From NCBI GenBank assembly GCA_035530055.1, contig DATKVN010000005.1:1-46787 (forward strand): a stretch of 46,787 nucleotides of DNA. Reading direction: 5' to 3'. The translations under genes and the position numbers were made by a program. The notes beneath the pieces were generated by a model. It was given only the letters and a program-made list of their open reading frames with translations. It ran no database searches and was not told the origin of the DNA. The stretch's first letter is position 1; the number at the start of each line of letters is the position of its first letter. Shown piece by piece: positions 1 to 46,787 of this stretch. This stretch comes from a bacterium (GTDB lineage Bacteria > UBA6262 > WVXT01).

Positions 1-2
1 CC

Positions 3-485
3 TGCCCTTGCGGGTTCTACGGCGATTCACAGAGAGAATGCACCTGCACTCCTTTTCAAATCCAGAAATATCGAGCTAAAATCTCAGGACCGCTCCTTGA
101 CCGAATCGATATGCATATTGAAGTGCCACCAGTTAAATACCAGGAGTTAACAGTAGATACGGATGGGGAATCTTCATTGACAATCCGTACCCGAGTTCAG
201 AGGGCAAGAGATATACAGAAGGAAAGATTTAAAAAATTTAAATCGGTCTATTGTAATGCTCATATGGAGGCTAAATATATAAGGAAGTATTGTATTCTGG
301 AAAAAGAAGCGGAGAAGTTATTGAAAGATGCAATTGAGCGTTTGGGACTTTCAGCCCGGGCATATGACCGCATTCTTAAAGTCTCCCGGACAATTGCAGA
401 TTTAGAAGCAAAGGAGGAGATTAGTTCCCACCACATTGCTGAGGCTATCCAGTATAGAAGTCTGGATAGGAATTTATGGATGTAA
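3..485 (+). CDS. comM: ComM/YifB-like Mg-chelatase-family AAA+ ATPase, C-terminal part (5' end outside window)
   Basis: The reading frame is open from base 3, so this is the last 160 residues of a longer protein. ComM-family proteins are AAA+ helicases that act in branch migration during natural transformation. The fragment begins with the cysteine-rich CPCGFYGD segment and two further cysteines (ECTC), then [17 protein letters not shown], the sensor region typical of the Mg-chelatase fold. The C-terminal helical lid includes [21 protein letters not shown] and ends [13 protein letters not shown]. An ATG at 111 lies inside this conserved segment and is not a start. dprA follows about 1.3 kb downstream, so two DNA-uptake or recombination genes lie close together. 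The family is clear; the competence role is inferred from family and neighbours. Confidence 0.9.
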
Positions 486-527
486 TTTTGGGTGTGTAAA
501 TCCATAAAGTTATGGAAAGGAGAAAAA

Positions 528-1466
528 ATGAAAAGGGGAATTCTTATTTTTCTGTTGTGTGGTCTATTAACTTTCAGTATCTTTTTTGCCCAAGCTCAGG
601 AAGAAGATGTGGAATCTTTGCCTCCTGAACCTTTAGGAGTAGAGATTCCTGCGTTTGAAGCTGAAGTGGAAGAGGAAGAAGAGGAAGCTTTGCCTTCGGA
701 ACCTTCTGAAGAAGAGATTATTTTTGAGGCGGAAGAAGAACCCGTCGAGCCGAGCGAAGTCCCCACTGAGGAGGTTGCAGTTGAGGAGCCTCGAGAAAAG
801 GTGGAGGAGGCTGTAACTGAGAGAAGAGTTCTTCCCGAAGAAGATATTCCTGAAGGAATAGAACTTGTGCTTAAAGCTTACGAGGTAAAGAGGGGGGATT
901 GTCTTCACGAAATCGCTAACCGGTATTACGAAGATCCTTCTTTGTGGAGAGAGATATGGGCGTATAATAAATATATAAAGGATCCCCATTGGATTTTTCC
1001 TGGTGATGACCTGGTAATTCCCACGTATCAAAAAGCGGAAATATCGGAAGAGATGCCCCAGGGGGAGCTGGTAGTAAAATTAGAAGAGGTTAAGCCAGGA
1101 TTCGAATATGAAAGAGATATCTTTATTGCTCCCTTAGATTTTGAATTTGATGGATGTATTGCCGGAGTAAAAGAGAAGAAATTCATGACAGCATACGGAG
1201 ATGTAGTATTCATCGATCTGGGGAAAAATCAGCAAGTTAAGCCAAAGACAAGGTTTATAATCTATCGAGAAGGGAAAGAGGTTATCCATCCCATAACCGG
1301 CGAAGCTCTGGGAATAATCATTGAGAAGATTGGTGTATTGGAAGTTACATCAGACATTCAAGAAGATAGTTCAACCGCAGTTATAAGAGATAGCCGGAAA
1401 CCGATAGAGATCGGCGACCCTATTAAATTGCAAAAGAAGAGAGAAGAGCAAGAAACTAAAGAATGA
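528..1466 (+). CDS. Secreted LysM-domain protein with acidic linker
   Basis: I chose the ATG at 528 because AAAGGAG precedes it at good spacing and a signal peptide follows directly (MKRGILIFLLCGLLTF, cleavage near AQAQ). A GTG at 492 would put charged residues before the signal peptide. Residues about 25-110 are a low-complexity Glu/Pro/Val linker. Residues about 117-165 form one LysM domain (YEVKRGDCLHEIANRYYEDP to IFPGDDLVIP), which binds peptidoglycan glycan chains. Residues about 185-312 form a beta-rich domain I cannot name; it resembles the region after LysM in some diderm envelope proteins. The product is probably exported and peptidoglycan-associated. No partner gene is adjacent. Confidence 0.8.
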   Translation: MKRGILIFLLCGLLTFSIFFAQAQEEDVESLPPEPLGVEIPAFEAEVEEEEEEALPSEPSEEEIIFEAEEEPVEPSEVPTEEVAVEEPREKVEEAVTERRVLPEEDIPEGIELVLKAYEVKRGDCLHEIANRYYEDPSLWREIWAYNKYIKDPHWIFPGDDLVIPTYQKAEISEEMPQGELVVKLEEVKPGFEYERDIFIAPLDFEFDGCIAGVKEKKFMTAYGDVVFIDLGKNQQVKPKTRFIIYREGKEVIHPITGEALGIIIEKIGVLEVTSDIQEDSSTAVIRDSRKPIEIGDPIKLQKKREEQETKE

Positions 1467-1618
1467 TAAAGCAGAATAAAAATAGGCAGGAAAAATTTAC
1501 TCACACTGCTCCATGTCCACGTCATGGTCTCTTGTTATCATGAGATTCTATGTTAGTGCCCGCCGAATTCTTTCATTCATTCCATGTTTTCACTCTCTTT
1601 TGCATAACCAGACAATTG
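1467..1618. other. Intergenic stretch with no recognised feature
   Basis: This is the first part of the 338-base gap between the LysM gene and dprA. I see no convincing gene, tRNA or terminator. A 73-codon frame at 1513-1734 runs through the downstream palindromic repeat, lacks a ribosome binding site and is rejected as coding. Confidence 0.5.
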
Positions 1619-1711
1619 GTAGTGTAGAGTTTTATGCCCGCAATTTGAAATTTGAAATTGGTGATGTAGGACTTTATCCCCGCAGAAATTACGTCCATAG
1701 GGCTACACTAC
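1619..1711. repeat. REP-like GTAG...CTAC element, family A
   Basis: The element opens with GTAGTGTAG and closes with CTACACTAC. Inside are the arms TTTTATGCCCGCAA and TTACGTCCATAGGGC, which are imperfectly complementary. Related copies lie at 21347-21433, 38097-38248 and 43267-43342. An AATTTGAAATTTGAAATT tract (1642-1659) is embedded, giving an interrupted, decayed-looking copy. Confidence 0.7.
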
Positions 1712-1730
1712 ACTCTTTTGAGGGGATTGC

Positions 1731-1760
1731 TTGACATATTACTGGGATTTTGTATATAAT
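1731..1760 (+). promoter_or_regulatory. Sigma-70-type promoter upstream of dprA
   Basis: A perfect TTGACA (1731-1736) and a perfect TATAAT (1755-1760) are separated by 18 bases. Transcription would start near 1767, leaving a leader of about 38 bases before dprA. The promoter lies just after the family A repeat. Confidence 0.75.
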
Positions 1761-1804
1761 ATTATGCTTTGTGCCAAAAAACTTTATTTTCGTAAAGGAA
1801 AGAA

Positions 1805-2914
1805 ATGGCAGATAAAATTGAACATTGGCTGACTCTAAATATGATTCCTGGAATAGGGGCGATGAGATGCCAGAAGCTGTTAGAACACTTCGGGTCTCCT
1901 CAAGCTATACTTGAGGCAAATTTGAACGAACTTCAACACGTTGCCGGTATCGGGGAGTACACGGCCAGGCAAATTGTCAGCTCCAGAGATAAATTAGATA
2001 TAGAAAAAGAGATATCCAGAATTAAAAAACAAAAAGTTTCTGTAGTAACATTTTCTGACGATAACTATCCGGCAAACTTAAAATCTATTTTCGATCCACC
2101 CATTGTGCTATATGTAAAGGGGAAATTGTTGCCAGAAGATAGAATTGCCATTGCCATGGTAGGAACCAGGCGACCAACTACTTATGGAAAAATGGTGGCA
2201 GAAAAACTGAGTAAAGAATTGGCTGAAAGAGAAATAAGTATAGTTAGCGGCTTGGCCCGGGGAATCGATACCTCTGCCCATAAAGGGGCTCTATCTTGTG
2301 GGGGAAGAACTATTGCTGTTTTGGGATGTGGCATCGATATCTGTTATCCTCCGGAGAATAGGGCTCTTTTTAATGAGATTGGTGAACGGGGGGTTGTAGT
2401 TTCCGAATTTCCTATGGGCACACGGCCGGAAAAGATGAATTTTCCCATGCGAAATAGAATTATAAGCGGACTCAGTTTAGGGGTGGTGATCGTCGAGGCT
2501 GGTTTCAGAAGCGGTGCTTTAATCACTGCTGGGTGTGCCCTGGAGCAGGGCAGGGAAGTTTTTGCTGTTCCGGGAAATATCTTCAATTTAGGAACTAAGG
2601 GCAGTCATTCATTAATAAAACAAGGTGCGAAACTGGTAGAGGAATGTGAGGATATTATTGAAGAGATACGTTGTTTAAGAGATGTTCTACCTGTATCTCC
2701 GGCTATAAAGTCTCTTAGGGAAGTAAAGTTGTCTTCAGAGGAAGAAAGAGTGTATAACCTATTATCATTTGAGCCTATTCATATTGATTTGATAAGTAAA
2801 CAGAGCGGTCTAGCTATAAACAGGATCTCATCTGTTCTCATGAATTTGGAAATGAAAGGTAGAATTAGACAAGTAATGGGGAAGATGTTTTTGCGCGTTC
2901 CAGAAGCACAATAA
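1805..2914 (+). CDS. dprA: DNA processing protein DprA
   Basis: DprA (Smf) binds single-stranded DNA taken up during transformation and loads RecA onto it. Residues 9-60 form a helix-hairpin-helix (GIGAMRCQKLLEHFG, VAGIGEYTARQI). The Rossmann-type core spans about 75-295 and carries GTRRPT (120-125), SGLARGIDTSAHKGAL (148-163), VLGCGIDICYPPENR (172-186) and the GALITAGCALEQGREVFAVPGN segment. Residues about 310-369 form the winged-helix C-terminus. The length of 369 aa is normal. The ATG at 1805 follows AAAGGAAAG, and a consensus promoter lies just upstream. The dprA-topA order matches Firmicutes and many other bacteria. Confidence 0.97.
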   Translation: MADKIEHWLTLNMIPGIGAMRCQKLLEHFGSPQAILEANLNELQHVAGIGEYTARQIVSSRDKLDIEKEISRIKKQKVSVVTFSDDNYPANLKSIFDPPIVLYVKGKLLPEDRIAIAMVGTRRPTTYGKMVAEKLSKELAEREISIVSGLARGIDTSAHKGALSCGGRTIAVLGCGIDICYPPENRALFNEIGERGVVVSEFPMGTRPEKMNFPMRNRIISGLSLGVVIVEAGFRSGALITAGCALEQGREVFAVPGNIFNLGTKGSHSLIKQGAKLVEECEDIIEEIRCLRDVLPVSPAIKSLREVKLSSEEERVYNLLSFEPIHIDLISKQSGLAINRISSVLMNLEMKGRIRQVMGKMFLRVPEAQ

Positions 2915-2920
2915 TAAAAA

Positions 2921-2967
2921 ATTACAAATTACAGATTACAAATTTCAAATCTGAAATCTGAAATCTA
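2921..2967. repeat. Short AT-rich repeat (ATCTGAAATCTGAAAT type)
   Basis: The unit ATTACAAATTACAGATTACA is followed by AAATCTGAAATCTGAAATCT. The reverse complement of the same motif occurs at 10101-10124, after frr, so this is a dispersed repeat rather than chance A/T richness. Confidence 0.6.
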
Positions 2968-2984
2968 TAATATAGGAGGAGAAT

Positions 2985-3173
2985 ATGGCAAGGAAATTAA
3001 AGGATGAAGATATGTTCCGGGATGGAGAGAATTTTGGAATTAGAGAAATCAAGGAATACTTAGAGAAGTTGAAATTGTCTGCAAGTGAACTGGAAGAGAT
3101 GTTACTTGACGTTCTGGAAGAAAGTTACCAGGAAGACTATGACTCCAAGGGACGGAAGAAATATCTGCATTAA
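2985..3173 (+). CDS. Small acidic hypothetical protein (62 aa)
   Basis: The ATG at 2985 follows a strong AGGAGGAG at ideal spacing, so translation is likely. The 62-residue product is highly charged. It has a basic start (MARKLKDED), a central predicted helix (IREIKEYLEKLKLSASELEEM) and an acidic end (VLEESYQEDYDSKGRKKYLH). It has no signal peptide, membrane segment or cysteine motif. It lies between dprA and topA, 17 bases before topA, and is probably co-transcribed with them. I do not recognise the family and assign no function. Confidence 0.65.
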   Translation: MARKLKDEDMFRDGENFGIREIKEYLEKLKLSASELEEMLLDVLEESYQEDYDSKGRKKYLH

Positions 3174-3190
3174 ATTACAGGGTTAGTCTA

Positions 3191-5194
3191 TTGGGTAAGC
3201 CTATGGTTAAGGCTTTAGTTATTGTCGAATCACCTACTAAGGCAAAGACGATCGGGAAGATATTGGGGAAAGACTACGTGATTAAATCTTCTATGGGGCA
3301 TGTGTGTGATTTGCCTCCTCGTAGGTTAGGGGTGGATATAAAAAACAATTTTAAGCCTACTTATGAAATTATTAAAAATAAAAAGAAAATTGTGAAAGAG
3401 TTAACCAAGGCAATAAAGGAAGCTGAACAGGTTTATCTTGCTACTGACCAGGATCGAGAAGGAGAGGCCATAGGATGGCATTTAGTTACCGCCACAAAGA
3501 CTGACCAGGGAAAAGTAAAACGGATAGTGTTTCATGAGATAACTAAAGAGACAATTGCTAATTCTCTTCGTTCTCCACGCCAGATTGACCTCCATTTAGT
3601 TAATGCTCAACAGGCAAGACGTATACTTGACCGGCTGGTGGGATATAAGCTCAGTCCTCTTTTGAGTGGCAAAGTCAGAAGGGGGCTTTCTGCAGGACGG
3701 GTACAATCAGTAACTCTTAGGTTGATTGTTGAGAGGGAAAAGCAAATTGAGAAATTTGTTCCTCAAGAGTACTGGACGATACTTGCCCATTTGAGCAAGA
3801 GGGATGAAGAACGAATCTTTACGGCAAATCTCATTGCTAAGGAAAAAAAGAAATTTAAAAAACTGGAAATTGCAAATGAGTCACGAGCAAAAAAAATCTG
3901 TCGGGATGTGAGAGGTAAAGAGTTTATTGTCTCGGAAGTAACCAGAAAGCCTAAGAAGCGTAATCCTTCTCCTCCGTTTAACACGAGTAGCCTGCAACAG
4001 GAGTCCTCCCGAAAGTTTGGTTTCTCGGCGACTAAAACAATGGTGATAGCGCAACAGCTCTACGAAGGCATCGACCTGGGAAAGGAAGAGAGTGTAGGGT
4101 TAATAACGTATATGCGCACAGATTCCTTCGCTGTCTCTTCCTCAGCTCAGGTTGAGGCGCTTAAGTTTATCAGGAAAAAGTTTGGCGAAAGCTACTTACC
4201 TCAAAAGCCGAGGATTTACAAAAGTAAGAGTAAAATTGCCCAGGAAGCTCACGAGGCTATCCGACCAACCTCCTATCTGCGCACTCCGGAAGCCATATCG
4301 AAATATCTAAATGCCACACAATTTAAACTTTATAGCCTGATCTGGCAAAGGTTTATATCCAGCCAGATGGCTTCAGCGATATTTGACACAATAGCTGTGG
4401 ATATCAGAGCGAGTGATTATGTCTTTCGTGCTACAGGACAGAAGGTTAAGTTTCCCGGATTCCTTAAAGTCTATCAGGAAGAGAAAGAAGAAGAGGAAAA
4501 AGTTCTTCCTCCTCTTGAGGAGGGGGATAGTTTAGTTTTAAAAGAGGTTGTTCCCGAGCAGCACTTCACTGAGCCTCCTCCACATTATACGGTTGCGAGT
4601 CTAATTAAGACTCTTGAAGAGCACGGTATCGGTCGACCTTCAACCTATGCTCCCACAATAAGCACTCTTTTGGAAAGAAGGTATGTAACATTGAGTAATA
4701 AACAGTTCCATCCTGAAGAGACGGGGATTATAGTTAGCGACTTGTTGGTTAAATACTTTCCCAAAATCATGGACATTGGTTTCACTGCCCACTTGGAAGA
4801 GAATCTGGATGAGATTGCCCTGGGAAAAAGGGAGTGGGTTGAAGTCCTAAAGAACTTTTATCAACCCTTTAAGGAAACCCTGAACATTGCTTATAAAAAT
4901 ATGGAGAAAATCAAACCACAGATGACTAAGGAGATCTGTCCAGAGTGCAAAAGCCCCATGGTAATCAGAATTGGGCGCTACGGGAAATTTCTTGCTTGCT
5001 CTGCATTTCCTCGTTGTCGTTATACTCTTCCCCTGGATAAACAGGGGAACAAGATAGTCACCGAGATGACCGAAGAAAAATGTCTGAAGTGTGGAAGCCC
5101 TATGGTAATTAAGTGGGGCCGGAGAGGCAAATTCCTTGCCTGTAGTGCTTATCCCAAATGCAAAAATACTAAGTCAATTCCGAAAAAAGAATAG
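3191..5194 (+). CDS. topA: DNA topoisomerase I (type IA)
   Basis: Relaxes negative supercoils by single-strand cleavage and passage. Counting from the TTG at 3191, the Toprim glutamate is Glu13 (VIVESPTKAKTI), the acidic triad is DQDREGEA (Asp86, Asp88, Glu90), and the catalytic tyrosine is Tyr307 in ITYMRTDS. The HEAIRPTS motif is present. Two C-terminal four-cysteine zinc ribbons follow (CPECKSPMVIRIGRYGKF and CLKCGSPMVIKWGRRGKF), each ending in a CxxxPxC pair. At 667 aa it is shorter than the E. coli enzyme, which has extra C-terminal domains. The start is uncertain: TTG 3191 has a weak AGGG upstream, while ATG 3203 (MVKALVIVESP) has no clear ribosome binding site but begins exactly at the domain. 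Confidence 0.97.
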   Translation: MGKPMVKALVIVESPTKAKTIGKILGKDYVIKSSMGHVCDLPPRRLGVDIKNNFKPTYEIIKNKKKIVKELTKAIKEAEQVYLATDQDREGEAIGWHLVTATKTDQGKVKRIVFHEITKETIANSLRSPRQIDLHLVNAQQARRILDRLVGYKLSPLLSGKVRRGLSAGRVQSVTLRLIVEREKQIEKFVPQEYWTILAHLSKRDEERIFTANLIAKEKKKFKKLEIANESRAKKICRDVRGKEFIVSEVTRKPKKRNPSPPFNTSSLQQESSRKFGFSATKTMVIAQQLYEGIDLGKEESVGLITYMRTDSFAVSSSAQVEALKFIRKKFGESYLPQKPRIYKSKSKIAQEAHEAIRPTSYLRTPEAISKYLNATQFKLYSLIWQRFISSQMASAIFDTIAVDIRASDYVFRATGQKVKFPGFLKVYQEEKEEEEKVLPPLEEGDSLVLKEVVPEQHFTEPPPHYTVASLIKTLEEHGIGRPSTYAPTISTLLERRYVTLSNKQFHPEETGIIVSDLLVKYFPKIMDIGFTAHLEENLDEIALGKREWVEVLKNFYQPFKETLNIAYKNMEKIKPQMTKEICPECKSPMVIRIGRYGKFLACSAFPRCRYTLPLDKQGNKIVTEMTEEKCLKCGSPMVIKWGRRGKFLACSAYPKCKNTKSIPKKE

Positions 5195-5201
5195 ATAGGG
5201 C

Positions 5202-5218
5202 AAAAGGTGCCTGTCACC
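5202..5218. repeat. Short dispersed motif GGTGCCTGTCACC
   Basis: The segment AAAAGGTGCCTGTCACC has short inverted ends (GGTG/CACC). It resembles AAAAAAGTACCTGTCCCC at 39362-39380. It sits between topA and xerC and contains the GTG that would otherwise be read as an xerC start. Confidence 0.4.
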
Positions 5219-5227
5219 ATAAAATCA

Positions 5228-6148
5228 ATGGAAATCTATCTGGATGAATTTATTACACACTTGAGAGTAGAAAGGAATTTTTCCCCGCATACTCTGGTAA
5301 GTTATAAGGGTGACCTGAAAAGCTTTATCAATTTTTTTAAAAGAGACAAGATAAATAGTTTCAACAAAGTTGATCGCTTGCAGGTGAGAAAGTTTCTGGC
5401 TTACCTTGCAGGTAAGAATCTTGAAAAAAGCACCATTGCTCGAAAACTCTCCAGTATTCGGTCGTTCTTTGGTTATTTGACGCGGGAAAAAATTATAGCT
5501 CAAAACCCGACAATTCATATTCCTACACCAAAACAAATGAAGAAAGTGCCTCATTTTTTGGATTTGCATGAAGTCAGGCTACTCTTGGAATTGCCTAATA
5601 GGAGAACTCTTATAGGCTTGAGAGACAGGGCAATCTTAGAGGTATTATATGGCTCGGGTCTGAGAGTGAGTGAGCTGGTAAACTTGAATATAAGCGATGT
5701 TGACCTGTTAGGGGGGATGATTAAGGTGAAAGGTAAAGGGTCGAAAGAAAGGTTAGTGCCCATTGGAGAGATGGGACTTACCTCTATCGAACGCTATTTG
5801 AAAATGCGCCAATTGCCGGAAAAGTCTGCTTTTTTTAAAATTAAAAGTTTCCAGAATTTGCCTTACAGTAAAGGGCCATTATTTTTGAATTTTCAGGGGT
5901 CGCGGTTAAATACACAAAGCATAAACCGTCTTGTTCATAAATACATCAGGCTTGCCAGTATCAAAAAGGGAGTAAGCCCACACACTTTGAGACACACATT
6001 TGCCACACATCTATTAGATGCTGGCTGTGATTTGAGAGCTGTACAGGAAATGTTAGGGCATGCCAGTCTATCTACTACTCAAATATATACTCATGTGACC
6101 ACAGAAAGATTAAAGAGAGTATATAGAAAATATCATCCTCGTGCCTGA
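5228..6148 (+). CDS. xerC: Tyrosine recombinase XerC
   Basis: Partner of XerD (37196-38095) in resolving chromosome dimers at dif. The SAM-like N-terminal domain begins MEIYLDEFITHLRVERNFSP. The catalytic domain has the first Arg in GSGLRVSELVNL (about 146), Lys in VKGKGSKERLVP, HTLRH (His252, Arg255), LGHASLSTTQIYTH (His278) and the nucleophile Tyr287. I prefer ATG 5228 because the family starts at this motif and the upstream GTG (5207) lies inside a dispersed repeat. Neither start has a good Shine-Dalgarno sequence. The gene follows topA, as codV does in Bacillus. Confidence 0.93.
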   Translation: MEIYLDEFITHLRVERNFSPHTLVSYKGDLKSFINFFKRDKINSFNKVDRLQVRKFLAYLAGKNLEKSTIARKLSSIRSFFGYLTREKIIAQNPTIHIPTPKQMKKVPHFLDLHEVRLLLELPNRRTLIGLRDRAILEVLYGSGLRVSELVNLNISDVDLLGGMIKVKGKGSKERLVPIGEMGLTSIERYLKMRQLPEKSAFFKIKSFQNLPYSKGPLFLNFQGSRLNTQSINRLVHKYIRLASIKKGVSPHTLRHTFATHLLDAGCDLRAVQEMLGHASLSTTQIYTHVTTERLKRVYRKYHPRA

Positions 6149-6160
6149 GAAGAGAGAAAG

Positions 6161-7174
6161 ATGAGAGAGAATGTAAAGATTCTCATGGAAGAGACAGGTT
6201 GTGATGAGGGTCAGGCAGAACTGGCTCTCCATTCAACAGGAAATAACTTAGAAAAAGCTATAAAATCGATAGATCAACTTCTTAGATACATCATAGTAAT
6301 TAAAGGAAAGTTTATATGTGACCAGACCAATGTTTATGGTCAGTTTATAGTTATTAGCCATCTCCATCAAAAGAGGATTGTTCGTTTGGGTGCAGTAGCC
6401 ACATACGATCCCGTAATTTATGAGGGAGATATCAATTGTAAATGGCGCGACTTCGAAAAGAAGCTCTATGCAGATCGTCTCAGAGAGGGTTGTGTACACG
6501 AGTTAATTCAGAAGCTGGAGCAGAATTTGAACTGGGAGATTGCAAGCGAGCACAGAAAGTCTTTCTTCCAGAATCTGAAAGATAGAAATTATGAAGAGAC
6601 AACCGTTATCCTTCGATCAATCATCAGTAAATCTTTAGAGGACCCTCAGCTTAAAGTAGAAATGGATGTCGAGGAACTTAATTTGAGCCAATTTAAGTTT
6701 CCTCAAGAGTCAACCATTTCCTCTGAGGGAGGAGTTAAACCCTCTTTGAGTAAGGCTGGAGAAACGGTTAATAGAAAAGAGAGCACAATTGTTTTAAACA
6801 CGGAGTTGGTTACTGATGCCTCTTCTTCATCAGTAGAGATTGAGAAACTAAGAAAAAACGACTTAATTTTAGTGAAAATTTTAGATTCACGGGATATTGC
6901 TCAATATCTTTCTCGTCTTTTAGGTGGATGCAAAGGCGAGGAGGTAATTCCCCTATCCACAATAGTGGAAGAAGTAAGGGAAGAAGGAGAGCAATGGGTA
7001 GTTAGGACAAGGTTTAGCCCAGGCATATTAGGTGAGGCTGTTGTGGAAAAGAAAGCAACAGTCAAAAGGCTAAGGCCTCAGAAGTTCACAATAGAAAAGA
7101 AGAAATTCCATCTGGGAATTTTGGGACTGACCTTAATTCTGGGAATAATCTTATATATTTTAATGCGTCGGTGA
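6161..7174 (+). CDS. Tail-anchored protein with N-terminal UBA/TS-N-like domain, function unknown
   Basis: The 337-aa product starts 12 bases after xerC. Residues about 3-38 look like a UBA/TS-N three-helix domain: ILMEETGCDEGQAELAL then NNLEKAIKSI, the pattern found at the start of EF-Ts and in NAC. Residues about 42-130 are a basic/beta segment of unknown family, followed by a helical region and a polar Ser/Glu-rich linker (about 185-225). A further compact region (KNDLILVKILDSRDIAQYLS onward) precedes one C-terminal hydrophobic helix, FHLGILGLTLILGIILYILM, with a final RR. There is no signal peptide, so a cytosolic body anchored by its C-terminus is likely. rpsB and tsf follow directly. 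A ribosome or nascent-chain role is speculation from domain and position. Confidence 0.7.
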   Translation: MRENVKILMEETGCDEGQAELALHSTGNNLEKAIKSIDQLLRYIIVIKGKFICDQTNVYGQFIVISHLHQKRIVRLGAVATYDPVIYEGDINCKWRDFEKKLYADRLREGCVHELIQKLEQNLNWEIASEHRKSFFQNLKDRNYEETTVILRSIISKSLEDPQLKVEMDVEELNLSQFKFPQESTISSEGGVKPSLSKAGETVNRKESTIVLNTELVTDASSSSVEIEKLRKNDLILVKILDSRDIAQYLSRLLGGCKGEEVIPLSTIVEEVREEGEQWVVRTRFSPGILGEAVVEKKATVKRLRPQKFTIEKKKFHLGILGLTLILGIILYILMRR

Positions 7175-7180
7175 GATAAG

Positions 7181-7272
7181 CCCCGTTAGAAAACTTTGCC
7201 ACTTTTACCCTGTGTGGGAGACTTGTTTCTAACGGGTTTGAGGAGAAATTTTAACTTTGTATTCTAACGGGG
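7181..7272 (+). promoter_or_regulatory. rpsB leader with three CCCGTTAGAA/TTCTAACGGG arms
   Basis: CCCGTTAGAAA (7182-7192) is exactly complementary to TTTCTAACGGG (7226-7236). CCCCGTTAGAA (7181-7191) is also complementary to TTCTAACGGGG (7262-7272). The two hairpins share the same 5' arm and exclude each other. The second ends six bases before the AAGGAGG of rpsB. This could be a ribosomal-protein autoregulatory leader or a dispersed inverted repeat; sequence alone cannot decide. Confidence 0.45.
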
Positions 7273-8082
7273 TAAATTAAGGAGGAAGAATGGCGATTGT
7301 AACTATGAAACAGTTGTTGGAAGCAGGAGTCCACTTTGGACATCAGACCAAAAGGTGGAATCCCAAAATGGCTCAGTATATCTTCGGTGCTCGTAACAAC
7401 ATCCACATTATCGATTTGCAAAAGACATTGGCGAAGATAAAAGAGGCTTATAGGTTCGTTCGCAACATTGTAGCCAACAATCAGACAGTGCTCTTTGTGG
7501 GAACCAAGCGTCAGGCTCAAGAAATCATAAAAGAAGAAGCAGAAAGGTGTGGGATGTTTTATGTTAATCAGCGATGGTGGGGAGGGATGCTGACCAATTT
7601 CTCCACCATTCGCCAGAGCGTGGAGCGACTGAAGAAACTGGAGCAACTTCAGCAAGAATCAAAGTCTACTACTCTCACCAAGAAGGAATTAGCTAAGATA
7701 GAGAAGGAAAAATTGAAGCTGGTAAAGGGACTATCAGGGATTAGAGATATGGAGGACTTGCCGGCAGCGATCTTTGTTATCGATATACCTCAAGAGGCAA
7801 TTGCCGTCTCCGAAGCAATTAAATTGGAGATTCCGGTTGTCGCCTTGGTGGACACAAATTGTGACCCTGAGAGGATAACTTATGTAATTCCCGGCAACGA
7901 TGATGCTATCAGGTCAATTAAGTTAATTACTCACCTAGTCGCTGAGGCGGTGGTTGAAGGTAAAGAGTTAAGAGAGAAAGAAGAAGTTACTGAAGAAGTA
8001 AAAGAAGAACTTCCTCAAGAAGAAGTAAAAGAAGAAGTCAAGGAAGAAAAAAATATAGACTTCGAGAAAAAAGGAGAAATAA

Positions 8083-9517
<1,435 letters not shown>

Positions 9518-9536
9518 GGAGGAGAGAATAGCGCGT

Positions 9537-10094
9537 ATGGCAAAGAACATTTATGATAAGGTTAAACTGCAAATGGAAAAAGCAATTGAGGATTTGAAAC
9601 ACGAATTCACGACTATTCGTACTGGTCGCGCCTCCACCACTCTGTTGGAAGGTATTCGAGTTGCCTATTATGGAGCCCAGGTCCCTATCAGTCAAGTCGC
9701 CAACATTGTTATCCCAGAGGTAAGATTAATCGAGATAAAACCCTGGGATAAAAGCGTCATTCCAGAGATAGAAAAGGCAATTTTAAAGTCCGATTTGGGA
9801 TTGAGCCCCCTCAACGATGGGAAAATTATCCGGCTAAAAATACCCACCTTAACTGAAGAACGCCGAAGAGAGCTTGTAAAGAGAATCGAAAAGATTACTG
9901 AGGACCACAAGGTGGAACTGCGGAACATTAGAAGGCAGACCAAAGATGAGTTGAAGGAGTTGGAAACAAAAAAGGTGATTTCTGAAGACGAGAAGTTTAA
10001 ATCTACAGAAAAAATTAGTCAGGTAACAAATGAATATATTGAAAAGATTGATGAAGCTCTCAGGCATAAAGAGAAAGAGATAATGGAAGTATAA
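9537..10094 (+). CDS. frr: Ribosome recycling factor
   Basis: Splits post-termination ribosomes with EF-G. The 185-aa product matches the family along its length: the tRNA-mimic helix start (YDKVKLQMEKAIEDLKHEF), TIRTGRAS, the domain II strands IRVAYYGAQVPISQVANI, IKPWDKS, SDLGLSPLNDGKIIRLKIP and LTEERRRELVK. The ATG at 9537 has AGGAGG at 9517-9522, 14 bases away, which is rather distant; no better start exists. The gene follows pyrH by 19 bases. Confidence 0.97.
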   Translation: MAKNIYDKVKLQMEKAIEDLKHEFTTIRTGRASTTLLEGIRVAYYGAQVPISQVANIVIPEVRLIEIKPWDKSVIPEIEKAILKSDLGLSPLNDGKIIRLKIPTLTEERRRELVKRIEKITEDHKVELRNIRRQTKDELKELETKKVISEDEKFKSTEKISQVTNEYIEKIDEALRHKEKEIMEV

Positions 10095-10100
10095 TAGATA

Positions 10101-10124
10101 GATTTCAAATTTCAGATTTCAGAT
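10101..10124. repeat. Short AT-rich repeat, inverse of the 2921-2967 motif
   Basis: This segment is built of ATTTCAAATTTCAGATTTCA units. It is the reverse complement of the ATCTGAAATCTGAAAT motif found after dprA, and it lies just after the frr stop. Confidence 0.55.
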
Positions 10125-10156
10125 GGTAAAAATAGAATAAAAATGGGGAGAAGCAG

Positions 10157-10903
10157 TTGGATAATTACAAAGAACTTCTTAAGCTAATTGATAGAAAGAG
10201 ACTTCCTCAGCATGTAGCAATCATTATGGACGGTAATGGTCGTTGGGCAAAAAAACATAACTGTAGACGAATTGCTGGTCACCTGGAAGGCACAAAGGCG
10301 ATAAGGAAAATTGTAGAATCCTGTAGTGAAACAGGGATTAAAATACTTACACTTTTTGCTTTTTCCACAGAGAACTGGGACAGGCCCAAAAGAGAAGTTT
10401 ATGCTCTGATGAATCTGCTGTCCAGATTCTTAAGACAGGAAATAAATAATTTACAAAAGAATAACATTAAGCTTCTTGCCTCTGGACAGATAGAGAGGTT
10501 ACCCACTAAGGTACGTATTGAATTATCCAAGACGATAGATGCCACCAAGGAAAATAGAGGACTGATTCTGAATTTAGCTCTGAGTTATGGTGGACGGGAA
10601 GAGATAGTTCATGCCTGCAGGGAAATTGCTAGACAGGTTTCTAATAGAAGAAAAAAAGTAGAAGATATTAATGAAGAGTTTTTTAATAACTATCTTTATA
10701 CCACTGGCCTACCTGATCCCGACCTGTTGATTCGTACCAGTGGTGAATTCAGGATAAGCAACTTTCTCCTCTGGCAAATTGCTTATTCTGAAATTTACGT
10801 TACCCCGGTTCTCTGGCCAGATTTCAACCGCCAGGAATTACTTTTGGCACTCATAGATTATCAGGGGAGGGAGCGTCGTTTCGGTAGGGTAAAAAACGGA
10901 TAA
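10157..10903 (+). CDS. uppS: Isoprenyl (undecaprenyl) diphosphate synthase
   Basis: Cis-prenyltransferase that makes the C55 lipid carrier for cell-wall synthesis from FPP and IPP. Motifs in order are HVAIIMDGNGRWA with catalytic Asp25, GHLEGTKAIRKIV, LTLFAFSTENWDRP, LNLALSYGGREEI, and DPDLLIRTSGEFRISNFLLW with YSEIYVTPVLWPDF. The family usually has RTGGE, so the Ser in RTSGE is a mild variant seen in many members. It starts at TTG 10157 after GGGGAGAAG. At 248 aa it is full length, and cdsA follows after 8 bases. Confidence 0.96.
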   Translation: MDNYKELLKLIDRKRLPQHVAIIMDGNGRWAKKHNCRRIAGHLEGTKAIRKIVESCSETGIKILTLFAFSTENWDRPKREVYALMNLLSRFLRQEINNLQKNNIKLLASGQIERLPTKVRIELSKTIDATKENRGLILNLALSYGGREEIVHACREIARQVSNRRKKVEDINEEFFNNYLYTTGLPDPDLLIRTSGEFRISNFLLWQIAYSEIYVTPVLWPDFNRQELLLALIDYQGRERRFGRVKNG

Positions 10904-10911
10904 GAGAGATA

Positions 10912-11751
10912 ATGGAGCGAATAAAGACACCATTAGTTGTTATTCCCATATTGTTGTTGATAATACATTGGGGGGTTATCCCCTTTTTTCTTTTAGTTCT
11001 TGCTGGAGTTATTGTAAGTCTTCTCGAATTTTATCATTTGATGGAGAGGAGAAATTACCATCCCCAGAAGTTCCTGGGAGTGCTGGGAGGGTTTTTTCTT
11101 TGTCTCAGCTTTTTTCTCTTTCAGGGAAAGTTATCTGGCGGACTGGGAGGATTCGTTGTTACTATATTTTTGTTTCTAATCTTAATCGACGTAATTTTGA
11201 AGAAAGAAATCAAATTCGGTGTCTCTTCTGTTTCAGTAACTTTCCTGGGAATATTTTATATCTCTTGGCTGTTGAGCCATTTAATTCTTCTTCGCGACCT
11301 TCGCCCTCATGGAGAAGGGCTGATATATCTTCTATTTATAACTACTTGGTGTGTGGATACTGGCGCATATTGGGTAGGAACAAAGTTTGGACGGCATAAG
11401 TTGAGCCGTCTCATCAGTCCCAATAAAACCTGGGAGGGAGCCATTTCTGGTTTGCTGACAGGGATTGGTGTAGTTTTTGGTTGCCGAGCATTATTGGGAT
11501 TGCAATTTTTCACCCGCCTCAATTTAGACCTCAATTTTATTACTCCTATAGGATGTCTGGTCACCGGGCTTCTCTTGGGAATTGGTGGACAGGTAGGAGA
11601 CTTAGCTGAATCGCTGTTCAAGAGAAATGCCGGGGTGAAAGATTCAGGTAACCTCTTTCCTGGTGGACATGGAGGAATGTTGGACAAAGTAGATAGCCTG
11701 ATGTTCAATGCCCCCCTACTATATTACTATATCGAGTTATTTTTGCGCTGA
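10912..11751 (+). CDS. cdsA: Phosphatidate cytidylyltransferase
   Basis: Integral membrane enzyme making CDP-diacylglycerol from phosphatidate and CTP, the precursor for PgsA (34419-35057). Several hydrophobic helices occupy residues 1-130. The C-terminal catalytic part has AYWVGTKFGRHKLSRLISPN, KTWEGAISG and the signature SLFKRNAGVKDSG with LFPGGHGGMLDKVDS. The signature usually reads PGHGG followed by LDR. Here one extra Gly is present and Arg is replaced by Lys; the DNA (cct ggt gga cat gga gga) confirms this. All acidic residues are present, so activity is likely. Confidence 0.95.
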   Translation: MERIKTPLVVIPILLLIIHWGVIPFFLLVLAGVIVSLLEFYHLMERRNYHPQKFLGVLGGFFLCLSFFLFQGKLSGGLGGFVVTIFLFLILIDVILKKEIKFGVSSVSVTFLGIFYISWLLSHLILLRDLRPHGEGLIYLLFITTWCVDTGAYWVGTKFGRHKLSRLISPNKTWEGAISGLLTGIGVVFGCRALLGLQFFTRLNLDLNFITPIGCLVTGLLLGIGGQVGDLAESLFKRNAGVKDSGNLFPGGHGGMLDKVDSLMFNAPLLYYYIELFLR

Positions 11752-11763
11752 AAAGGAGATATC

Positions 11764-12924
11764 TTGAAAAAGATTGCAATTCTGGGCTCGACTGGGTCCA
11801 TAGGGGTTAATACATTAAATGTAGTGAGGAAACTGGGTAAAGGTTATAAAATTACAGGAATCTCTGCCCAGAAGAACGTAGACTTACTGATAAAGCAGAT
11901 AATTGAATTTAGACCAACAATTGTAGCGCTGGGTGATGAAGGGGCGGCTCAAGAATTGAAAAAGAGACTCCGTCGTTTCCGTCCTCTTCCCAGGATTTAT
12001 GAGGGGACTTCTGGATTAATTGAGTTTGCCCGGAATCCTGTTTCCGATTTTCTGGTTTCCGCTTTGGTTGGTGCAGCCGGACTGTTACCTACCTTGGCAG
12101 CGATTGAAGCGGGTAAAGATATTGCCTTAGCTAATAAAGAAATACTGGTGATGGCAGGTGACTTGATTATTAAGACTGCCAAGAAGAGAGGAATTAAAAT
12201 TTTACCTCTGGACAGTGAGCATAGCGCTATATTTCAATGTCTGAGAGCGGAAAAGATAAAGCATGTTCGACGGCTAATATTGACAGCTTCAGGAGGGCCT
12301 TTTTATAAATATAAAAAAAGTCAACTGGAAAAAGTAACTGTGAAAGAGACTCTCCATCACCCCACCTGGCAAATGGGTAAAAAAATCACAGTCGACTCAG
12401 CAACCCTGATGAACAAGGGTTTAGAAGCGATTGAAGCCAGTCACCTCTTCGGTATTGATATTAATCGCATTGACGTTTTGATTCACCCACAAACAACTGT
12501 CCATTCATTAGTGGAACTTGTCGACGGCTCGATTTTAGCTCAACTGGCAATTGCTGATATGCGCATTCCCATTCAATTTGCACTTACCTATCCCCAACGC
12601 TATTTGAGTAGATTACAGGGATTAAAATTAGAAAAGATAGCTCATCTTACTTTCCAGAAGCCAAATTTAAAGAATTTTTCCTGTCTCGGTTTGGCTTTCA
12701 AGGCTGGTAGGACAGGAGGAACGATGCCGGTTGTTTTGAACGCAGCTGATGAAATTGCCGTGGAGGCTTTTCTGGTGGGGAAAATAAAACTTACTGATAT
12801 TCCGAAAATTATCGAATCAGTAATGGCAGAACATAAAGTAAATAAGAGAACGAGCTTGAAAAAGATTTTAGAAATAGACCAGTGGGCAAGAAATAGAACA
12901 AGGGAGAAGATAAAATGCTCTTGA
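11764..12924 (+). CDS. dxr: 1-deoxy-D-xylulose 5-phosphate reductoisomerase
   Basis: First committed step of the MEP isoprenoid pathway (DXP to MEP, NADPH and divalent metal). The N-terminal Rossmann motif GSTGSIG is at residues 7-13. NKEILVMAG, LPLDSEHSAIFQ (metal-binding Asp/Glu), ILTASGGPF, HPTWQMGKKITVDSATLMNK and EASHLFG follow in the expected order. It starts at TTG 11764 behind AAAAGGAGA. The 386-aa length is typical. It overlaps rseP by 10 bases. With ispG and uppS nearby, the region covers part of isoprenoid and lipid-carrier synthesis. Confidence 0.97.
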   Translation: MKKIAILGSTGSIGVNTLNVVRKLGKGYKITGISAQKNVDLLIKQIIEFRPTIVALGDEGAAQELKKRLRRFRPLPRIYEGTSGLIEFARNPVSDFLVSALVGAAGLLPTLAAIEAGKDIALANKEILVMAGDLIIKTAKKRGIKILPLDSEHSAIFQCLRAEKIKHVRRLILTASGGPFYKYKKSQLEKVTVKETLHHPTWQMGKKITVDSATLMNKGLEAIEASHLFGIDINRIDVLIHPQTTVHSLVELVDGSILAQLAIADMRIPIQFALTYPQRYLSRLQGLKLEKIAHLTFQKPNLKNFSCLGLAFKAGRTGGTMPVVLNAADEIAVEAFLVGKIKLTDIPKIIESVMAEHKVNKRTSLKKILEIDQWARNRTREKIKCS

Positions 12925-13952
12925 CCATATTTTCCATAGTATTCACTTTTGGACTGGTTATCTTTTTTCACGAGTTAGGGCACCTTATTGCTGCTAAGAG
13001 AATGGGAGTGAGAGTGGAGAAGTTCTCTTTAGGATTTGGACCTGAATGGTTAGGTTTTACCAAGGGAGGGACGCGATATGTAGTCTCTTTGATTCCTGTA
13101 GGTGGTTACGTGAAGATGGCCGGGGAACATCCCGGGGAGAAGAGAAAGGGAACACCCGATGAGTTTCTCTCTCAGAAATGGTGGCGGAGAATACTTGTCG
13201 TTGCCTCGGGACCGGCAATGAATTTTATTTTGGCAATTGTTATTTTCTCCTTGATGGCATTTTTTGTAGGGATTATGATTCCTCACTATGAATCAACAGA
13301 AGTTGGTAGCGTGATTCCAGAGATGCCGGCGGAGAAAGCAGGTGTGTTAGAAAAGGATAAGATTATCTCAATAGACGGAAAGGAAGTCAGCAACTGGAAG
13401 GAAATGGCAGAAATAATCCATTCTAAGCCTGGTGAGGAGATAAGCATAAAAATCTTGCGAGGAAAGGAAGAAATACCTCTCAAAATCATACCTCAATATG
13501 ATGAGGTAAGAGGAGTGGGCCTGATAGGAATTGGCCCAGCCTGGCATACAAGAAAGTATAATTTCATATCTTCTCTTTTTGCAGGATTTGAACAGACAGC
13601 ATTCCTTATAGTTCTAACACTTAAATATATATGGCTGATGCTTTTAGGAGCAGTAAAGCCTGCTGTTGCTGGTCCTATAGGAATTGCCCAGATGGTGGCT
13701 CAAGTGGCAAGAACAGGAGTCTATCAATTGCTGTCATTGATTGCTATAATCAGCGCTGGGATTGGTCTGTTTAATCTTTTTCCTATTCCCCTTCTTGACG
13801 GGGGTCATGCTATGTTCTATTTGGTCGAAGGAATTACCGGTAAGCCCCTGGATGAAAACAAGATGAAAATTGCTCAGACGATTGGAGCAGTGATAATCAT
13901 TTTTCTTTTAGTTCTGGTTACTTATCAGGATATATTGAGGCTGAGAAGGTAA
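12915..13952 (+). CDS. rseP: Site-2 zinc metalloprotease RseP/RasP
   Basis: Membrane-embedded protease that cleaves transmembrane regulators and signal-peptide remnants. The zinc motif HELGH is at residues 19-23 in the first membrane helix, followed by FSLGFGP and the membrane-associated beta loop. A single PDZ domain lies at about 125-200 (SVIPEMPAEKAGVLEKDKII). The second catalytic motif, NLFPIPLLDGGH, is near residues 288-299, and a final helix ends the protein. One PDZ domain, as in Bacillus RasP, differs from the two in E. coli RseP. The start lies inside the 3' end of dxr, which implies coupled translation. Confidence 0.96.
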   Translation: MLLTIFSIVFTFGLVIFFHELGHLIAAKRMGVRVEKFSLGFGPEWLGFTKGGTRYVVSLIPVGGYVKMAGEHPGEKRKGTPDEFLSQKWWRRILVVASGPAMNFILAIVIFSLMAFFVGIMIPHYESTEVGSVIPEMPAEKAGVLEKDKIISIDGKEVSNWKEMAEIIHSKPGEEISIKILRGKEEIPLKIIPQYDEVRGVGLIGIGPAWHTRKYNFISSLFAGFEQTAFLIVLTLKYIWLMLLGAVKPAVAGPIGIAQMVAQVARTGVYQLLSLIAIISAGIGLFNLFPIPLLDGGHAMFYLVEGITGKPLDENKMKIAQTIGAVIIIFLLVLVTYQDILRLRR

Positions 13953-13957
13953 AAATT

Positions 13958-15103
13958 GTGAGAAGGAGAAAGACACGCAAGATAAGAGTGGGGAATCTTT
14001 TTATTGGCAGTGATTCTCCGATTTCCGTGCAATCTATGACCAAGACAGATACACACGATATCAGGAGTACTGTCAACCAGATTAGGCGATTAGAGAAAGC
14101 AGGATGCGAAATAGTCCGTTTAGCTGTTCCTGATATGGAAGCAGCTAAAGCTTTAGGAAAGATAAAAAAGAGAGTCCATATCCCTTTAGTTGCTGACATC
14201 CACTTCGATTACCGTTTGGCAATGGAGGCTATTACTCAGGGCGTAGATAAGATAAGGATAAATCCAGGAAACATCGGAAGCCGAGAAAAAGTGGAGGCTA
14301 TAGCAAAGGCTGCCAGAAGAGCAAAAATCCCTATAAGGATAGGAGTTAATGCAGGTTCCTTGAAACTCCCTTTGCCCGAAAGAAAGGCGAGAACTAACCT
14401 TCATCAAGGCGATATTTCTCATAGCGGAAGAATGAGCAAAGCTAAGAAGATGGTCGCTTCAGCACTCCAATATGTAAAGATTCTGGAGAAACAAAATTTT
14501 CACCAAATTGTTATTTCCCTTAAAGCCTCAGATGTTTCCACTACCATTCAGGCTTACAGGTTGATATCTGAGAAAACAGATTATCCTCTTCATTTAGGAA
14601 TTACTGAAGCGGGAACCGAATTCTCAGGTACCATAAAGTCGGCTCTGGGTATTGGGACATTACTATGCGAGGGTATTGGTGATACAATAAGAGTATCGCT
14701 CACCGCCTCTCCAGAGGAGGAGGTGAGAGTTGGGTATGAAATTTTGAAAGCATTGAATCTGAGAAGCTTTGGGCCTGAGGTCATCTCCTGTCCTACTTGC
14801 AGTCGCTGTCAGATTGACCTGATTAAAATCACTAATAGAGTAGAGAAAAAGCTGGAATCTCTTTTTCGACAAAAAAGCATTATTGCCAGAGTTCAACCTT
14901 CCAGATTTTATCCTCTTAAAATAGCCATAATGGGTTGTGTAGTCAATGGTCCGGGAGAAGCTAGAGAAGCAGATGTGGGAATAGCCGGGGGAAAGGGTGT
15001 GGGACTCCTTTTCAGGAGAGGTAAAGTGATTAAGAAAGTTACGGAAAAAAAGATGATAAATGTTCTCATGGAGGAGATTGAAAAAGAAATAAGAAGGAGA
15101 TAG
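13958..15103 (+). CDS. ispG: 4-hydroxy-3-methylbut-2-en-1-yl diphosphate synthase
   Basis: Reductive MEP-pathway step from MEcPP to HMBPP, using a [4Fe-4S] cluster. The N-terminal TIM barrel shows SVQSMTKTDTHD, EIVRLAVPD, VADIHFDYRLA, DKIRINPGNIG and RIGVNAGSL. The C-terminal cluster ligands are CPTCSRCQ near residues 274-281 and Cys in IMGCVVNGPGEA. This is the compact two-domain form (381 aa). The start is a GTG at 13958, 5 bases after rseP; no strong ribosome binding site is visible, so translational coupling is likely. The order dxr-rseP-ispG is common among bacteria. Confidence 0.97.
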   Translation: MRRRKTRKIRVGNLFIGSDSPISVQSMTKTDTHDIRSTVNQIRRLEKAGCEIVRLAVPDMEAAKALGKIKKRVHIPLVADIHFDYRLAMEAITQGVDKIRINPGNIGSREKVEAIAKAARRAKIPIRIGVNAGSLKLPLPERKARTNLHQGDISHSGRMSKAKKMVASALQYVKILEKQNFHQIVISLKASDVSTTIQAYRLISEKTDYPLHLGITEAGTEFSGTIKSALGIGTLLCEGIGDTIRVSLTASPEEEVRVGYEILKALNLRSFGPEVISCPTCSRCQIDLIKITNRVEKKLESLFRQKSIIARVQPSRFYPLKIAIMGCVVNGPGEAREADVGIAGGKGVGLLFRRGKVIKKVTEKKMINVLMEEIEKEIRRR

Positions 15104-15110
15104 TGCTGTT

Positions 15111-15821
15111 ATGGCGAGGAATAGAATTGGAAGCAGTTACCACATAAACCTCAAGGAAATGCCTGAGGAAAAGAAGCCTCGTGAGAAATTAATAAGATAT
15201 GGTCCTGACGTTTTGAGAATTTCAGAATTGGTCTCCATTATCCTGAATACAGGATACCGGGACGAAAATGTTCTGGAGTTATCACACAGGATAATTAAAG
15301 AATACGGCTCCAAGGCAATTGCTTGTGAAAAGAATGTTGGACGACTGATGGAAACCCTGGGAATTCCCGTAGTTAAGGCTTGCCAGATAGTTGCCTGTTT
15401 TGAGCTGGGAAGGAGGTTCTTCCAGGAGGAGCCGGGAAAGATGCCCATCATTAGAGGACCAGAAGATGTGTACATCTATTTGGAAGATATGAGAAAGCTG
15501 AAGAAGGAGCAGTTTCGAGGGTTATATTTGAATGCGAGAAATAAGGTCATCCACGACGAAGTAATCTCTATTGGAACTCTAACTGCTAATCTGGTTCATC
15601 CCCGAGAAGTATTTCAACCAGCAATAGAATATCTTGCCTGTGGGGTAATTATTGCACATAATCATCCTTCGGGTGACCCCGAACCATCTGAGGACGATTT
15701 AGAAATTACCAAGAAGCTTACCACAGTGGGAAAGACAATGGATATAGAACTTTTAGACCACATCATAATAGGTAAAAATAAATATGTAAGTCTTAAAGAG
15801 AAAAAAATAGCAGTGGAGTAG
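15111..15821 (+). CDS. radC: RadC family JAB/MPN-domain protein
   Basis: RadC-type proteins (UPF0758) carry a putative zinc metalloprotease or deubiquitinase-like fold, but their cellular role is not settled; the original repair assignment is doubtful. Residues about 20-95 form the N-terminal helix-hairpin-helix part (ISELVSIILNTG, LETLGIPVVKACQIVACFEL-type pattern). The JAMM motif is AHNHPSGDPEPSEDD, with both histidines and the Asp present. At 236 aa it is full length. It sits between ispG and proS, 7 bases after ispG. Its last Glu codon and TAG stop are the first bases of a palindromic repeat (GGAGTAGC), so the repeat has set the end of the gene. Confidence 0.93.
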   Translation: MARNRIGSSYHINLKEMPEEKKPREKLIRYGPDVLRISELVSIILNTGYRDENVLELSHRIIKEYGSKAIACEKNVGRLMETLGIPVVKACQIVACFELGRRFFQEEPGKMPIIRGPEDVYIYLEDMRKLKKEQFRGLYLNARNKVIHDEVISIGTLTANLVHPREVFQPAIEYLACGVIIAHNHPSGDPEPSEDDLEITKKLTTVGKTMDIELLDHIIIGKNKYVSLKEKKIAVE

Positions 15822-15934
15822 CAGCACCGCTTGCGGTGCGTTAGGAGTAGCAGAGCTTGCTCTGCGATAACTAATCGCGAGACAAGTCTCGCTACTCCAG
15901 CTCTGCGTTAACGCGAAACAAGTTTCGCTACTCC
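15815..15934. repeat. REP-like GGAGTAGC...GCTACTCC elements, family B (radC-proS)
   Basis: Three units lie in tandem. GGAGTAGC (15815) is followed by the palindrome GCACCGC-TT-GCGGTGC (15824-15839). A complete element at 15844-15898 has ends GGAGTAGC and GCTACTCC enclosing two hairpins (AGAGCTTGCTCT and GAGACAAGTCTC). A left-truncated copy at 15899-15934 holds GCGTTAACGC and GAAACAAGTTTC and ends GCTACTCC. It matches the reverse complement of the element at 30634-30683. Confidence 0.85.
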
Positions 15935-15951
15935 AAAATTCCGGAGGAATT

Positions 15952-17670
15952 ATGCTTCTTTCAAAATATCTCTTACCCACATTAAAGGAGATTCCCCGGG
16001 AGGCAGAGATACCTTCCCATAAACTTATGATTCGTTCAGGAATAATGAGACAATTAGCCAGTGGTATTTACGAATGGTTGCCTTTAGGTTTGAGGGTTCT
16101 CCACAAGGTGGAGAACATCATTCGAGAGGAGATGGACTCAATTGGCGCTCAGGAGGTCTCTCTTCCAGCAATGCAGCCAAGAGAACTGTGGGAAGAAAGT
16201 GGACGCTGGGACTTCTATGGGAAAGAGTTGATAAGGCTAAAGGACAGAAATAGAAGAGATTTCTGTCTTGGCCCTACTCATGAAGAAGTGATAACTGACC
16301 TGGTGCGCAGGGAAGTCAGGTCTTATAAAGAATTGCCTCTCTTGCTTTATCAATTTCAGACCAAGTTCCGAGATGAAATCAGACCCAGGTTTGGAGTAAT
16401 CAGGGCCAGGGAATTCTATATGAAGGATGCCTATAGTTTTGATGCTACTGATAAGAATGCAGAAACAAGTTATAACAATGTATTTGAAACCTACTCCAGA
16501 ATTTTCCAGAGATGTGGTCTAAAGTTTCGCTCTGTAGAAGCACAGACCGGTGCCATTGGCGGAGCCTTTTCTCATGAGTTTATGGTTATTGCTGATACTG
16601 GAGAGGAAATTATAGTCTCCTGTAAATGCGGTTATGCTGCGAACTTGGAAAAGGCAGAAGGTGTCCCTCCAGCTAAGGTAGGCGGAAAGGCTGGAAAGAG
16701 AAGCGGACTAAAAGAACTAGAAGAAGTTGAAACGAAAAATATGAAGACAGTTGAAGAAGTGGGAAAATTTCTGAAAGAGAAACCGGATAAATTTATAAAG
16801 ACATTGGTTTACAAGACTAATGGTGAATATGTAATAGTTATGGTAAGGGGAGACCATGAGGTTAACGAGAGCAAGGTAAAAAGTTATCTTGGTGTGAATG
16901 AAATTTTTCTTGCAGATGAGAAAACAATTAAGGAAGTTACCGGTGCTCCTCTTGGCTTTGCCGGTCCGGTGGGATTGAAAATAAAGTGTAAGCTACTTGC
17001 CGACTATTCTGTGGAGGGGATTGTTAATGGCGTAACTGGGGCAAATAAAAAAGATTACCATTTGAAAAATGTCAACATAAACAGAGATTATAGTGTAGAT
17101 GAAATTCTGGACTTGAGGAGAGCGAAGGAGGGGGATGTTTGTCCAAAATGCGGGAAAACTTTAGAATTTTCCCGGGGCATTGAGGTTGGGCATACGTTCA
17201 AACTGGGAACTAAATATTCTAAAACATTGCGGGCGACTTTTCTTGATAAGGATGGGAAAGAGAAATATTTTGTGATGGGCTGTTATGGCATAGGAGTTTC
17301 TCGAATTGTAGCTGCTGCTATCGAGCAGAGCCATGATCAGAATGGTATTATCTGGCCACTACCCATAGCACCTTTCCAGGTTCTAATTTTGCCTGTAAAC
17401 TATGAGCACGAAAAGATAAAGACCATTTCTAATAGGATTTATAAACAACTGGAAAGTGCCGGCTACGAAGTGTTAATGGATGACCGCGATGAGAGAGCAG
17501 GGGTGAAATTCAAAGATGCAGACCTGATAGGAATTCCCATCAGGGTAACTGTGGGAGAAAAGACCTTGGCCAAGAATATAGTGGAAGTAAAACTTCGAGG
17601 AGAAAAAGAGGTGAGAGAGGTCGAGCCCGACCAGGTTCAAAAACTAATCCCCGAGCTAACGAAGAAATAA
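15952..17670 (+). CDS. proS: Prolyl-tRNA synthetase
   Basis: Class II synthetase charging tRNA-Pro. This is the bacterial-type enzyme with an editing insertion (572 aa). The start [20 protein letters not shown] is family-typical. Motif 1 and motif 2 follow ([48 protein letters not shown]). The INS/YbaK-like editing domain is at about 225-395, with [10 protein letters not shown] and VRGDHEVNE. Motif 3 is in [18 protein letters not shown], and the anticodon-binding domain ends the protein ([31 protein letters not shown]). CCGGAGGAATT gives a strong start directly after the repeat block. Confidence 0.98.
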
Positions 17671-17683
17671 AAAGAGAAAAAAG

Positions 17684-17736
17684 AGTCAGGGTCATTTTTT
17701 CGTTAAGTGAAAAGAAAAAGGGGCATGACCTTTTTT
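17684..17736 (+). terminator. Probable terminator after proS
   Basis: GGTCAT (17690-17695) pairs with ATGACC (17725-17730), with further TTTTTTC/GAAAAGAAAAA pairing inside, and TTTTTT follows at 17731-17736. It could also be a copy of a dispersed GGGGCATGACC repeat acting as a terminator. Confidence 0.5.
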
Positions 17737-17746
17737 AATTTTTTAC

Positions 17747-17775
17747 TTGCATTATCTTTTAAAACTTGCTATATT
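17747..17775 (+). promoter_or_regulatory. Promoter for the nusA-infB operon
   Basis: TTGCAT (17747-17752) and TATATT (17770-17775) are separated by 17 bases, each 4-5 of 6 to consensus. It lies directly between the proS terminator and a second hairpin, leaving a leader of about 70 bases before nusA. Confidence 0.55.
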
Positions 17776-17783
17776 AAATACAG

Positions 17784-17812
17784 GTGGCTCTAAAAAGCCA
17801 CTTTTTGTTTTT
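17784..17812 (+). terminator. Attenuator-like intrinsic terminator in the nusA leader
   Basis: GTGGCT (17784-17789) and AGCCAC (17796-17801) form a 6-bp stem with a 6-base loop, followed by TTTTTGTTTTT. It lies immediately after the predicted promoter and before nusA. This is the arrangement of a premature terminator that an antitermination or NusA feedback loop could control. Confidence 0.6.
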
Positions 17813-17852
17813 ATTGATGTCAAATTTTCTATAATAGTAGTTGGAGGAAATG

Positions 17853-19091
17853 ATGGAGGGAGAGTTAATAGGGGTTTTTGAACAGATAGAAAGAGAGAAA
17901 GGCATTCCCAAAAAAGAACTTCTGGAAATGATTGAGTCGGCTTTAACTTCGGCTTTTCACAAACATTCTGGGAAAAAGCAGAAATTTGAAGCACACATTG
18001 ATCCAGAATCTGGGGTGATTACTGCCTATGTAAAGAAAAAGGTGGTAAGTAAAGTAGAAAACCATTATATCCAAATAGCTAAAAAAGAAGCATTAAAGTT
18101 CGACCCTGCGGTTAAGTTAGGTGACGAGATAAAAATTAAGGTGGAAACCAAGGAGTTTGGAAGAATTGCCGCTCAAACTGCAAAGCAGGTAATTGTCCAG
18201 CGTATCCGAGAAACCGAAAGGGAGAATCTGTTCAAGGAGTTCAAAAAAAAGGAAGGCACTGCTATGCATGCTGTGGTTCAGAGGTTTGCTCGGAAGAATA
18301 TCATCGTTGATTTGGGAAAAGTAGAAGCCACTTTGCCAGAATGGGAGCAAGCACGTGACCATAAGTACGAGCTTTTTGAAAGATTCCAGGTCTACATATT
18401 GAAGGTGGAGCAATCACCACGAGGTCCGAAGATTACCGTTTCCCGAACGCATCCCGGCTTGGTAAAGAGACTTTATGAATTGGAGGTACCAGAAGTAAGT
18501 GATCACACTGTGGAGATAAAACAAATAGTCAGAGAACCAGGATACCGCTGTAAAGTGGCTGTGATTTCCAATAATGAAAGGGTCGATCCTGTGGGTGCCT
18601 GTGTAGGAGTGAAAGGTTCGAGGGTTCAGGCAATTATTAATGAATTGAGTGGAGAAAGGATGGATTTGATTTCTTATAGTACAGACCCTACCACCTATAT
18701 TGCTAATTCTCTCAGCCCGGCTAAGGTAGTAAGTGTGACTATAGAGAAGAATAGAAAGAATGCTTTGGTAGTTGTGGTTGATGATCAGCTCTCGTTGGCC
18801 ATCGGGAAAGCAGGTCAAAATGTGCGTTTGGCTGCCCGGCTCACAGGTTGGCATATTGATATTAAGAGCGAATCGCAAATAAAAGAGGCAAAAGAAGCAG
18901 CAGTCAGCGATCTTACTAAACTTTCAGGAGTGGGTAAGGTTACTGCTCAACTTCTATCTCAGCATGGATTTACAACTATAGAAAAGATAGCCTCATCTTC
19001 CGTTTCCGAACTAACTAAGGTTTCTGGAATTGGGGAGAAATTAGCAGAGAAAATTTACAAGGCTGCAAAGAAAGAAGGCAAGATAAAATGA
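17853..19091 (+). CDS. nusA: Transcription termination/antitermination protein NusA
   Basis: RNA-polymerase-binding elongation factor. The start [18 protein letters not shown] is chosen at the ATG 17853 because GGAGG (17843-17847) is 5 bases away; the TTG at 17841 and ATG at 17850 are too close to or before it. The domains are the N-terminal polymerase-binding region (1-125), S1 (about 130-200), and KH1/KH2 with [21 protein letters not shown] and [24 protein letters not shown]. The tail is a helix-hairpin-helix repeat ([24 protein letters not shown]) rather than long acidic repeats. It overlaps infB by 4 bases (ATGA). rimP, usually just upstream, is absent. Confidence 0.97.
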
Positions 19092-21304
19092 AGGTAAAAG
19101 AACTGGCTAAGGAACTGAATATTTCATACAAGAAATTATTGGCAAAAACTTCTGAGTTGAAAATTAAAGTGAAAAGTTCTGAAGATTCCCTGACTTCTCA
19201 GGAAGCGAAGAAAGTTAAAAGTTCTTTTGCCAAGAAAAAGAAGAAGGTTCCTGTCAAGAAAAAGGTCGCCCGAAAAAAAGTAAGTGCTAAAGTTAAAGTA
19301 GCGAAAAAAAAAGCAGTTGGGGTTAAAAAGAAAAAAGCGCCTACTACGCGACGAAAGAAGGCTACTAAACGCGCTGTTGCCAAAGAAAAACCTTCCACTC
19401 TTCCTTCAGTTTCCCCTGCGGTTGAAACCATAAAACCGGTAGAGAAGAAAATCCCTAAGAAAGCCATACCTGTAGTCGAAGAGGTGAAAAAAGAGGAAAA
19501 AGTAGTTCCTGAAGTAGCGAAAAAAATAGAAGAAGAGAAAGTTACCCTACCTCCTACTAAAGTTATTAAGATAGACGAAACGATTACAGTGAGCGAGCTG
19601 GCCAGTAAAATGGAAGTAAAAGTAAGTGAACTTATTAAGAAGTTAATGACTCAGGGTATCCTGGTCACAATCAACCAAAGGTTGGGTATAGATACTGCTA
19701 CCCTTGTCGCAGGAGAATTCGGTTTCGGAATAGAAGTAGTTCCTTTATACGGAGAAGAACTTCTTGAGGAGGAAAAAGAAGACAAATCCTTATTACAACC
19801 ACGTCCGCCGATAGTGACTATAATGGGACATGTAGACCATGGTAAGACATCGTTATTGGACGCAATTCGAGAATCCAAGATCATTGCCAAAGAGTCAGGT
19901 GGAATTACGCAACATATTGGGGCATACCATGTCAGTGTAGATAAAGGAGATATCGTATTTCTAGACACCCCCGGCCACGAAGCCTTTACAGCAATGCGAG
20001 CTCGCGGGGCTCAGGTGACTGATATAATAGTTTTAGTTGTGGCTGCCGATGAAGGAGCCAAGCCTCAGACCGTAGAAGCTATAGATCATGCCCGTGCAGC
20101 AGGTGTGCCGATTTTGGTGGCAGTGAATAAAATAGACTTGCCCAATGCCAACGTGGAGAAGGTAAAACAGGAACTGAGTCAATATGATCTTGTTTCTGAA
20201 GACTGGGGAGGCAAGACTATCTTTGTGGAAGTCTCTGCCAAAGAAAAAATTGGTCTGGATAATCTCTTAGAGATGATTCTTTTGGAAGCGGAGATGTCGG
20301 AATTAAAAGCGAATCCTAATAAGAAAGCCCGGGGAACGATTATTGAGGCGAGATTAGATAAGCAACGGGGTTTGGTGGCCACTGTGTTAGTGCAATCTGG
20401 CACGTTAGAGGTTAGTGATCCTTTTATTTCCGGTTTTTCGGCAGGTAAGGTAAGAGCCATGTTTAACGATCGAGGGAAAAAAGTTAAAAGAATCGGTCCT
20501 TCTATGCCTGCAGAGGTGTTAGGATTTTCCAGTCTACCGCAGGCTGGGGATAAATTTTATACCTTAGATAGCGAGAAAACAGCAAGAGGAATTAGTGAGA
20601 TACGGCAGAAAACCAGACGGGAAGAGATTCTGTCCCGGAGCAGGAGAATTACATTAGAAGACTTACATGAGCAGATTGCATCGGGGAAGCTTAAGGAACT
20701 CAAAATAATTATTAAGGCCGATGTTCAAGGTTCTGTTGAAGCGCTCTGCGATTCTCTGCAAAAATTGAGTACTCAGGAAATAGCTCTAAATATAGTCCAC
20801 AGGGGAGTGGGTGGAATCAATGAAAGCGATGTGATGTTAAGTGCTGCTTCCAATGCAATTATTATCGGCTTTAATGTTCGTCCAGGGCCAAGCGCAGAAG
20901 AATTAGCTGAAAAAGAGGGAGTGGATATCCACATTTATAGGGTTATTTATGAAGTAGTGGAGGAGACGAAAAAAGCGATGGAGGGGCTTCTGGAGCCGGA
21001 GTTCAAGGAAATCCCATTGGGCAGAGCTGAAGTAAAACGCATATTCAGAATCCCCAAGGTAGGTACAGTAGCAGGATGTTCTGTGGCTAAGGGAAAGATT
21101 TCCCGCCAGAGTAACGTGCGGCTCTTGCGTGATAACGTTATAATCTATGAAGGTAAATTATCTTCTCTGAGAAGGTTCAAAGATGACGTGAGAGAAGTAG
21201 ATGCTGGTTTTGAATGCGGAATAGGTCTGGAAAATTTTAATGACATAAAAGAAAACGACATTATGGAAGCCTTCACGTTAGAAAAAATTGCGCGCAAATT
21301 ATAG
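19088..21304 (+). CDS. infB: Translation initiation factor IF-2
   Basis: GTPase that places initiator tRNA on the ribosome. Residues 1-50 are a first IF2_N helical domain ([20 protein letters not shown]). A Lys/Ala/Val-rich basic linker follows (about 55-110), then a Pro/Glu stretch and a second IF2_N domain (about 160-210, [20 protein letters not shown]). The G domain has GHVDHGKT (247-254), DTPGHEAF and NKIDLP. Domains II-IV end with [20 protein letters not shown]. At 738 aa it is normal length. It is translationally coupled to nusA. A repeat block begins about 10 bases after the stop. Confidence 0.98.
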
Positions 21305-21313
21305 CAAATGGAT

Positions 21314-21433
21314 GTAGCGGTAGAACGAAGCTCTACATCAATGTAGGTAGTGTAGGGTTTTATGCCCGCAATGGTTTTGGTAGTGTAGGGGCTTGTCCCC
21401 GTAAAAAATTACGCCCATAAAGGGCTACACTAC
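21314..21433. repeat. REP-like elements, family A, between infB and ylxP
   Basis: A short unit GTAGA-ACGAAGC-TCTAC (21320-21336) is followed by a full family A element from GTAGTGTAGGG (21347) to GGGCTACACTAC (21433). The element includes GGGGCTTGTCCCC and the arms TTATGCCCGCAA and TTACGCCCATAA. The right half is nearly identical to 43297-43342. Confidence 0.75.
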
Positions 21434-21459
21434 AGATCCGCGATATATCGGATAAGGAG

Positions 21460-21750
21460 ATGGTCTTTAGCTTAGGACGGATTACTCTATATCTTCGGGA
21501 AAAACCGCCCTCTCTCAAGGAGAAGAGAAGAGTGGTTAAAAGCCTTAAGGATAGAATAAGAGCCAGGTTCAATGTTTCCATCTCTGAAGTGGATAACCAA
21601 GATTTACGGCACCGTGCTACTTTGGGAATTGCGTTAGTTTGTTCTGACAGGAAACAGGCACAAACAATAAGTGATAGAATAGTTGAATTTATTCGGGAAG
21701 CGAAGAAAGCAGAAATTATCGAGCACGATTTTATAATAGAGAACCACTAA
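21460..21750 (+). CDS. ylxP: DUF503 family protein YlxP
   Basis: The 96-aa product matches the DUF503 pattern: MVFSLGRITLYL then SLKEKRRVVKSLKDRIRARFNVSISEVDNQDLRHRATLGIALV, in which Ser-Leu-Lys-Glu-Lys-Arg is the signature. YlxP lies between infB and rbfA in many genomes and has been linked to ribosome maturation, but no biochemical role is settled. AAGGAG directly abuts the ATG at 21460 (no spacer). The ribosome binding site is therefore poor and the start uncertain; the adjacent repeat may have altered it. Confidence 0.85.
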   Translation: MVFSLGRITLYLREKPPSLKEKRRVVKSLKDRIRARFNVSISEVDNQDLRHRATLGIALVCSDRKQAQTISDRIVEFIREAKKAEIIEHDFIIENH

Positions 21751-21785
21751 ACCTCCATTTCTCCTCGTGTTGTCGCTCTCCCTTA

Positions 21786-22190
21786 ATGGTTGGAAAAATG
21801 CCTCTTAAAAGACCGAAACGAGTAGCCCATTTAATCCAAAAAGAGATTAGTGAAATCCTTCAAAAGCAGATAAAAAATACCCAATTGGGTTTTGTTACCA
21901 TAACTGAAGTTAAAGTTACCGATGACTTACAGCATGCTAAAGTTTATTTTACAGTTTATGGTTCAGAGCAGGAAAGAATATCGACGAAAAAAGTACTGAA
22001 AAGAAAGACATCTTTTGTGCGTTACCTTGTTGGTCAGAGAATCAGGTTAAGGTATACGCCGGAAATTGTTTTTCAGTACGATGAGACAATTGAACGGGCT
22101 ACCCGCGTCGATGAGTTAATTAACAAAATCCATCAAGAGAGAAATAATGCAAAAGAGACTCAGGAGAGAAAAAAAGAAGATAATCAATAA
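21786..22190 (+). CDS. rbfA: Ribosome-binding factor A
   Basis: 30S maturation factor with a KH-like fold acting near the 16S 5' helix. The body shows KRPKRVAHLIQKEISEILQ, LGFVTITEVKVTDDLQHAKVYFTVYG, LVGQRIRLRYTPEIVFQYDE and ERATRVDELINKI, the full family pattern in 134 aa. Two starts are possible, ATG 21786 and ATG 21798 (MPLKRPKRV). The latter has GGAAAA just upstream and fits the family start better; neither has a strong Shine-Dalgarno sequence. The C-terminal 14 codons overlap nrnA by 44 bases. Confidence 0.95.
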   Translation: MVGKMPLKRPKRVAHLIQKEISEILQKQIKNTQLGFVTITEVKVTDDLQHAKVYFTVYGSEQERISTKKVLKRKTSFVRYLVGQRIRLRYTPEIVFQYDETIERATRVDELINKIHQERNNAKETQERKKEDNQ

Positions 22191-23148
22191 GATTCTAAAA
22201 GTAATCCGAGAAAACCGTACATTTTTTATCTCTTCTCACATGAAACCAGATGGGGATTCGATAGGTGCACAGTTAGTTCTTGCTTCCTTCTTGAGGCGAT
22301 TGGGCAAGGATGTTTATATTGCAAATCGAGACCCTGTTCCAGTGATTTACCAATTTTTGTCACATAGTAGCGATATTCACATTGTAGAAAAGGTAGAGAG
22401 AAACTTTGATGTGGCTTTTATTTTAGATTGTGGTGACCTCCAAAGAACAGGAAATATAATAGACCTCAAAAACAGGGTAAAAATTATAATTAATATAGAC
22501 CATCATGTAAACTGTGAACTATTCGGAGATTACAATTACGTCCAACCCCGGGCATCATCTGTTGCCGAAGAACTTTATGATATATTTAAACAGGCTCATT
22601 TGGAAATAATTGAGGAGGAGGCACTTGCTCTCTATGTGGGCATTCTCACCGATACAGGTAGATTTCAGGAAGCTAACACTACTCCCCGTTGCCATGAAAT
22701 TGTCGCTGAACTCATAAGCAAGGGAATCTCCCCACAAGTCGTTAGTCAGAAGGTTTATGAGGCGAGGACTGAACCCGGATTGAAATTACTATCGTTAACT
22801 TTAAGTACATTAGAAGTAACCGCTGACGGAAAAATTGCTCTTCTTTTGATTACGCAAGATATGTATAAAAAAACCGGCGCCAGGGAGGATGAGGTTGAGG
22901 GATTTGTTAACTTCGCCAGAGAGATGGAAGGGGTGGAAGTGGGAGTTCTTTTCAAAGAAACTGATGTTAGTAACCAGCTTAGAGTTAGTTTCCGTTCGAA
23001 GGGCAAGATAGACGTGAGTAAGATTGCCAGGTTATTTGGTGGGGGCGGTCATAGGAATGCTGCTGGGTGTGCAATTCAAGGGGCTGTGGAAGAAGTTAAA
23101 CAGAAAGTCTTAAAAGCTATCTCCCAGGAGGCAGATAATACTGGATGA
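22147..23148 (+). CDS. nrnA: DHH-family oligoribonuclease/phosphatase NrnA
   Basis: Bifunctional enzymes of this family degrade nano-RNAs and pAp. Metal ligands are His31, Asp35 and Asp37 (SSHMKPDGDSIG), Asp94 (FILDCGDLQR) and the DHH motif at 118-120 (INIDHH), then Asp in LTDTGRF. The C-terminal DHHA1 domain carries LFGGGGHRNAAGC. At 333 aa it is normal. The ATG at 22147 lies within rbfA, and no later start would keep the first metal motif, so the 44-base overlap seems real. Its 3' end contains the truB ribosome binding site and start. The order rbfA-nrnA-truB is common. Confidence 0.95.
   Translation: MQKRLRREKKKIINKILKVIRENRTFFISSHMKPDGDSIGAQLVLASFLRRLGKDVYIANRDPVPVIYQFLSHSSDIHIVEKVERNFDVAFILDCGDLQRTGNIIDLKNRVKIIINIDHHVNCELFGDYNYVQPRASSVAEELYDIFKQAHLEIIEEEALALYVGILTDTGRFQEANTTPRCHEIVAELISKGISPQVVSQKVYEARTEPGLKLLSLTLSTLEVTADGKIALLLITQDMYKKTGAREDEVEGFVNFAREMEGVEVGVLFKETDVSNQLRVSFRSKGKIDVSKIARLFGGGGHRNAAGCAIQGAVEEVKQKVLKAISQEADNTG
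23126..23143 (+). promoter_or_regulatory. truB ribosome binding site and probable CTG start
   Basis: AGGAGG (23126-23131) lies inside nrnA. In the truB frame the codons after it are cag, ata, ata, ctg, gat, gag, and CTG (23141) is 9 bases from the AGGAGG. The frame is closed by TAA at 23111 and holds no ATG, GTG or TTG before 23189, which lies inside the conserved domain. Confidence 0.7.
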
Positions 23149-24061
23149 GCTAAAGGATGGCATTCTTAATATTGATAAGCCAAAGGGCTTGACTTCTTTT
23201 GCTGTAGTTCAGGAAGTGAAAACGTTCCTTTCAGTGAGAAAAGCAGGCCATGCTGGAACACTCGATCCCCAGGCAGAAGGGGTTCTTCTTATTCTTTTAG
23301 GTGAGGCAACTAAAATTTCCGCATACTTGATGAGGCTGGAGAAAGAATACGAAGCGACGATGGTTTTAGGAGTCAGTACCTCCACTCAGGATGAACAAGG
23401 CGAAATTTTGAGAAGGATTGAACCAAAAAAAATAGAGTTAAGAGAGTTAAATAAGGTTTTTGATAAATTCTTGGGAATACAAGAACAGATTCCTCCTATG
23501 GTTTCAGCCAAAAGATACCATGGGAAAAGGTTATACCAGCTCTTTCGCCAGGGAAATGTAATTGAACGAACTCCTCAGAAAGTGGAGATTAAAAAATTGG
23601 AACTTTTATCTTACGATATGCCTAAAGTTAAGTTTCGCACCATTTGCTCTTCTGGCACCTATGTGCGCACTTTATGCCATGACATAGGAGAGGCTTTAGG
23701 TTGCGGAGCCTATATGTCGCATCTGGTGCGGATGCGGGTAGGTAACTTCAAATTGAGCGATGCTCCTTCCTGGGAAAGGAAGGAGTTATTTCACCAGAAA
23801 ATTCAATCTATTTCAGAAGCATTATCCGACTTTCCCAGTATTGTAGTTACCCGCAGGATGGCTCGCGGAATTGGAATGGGTAGACAGATAAAAAGCTCAG
23901 AAATTATAAATGTTTCTCTGTCTCCTTCAGAAATTGCTAATACCCATGGGACATTCAAAGTATCCGATGAAGACGGAAATTTGATAGCCCTGGCTAAAGG
24001 AGAGCCTGCATCTGGGGAGAGAGAGTTTAAGTTATTGAGAGTGTTTAATCCAGAGATATAG
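23141..24061 (+). CDS. truB: tRNA pseudouridine-55 synthase TruB (probable CTG start)
   Basis: Makes pseudouridine 55 in the tRNA T-loop. Translating from CTG 23141 gives LDELKDGILNIDKPKGLTSF, and the family's conserved N-terminus is GxLxxDKPxGxTSF. The first conventional codon, TTG 23189, would remove it. The catalytic motif AGHAGTLDPQAEG holds Asp42. YEATMVLG, the QIPPMVSAKRYHGKRLYQLFR segment, CSSGTYVRTLCHDIG and a PUA-like tail (about 245-306) follow. The start is CTG or an adjacent ATA (23135 or 23138), behind a perfect AGGAGG inside nrnA. It overlaps nrnA by 8 bases, so coupling is likely. Confidence 0.93.
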   Translation: MDELKDGILNIDKPKGLTSFAVVQEVKTFLSVRKAGHAGTLDPQAEGVLLILLGEATKISAYLMRLEKEYEATMVLGVSTSTQDEQGEILRRIEPKKIELRELNKVFDKFLGIQEQIPPMVSAKRYHGKRLYQLFRQGNVIERTPQKVEIKKLELLSYDMPKVKFRTICSSGTYVRTLCHDIGEALGCGAYMSHLVRMRVGNFKLSDAPSWERKELFHQKIQSISEALSDFPSIVVTRRMARGIGMGRQIKSSEIINVSLSPSEIANTHGTFKVSDEDGNLIALAKGEPASGEREFKLLRVFNPEI

Positions 24062-24084
24062 GGAAAGAAGGCTTATATAAGAAA

Positions 24085-25068
24085 ATGGAAGTCATAGAAA
24101 GACTATACAAATTAAGGAGAAAGTTTAAAAGTAGTGTGGTCGCCCTGGGAACATTTGACGGAGTCCATTGCGGCCATCAACAGGTTATTAAGACTACGCA
24201 GGATGTAGCCCGGAGGCAAGGTAAGACCTCAGTGGTGGTGACTTTCCAACCACTTCCGCGGGCGATAATAGGAAAAGAAAGAGAGAAAGTCGGATTAATT
24301 ACAACACTGGAACAAAAGGAAGAGATAATCAGAAATCTGGGCATCGACGCGATGCTGGTTATCCACTTTAATCGCAAACTTGCCCAGGTAGAACCAGAAG
24401 AATTCGTTAAAAAAGTCATTTATCAAAGAATAGGTGCAGGAAGAGTGGTTGTAGGTCCTGGTTTCCGTTTTGGAAAGAACCGCCTGGGAAATGTGGCGTT
24501 ACTCAAACGACTGGGAAGGAAGTATGGTTTTGAAGTGACTATTGTTGGTAAAGTCAAAATAGGTAATATCAAAGTAAGTTCCAGTAAGATTCGTCAATTG
24601 CTCTGGCAGGGTAAAATAGAGATAGCAGGCCGCCTGTTGGGAAAATATTATAGCATTAGCGGGAGAGTGAAGAAAGGAAGCGGCAGAGGAAAGGAGCTAT
24701 CTTTTCCCACGGCAAATTTAGATATTTCTGGAGATGTCATTTTACCTCAGGGAGTCTATGCTGTTCTGGTTAGTCTTAAAGGAAAAAAGCACATGGGAGT
24801 TGCCAATATTGGCACCCGTCCTACATTCTCTCCTGGCCTTCAATTTTTCCCTCGGAAAGTAACCAGAAAATATATTCGCCCGATAGTGGAAGTATATATT
24901 TTCAATTTTAAAGGAAACCTCTACCGGCAAAAGCTGGAAATCTTTCTCATAAAAAGAATAAGGAAAGAAATGAAATTCCCCACTCCCGAGAAGTTGATGA
25001 ACCGAATAAAGAAAGATATCCAATTTACAAAAAAGCTACGGCCAGAACTCTCTCTGTTTAAAAGATAG
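24085..25068 (+). CDS. ribF: Bifunctional riboflavin kinase/FAD synthetase
   Basis: Makes FMN and FAD from riboflavin. The N-terminal FMN adenylyltransferase domain has ALGTFDGVHCGHQQVI (nucleotidyltransferase GxFDGxHxGH), VVTFQPLPRAI, VVGPGFRFGKNRLGN and VSSSKIRQLLWQGKI. The C-terminal riboflavin kinase domain has KGSGRGKELSFPTANL, PQGVYAVLV, ANIGTRPTF and a final helix. The family has GxGRGrxLGFPTANL; here Leu-Gly is Leu-Ser. At 327 aa it is full length. It follows truB by 23 bases, as in many bacteria, and ends the nusA operon before a strong new promoter. Confidence 0.96.
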   Translation: MEVIERLYKLRRKFKSSVVALGTFDGVHCGHQQVIKTTQDVARRQGKTSVVVTFQPLPRAIIGKEREKVGLITTLEQKEEIIRNLGIDAMLVIHFNRKLAQVEPEEFVKKVIYQRIGAGRVVVGPGFRFGKNRLGNVALLKRLGRKYGFEVTIVGKVKIGNIKVSSSKIRQLLWQGKIEIAGRLLGKYYSISGRVKKGSGRGKELSFPTANLDISGDVILPQGVYAVLVSLKGKKHMGVANIGTRPTFSPGLQFFPRKVTRKYIRPIVEVYIFNFKGNLYRQKLEIFLIKRIRKEMKFPTPEKLMNRIKKDIQFTKKLRPELSLFKR

Positions 25069-25087
25069 AGGAAAGCTTTCTGGGTGT

Positions 25088-25116
25088 TTGACAAAGGTGG
25101 ATTAAAATGGTATAAT
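25088..25116 (+). promoter_or_regulatory. Perfect sigma-70 promoter of the GGDEF gene
   Basis: TTGACA (25088-25093), a 17-base spacer and TATAAT (25111-25116) match consensus exactly. The expected transcription start (25122-25125) coincides with the ATG at 25125, which points to a leaderless mRNA. No Shine-Dalgarno sequence lies upstream. Confidence 0.85.
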
Positions 25117-25124
25117 TTAAAACT

Positions 25125-26444
25125 ATGGATAAACAGAAGAAAAAAAATATCATAATTATTGGAGGAGGGAGAAGAGGAATAGCAATTATCGAAGCATTAC
25201 ATGAAGATGAGGAATTGCGAATTGCGGGTATTGCTGATCGGAATCAAAATTCTAGTGGAATGGAATTGGCCAAGAAGCTAGGGATTCCTACGGCGGGAGA
25301 TTTTCGCGATTTGCTTAAAGAGAAGAAAATAGATGCTATCCTAAACCTGAGTGATGACCCGGAAGTAGATAAACAACTCCAGAGGATAGGTCAATCTTCA
25401 AATATCGAAGTTATGAAGGGTCCTGTAACAGGCCTTCTCTGGGACCACCTTAGAGAAAAAAAGGCCTTAGCTGAATTTGAACGGCTCAGTAAAATGACAG
25501 ACCCTTCTATAGGATTGGAAGAGCTATACATTTTAATTATGAATTCCTGTATTAAAGGGACCAAGGCGGATGCAGGCTCCCTTTTCATTTTTGATGAGAA
25601 ATGCAAAGAATTGTCGCTAAAGACAGCCTGGGGTTTGGATGAAAAGATAATTGGACTAATTAAGAAAAAGGAAAAAGAGAAACTCCAGTTATGGAAAGAG
25701 CAAAAATTGCCTCAGCCCATAATCAACAGGGAAGAAGATGAGTCCCTCTCGGAAAATTTTAAGGGGGTTCCGGAGATAGAAACAGGAATGTGTATTCCAT
25801 TGATTGGAAGAGAAGAGAAGTTGATTGGGCTTATAACCTTACATAGTAAGAAAAAGAACCACCATTTCTTAGATGAGGAGAAAAGGTTGTTTTCTACTTT
25901 TGCCAACTATTCAGCGCAAGCTATTGAAAATACTATGCTGTATAAGTCTACAGAACATCTCTCCATAACCGATGGTTTAACAGGCTTATATAACCATAGA
26001 CACTTCCATGAGCAATTGGAAGTGGAGGTAAAACGCGCCCAGAGATACGACCTGAATCTCTCATTAATTATGATTGATCTCGACCGTTTTAAGAAATTTA
26101 ACGATAGTTATGGACATTTACAGGGAGATACCTTACTGAGAAAAATAGCGCAAATTCTAAAGAATTCTCTAAGAGAAACAGACTTCGTAGCCAGATATGG
26201 TGGCGAAGAATTTGTAGTGATTCTTCCGGAAACTAACAAAGAAGGAGCCTCTGTTGCAGCAGAAAGGGTAAGAAAAACAATAAACGAGCAGACTTTTGGA
26301 GAAGTTGGGGCAAAAATGACTGTAAGTCTGGGAGTGGCATCCTATCCTGACGATGCCTGTCTGAGGACTGATTTAATCAAGAAGGCAGACGAGGCTCTTT
26401 ATCGAGCTAAAAGGGAGGGTCGCAACCGGACCTGTTCGGCCTGA
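25125..26444 (+). CDS. Rossmann-GAF-GGDEF diguanylate cyclase
   Basis: This 439-aa soluble protein has three parts. Residues 6-115 form a Rossmann-like domain (NIIIIGGGRRGIAIIEAL, IAGIADRN, KKIDAILNLSDDPEVDKQL), resembling NAD- or CoA-binding oxidoreductase domains. Residues about 125-275 form a GAF-type sensor (DAGSLFIFDEKCKELSLK, GMCIPLIGREEKLIGLI). Residues about 285-435 form a GGDEF domain (DGLTGLYNHRHFHEQL, IDLDRFKKFND, GGEEF at 359-363). The product-inhibition I-site RETD lies exactly five residues before GGEEF, so cyclic-di-GMP synthesis with feedback is expected. No membrane segments are seen. The gene has its own consensus promoter and seems leaderless, unlike its neighbours. Confidence 0.88.
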   Translation: MDKQKKKNIIIIGGGRRGIAIIEALHEDEELRIAGIADRNQNSSGMELAKKLGIPTAGDFRDLLKEKKIDAILNLSDDPEVDKQLQRIGQSSNIEVMKGPVTGLLWDHLREKKALAEFERLSKMTDPSIGLEELYILIMNSCIKGTKADAGSLFIFDEKCKELSLKTAWGLDEKIIGLIKKKEKEKLQLWKEQKLPQPIINREEDESLSENFKGVPEIETGMCIPLIGREEKLIGLITLHSKKKNHHFLDEEKRLFSTFANYSAQAIENTMLYKSTEHLSITDGLTGLYNHRHFHEQLEVEVKRAQRYDLNLSLIMIDLDRFKKFNDSYGHLQGDTLLRKIAQILKNSLRETDFVARYGGEEFVVILPETNKEGASVAAERVRKTINEQTFGEVGAKMTVSLGVASYPDDACLRTDLIKKADEALYRAKREGRNRTCSA

Positions 26445-26472
26445 TTCTATAAAATAGATAATGGTCAGGATG

Positions 26473-26491
26473 GTCCCGATGAAATCGGGAC
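26473..26491 (+). promoter_or_regulatory. Hairpin upstream of rpsO
   Basis: GTCCCGAT (26473-26480) and ATCGGGAC (26484-26491) form an 8-bp stem with a GAA loop, ending a few bases before the AAGGAGG of rpsO. It could be an S15 autoregulatory leader element or another short palindromic repeat. There is no U-tract, so it is not a terminator. Confidence 0.4.
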
Positions 26492-26507
26492 GAATAAGGA
26501 GGGGAAA

Positions 26508-26777
26508 ATGACGTTAACAGATGATAAAAAGAAAGATATCGTAAAGAAATTTCGCATCAACGAAAAAGACACTGGCTCTGCAGTAGTTCAAATTGCTTTA
26601 ATGACCGAGAGAATTAATGATCTGACAGACCACTTCAAAACTCACAGTAAAGACCACCATTCTCGGCAGGGTCTTTTAAAGCTTGTGGGGAAGAGAAGGA
26701 AACTATTAAACTACTTGAAGGTTAATGATTTGAAGAAATATCGAGAGGTTATCAGTAAATTGAAATTGAGAAAATAA
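26508..26777 (+). CDS. rpsO: 30S ribosomal protein S15
   Basis: Primary 16S-binding protein of 89 aa, the usual length. Motifs are [40 protein letters not shown] and the [17 protein letters not shown] block that contacts 16S rRNA. The ATG at 26508 follows AAGGAGGGG. rpsO-pnp is one of the most conserved bacterial pairs, and S15 often represses its own translation through leader structure. A hairpin lies just upstream of the ribosome binding site. Confidence 0.98.
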
Positions 26778-26800
26778 TTTTTCTCAAGGGAGGATTAACT

Positions 26801-28993
26801 ATGGCTGGAAAAGTAGAGACGGAAATTGCAGAACGATTATTAACTATTGAGACAGGAGACCTGGCAAAGCAGGCTGCTGGTTCGGCACTGGTTAGATATG
26901 GAGAAACTGTTATTTTAGCCACTGCCACAGTAGCGTCTGAGCCAAAAGAAGGGCTGAGTTTCTTTCCGTTCACGGTAGATTACAGAGAAAGAACTTATGC
27001 TGCTGGTAAAATTCCTGGAGGATTCTTCAAGAGAGAAGGAAGGCCGCGCGAGAACGAGGTGGTAACTTCCCGACTAGTGGATAGACCTTTAAGACCTCTT
27101 TTTGACAAAAACTTTCTGAACGAAATTCAAGTAATGATTACCGTCTTATCTTCCGACCAGGAAAACGATGCCGATGTTCCCTCAATCATTGGTGCTAGTT
27201 GTGCAGTAAGTCTTTCGGGGTTACCTTTTGCTGGGCCTATTGGTGCAGTAAAGGTGGGAAGGGTTGAGGAAAAGTTCATCATTAATCCCACCTTCGCTCA
27301 ACTGGAGGAGAGTAGTCTCAATTTGGTTGTTGCCGGCACCAGAAACACAGTAACCATGCTGGAAGGATGGGGAAAGGAAGTACCAGAAGAAGTCTTGCAG
27401 GAAGCGGTCAAACTGGCTCATAAAGTTATAATAGAAACAATAGACTTACAGGAAAAGTTAATAAAGCAATTTGGGAAGCCCAAAATTGAACTTCCTGGAA
27501 AAGAGGAACCCCCCATAAATGAAGAACTGAAGAAGGAATTCTATCGCCTTCTCCCATATGCCCAGAGGAAGGCAATTCCTGCAAATTTAGAACTGACAAT
27601 TCGGATTATTGAGTTCTGCCAGGGAAAGGTAGAAGAAGCACTGAGAATTAGCGACAAACTTGAAAGAGAGAAGAGAATCAGTGAAATCGTCTCTGAGACT
27701 ATTGATAATCTTTCCAAAGATTATCCTGAACAAGAGAAAACCATCGGAGATACCATTGACCAGGTTCAACGTAATTATTTAAGGCGATTAGTCCTGGAAG
27801 AGAATAAGCGAATAGATGGACGGAAAACAGACGAAGTTCGTCCAATTACCTGTGCCGTAGGCGTCCTGCCACGAACCCATGGTTCTGGCTTATTCACCCG
27901 TGGACAAACGCAAGCTTTGGTAACCACTACACTGGGCACATCCCGGGATATGCAAATTATGGACGAATTGGAAAGAGAATATAAGAAGCGATTTATGCTC
28001 CACTACAATTTTCCACCTTTCAGCACCGGAGAGGTGAAGCCCGCCCGGGGTCCCGGACGACGGGAAATTGGACATGGGGTGCTGGCTGAGATGGCATTAT
28101 CTCCGGTGTTACCTTCTGAGGAAGAGTTCCCTTACACTATAAGAATCGTCGCTGATATTTTAGAATCTAATGGTTCTTCTTCTATGGCTTCTGTTTGTGG
28201 TGGAACACTCTCTCTAATGGATGCGGGAGTGCCTATTACTACGCCTGTAGCTGGAATAGCAATGGGTCTGATTAAAGAAGGGGAAAGAGCTGTCCTGTTA
28301 ACTGATATACTTGGTATGGAAGATTTTCTTGGCGATATGGATTTTAAAGTTGCCGGTTCCAAAAAAGGGGTCACCGCAGTGCAGTTAGATAGTAAGACTG
28401 ACGAGATTACACCAGAAATTATGGCTAAAGCTTTGGAACAATCGAGGAAAGCTCGGCTGTTTATTCTAGAGAAGATGCAGGAAAAAATAGAAGCTCCTCG
28501 TAAAGAAATCTCACCATTAGCACCTAAGATTTTGATAATAGAAATCAATCCTGACAAAATCAGAGAAGTAATCGGTCCGGGAGGTAAAATCGTTAACAAA
28601 ATTCAAAATGAGACAGGAACTAAATTGGATATAGGACAAGACGGCGTGATTATCATTACCGCAGATACTCGAGAAGCTGCCAATGCGGCCAAGGAAATGG
28701 TGGAATACTTTACTGCTGACGTTGAAGTGGGGAAAATATACAAAGGTAAAGTAACACGCATCAAGGACTTCGGCGCCTTCGTTGAAGTTTTACCGGGAAA
28801 AGAAGGACTGGTGCATATCTCTCAGTTAGATGACAGGCGCGTCAACAAGGTAAGTGATGTTGTAAAGGAAGGGCAAGAAATTTTAGTAAAGTGTATGGAA
28901 ATTGACCATGAGGGTAGGGTCAATCTCAGTCGTAAGGCTGTATTAAAAGAGAAAGAGTTTTCTGGAGGGAAACAGGGAGAAGATATTAAATGA
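26801..28993 (+). CDS. pnp: Polyribonucleotide nucleotidyltransferase (PNPase)
   Basis: Phosphorolytic 3'-5' exoribonuclease, trimeric. Two RNase PH-like domains are visible. The first has GDLAKQAAGSALVRYGETVIL and RTYAAGKIPGGFFKREGRP; the second has GRKTDEVRPITCAVGVLPRTHGSGLFTRGQTQ-type motifs, EIGHGVLAEMAL, and the active-site DILGMEDFLGDMDFKVAG block. KH (about 565-625, IGPGGKIVNKIQNETG) and S1 (about 635-705, GKVTRIKDFGAFVEVLPGKE) domains close the protein. At 730 aa it is normal. Its last 4 bases overlap the accB start. Confidence 0.98.
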   Translation: MAGKVETEIAERLLTIETGDLAKQAAGSALVRYGETVILATATVASEPKEGLSFFPFTVDYRERTYAAGKIPGGFFKREGRPRENEVVTSRLVDRPLRPLFDKNFLNEIQVMITVLSSDQENDADVPSIIGASCAVSLSGLPFAGPIGAVKVGRVEEKFIINPTFAQLEESSLNLVVAGTRNTVTMLEGWGKEVPEEVLQEAVKLAHKVIIETIDLQEKLIKQFGKPKIELPGKEEPPINEELKKEFYRLLPYAQRKAIPANLELTIRIIEFCQGKVEEALRISDKLEREKRISEIVSETIDNLSKDYPEQEKTIGDTIDQVQRNYLRRLVLEENKRIDGRKTDEVRPITCAVGVLPRTHGSGLFTRGQTQALVTTTLGTSRDMQIMDELEREYKKRFMLHYNFPPFSTGEVKPARGPGRREIGHGVLAEMALSPVLPSEEEFPYTIRIVADILESNGSSSMASVCGGTLSLMDAGVPITTPVAGIAMGLIKEGERAVLLTDILGMEDFLGDMDFKVAGSKKGVTAVQLDSKTDEITPEIMAKALEQSRKARLFILEKMQEKIEAPRKEISPLAPKILIIEINPDKIREVIGPGGKIVNKIQNETGTKLDIGQDGVIIITADTREAANAAKEMVEYFTADVEVGKIYKGKVTRIKDFGAFVEVLPGKEGLVHISQLDDRRVNKVSDVVKEGQEILVKCMEIDHEGRVNLSRKAVLKEKEFSGGKQGEDIK

Positions 28994-29478
28994 GTAAAAT
29001 CAAACCGAAGAAAAAAGGCAACGGCTCCAGTGATCTTTCTCAGCTTTTCCGAATTTATAATTTTATGGTTCACCAGGATCTCAGTGAACTGAATTGGGAA
29101 GAGAAAGAATTTAAAATTATGATAAGACGCGAATTTGGCTCTGGTATCTCCTTCAGGCGCTACGGAAAGGAATCGAGAAGTAAGGTATTGGAAAAAGAAG
29201 CTTCGGCGCCTGCCGAGCAAATTGAACAGGATACAATTATCATAAAATCGCCAATTGTAGGTATTTTTTATTCTTCTCCCGCACCGGAAGCCCCGCATTT
29301 TGTCGAAGAAGGTGATATAGTTTCGGTGGGTGAGACGGTGTGCATCGTTGAGGCAATGAAGCTGATGAATGAAATTCAGACAGAGACAAAATGCAAAATA
29401 CTGAAAGTATTAGTTTCCGATAATCAGAACATTCAAGTGAACGAGCCATTGTTTCTGGTATTGCCTATAATGGAGTAA
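28990..29478 (+). CDS. accB: Biotin carboxyl carrier protein of acetyl-CoA carboxylase
   Basis: Carries biotin between carboxylase and carboxyltransferase in fatty-acid synthesis. The N-terminal part has the AccB-specific pattern LFRIYNFMVHQDLSELNWEE and KEFKIMIRRE. A short linker with the Pro/Ala-poor segment EASAPAEQIEQD leads to the biotinyl domain (about 82-160), where EAMKLMNE carries the biotinylated Lys124. IVGIFYSSPAPEAPHFVEEG is the standard thumb region. The start overlaps pnp by 4 bases (ATGA). accC is not adjacent, which is unusual because accB and accC normally pair. The protein could instead serve another biotin enzyme. Confidence 0.88.
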   Translation: MSKIKPKKKGNGSSDLSQLFRIYNFMVHQDLSELNWEEKEFKIMIRREFGSGISFRRYGKESRSKVLEKEASAPAEQIEQDTIIIKSPIVGIFYSSPAPEAPHFVEEGDIVSVGETVCIVEAMKLMNEIQTETKCKILKVLVSDNQNIQVNEPLFLVLPIME

Positions 29479-29484
29479 ATTCAT

Positions 29485-29682
29485 ATGAGCAAACAGATTG
29501 GGCTCCTTGCTGGAAAAATCTGGAATTTTTTGAATGCCAAAGGTGAAGTTCCGGTTCTGGTGTTGAAGACCAGACTGGGAGTACCTAACAGCTTACTCTA
29601 CTTAGCATTGGGGTGGTTAATACGAGAGGAGAAGATATACATCAAAAAGGAAACGAAGGATTACCGGGTAGGGCTGCACTGA
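29485..29682 (+). CDS. Small winged-helix protein (DUF2582-like)
   Basis: The 65-aa product reads IGLLAGKIWNFLNAKGEVPV, then LKTRLGVPNSLLYLALGWLIREEKIYIKK. The GxIWxxL and LALGWLxRExKI signatures match the DUF2582 winged helix-turn-helix family, a small stand-alone DNA-binding-like fold of unknown function. It lies 6 bases after accB, probably in the same transcript. No dedicated ribosome binding site is obvious before ATG 29485, so coupling to accB is plausible. Confidence 0.75.
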   Translation: MSKQIGLLAGKIWNFLNAKGEVPVLVLKTRLGVPNSLLYLALGWLIREEKIYIKKETKDYRVGLH

Positions 29683-29775
29683 TGTTCACTATTCTCCTCT
29701 ATATACTTCCCCTCAATTGCCTCGTCTTTTTCTACGGCGAAAATAAAATAACTATCCCCGCCTGGAAGGATGAAA

Positions 29776-30573
29776 ATGAGTCTGACGAGGGCTGTTATAC
29801 TCGGGTTAGTTCAGGGTATAACAGAATTTTTGCCTATCTCCAGTAGTGCTCATCTAACATATTTCCAGAAGTATCTAGGTATAGATAAACCGCAACTTTC
29901 CTTTACTGTATTCTTACACTTCGCCACGCTGTTAGCAATCCTTCTCTTCTTTAGAAAAGATTTATGGGAAATATTGAAAGGTTTCCGAAACATAAAGGGG
30001 CCAAAGACCAATCCTTCCACACGAATTCTTTTTCTTCTGGTTATCGGTTCATTGCCTATAGCTATTTTGGGAATACTTCTTAAAGATAAAATAGAATCTC
30101 TTTTTTCCAATATTGAATTAGTCAGTTTGTTTCTTATCTTAACCGGAATACTTCTCTACTTTGGTAACCGGATAAGAAACGTTCATAAGGGTGTCCTGGA
30201 GACAGGAATAGCAGATGCATTGATAATTGGCACAGCTCAGGCTTTTGCAATTCTGCCGGGTATCTCACGTTCAGGGGTCACTATCATTTTTGCGCTATTT
30301 TGTGGTCTACAACGGAAATGGGCAGTAAAGTACTCCTTTTTCCTTGCCGTGCCGGCAATTTTGGGAGCTACCCTCATTGAACTCCCCAGCATCTTATCCC
30401 TGGTTAACTTCTCCACACTGACTTTTTATATAGCTGGAGCGCTTGCAGCTCTTTTTTCTGGATATTGGTCACTCAGAGTAGTGTTGAGGTTTGTACAAAA
30501 AAGCAGACTTCACTATTTTGCTTATTATTGCGTAACGTTAGGACTTATTGTTTTGTTCCTTCACATCTGGTAG
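29776..30573 (+). CDS. uppP: Undecaprenyl-diphosphatase UppP/BacA
   Basis: Membrane phosphatase that recycles undecaprenyl diphosphate, the carrier made by UppS (10157-10903). The active-site motif GLVQGITEFLPISSSAHL is at the start, and the second motif, LPGISRSGVTI, is in the middle. About eight hydrophobic segments follow. ATG 29776 is chosen because GGAAGG is 6 bases away; ATG 29770 directly abuts it. The length of 265 aa is normal. The TAG stop sits within the GTAGCCGCTCC head of a palindromic repeat, as also seen at radC. Confidence 0.95.
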   Translation: MSLTRAVILGLVQGITEFLPISSSAHLTYFQKYLGIDKPQLSFTVFLHFATLLAILLFFRKDLWEILKGFRNIKGPKTNPSTRILFLLVIGSLPIAILGILLKDKIESLFSNIELVSLFLILTGILLYFGNRIRNVHKGVLETGIADALIIGTAQAFAILPGISRSGVTIIFALFCGLQRKWAVKYSFFLAVPAILGATLIELPSILSLVNFSTLTFYIAGALAALFSGYWSLRVVLRFVQKSRLHYFAYYCVTLGLIVLFLHIW

Positions 30574-30683
30574 CCGCTCCGACCAGTCGGAGCGATTTAT
30601 ACGCAGACTGAAGTCTGCTACTCCACGTTATTTGGAGTAGCGAAACTTGTTTCGCGTTAACGCAGAGCAAGCTCTGCTACTCC
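30572..30683. repeat. REP-like palindromes between uppP and ftsK (family B and relatives)
   Basis: CGCTCCGAC-CA-GTCGGAGCG (30575-30594) and GCAGACT-GA-AGTCTGC (30603-30618, followed by TACTCC) precede a complete family B element at 30634-30683. That element has ends GGAGTAGC and GCTACTCC enclosing GAAACTTGTTTC, GCGTTAACGC and AGAGCAAGCTCT. It is the reverse complement of the family B copies at 15844-15934 with different arm sequences. Confidence 0.85.
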
Positions 30684-30695
30684 TTTAGAAAAATC

Positions 30696-30724
30696 TTGAC
30701 TTTGTGAACAAAAAAAAGTAAACT
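30696..30724 (+). promoter_or_regulatory. Weak candidate promoter upstream of ftsK
   Basis: TTGACT (30696-30701) and TAAACT (30719-30724) are separated by 17 bases. The -35 is 5 of 6 and the -10 is 4 of 6 to consensus. It lies in the only non-repeat part of the uppP-ftsK gap. Confidence 0.35.
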
Positions 30725-30749
30725 TTCTTCGAGGACAAGAGGTTATAAA

Positions 30750-32816
30750 GTGAAGATAATAAGCAAGACAAAAGAGGAAAGGAACGAAATCGCTGGCATT
30801 GCACTCCTTACACTCTCTCTGCTTATATTGTTGAGTCTGGTCTCCTATCAGATGGGGCGTTGTATTGTGGGCGCTTTGGGAAGATATTTGGCTCTTTCCC
30901 TAATAGCCGCCTTCGGATGGGGGGCATATTTCCTTCCCTGCTCTATTGGATACTGGGGATGGAAGACCTTTCAAAAAGGAAAAAAAATAAAAGGTATCTG
31001 GGTTAAACTCTCTGGCTTGGGGTTTTTGCTATTGGCTTTTTGCAGTTTTTTGAACCTCTTGGGGAGGCAAACGAGATTGGGTGGAACAGCGGGTGACTTC
31101 GTTTCTGACTCCCTCCTGGTTCCTGCTTTTGGAGAAACAGGCACTTATCTTATTGTATTGACTGTATTCCTCATTTCTATACAATTAGTAACCGAAACAT
31201 CTATTATTCAATTTCTGCAGACCTTAAGAAAGACGGTTCAGGTAGTTCGAGCTAGACCTCCGGGAATAAAGCACCTGATCTCCACCCCAGAGGTAAAACC
31301 TGATTCCTATAGGAAAGTCTCTCCTCAGGTGAAAGCCGAGTCTGTTTCCCCAGTTTCCCCTTTAGGTGCACTCACTTTCGAACTTCCTTCCATAGAGCTC
31401 CTTGATGACCCACCGCGAACAGATCTCGTCCAGAGGGAGGAAGAATTGAAAAATAACGCCGAGGTCTTGGAAAAGACACTCAAGAATTTTGGCATCTCGG
31501 CAAAGGTATCCCAGATTCATCCAGGACCTGTAATTACGCGTTATGAACTGGAACTGGCTCCAGGAATAAAAGTTAGTAGTGTGAAGAGTTTATCTAACGA
31601 TCTCGCTTTGACGTTACGGACACAGAGCATAAGAATACTGGCTCCCATTCCAGGAAAGGCTGCTGTCGGCATAGAAATCCCCAATCAGAGTATGGCATTG
31701 GTATGTTTAAAAGAACTTCTCCAATCTCCCGAGTTCAAGAAAAGTGCCTCTTTCCTTTCCCTTGCCTTAGGTAAGACGGTAGCTGGAAAGACATACATTG
31801 CTGATTTGAACCAGATGCCTCACCTCCTGATTGCCGGAGCTACGGGTTCAGGTAAGACGGTATCGATCAATACAATAATCCTGTCCATTCTGTATAAAGC
31901 CAGGCCTGAGGAGGTTAAATTTCTCTTAATTGACCCAAAAATGGTAGAATTGCCGATTTATAATGGCATTCCCCACTTGAAAAGTCCTGTGGTTACTAAC
32001 GTAAAGCACGCTGTAGCAGCGTTGAAATGGATTGTTGGCGAAATGGAAAACCGTTATCGAAGGTTCGCTGCTACCGGGACTCGTGATATATTCGAGTACA
32101 ACCAAAAGTTTAAAGAAGAAGGGAAGAAAATACCTTTTATAGTTATTATTATTGATGAACTTGCTGACCTGATGGCTACAGCTCCCAATCAAATTGAGCA
32201 AGTGATAATCCGCTTAGCCCAAATGTCCAGAGCAGTGGGAATCCATCTTGTTCTGGCCACACAACGGCCTTCCGTAAATGTAATCACGGGCATTATTAAG
32301 GCAAATCTTCCGGCGCGCCTCGCCTTTGAGGTGATTTCTAAGGTAGATTCCCGGACAATTTTGGATATGAACGGAGCGGAAAACCTCTTGGGACGCGGGG
32401 ATATGCTCTTTCTCGCTCCAGGAGAGGCAAAACCAATACGCCTGCAAGGAGCATTCATAAGTGGAGAGGAGATAAACAGGGTTGTAACCTTTATTAAACA
32501 ACAGGGAGAGGCGACCTATTCTCAAGACTTATTCCATTTGACAAAGATCTCAGAAGAGAAAGAAGAAGAAGAAGAGGACCAGGAAATCAGGAAATTATTC
32601 AAGCAGGCTCTGAGATTGACCCTGGAAAGGAGACAGGCATCCACTTCCCTATTCAAGGGAGCATTACATATTAGCGACGGAAAAGCAACAAATCTTATAA
32701 GCTTAATGGAGACCAAAGGGTTCGTTGGTCCTCAGCAGGGTTCTAAACCTCGCCAGATATTTTTAGATAAAATTGAACAGTTCTGGCAAAAGATAGAGAA
32801 GGATGAAGATAACTAA
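30750..32816 (+). CDS. ftsK: DNA translocase FtsK/SpoIIIE
   Basis: Septal DNA pump that segregates chromosome termini and activates XerCD. About four membrane helices fill residues 15-150, then a short linker, the alpha/beta motor and the gamma winged helix. The P-loop GATGSGKT is at 363-370. KFLLIDPKMVELPIYNGIPHL, VIIIDELADLMA and HLVLATQRPSVNVITGIIKA are canonical. The gamma domain (about 615-685) keeps ASTSLF and GFVGPQQGSKPRQ. However, the usual QRRxxIGYxRAAR recognition segment reads FKGALHISDGKAT (SDGKAT at 642-647). The start is a GTG after AAGAGG. It overlaps the lolA-like gene by 14 bases. Confidence 0.95.
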   Translation: MKIISKTKEERNEIAGIALLTLSLLILLSLVSYQMGRCIVGALGRYLALSLIAAFGWGAYFLPCSIGYWGWKTFQKGKKIKGIWVKLSGLGFLLLAFCSFLNLLGRQTRLGGTAGDFVSDSLLVPAFGETGTYLIVLTVFLISIQLVTETSIIQFLQTLRKTVQVVRARPPGIKHLISTPEVKPDSYRKVSPQVKAESVSPVSPLGALTFELPSIELLDDPPRTDLVQREEELKNNAEVLEKTLKNFGISAKVSQIHPGPVITRYELELAPGIKVSSVKSLSNDLALTLRTQSIRILAPIPGKAAVGIEIPNQSMALVCLKELLQSPEFKKSASFLSLALGKTVAGKTYIADLNQMPHLLIAGATGSGKTVSINTIILSILYKARPEEVKFLLIDPKMVELPIYNGIPHLKSPVVTNVKHAVAALKWIVGEMENRYRRFAATGTRDIFEYNQKFKEEGKKIPFIVIIIDELADLMATAPNQIEQVIIRLAQMSRAVGIHLVLATQRPSVNVITGIIKANLPARLAFEVISKVDSRTILDMNGAENLLGRGDMLFLAPGEAKPIRLQGAFISGEEINRVVTFIKQQGEATYSQDLFHLTKISEEKEEEEEDQEIRKLFKQALRLTLERRQASTSLFKGALHISDGKATNLISLMETKGFVGPQQGSKPRQIFLDKIEQFWQKIEKDEDN

Positions 32817-33456
32817 AATAGGTCTGGTTTTTCTCTCTTTGACTTTTCTGATTTCTAGTGAGGGCTTTTCTCAAAAGGAGACAATTTCCTATATTCTGAA
32901 AAAATTGGAGAGGGAAAGGAAAAAGATAGAAACGGGGAGTTTCGACTTCCGACAAAAAATACTGATAAGAGCTACTCTGGAAGAAAAACTAATTACAGGT
33001 TCAATAAAATTTAAAGTTCCCGATAAACTATATGCTGAGTACATTCGACCTTATCCACAAATCATTGTAAGCAATGGCAAAAAGGTCTGGTTCTATTTGC
33101 CTGACTATAACCAGGTTTCCATCCAGTCTGTTGGCAGATTGGAAGAGTTAATGGGATTAAATTTAGGTCTCTTCTTTTGGGCAAGTAGGATTGGAGAGTT
33201 GGAGAATTATAGAAAAGAGGTAGTAGAAGAAAAAAGTGAAAGTTGTAAGATTAAATTGGTTCCAGAAACTGGGAATGGAGTAGAGATAATTCTGACAATT
33301 TCTAAACAAGATTGGTTGCCAGTGGAAACAGAAGTTAGCGATAGTTATACAGTGGTTTTCACTCGTCTGGAAAACATCGTAAAGAATCCTGAAGTAAATA
33401 ATGAAATTTTTGAGTTTAAAATACCTTTAGAAGCACAAGTATTCGAATCCCCATAG
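32803..33456 (+). CDS. lolA: LolA-like outer-membrane lipoprotein carrier protein
   Basis: Periplasmic chaperone fold that ferries lipoproteins to the outer membrane. A signal peptide is at residues 1-23 (KIGLVFLSLTFLISSEGFSQ). The half-barrel pattern follows: FDFRQKILIRATLEEKLITGSIKF, PDKLYAEYIRPYPQIIVSNG, KKVWFYLPDYNQVSIQS and WLPVETEV. The 217-aa length fits. It starts 14 bases inside ftsK, and an ftsK-lolA pair occurs in many diderms. The assignment rests on fold pattern, so an outer-membrane lipoprotein-sorting role is likely but not certain. Confidence 0.85.
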   Translation: MKITKIGLVFLSLTFLISSEGFSQKETISYILKKLERERKKIETGSFDFRQKILIRATLEEKLITGSIKFKVPDKLYAEYIRPYPQIIVSNGKKVWFYLPDYNQVSIQSVGRLEELMGLNLGLFFWASRIGELENYRKEVVEEKSESCKIKLVPETGNGVEIILTISKQDWLPVETEVSDSYTVVFTRLENIVKNPEVNNEIFEFKIPLEAQVFESP

Positions 33457-33464
33457 TGGGCATT

Positions 33465-33579
33465 GTAGCCACAGAGCGAAGCTCTATATTGTAGGGGCGA
33501 CACTCTGTGGTCGCCCAAAGGAAGGGACGGCACGGAGTCCGTCCCCTACAGGGAAGCTCCGATTAATCGGAGCGGCTAC
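33465..33579. repeat. REP-like palindrome cluster between lolA and rodZ (family C)
   Basis: GTAGCCACAGAGCG... opens the block. GGGCGAC (33495-33501) pairs with GTCGCCC (33510-33516), headed by GTAGG. GGGACGG (33524-33530) pairs with CCGTCCC (33539-33545), followed by CTAC. GCTCCGATTAATCGGAGC (33556-33573) is a perfect 18-bp palindrome followed by GGCTAC, related in reverse orientation to 30572-30594. Confidence 0.8.
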
Positions 33580-33599
33580 AAAAATAAACAGGAACAGAA

Positions 33600-34418
33600 A
33601 TGGCAGAAAATATTGGTAAACGACTCCAGGAAGCTCGTCGGCGCAAAGAAATTAGCTTACAGCAAGTTTCAGAAGAGACGAAAATAAGCAAGGAGTACCT
33701 GAAAGCCTTGGAAAAAGAAGAATACGGTCTCTTTCCAGCAAAGGTTTATGTAGTCTCATTTATCAGAAGTTATGCTCGCTATCTGGGGCTGGACGCTGAA
33801 GTGCTTGTCCATATTTATAAGAGAGAGCATTCCGGACGAAAAGACAAAATGGGTCTCAATCCTGAATTTCCTATTGTGGTGAGTCAGGGTGGAGGAGAGA
33901 AATCGAAACTTAAAGGAGGGATTACTGCATTTCGATTTACTAAGAAGGGTCTCATTCCATTTATCTTGGCTACAGGAGTGATTGTGGGGGTGGGTCTTTT
34001 GGTGATTTTTTATCTTTACTCAGCTTTATGGCAACTCTCTCCGCAGGTGAAAGCAGGAACAAATGTCTCCACTAATATTCCCCAAAATATTTCTGTGATA
34101 GCGGAAATAAATGACAAGACCTGGCTACGAGTAGTTGGGGATGGAGTGGTCTCTTTTGAAGGAATACTGTTTCCTGGTGAAAATAGAAGATGGATGGCAG
34201 AAAATGGAATGAATGTTCGCATTGGAAACGTGGATGGTGTCAAACTATATGTAAATGGGGAAGAGGTAGAGACTATTTCTGGAAATTTAGGACGGGTTAA
34301 TGAGTTGGTTTTCACCAGGTTAAAGGGAAAAGATTTGATTAAGATGGAACAGAGATGGTCTCAACAAGGGGAAGAAATGGAGCCAGTGGAAAACGAATTG
34401 CAAAAAGAGGAAAGATAA
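33600..34418 (+). CDS. rodZ: RodZ-like cytoskeletal membrane protein
   Basis: RodZ links MreB to the cell-wall elongation machinery. Residues 8-75 form the N-terminal helix-turn-helix (IGKRLQEARRRKEISLQQVS, ISKEYLKALEKEEYGLFPAK, VYVVSFIRSYARYLGLD), the HTH_25 pattern. A single membrane helix lies at about 117-138 (LIPFILATGVIVGVGLLVIF). The outer domain resembles DUF4115 (about 165-250; DKTWLRVVGDGVVSFEGILF, MNVRIGNVDGVKLYVNGEEV). It ends exactly one base before the pgsA ATG. rodZ-pgsA-recA is a conserved order in Firmicutes. Confidence 0.93.
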   Translation: MAENIGKRLQEARRRKEISLQQVSEETKISKEYLKALEKEEYGLFPAKVYVVSFIRSYARYLGLDAEVLVHIYKREHSGRKDKMGLNPEFPIVVSQGGGEKSKLKGGITAFRFTKKGLIPFILATGVIVGVGLLVIFYLYSALWQLSPQVKAGTNVSTNIPQNISVIAEINDKTWLRVVGDGVVSFEGILFPGENRRWMAENGMNVRIGNVDGVKLYVNGEEVETISGNLGRVNELVFTRLKGKDLIKMEQRWSQQGEEMEPVENELQKEER

Positions 34419-35057
34419 ATGAATTTAGCCAACAAACTTACTATGGGAAGAATTATTGCTATTCCATTTTTCATACTGTTTATGTTTATAGGCAATATTT
34501 ATACCCGGGTAGCAGCTCTTCTAATTTTCATTCTGGCGGCACTCACCGATATGTACGATGGGATTATTGCTCGCCATCGAGAGGAAGTCACTAATTTCGG
34601 AAAGTTCATAGATCCCCTTGCTGATAAATTGATAGTTTCTGCTGCTTTCATTTCTTTCGTTCAGTTAAGGGAGCTGGCAATACCTGCCTGGATGGTTATC
34701 CTTGTGATCAGTCGCGAATTTATAATAACAGGATTGAGAAGTGTAGCGGCGTCCAGGGGAACAATAATTTCAGCTTCCCTTTCCGGAAAATTTAAGACGA
34801 CCTCACAAATGGTAGTCATTATCACTCTTCTGCTAATCTTGATTGTCAATGCTGTGTTGAAGAATTATTGGCACACCACTCCTTTGGAATTACAGGCTTT
34901 TCTGGGTTGGAAAAGAGTGCTTGGATATATTTTAGATAGAGCTCCTTATTGGTTGATGCTTGTGGTTACGATTTTGACCGTGATTTCAGGATTTAATTAC
35001 ATTTTCAAAAATAAACAGCTACTTTTTGAAGAGATAAGCATTAAAACCACAAGATAA
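34419..35057 (+). CDS. pgsA: CDP-diacylglycerol-glycerol-3-phosphate 3-phosphatidyltransferase
   Basis: Makes phosphatidylglycerophosphate from CDP-diacylglycerol (CdsA product); PgpA, the next gene, then removes the phosphate. The CDP-alcohol phosphotransferase motif DGxxARxxxxxxxxGxxxDxxxD is intact: Asp44, Asp47, Gly48, Ala51, Arg52, Gly61, Asp65 and Asp69. Four to six hydrophobic helices are visible. The ATG at 34419 follows AGAGGAAAG and directly abuts the rodZ stop. Confidence 0.95.
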   Translation: MNLANKLTMGRIIAIPFFILFMFIGNIYTRVAALLIFILAALTDMYDGIIARHREEVTNFGKFIDPLADKLIVSAAFISFVQLRELAIPAWMVILVISREFIITGLRSVAASRGTIISASLSGKFKTTSQMVVIITLLLILIVNAVLKNYWHTTPLELQAFLGWKRVLGYILDRAPYWLMLVVTILTVISGFNYIFKNKQLLFEEISIKTTR

Positions 35058-35110
35058 ACCCAGTTAGCAAAAGATATAACATCTTTACATTATAGGGTAA
35101 AGAAGAAAAG

Positions 35111-35551
35111 ATGAATTGGGTTATTAGATTTTTAGCGACAGGATTTTTTGTTGGCTATTCGCCATTTGCTCCAGGGACAATGGGAACACTGGTAGCATTT
35201 CTGCTTTATGCTATTTTACCTACAACCATTCCCTTCTACTGGATGCTCATTTTATGCTTAATTATTGGCGGAACAATGATTTCTCACCAGGCAGAAAATA
35301 TCATAGGCGAAGTCGATTCTCCTAAAATAGTTATTGATGAGATATGTGGATACTTTATCGCTATGGCCTTTTTGCCCAAAACGCTTGGCTTGATGGTTGT
35401 AGGATTTATTATCTATCGGCTTCTGGATGTAATCAAGGTATATCCGATGAAGAAGTTAGAAATGCTTGCCGGAGGCCTAGGGATAATGCTTGATGATGTT
35501 TGTGCGGGCATAATAACTAATATTATTTTACACATAATTCACACACTATAA
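35111..35551 (+). CDS. pgpA: Phosphatidylglycerophosphatase A
   Basis: Dephosphorylates phosphatidylglycerophosphate to phosphatidylglycerol, completing the step begun by PgsA. Family motifs are [40 protein letters not shown] and [14 protein letters not shown]. The third motif usually reads FRLFDxxKPxP; Pro is replaced by Val here. The 146-aa length is near normal and about four hydrophobic segments are visible. It follows pgsA by 53 bases. Adjacency of pgsA and pgpA supports the pathway assignment. Confidence 0.93.
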
Positions 35552-35570
35552 GAGAGAAAGGAGGAAAAAA

Positions 35571-36578
35571 ATGGGAAAAGATGAGAAAGTAAAAGCTTTG
35601 GAGGCAGCAGTATCCCAGATTGAAAAACAGTTCGGGAAAGGAACAATAATGAGGTTGGGTGATGAGGCTTATAAGGGGGAAGTGGGAGTGATTCCCACTG
35701 GCTCCCTAGCATTAGATGTAGCTTTAGGGGTGGGAGGAGTGCCTAGAGGAAGAGTGGTGGAAATCTTCGGTCCGGAAGGGGGAGGAAAAACCACTCTCTC
35801 TCTCCAGATAATTGCCAATGCTCAAAGAATGGGAGGGACAGCTGCTTTCGTAGATGCCGAGCACGCCATGGACCCAGCCTATGCCGGCAAGTTGGGAGTG
35901 GACATCGAAAACCTCCTAATTTCCCAGCCCGATAACGGCGAGCAGGCTCTGGAGATTACTGAGACTCTGGTTCGTAGCGGAGCTATCGATGTAATTGTAA
36001 TTGATAGTGTAGCTGCTCTGGTGCCCAGGGCAGAAATCGAGGGTCAAATGGGCGACGCGCAGATGGGCTTACAGGCCAGGTTGATGTCCCAGGCTCTCAG
36101 GAAACTTACCTCTTGTATATCTAAATCTAATACCAGTGTAATCTTTATTAATCAAATAAGAGAAAAGATAGGTGTGATGTTTGGCAATCCAGAGACGACT
36201 CCAGGAGGAAGAGCATTGAAGTTCTATTCTTCTGTTAGACTGGACATTCGTCGTATAGGCGCTATTAAGGCGGGAGAGGTACATATAGGTAACCGCATAA
36301 GAGTTAAGGTAGCCAAAAATAAGGTGGCTCCACCTTTCCGGAAGGCAGAGTTCGATATGATGTATAATGAGGGTATCTCCAGAGAAGGTTCCATTTTGGA
36401 TGTTGCGCTGGAAAATAACCTGATTGAGAAGAGTGGAACCTGGTTTTCTTACAAAAGAAACAGAATCGGACAGGGAAGAGAAAATGCCAAGTCTTACCTG
36501 AAGGAAAACCCAGAAATCACCCAGGAAATCGATAACATTCTAAGAGAAAAGCTACTTAGCTCGAAAGAAGAATCTTAA
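35571..36578 (+). CDS. recA: Recombinase RecA
   Basis: Strand-exchange ATPase and SOS coprotease; DprA (1805-2914) would load it on incoming DNA. The start is [19 protein letters not shown]. The P-loop reads GPEGGGKTT (67-75), whereas most RecA proteins have [115 protein letters not shown]-type L2 and core motifs are conserved. At 335 aa it has a short C-terminal tail. A strong AAAGGAGG precedes it. No LexA-box-like sequence was recognised upstream. Confidence 0.98.
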
Positions 36579-36584
36579 TAGAAC

Positions 36585-37199
36585 ATGCTAAAGATATTCA
36601 CAGTTGGCCCCATGGAGGCCAATTGTTATATTCTTTATAATCCTGATAAAAGAGAAGGATTGATTATTGACCCTGGTGCAGAAGGGTCGCATTTAATTAA
36701 ATTTATTAAACAAGAAAAAATATCCATTAACTACATCATTAATACTCACGGACATCCAGACCACATAGGTGCCAACCGAAAGATCAAAGAGCATACTAAT
36801 GCTCCAATCTTGATTCATCAATACGACGCTCCCATGCTTGCAAAAAGCGGGAGCGTTCTTTCTCTCATCTTTCCTGTAGAATCCTCCTCACCTCCGGCGG
36901 ACACTTTCATAAAAGACGGGGATTTAATTGAATGTGCGGGAATGAAGTTGAAGGTTCTCCATACTCCCGGACATACGCCGGGAGGAATCTCTCTTTTGAT
37001 AGATGATTCCATCTTTACTGGTGACACGCTGTTTTCAGGTTCGATTGGCCGAAGCGACTTGCCCGGCGGTTCTCCAGAGGTACTTTTAAATTCAATAAAG
37101 AAGATTTTGTCCTTGGATGAAAATTTAATTGTATACCCTGGACATGGTCCAGCGACCACCGTTAGTCAGGAACTCCACAGTAACCCCTTTATAACATGA
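36585..37199 (+). CDS. Metallo-beta-lactamase-fold hydrolase (glyoxalase II-like)
   Basis: This 204-aa soluble protein starts MLKIFTVGPMEANCYILYNP, the usual start of the YcbL/glyoxalase-II-like group. The metal motif THGHPDHIGA gives His55, His57, Asp59 and His60; HTPGHTPGGISLL and FTGDTLFSGSIGRSDLPGG add His and Asp ligands, with YPGHG at the end. The long C-terminal glutathione-binding region of true glyoxalase II is absent. The substrate is unknown. It overlaps xerD by 4 bases, so the two are coupled. Confidence 0.9.
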   Translation: MLKIFTVGPMEANCYILYNPDKREGLIIDPGAEGSHLIKFIKQEKISINYIINTHGHPDHIGANRKIKEHTNAPILIHQYDAPMLAKSGSVLSLIFPVESSSPPADTFIKDGDLIECAGMKLKVLHTPGHTPGGISLLIDDSIFTGDTLFSGSIGRSDLPGGSPEVLLNSIKKILSLDENLIVYPGHGPATTVSQELHSNPFIT

Positions 37200-38095
37200 A
37201 AAATTCCGAGCTTCTTGACGAATTTATCAACTACATAGATGTGGAAAAAGGTCTGTCAAAAAATACAAAGTTGGCTTACCACAGAGACCTCTCGCAGTAT
37301 CTCGCATATTTGGAAGAGAATCGCAAAATTGCCACTCGCATCACCCATAGTGACCTTATGGAGTTCTTACTGATTAAAAGGAGATATCTATCGCCTTCCT
37401 CGTTAGCCAGGGTAATAACTTCAATTAAGATGTTTCATCGTTTCCTAGTATCAGATAACTATTGTAAAATGGATCCCACTCAGAACTTAGATTCCCCGCA
37501 CCTCGGCATGAGACTACCCAAAGTGTTGACTTTTGCCGAAGTGGAAACATTGCTCAACGTTCCTCCTGATACCCCTGTAGGAATCAGAGACAAGGCAATG
37601 ATGGAACTTCTCTATGCCACGGGAATGAGGGTCTCAGAAATTATCAATCTTAAACTGGAAGACGTTAATCTTAGATTGGGCTATTTGCGTTGCCTTGGCA
37701 AACGGGGGAAAGAGCGCATTGTTCCCGTCGGTTCTGAGGCGATTAAGTTCATAAACATCTATCTGAAAAAGGTAAGGTCTGCCCATAAAGCACTCTCCAA
37801 ACCGTCTGCACGGCAGCCGAAGAGTCTCTTTTTAAATCCCTCAGGCAGAAAACTTTCTCGTGTGGGATTCTGGAAGATAATTAAGAGATACGCTATTCTT
37901 TCCGGAATAACTAAAGAGATAACACCCCACACCTTGAGGCACTCTTTTGCCACCCATCTCTTAGAACGGGGTGCTGATCTGCGTTCAATTCAGGAGATGT
38001 TGGGACATGAAAATATCTCCACCACCCAGATATATACCCACCTAACCCGCGAACGTTTGAAAGACCTCCACAAAAAATTCCATCCTCGGGGTTAA
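37196..38095 (+). CDS. xerD: Tyrosine recombinase XerD
   Basis: Partner of XerC at dif. The N-terminal core-binding domain begins LLDEFINYIDVEKGLSKNT. Catalytic residues are Arg in ATGMRVSEIINL, Lys in CLGKRGKERIVPVG, HTLRHSFATHLLERGADLRS, LGHENISTTQIYTHL with the nucleophile Tyr near the end. XerD, rather than a second XerC, is favoured by HTLRHSFATHLLERGADL and the LGHENISTTQIYTH context, but the two are paralogous and phylogeny would be decisive. A repeat block starts two bases after the stop. Confidence 0.92.
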   Translation: MKNSELLDEFINYIDVEKGLSKNTKLAYHRDLSQYLAYLEENRKIATRITHSDLMEFLLIKRRYLSPSSLARVITSIKMFHRFLVSDNYCKMDPTQNLDSPHLGMRLPKVLTFAEVETLLNVPPDTPVGIRDKAMMELLYATGMRVSEIINLKLEDVNLRLGYLRCLGKRGKERIVPVGSEAIKFINIYLKKVRSAHKALSKPSARQPKSLFLNPSGRKLSRVGFWKIIKRYAILSGITKEITPHTLRHSFATHLLERGADLRSIQEMLGHENISTTQIYTHLTRERLKDLHKKFHPRG

Positions 38096-38096
38096 G

Positions 38097-38248
38097 GTAG
38101 TGTAACCCTTTATGAGCGTAATCTTTACCGAGATAAGTCCCTACGCTACCAAAACCATTACGGGCATAAAGCCCTACACTACCAAATCATTATTCGTAGT
38201 GTAGCCCTTTATGGGCGTAATTCTTACGGGCATAAAGCCCTACACTAC
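38097..38248. repeat. REP-like elements, family A, tandem copies after xerD
   Basis: The block runs from GTAGTGTAACCC to GGGCCC-free terminal CTACACTAC, with at least two and a half copies. A near-perfect inverted pair GTAGTGTAGCCCTTTATGGG (38196 onward) and CCCTACACTAC (38238-38248) closes it. Arms include TTACGGGCATAAAGCCC and TTATGGGCGTAATTC. The copies are not evenly spaced and have no unique spacers. Confidence 0.8.
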
Positions 38249-38265
38249 CTATATGGAACAAAATT

Positions 38266-38298
38266 CGTCTTGAAAAGACGGGAGAAATGGGTTATAAT
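38266..38298 (+). promoter_or_regulatory. Promoter of the MoxR cluster with inverted repeat over the -35
   Basis: TTGAAA (38270-38275) and TATAAT (38293-38298) are separated by 17 bases. CGTCTT-GAA-AAGACG (38266-38280) is a perfect 6-bp inverted repeat overlapping the -35, so it could be an operator. Transcription would begin near 38305, leaving about 24 bases before moxR. Confidence 0.65.
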
Positions 38299-38328
38299 AC
38301 TAAAAAAGAGTTTTAAAGGAGGAATTTT

Positions 38329-39333
38329 ATGGTTAGACCAGAGGGAAAAGAAGATTTGAAGTTAGTAGAGAAGTTAGCTCAGGGACGGAAATCGATTCTG
38401 GAACAACTCCATAAGATAATTGTGGGGCAGGATGAGGTGATTGAACAGCTCCTGATTGCTCTTTTTGCCCGAGGTCACTGTCTGATTGTAGGCGTGCCTG
38501 GTCTGGCTAAGACAATGTTGATCTCTACGATTGCCGAGATTCTCGATTTGAAATTCCAGAGAATCCAATTTACCCCAGATCTTATGCCCTCTGATATCAC
38601 GGGAACAGATGTGATTGAAGAGAATATTTCCACAGGAAAGAGAAGTTTCCGTTTCATCAAGGGACCCATCTTTGCTAACATAGTCTTGGCAGACGAGATT
38701 AATCGTACTCCTCCCAAAACACAATCTGCTCTCCTGCAGGCTATGCAAGAGTATAAGGTTACTGCCAGTGGAAATACTTACCCTTTAGAACTTCCCTTCT
38801 TCGTCTTAGCTACCCAGAATCCCATTGAGCAGGAAGGGACATATCCCTTGCCCGAAGCCCAGCTTGACCGATTCTTCTTTGAGGTGAATATCGACTACCC
38901 TAAGTATGAAGAGGAGAAGGAGATTGTCACTAAAACCACCTCCACTTTCCAGGCGAAATTAATAAAAACTCTTAATGCTAAAGAGATAATCCATCTACAG
39001 GAGATTGTGCGAAAAGTCCCGGCTTCCGAGTATGTTGTTAACTATGCAGTAAATTTGGTGACAGCTACCCGACCATCTTCATCCCAAGCTCCGGAATTCA
39101 TCAAAAGGTGGGTCAGTTGGGGAGCGAGCCCCAGGGGTTCACAAAACTTAATCTTAGGAGGAAAGGCAAGGGCAATCCTTAATGGTCGCTTCAATGCCTC
39201 GGTAGAAGACATCAAGGCCTTAGCTCACCCTGTCTTACGCCATCGTATCCTACTTAATTTTAATGCAGAGGCTGAAGGCGTGCGCACCGATCAAGTAATA
39301 GATAGACTACTGGAAACAGTTCGGGAAACTTGA
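38329..39333 (+). CDS. moxR: MoxR-family AAA+ ATPase
   Basis: MoxR ATPases are chaperone-like and work with VWA-domain partners. The P-loop is GVPGLAKT (55-62), followed by FTPDLMPSDITGTDV, the Walker B region VLADEINRTPPKTQSALLQAM, the sensor segment TASGNTYPLELPFFVLATQNPIEQEGTYPLPEAQLDRF and the C-terminal lid. It starts at ATG 38329 after AAAGGAGGAA behind a clear promoter. It heads the cluster moxR-DUF58-batA-DUF4159-VWA-DUF4175, whose neighbours carry the VWA domains it would act on. Confidence 0.95.
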   Translation: MVRPEGKEDLKLVEKLAQGRKSILEQLHKIIVGQDEVIEQLLIALFARGHCLIVGVPGLAKTMLISTIAEILDLKFQRIQFTPDLMPSDITGTDVIEENISTGKRSFRFIKGPIFANIVLADEINRTPPKTQSALLQAMQEYKVTASGNTYPLELPFFVLATQNPIEQEGTYPLPEAQLDRFFFEVNIDYPKYEEEKEIVTKTTSTFQAKLIKTLNAKEIIHLQEIVRKVPASEYVVNYAVNLVTATRPSSSQAPEFIKRWVSWGASPRGSQNLILGGKARAILNGRFNASVEDIKALAHPVLRHRILLNFNAEAEGVRTDQVIDRLLETVRET

Positions 39334-39361
39334 GTCTGGAAGCAACAAGGTTTCACAGAAG

Positions 39362-39386
39362 AAAAAAGTACCTGTCCCCTTTTTTG
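39362..39386. repeat. Short dispersed motif GTACCTGTCCCC
   Basis: AAAAAAGTACCTGTCCCC followed by TTTTTT lies between moxR and the DUF58 gene. It resembles GGTGCCTGTCACC at 5202-5218 and the GGGGCATGACC region at 17684-17736. These belong to a motif type seen in intergenic spots of this window. Confidence 0.4.
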
Positions 39387-39396
39387 AGAGGTAAAA

Positions 39397-40293
39397 ATGG
39401 AACAACCAAAGAGAGGTTACATCGACCCTTTAATTGTGGCTAAACTTTCCACCATGCTTCTCAAAGCAAGATTTGTGGTTGAGGGATTTATTGCCGGACT
39501 ACACCAGAGCCCCTACAGGGGTTTTAGTCTCGAGTTCGCCCAGCACAGGGAATACTCACCAGGAGATGAAACCAGACATGTAGATTGGAAAGTCTATGGG
39601 CGAAAAGACAAATACTTCGTCAAACAGTATCAGGAAGAGACAAACCTGAAGGGATATATTCTCCTTGATAGAAGCGCCTCTATGGGATATAAGAGTAAGG
39701 AAATAACTAAGCTCCAGTATGGCTCTTATTTAGCAGCCTCATTAGCCTTCTTGATGCTCAGACAGCAGGACTCGGTGGGACTGGCCACTTTCGATGAGAG
39801 GATTAAAAAATATATTCCTCCCCGCCAGAGCAAGGGGCACCTTTCGCTAATCTTAGACGAGCTGGAGAAACTGGTTCCATCTTCCCAAACAGGAATAAAC
39901 CGCTCTCTTCAGGAACTGGGACAATATACCAAACGACGGGGATTGATTATTCTGATTTCCGACCTCCTGGATGAACAAGAAAAGGTTCTGAATGCTCTGA
40001 AGTACTTCCGGTTTAAGAAACACGAAGTAATCGTTTTTCATCTCCTCGATCCCGCCGAGCTGGAACTTCCCTTTACCAACGTCCTCTGGCTGGAAGATAT
40101 GGAGAATGGAAAGAGAGTTCTAACCCATCCAAAAATCATCCGGGAGAAGTATAAAGATGTAATAAAAGAATTCGTGGAAACGTACAAGTTAAGTTGTTTA
40201 AGAAGCGATATAGATTATTGTCTTATGGACACAAAAACTCCTCTCGATTTCGCATTAGGAGCATACCTTGCCAGGAGAAAAATGTTAAGGTGA
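39397..40293 (+). CDS. DUF58 protein with VWA-like fold
   Basis: DUF58 proteins are regular MoxR partners with a von Willebrand A-like domain. The family motif EFAQHREYSPGDETRHVDWKVYGRKDKYFVKQYQEE is split across residues 47-81; the metal-ion site DRSAS is at 91-95. KLISD-like DLLD motifs and ALKYFRFKKHEVIVFHLLDPAELELPF follow. A 298-aa cytosolic protein is expected. AGAGGTAAAAATG gives a clear start. It ends 3 bases before the next gene. Confidence 0.92.
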   Translation: MEQPKRGYIDPLIVAKLSTMLLKARFVVEGFIAGLHQSPYRGFSLEFAQHREYSPGDETRHVDWKVYGRKDKYFVKQYQEETNLKGYILLDRSASMGYKSKEITKLQYGSYLAASLAFLMLRQQDSVGLATFDERIKKYIPPRQSKGHLSLILDELEKLVPSSQTGINRSLQELGQYTKRRGLIILISDLLDEQEKVLNALKYFRFKKHEVIVFHLLDPAELELPFTNVLWLEDMENGKRVLTHPKIIREKYKDVIKEFVETYKLSCLRSDIDYCLMDTKTPLDFALGAYLARRKMLR

Positions 40294-40296
40294 GAG

Positions 40297-42477
40297 ATGA
40301 ACATAACATTTTTAAATCCATCGTTCCTGTGGGGATTACCAGTAGTTTCCATTCCCATACTTATCCATCTCTTCTCTAGAAGAAGACCAATAACTTCCCA
40401 ATTTTCTTCTGTTAAGTTTATTCAATTAGCCTCCACCACAGTAATCAGACGGTTTAAATTGAAACAGCTAATCTTACTTATATTGAGGTCTCTTATTCTT
40501 CTCCTGTTAACTCTTCTTTTCGCCAGGCCTGTGGTGAGGAGAATGCCTCTGTTTGCCCAGGCAGAAGGGGTCTCACGGTCCAGTGTAATTCTCATCGACA
40601 ACTCTTATTCTATGGGATATGTGGAAGAAGGAGAATCCCGCTTCGCTCTAGCCAAGAAAGTGGCCAGACGTATTCTGAAAATGACCAAAAGAGGTGACCG
40701 CGCAGCACTCTTTTTAATTTCCGATGAGGTGAAGCCTTTAGTCTCTTATCTCACTGACGACAAGCAGATTCTCTGGGAGAGATTGGAGGAAGGCTCCTTG
40801 AGTTTCCGTCCTACGAATCTCTTCCCGGGCATCTCTCAGGCATATAAAATTCTCCAGGAGTCCGGTTCACCAAATAGAGAGATTATCCTGATTGCAGATT
40901 TGGGAATTAACGGATGGCAGGGAATTGACGGAAAGAGTATAAAAGAATTCGACCCGGAAGTGAAGTTTATTATTATCGATTTAAATAGGGAATCGCTTTC
41001 CAATGTCGCTGTAGCAAAAGTCGATTGTCGCCGACTGACTATGGGAGAGACTTCCCAGATATCAATTAAAATAAGAAATTATTCTAAAGAAAAAATTTCC
41101 CGTCTATTTGTTTCAGTTTTCCTGGAGCCGCAAAGCAAGTTTCAAATTGACAGAGAAACTGGAGAGAAAGTAGGCCAGGGCTTTGTAGATTTAAAAGGGG
41201 GAAGAAAAGCCAGTAAAGATTTCTTCTACAATTTCCCTCGAGAAGGAACTTATCTGGGGAAAGTAGAGATTCAGGAAGACAGTCTCCCTTCTGACGATAG
41301 ATTCTACTTTAAAGCAGAGGCCTTAGAGAAAATTAAGGTGCTCCTGATTGATGGCCATCCGGGAATTTCCTCTTTTTCCAGTGAGACATTCTATTTAACA
41401 CTCAGCCTTTCACCGACCACCTCCGAAGTTTCCCCTATACAGTCACCGTTAGTGGTGAAGGTGGTCACGCTAGATGGATTTCCCCAAGAGAAATTAGATG
41501 ATTTTTCTGTAATCTTCCTGGCTAATGTGGGAAAAGTTACCAGTTCCTTAAGGGAGAGACTCACAAATTTTGTCCGGGAAGGAGGGGGAGTCGTCTTTTC
41601 CCTGGGTGATAACGTGAATGCCCAAGAATATAATCTTAATTTTGACAACCTCCTGCCAGCTGAGTTGGTGGAAGTTAAAGGAAAATCTAAAGGAGAAAGA
41701 GAATTCAAAGCGATTGATTTTCAAGACTTTACTCACCCAATCTTACAGGTTTTTGCCCAAGGGAAAGAGGGAGATTTAACCCGAACAAGATTCTACCAAT
41801 ACTTCGCCACTCAGGTTAAACCTTCAGCAAAGGTGGTTCTCGGTCTTGCAGATGGACTACCTTTACTTATCGAGGGAGAACTGCCGTATCCCGGGGCAGG
41901 GAAGGTGTTACTGTTCACCTCTACTTTAGATCGAGACTGGAATAACTTGCCCACCAAGCCAGTCTTTTTACCTTTAATCCAACAGATGGTTCGCTACCTA
42001 GCTCTCTCTACTTTAAGGGAAGAACCTTGGGGAACTTTTCTTGTTGGCGAGGAAATAAGATATAAACTGGGCCCAGGAGAATTACCTCCATCTGTAGAAA
42101 TAATCGGTCCTCAGGGAAAAAAGTTTTCAGTGATTCCCGTCCAGAAGAGAGATTTCTCTGGTATAGAATTTGGCCCTGTGGAGGTGCCTGGTATCTATCA
42201 GCTCTCATACATAACGGATGGAAAATGGAATAATAAATATCTACCGCTTAACCTCAATATAGAAAGCAATGAGTCTGACCTGGCCAAAATGGGAACCAGG
42301 GAAATAAGAAAACTTTTTCTCGCCACACCTATTAAAATAATCGATGACTTGACTAATTTAGAAAAGGAGATTCTACAACTCCTCTATGGAAAGGAAATAT
42401 CCAAAAATTTAATCTTTCTTTTAGTGGGGTTCCTATTTTTAGAGGTTTTTCTGGCAAATCCGCGGGGAAAGAGGTAA
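40297..42477 (+). CDS. BatA-like membrane protein with VWA domain
   Basis: The 726-aa product begins with the BatA N-terminal domain and first membrane helix: FLNPSFLWGLPVVSIPILIH, LFSRRRPITSQFSSVKFIQL, then a second helix LILRSLILLLLTLLFARPVV. A VWA domain follows, with intact metal site DNSYS (101-105) and IILIADLGINGWQG. A large extracytoplasmic region has a GATase-like section (LLIDGHPGISSFSSETFYL, VREGGGVVFSLGDNV). A last helix LIFLLVGFLFLEVFLA ends the protein. It is likely an inner-membrane protein facing the periplasm. The DUF58 and DUF4159 genes lie 3 bases away on each side. Confidence 0.85.
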   Translation: MNITFLNPSFLWGLPVVSIPILIHLFSRRRPITSQFSSVKFIQLASTTVIRRFKLKQLILLILRSLILLLLTLLFARPVVRRMPLFAQAEGVSRSSVILIDNSYSMGYVEEGESRFALAKKVARRILKMTKRGDRAALFLISDEVKPLVSYLTDDKQILWERLEEGSLSFRPTNLFPGISQAYKILQESGSPNREIILIADLGINGWQGIDGKSIKEFDPEVKFIIIDLNRESLSNVAVAKVDCRRLTMGETSQISIKIRNYSKEKISRLFVSVFLEPQSKFQIDRETGEKVGQGFVDLKGGRKASKDFFYNFPREGTYLGKVEIQEDSLPSDDRFYFKAEALEKIKVLLIDGHPGISSFSSETFYLTLSLSPTTSEVSPIQSPLVVKVVTLDGFPQEKLDDFSVIFLANVGKVTSSLRERLTNFVREGGGVVFSLGDNVNAQEYNLNFDNLLPAELVEVKGKSKGEREFKAIDFQDFTHPILQVFAQGKEGDLTRTRFYQYFATQVKPSAKVVLGLADGLPLLIEGELPYPGAGKVLLFTSTLDRDWNNLPTKPVFLPLIQQMVRYLALSTLREEPWGTFLVGEEIRYKLGPGELPPSVEIIGPQGKKFSVIPVQKRDFSGIEFGPVEVPGIYQLSYITDGKWNNKYLPLNLNIESNESDLAKMGTREIRKLFLATPIKIIDDLTNLEKEILQLLYGKEISKNLIFLLVGFLFLEVFLANPRGKR

Positions 42478-42480
42478 TTT

Positions 42481-43254
42481 GTGATGGGACATGGGAAGTT
42501 TGGCTCGCTACTCGTCATAGGTATAGTTATTTGTAATTTGATTGCCAGTCCTCTTCCAGCCGAACAGAGGGACAGGTTTGTGTTCAGCCAATTGCGTTAT
42601 AAAGGAGGAGACTGGGATCCCTATCCTACAGCATATAAGGAAATTCTCCATTACCTGACGACAACTACCAGTGTGAGGGCTCAAACAGCAAGAAGAGAGT
42701 TATCATTGAGTGATCCGGAACTTTTTTTCTCTCCTTTTCTGTATATGAGCGGCAAGGAGGAATTTGCTCCCTTCACTGCACAAGAAATAGAGAATCTTAG
42801 GCGTTATTTGTCCTGTGGAGGCCTACTGTTAATTGACGATGCTTCGGGAGGGAGAGATCTCGGATTCAACAGGGCAGTGCTGAGGGAAATGGAGAAGTTC
42901 TTCCCTGAAGGGAAGCTAAAAAGGATTCCCCCAGACCATGCTGTTTTTCGTTCATTCTATCTATCGCCCAGGGTTGTTGGCCGAAGGGTAGGAAATCCTT
43001 ATCTGGAAGGCATCGATATTGATGGTCAAACAGTGGTAATCTACTCCCAGAATGACCTGGGAGGAGCCTGGGTTAGAGATAGATTAGGGAACTGGCTTTA
43101 CGAATGTGTTCCCGGGGGAGAATTGCAAAGATTGGAAGCAATGAAACTCTTTTTAAACGTCATTATCTATTCTTTAACTGGCACATATAAGAAGGATACT
43201 ATTCATCAACCCTATATTCAACAGAAACTCAAAACTCGGAGGACAGCACCGTAA
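42481..43254 (+). CDS. DUF4159 exported protein
   Basis: The 257-aa product has a signal peptide (residues 1-28, HGKFGSLLVIGIVICNLIAS) and then the DUF4159 pattern: RFVFSQLRYKGGDWDPYPTAYKEI split over 32-55, LFFSPFLYMSGKEEFAPFT, LRRYLSCGGLLLIDDASG, DHAVFRSFYL, and LEGIDIDGQTVVIYSQNDLGGAWV. The family fold is class-I-GATase-like; no enzymatic role is known. GAGGTAATTT precedes GTG 42481 and ATG 42484, and either may be used. It is common in MoxR/BatA-type clusters of planctomycetes and related diderms. Confidence 0.88.
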   Translation: MMGHGKFGSLLVIGIVICNLIASPLPAEQRDRFVFSQLRYKGGDWDPYPTAYKEILHYLTTTTSVRAQTARRELSLSDPELFFSPFLYMSGKEEFAPFTAQEIENLRRYLSCGGLLLIDDASGGRDLGFNRAVLREMEKFFPEGKLKRIPPDHAVFRSFYLSPRVVGRRVGNPYLEGIDIDGQTVVIYSQNDLGGAWVRDRLGNWLYECVPGGELQRLEAMKLFLNVIIYSLTGTYKKDTIHQPYIQQKLKTRRTAP

Positions 43255-43266
43255 ACGGAGTTTTTG

Positions 43267-43342
43267 GTAGCGTAGGGGCGACCTTTATGGTCGCCCAAGG
43301 GCTTGTCCCCGTAAAAATTACGCCCATAAAGGGCTACACTAC
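43267..43342. repeat. Chimeric REP-like element (families A and C)
   Basis: GTAGCGTAGGGGCGACC, with its partner GGTCGCCC (43289-43296), is family C. The right part, from GGGCTTGTCCCC through TTACGCCCATAAAGGGCTA to CACTAC, is family A and nearly identical to 21388-21433. The joined copy shows that the palindromic units behave as modules. Confidence 0.75.
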
Positions 43343-43372
43343 GATTACGCTTTGCTGAGAGGAAGGCTAACT

Positions 43373-45592
43373 GTGGGAACTCTCCATTTTTCTTTAGACC
43401 CTAATAGACTGTGGCTGGTAATAGCCACTATTCTCGTCTTAGTAGTTCTCTTATACTGGAATTTCAAATGGATAGGGAAAAGGAAAGGTCTATTTTTTAT
43501 GTTGAGGCTATCAATCTATCTCCTTCTCATATTTCTTCTCTTTGAGCCAGTAAGAACTATAGAAGAAGAGCCGGATGAGGAAGCAAGCGTCGCTTTTTTG
43601 ATAGATACCTCAAGCAGCATGGGAGTGAAGGATCCTATTTCCCGGTTCTCTCTGGTCAAAGAATTTCTGAAAGGTCCTTTGCTTGAAGGATTAAAAGAGA
43701 AATACAATCTCCTCTTTTTTACTTTCGCTTCCACCTTCAGGCGAGCTACAGCAGAGGAAATCCTGCAGTCGATTCCTCAAGGAAAATCGACTGATATTGG
43801 ACAGGCTTTGGATGGCTTAGAAGAAGAACTTCGTGGCCAGAGACTGGCGGGAATTTTCCTCGTTACAGACGGGGCTCATAATGCAGGAAGAGATCCCCGT
43901 CTGGCAACTGAAAGGATTCCTGCCTCTATCTTTTCCGTGGGCGTGGGGAATCCCCGGGAATTCAAGGATTTGCAAATTTCCGAAGTTCAAGTTAGCGATT
44001 TTGTCTTCAAGAATACTCCCACAGATATAGGGGTAAACATAAGAAGTTATGGATTTGAAAATAAGGAGATATCGGTTATTTTAAAGAAAGAGACGGAAAT
44101 ACTCCAGACAAAGAAAGTTCGCATGCCCGAAGATGGGAAAGAGGTCTCTTTGAGTTTGCGCTTCACTCCCCGCTCGATAGGTTCTTTCCACTATACGATT
44201 TCCGTTCCCTCTTATAGAGGTGAAATCTCCTTTGTCAATAACAGAAAAGATTTCACTCTCCAGGTACTTCGGGATAAAATTAGAATTCTCTACATCTGTG
44301 GGCAACCAAGCTGGGAATATAAATTTTTAAGGACTGCTTTGAAGAACGACCCGAGCATAGAACTTGTCTCTTTTATAATCCTGCGTAATCCCGAAAATAT
44401 CTCTATAGTGCCGGAAAATCAGCTTTCCTTGATTCCCTTTCCTACAACAGAAATATTTACTAAACAGATATTCAACTTCGATTTACTTATATTTGAAAAT
44501 TTTACCTATACCCGCTTTGGGATTCCCAGAGAGTACCTGGAGAACATTCGGAAATTTGTTGTGGAAGCAGGGGGAGGCTTTCTGATGATAGGTGGAGACA
44601 ACTCCTTTGCCCGGGGAAGATATAAAGGGACGCCGGTTGAAGAGATATTGCCGGTGGAAATGGAGGAGGTAAAAGGAAACATTATTATAGACGGTAAGTT
44701 CAAAATGTTAACCAGAGAAGCCACGCATCCAATTCTGAGATTATCCGATAACCCGGGAGAGAATAGCCAGATATGGGCAAGGATGCCGGAGTTGGATGGT
44801 TGCAATCGTCTATTAAAAGCAAAGCCTGATGCCATTGTTTTAGGAGTCCATCCTTTAATTAAGAATAAGTACGGAAATCTGGTAATACTTGCTGTTTGGG
44901 AAAAAGGTAAAGGGAGGGTAATGAGTGTGGCTTCCAATAGTACCTGGAGATGGAGCTTTCAGGCTCGGGGGAGAGGCGGCACAGGTGCCTATTATGAACG
45001 GTTTTGGCATCAGGCTGTTCACTGGTTAGTGAAATCTCCCCAACTAAAACTCGTCCATCTAAATACAGACAAGAAAACCTATGCAAAAGGGGAAGAGATC
45101 CTTTTATCTGTCAGGGTGTTTAACAAATACTATAGGCCCAGTGAACATGCCCGGGTGTATGTAGAATTGGTAGACCCCTCAGGAAAGAGGATTGATTTAG
45201 GAAGCATCTCACCAACAGATAGACTTGGTGAATATGGAACTAATTATTTAGCCGAGAGAGAAGGAAAGTATACATTTACTGCCACAGCCTGGGAAGGCTC
45301 GAAGGTTCTCGGCAGGGATACTGCTTTCTGTAAAGTGGCCATTCCTTCTCTGGAGTGGGAAAATGCGCAACTGAACGAACCACTTTTGAGAGAACTCTCA
45401 GATTTAACTAAGGGAAAATATTTCCATATTAGTAGTATTGAATCGGAAGAAATCATTTTACCTGAAGTAAGGGAGACTACTCCTGTAGTGAAGAGAGTAG
45501 TAGCTGTGTGGAACAATCCTTTTATCTTTCTTCTTCTGTGTATATTGTTAGGTATAGAATGGTATATTCGTAGGAGAAGCGGGATGATGTAA
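43373..45592 (+). CDS. Membrane protein with VWA and GATase-like domains
   Basis: The start is put at GTG 43373, 6 bases after GAGAGGAAGG; TTG 43352 lies before it. The 739-aa product has two membrane helices near its start (LWLVIATILVLVVLLYW and FFMLRLSIYLLLIFLLF). A VWA domain follows with metal site DTSSS (78-82) and IFLVTDGAHNAGRDP. Two beta-rich domains lead to a GATase-1-like domain (ILYICGQPSWEYKFLRTAL, VVEAGGGFLMIGGDNSFARG). A beta-sandwich follows, and a final helix FIFLLLCILLGIEWYIRRR. It is the third intact VWA of the cluster. A periplasmic scaffold or sensor in the inner membrane is inferred. Confidence 0.85.
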   Translation: MGTLHFSLDPNRLWLVIATILVLVVLLYWNFKWIGKRKGLFFMLRLSIYLLLIFLLFEPVRTIEEEPDEEASVAFLIDTSSSMGVKDPISRFSLVKEFLKGPLLEGLKEKYNLLFFTFASTFRRATAEEILQSIPQGKSTDIGQALDGLEEELRGQRLAGIFLVTDGAHNAGRDPRLATERIPASIFSVGVGNPREFKDLQISEVQVSDFVFKNTPTDIGVNIRSYGFENKEISVILKKETEILQTKKVRMPEDGKEVSLSLRFTPRSIGSFHYTISVPSYRGEISFVNNRKDFTLQVLRDKIRILYICGQPSWEYKFLRTALKNDPSIELVSFIILRNPENISIVPENQLSLIPFPTTEIFTKQIFNFDLLIFENFTYTRFGIPREYLENIRKFVVEAGGGFLMIGGDNSFARGRYKGTPVEEILPVEMEEVKGNIIIDGKFKMLTREATHPILRLSDNPGENSQIWARMPELDGCNRLLKAKPDAIVLGVHPLIKNKYGNLVILAVWEKGKGRVMSVASNSTWRWSFQARGRGGTGAYYERFWHQAVHWLVKSPQLKLVHLNTDKKTYAKGEEILLSVRVFNKYYRPSEHARVYVELVDPSGKRIDLGSISPTDRLGEYGTNYLAEREGKYTFTATAWEGSKVLGRDTAFCKVAIPSLEWENAQLNEPLLRELSDLTKGKYFHISSIESEEIILPEVRETTPVVKRVVAVWNNPFIFLLLCILLGIEWYIRRRSGMM

Positions 45593-45601
45593 GAGGAGAA
45601 A

Positions 45602-46787
45602 ATGGTCGATGCCTATTTCCAATTGATTAGAATAATTGGTAAGGTCAAAAGATGGATAAGAATCAAAAGTTTAATTGAGGGGATTCTTTTGTCCTTTTCC
45701 ATTCTTCTGGGATTGGTAATAGTTTTTAGCATTTTAGACTATTCAATTTCGTTTAATTCCAGGGTGCGCCTCTATTTTCTTATAGGTCTTATTCTTTCCA
45801 TTATTATTCTGTTAGTAAAATTTATTGTTATTCCTTTACTTTCCCCTTTAACCGAGAATAAGATTGCCCTCAAAATTCAGAAAAGGTACCCCGCCTTAAG
45901 AGACGATTTGATAAATTCTATACAGCTCTTTCCCATAGCAAGCTTGAGAGATGAAGTCTATGTATCTAAAGCACTGATTGGTGAACTTATTAGAAGGACT
46001 TCCCAAAAGGTGAGAATCGTTAACCCTTTTGAGGTAGAAGATATAAAGCGTCTTAAGAAATTTTTCTTTACAAGTCTTTCAGTTTCTCTCATCTTCTCTT
46101 TTCTTCTTTTCTTTCCACCGCGTATTCTTCCCTTTTCACTTCCCCGGCTTTTGAGGCCCTTGGATTATGAACAGGTGAATCGGTTACTGCAGGTTACTCC
46201 AGGGAACGTAGAAGTGTTACATGACGAAAGTCAGAAGATTGGAGTGGAGATTTTCCAGAGAGGGGGAACTCCTTACTTAATCTATAAGATTTCCGGAGGT
46301 AACTGGCAAAGAGCCAAAATGCTTAAAGAAGCATACCCAGAAGGAGAAACTCGTAAGTTCTCTTATAAATTCTCGAAGATTACTCAACCAATCGATTATT
46401 TTATTAAGTGGAAAGATTTGCGTACTCAGACTTACTCTATCAGTGTAGTCATCCTTCCGGAAGTGGGAGACGTTTCTGTCAAATACATCTATCCTTCCTA
46501 TACAGGATTGCCTGAGTTGAAGGTGGAGAAGACCAGCGGGGACCTTGAGGCACTACTGGGAACTCAAGTGCAAATGACTTTGAAGGCTAATAAGCCCATA
46601 AGGAAAGGATTCCTTCTAACCGATGATGGAAAGAGACTACCCCTCAAAATTGAGAAAGATTTGTACTTGGAAGGGGGTTTAGTTCTCACTGGCGAGAGAG
46701 TCTACTGGGTGGAAGTGGAAGACACTCAGGGTTATACGAATCCCAGTCCAATCAAGCACTACATAAAGACGCTTCTTGACAATCCCC
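45602..46787 (+). CDS. DUF4175-like membrane protein (3' end outside window)
   Basis: The frame is open from ATG 45602 (AAGAGGAGA upstream) to the window end, giving at least 395 residues. Two membrane helices lie at about residues 26-75 (GILLSFSILLGLVIVFSIL, YFLIGLILSIIILLVKFIVI) and a third at about 155-175 (FFFTSLSVSLIFSFLLFF). An extracytoplasmic region contains the DUF4175 hallmark VKYIYPSYTGLP with GDLEALLGTQVQM, then ADLIS-like beta strands. It begins 9 bases after the VWA/GATase gene and is the sixth gene of the MoxR cluster. Long Q/G-rich C-termini are common in this family but lie outside the window. Confidence 0.8.
   Translation, partial: MVDAYFQLIRIIGKVKRWIRIKSLIEGILLSFSILLGLVIVFSILDYSISFNSRVRLYFLIGLILSIIILLVKFIVIPLLSPLTENKIALKIQKRYPALRDDLINSIQLFPIASLRDEVYVSKALIGELIRRTSQKVRIVNPFEVEDIKRLKKFFFTSLSVSLIFSFLLFFPPRILPFSLPRLLRPLDYEQVNRLLQVTPGNVEVLHDESQKIGVEIFQRGGTPYLIYKISGGNWQRAKMLKEAYPEGETRKFSYKFSKITQPIDYFIKWKDLRTQTYSISVVILPEVGDVSVKYIYPSYTGLPELKVEKTSGDLEALLGTQVQMTLKANKPIRKGFLLTDDGKRLPLKIEKDLYLEGGLVLTGERVYWVEVEDTQGYTNPSPIKHYIKTLLDNP

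Follow-up and report, generated by a model that had tools for sequence, protein, structure and literature searches.

Intergenic hairpins of probable REP type, with two kinds of tag and facing pairs of unlike stems, in a bacterial draft genome of lineage UBA6262

The closest described relatives of the palindromes analysed here belong to the GTAG REP superfamily and its REPtrons (Nunvar 2010; Di Nocera 2013), with which four of the present families (F3, F4, F5 and F7) share short stem-loops, an unpaired 5' GTAG, high copy number, an intergenic position and a head-to-head arrangement. They depart from the GTAG REPtrons in that F3 has no flanking RAYT gene here and in that at least five families occupy one genome of 1.68 Mb. 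Facing pairs built from two REP classes recall the E. coli BIMEs, in which Y is combined with Z REPs, and the enterobacterial GTAG-3 family. Heterodimers predominate in many families and are exclusive in GTAG-3, and the pairs of Pseudomonas GTAG-1 are mostly identical; the preference 'has no obvious explanation', SbcCD having been suggested (Di Nocera 2013). In contrast to BIMEs and GTAG-3, the rule found here is exceptionless in five unrelated families, extends over two tag systems and holds in a genus without detectable SbcD. Likewise, the inverted REP doublet is the probable copying unit in Pseudomonas REPINs (Bertels and Rainey 2011) as it is here, although REPINs are typically identical with long spacers, whereas the doublets in question are never identical and mostly leave 2-14 nt between hairpins. 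More distant systems differ plainly. The CGTC-tagged superfamily has an unpaired CGTC and no RAYT, in contrast to GTAG or GGA-NN tags with RAYT flanks; IS200/IS605 insertion sequences move TnpA and subterminal hairpins as a unit, whereas the IS200 TnpAs of this genome are not hairpin-flanked; and the 'double foot' REP of subclass 2.4 is one hairpin with 5' GTAG and 3' CTAC, whereas each GTAG...CTAC block here contains two separate, complete REPs with a hairpin apiece.

The stretch analysed, of 46,787 nt (the window), is a single contig (C5) of a 106-contig draft of 1,678,755 bases; all contigs were rebuilt and their summed length agrees. This genome is designated G000 and its congeners G001, G002 and G003. 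The palindromes are very probably REP elements copied and moved by RAYT/TnpAREP-type Y1 HUH enzymes, in two tag systems and in facing pairs whose stems differ. On this reading each REP is a single-strand hairpin preceded on its 5' side by a short tag that stays unpaired, and most REPs stand head to head in pairs of the BIME/REPIN type; RAYTs would bind the tag and the hairpin as single-stranded DNA and cleave close by, and their activity would be current or recent.

The block at 38097-38248 comprises five REPs of family F3, three of them intact and the other two degenerate, that pair head to head; its outer ends are GTAG and CTAC. An earlier note on the window had listed eight gaps with palindromes ending in this way. 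Seven of them (38097, 1619, 15844, 21347, 30634, 33491 and 43271) do so, although the F2 blocks at 15844 and 30634 merely look GTAG-tagged because GGAGTAG contains GTAG; the block at 8684 does not, and holds F1 hairpins tagged GGACT or GGAGT plus one internal F4 element. The elements of the window are as follows (coordinates, strand, description).

1619..1639, plus: F3 REP, slightly degenerate, starting a degenerate F3 block that runs to about 1709
8686..8706, plus: F1 REP with tag variant GGACT (CCTCCC GAAA GGGAGG), from sequence reading
8710..8735, minus: F4 REP (CGTAG-GGGCGACC CTTGT GGTCGCCC)
8760..8780, plus: F1 REP (GGAGT-CCTCCC GAGA GGGAGG)
15844..15865, plus: F2 REP (GGAGTA-GCAGAGC TT GCTCTGC)
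15877..15898, minus: F2 REP (GCGAGAC stem), heterodimer partner of 15844
15913..15934, minus: F2 REP (GCGAAAC stem)
21347..21367, plus: F3 REP (GGGT stem)
21380..21400, plus: F3 REP (GGGG CTTGT CCCC)
21413..21433, minus: F3 REP (GCCC stem), heterodimer partner of 21380
30634..30655, plus: F2 REP (GCGAAAC stem)
30662..30683, minus: F2 REP (GCAGAGC stem), heterodimer partner of 30634
33491..33516, plus: F5 REP (GTAG-GGGCGAC ACTCTGTG GTCGCCC)
33524..33549, minus: F5 REP (GGGACGG stem), heterodimer partner of 33491
33555..33581, minus: F8-type REP (TTGTAGC-CGCTCCGAT TA ATCGGAGCT, minus strand)
38097..38117, plus: degenerate F3 REP (GTAGTGTA-ACCC TTTAT GAGC), from sequence reading, head to head with 38129-38149
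38129..38149, minus: degenerate F3 REP (GTAGCGTA-GGGACTTATCTCG, minus strand), from sequence reading
38162..38182, minus: F3 REP, stem class B (GGGC TTTAT GCCC), 93 exact-pattern genome copies
38196..38216, plus: F3 REP, stem class A (GCCC TTTAT GGGC)
38228..38248, minus: F3 REP of stem class B, forming a heterodimer head to head with 38196-38216
43271..43296, plus: F4 REP (CGTAG-GGGCGACC TTTAT GGTCGCCC)
43322..43342, minus: F3 REP (GCCC stem)

The open reading frame listed at 8669-9517 has its GTG start in or beside a REP, and its real start is probably downstream of about 8800.

Hairpin families and their tags across the genome

Over the whole 1.68 Mb, some 756 REP hairpins lie in about 380 blocks and make up 1.04% of the sequence. 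The density is high, as had been claimed, but the earlier figure of about one block per 6 kb was too low, the measured value being one per 4.4 kb. REPs are commoner in tandem than in divergent gene gaps. Families were assembled from repeated words and counted with tag-plus-palindrome patterns, giving the following (family, pattern, count).

F1: GGAGT-(CCTCCC GAAA GGGAGG) plus stem variants, 217
F2: GGAGTA-(GCGAAAC TT GTTTCGC) plus variants, 166
F3: GTAGTGTA-(GCCC TTTAT GGGC) plus variants, 106
F4: CGTAG-(GGGCGACC TTTAT GGTCGCCC), 31
F5: GTAG-(GGGACGG.. or GGGCGAC..), 191, by a loose pattern with some false positives within genes
F7: GGTAG-(YCGCAACCT TT AGGTTGCG), 38

Stems change by paired substitutions while loop and tag stay constant, and only 4 of the 106 F3 elements fall within called genes. 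The expectation of genome-wide copies beyond chance was borne out, exact family patterns recurring 93-142 times in the genome against 0 for the reversed pattern. When each of the 256 tetranucleotides was scored genome-wide for its position 0-2 nt before an intergenic hairpin, GAGT came top (402 of 1398 sites, 5.7-fold) and GTAG second (333 of 1522 sites, 4.3-fold), those ranking after them being mostly frame-shifted pieces of the same two motifs. The predicted excess of GTAG over other tetranucleotides is thus real, but that of GAGT is higher still; similarly, several families do exist, but they do not form the single GTAG-ended system that had been proposed, as F1 and F2 carry GGAGT.

Blind reading of the tags, in which hairpin bodies lacking the tag were searched and a consensus was taken from the flanks, gave TGGAGT upstream of F1, with 96-100% agreement at most positions and the fourth tag base least fixed (71-86% for the two main bodies); the downstream side of F1 yielded no comparable consensus in these body-only searches. 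The same approach returned GGAGTA for F2, GTAGTGTA for F3 and GTAG for F4 and F5. In 339 of the 382 copies in the genome, 13 or 14 nt separate GGAGT from the hairpin tip. An unpaired GTAG is found at the 5' foot of the hairpin in F3, F4, F5 and F7, is lacking in F1, and arises in F2 by the overlap GGAGTAG alone.

RAYT genes and the GGA-NN clade

Eight Y1-transposase genes are present in the genome, six of RAYT type and two IS200-type TnpAs (on contigs C100 and C7) with TnpB-like genes downstream. All six RAYT-type genes lie outside the window, in keeping with the earlier note, which had seen none within it. Those on contigs C14, C43, C35 and C69 exceed the cut-off of the NCBIfam RAYT model NF047646 (85-100 bits against 80), profile matches to the E. 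coli TnpAREP structure 4er8 reach E=6e-16 and 4e-12, and the HUH motif, the W and the Y...NP motif are present in the RAYTs on alignment to E. coli RayT. Each of these four sits between hairpins of its own family: C43 with F1, C35 with F2, C14 with GTAG-GGGACGACC.. and C69 with GTAG-GGGCGGG.., the C14 and C69 genes being flanked by F5-type hairpins. The C43 and C35 proteins, of 174-177 aa, are about 50% identical to each other, as are C14 and C69 at about 55%, and identity between the two pairs is 22-25%. Two tag systems coexist, RAYTs of the C14/C69 type going with GTAG hairpins and those of the C35/C43 type with GGA-NN (GGAGT). The palindromes form several intergenic families of high copy number with a tag conserved on one side, and four RAYTs have their own REPs at their flanks; that these enzymes cut and move the REPs is what knowledge of the family would suggest. 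The assignment to REPs mobilised by RAYTs, made from the window alone, was right in kind and incomplete, given four RAYTs flanked by their own scattered hairpins and tags of two types.

For F3, the family of the 38097 block, the proposed Y1-transposase flanked by the same hairpins did not materialise: in the own genome none was found by profile, nor by tblastn with the six RAYTs and the congener RAYT L197. Likewise, no F7-flanked RAYT was found in the own genome. F3 is probably a relic or a trans-mobilised population, its RAYT missing from the assembly. In congener G003, L197 adjoins an F4-like hairpin on one side, and the own genome has no close copy of this gene. No ATG, GTG or TTG precedes the conserved core of the C43 RAYT (G000:C43:15886-16407), and an F1 REP ends a few bases upstream; the gene may be dead, or may be translated from a rare start, and consequently F1 is possibly no longer active.

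Tags were read automatically, with no sequence assumed, from both flanks of 53 RAYT genes, and others were read by eye. GTAG was obtained automatically for C69, L152 and L153 and by eye for C14 and L197. GGAGT(A) was obtained automatically for the own C35, L183 of Cloacimonadota, L184 of Buchananbacteria and L194 of a congener, and GGACG or GGATG for L182 of Patescibacteria and L189 of Anaerolineales; GGAGT was read by eye for the own C43, L181 of Zixibacteria, L185 of Moraniibacteriota and L187 of Anaerolineales. A separate clade in genome G021 has the tags GGAGC, GGACC and GGAAC. C35-type genes form one clade of 15 members (tree support 100/98), and every called tag among them is of GGA type (10 of 10). 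The relatives of C35 and C43 from Zixibacteria, Cloacimonadota, Patescibacteria and Chloroflexota thus carry GGA-NN too, with a constant spacing of 13-14 nt to the tip, and the hairpins of F1, L182 and L189 are without any GTAG.

Compared, as an alignment of the 15 members, with Table 1 of PMC6006769 rather than with its sequences, the C35/C43 clade bears the marks of TnpAY1 subclass 2.8 (Quentin 2018): H[YF]H, W[YH/other], YIH[YH]NP and a proline-containing HRPPHIY N-terminus, those of the subclass being HYH, W[YH], YIHYNP and a proline-rich N-terminus. It differs in that the REPs here are GGA-NN and not GT[AG]G, and in that the published sample is from Cyanobacteria only. Subclass 2.8 REPs are given there as GT[AG]G, and the automatic search required GT[AG]G, which the F2-type GGAGTAG would pass because of the overlap. 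Tag diversity as such is not new, non-GT[AG]G feet being already known for subclass 2.6 and class 3 (CnGA) (PMC6006769). A literature search found no mention of GGAG as a REP tag, and GGA-tagged systems in uncultured phyla would be invisible to the published REP catalogue because it was built on GT[AG]G (and CGTC). Three features are new: a RAYT clade to which the GGA-NN tag belongs, a small genome in which both tag systems occur side by side, and heterodimer pairing without exception. Given that RAYTs read the tag directly and that the tag is thought to choose the cut site, a second natural tag with a distinct enzyme clade offers ready pairs for testing tag recognition. In E. coli, Q95 touches the tag. 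WQ at position 95 occurs in 6 of 6 GTAG-type enzymes (E. coli included) against 2 of 14 of GGA type (Fisher p=0.0007), a contrast that is confounded with clade; as a tag determinant the change at position 95 was set aside, and loss of WQ is a lead only, since it tracks clades. Hairpins of F2 type identical or nearly identical to the own (GGAGTAGCGAAACTTGTTTCGC) also occur in other phyla, in the genomes of L181, L183 and L187 (G386, G388 and G391). The RAYTs of these three are just 45-63% identical, which suggests that conservation is stronger in the hairpin than in the enzyme or that elements have been exchanged.

That there is but one GTAG-tagged REP system, with GGAGT as mere longer context of GTAG, could be argued from the F2 end GGAGTAG, in which GTAG is readable at the stem foot, and from the published GT[AG]G of subclass 2.8 (PMC6006769). 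This is improbable: F1 (GGAGTCC) has no GTAG, yet its flanking RAYT shares 50% identity with the F2 one and groups with relatives whose tags are of GGA type; the same clade in other phyla has GGACG, GGATG, GGAGTC and GGAGTAA; the apex ruler is constant for GGA; and none of the ten clade members with a called tag departs from GGA. Hairpins between co-directional genes might also be transcription terminators or mRNA-end structures under RNA selection, with no mobile origin, the more so as pairs are oriented relative to transcription, class B coming first in 23 of 25 F5 pairs and in 18 of 22 F3 pairs. The preferred direction points to insertion on a particular strand or to selection at the RNA level. 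An origin as terminators is nevertheless very improbable: the sequence recurs almost unchanged in 90-140 copies, whole pairs form arrays beside RAYT genes, copy number varies several-fold from one congener to another, two species can have unlike systems at a shared site, the repeat includes no U-run, and an Rfam search of the window returned no family. Least credible of all is the view that the hairpins are ends or PATE-like remnants of IS200/IS605 elements moved by the two IS200 TnpAs: these genes, with their TnpB-like neighbours at C100 and C7, do exist, but neither has any REP family at its flanks, whereas the four RAYTs have theirs.

Facing pairs and their unlike stems

Same-family neighbours placed head to head, with tags outside, were heterodimers in 161 of 161 cases (F1 46, F2 53, F3 25, F5 34, F7 3), with 0 homodimers against about 39 expected by random pairing. 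All 78 pairs of F2 and F3 combine one stem class with the other. Identical members make up 0 of 30 tail-to-tail pairs and 15 of 55 same-direction neighbours, and no identical facing pair occurs in the own genome at any distance up to 400 nt. The rule also holds in the pairs readable from match lists of the congeners and of Zixibacteria, Cloacimonadota and Chloroflexota genomes. Over a dozen distinct pair types are represented, though copies are not independent, so that a founder effect could explain the heterodimers; collapse of perfect palindromes in short-read assembly is a possible way in which identical pairs might be hidden.

Under DNA parameters, identical pairs fold as one hairpin of 21-26 bp at -27 to -37 kcal/mol, and real pairs at -13 to -18 kcal/mol with more local hairpin pairing. 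Folding is nevertheless mixed, both local hairpins being kept in just 43-68% of real heterodimers in four families. Two identical stems would give one long, very stable palindrome, unstable in replication and hiding both hairpins and tags, and this instability or hiding is most likely the reason for stem-different pairs. Removal of identical pairs by the SbcCD nuclease (Di Nocera 2013), in place of competition between a long hairpin and two REP hairpins, would accord with the minimum stem of 8-16 bp quoted for cleavage (PMC3733652), given the 21-26 bp that identical pairs would form. SbcD was undetected in 4 of 4 genomes of the genus, however, against a match in 13 of 14 control genomes, and SbcC matches in the genus are weak and confined to the ATP site; SbcCD is therefore an unlikely agent here, and the rule holds not only in this genus but also in a Chloroflexota genome that has SbcCD. 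A genome in which five families supply 161 pairs, with zero exceptions and no detectable SbcD, makes the question of why heterodimers are preferred directly testable.

The evidence leans modestly towards a broader proposition that joins tags and pairs. A multi-phylum, subclass 2.8-like RAYT clade would be guided by GGA-NN, set at a constant distance from the hairpin tip, in place of GTAG; REP tags would then span more than GTAG/CGTC, and searches built on GTAG would have overlooked them. Short-spacer doublets would, in addition, be strictly heterodimeric independently of SbcCD, keeping each hairpin readable or replicable.

Variation among congeners and a second repeat group

Copy numbers differ among the own genome, G001, G002 and G003, in that order.

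F1: 142, 10, 2, 30
F2: 138, 9, 0, 31
F3: 93, 22, 4, 41

Both order-mates have zero copies of F1, F2 and F3. The presence of RAYTs in a close relative, which the earlier note had made a test of its reading, is confirmed by matches in G003 (and in G000 itself); G001 and G002, in which no RAYT was matched, have the lowest copy numbers, the assemblies compared being incomplete and unequal in size. One orthologous gap holds an F2 heterodimer in the own genome (G000:C15:9560-9800) and a complete, unrelated GTAG REPtron in G003 (C107, L192). At another, the G003:C46 RAYT (L193) lies between two direct hairpin repeats, and the own genome (G000:C87:4380-4580) has a single copy and no gene; this site looks like the solo repeat left behind when a RAYT is lost, or like an empty site. 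Such differences would be expected if elements are gained and lost by way of RAYTs and recombination. A leuC/leuD-like gap appears twice in the G003 assembly (C116, L195; C112, L197) with a different RAYT each time (compare G000:C14), which points to a strain mixture or a replacement.

Two genes of about 220 aa, at C31:3320-3994 and C10:27686-28345, are flanked by long inverted repeats (GGGACAGCGACCATT or GGGGACACAATACTTAAT) that are also dispersed. They resemble the TIRYT/TIRtron systems (subclass 2.1-like; PMC3733652), and their repeats stand apart from the GTAG and GGA hairpin families. Further dispersed repeats, with 19 copies of AAATAGGGACAGCGACCATTTTT, 24 of GGGGACACAATACTTAATTAT and 13 of AGAAAAAAGTACCTGTCAC, form a second group that matches, or is similar to, the terminal inverted repeats of these TIRYT-like genes, and similar pieces lie in the window at 39354-39396 and 17671-17770.
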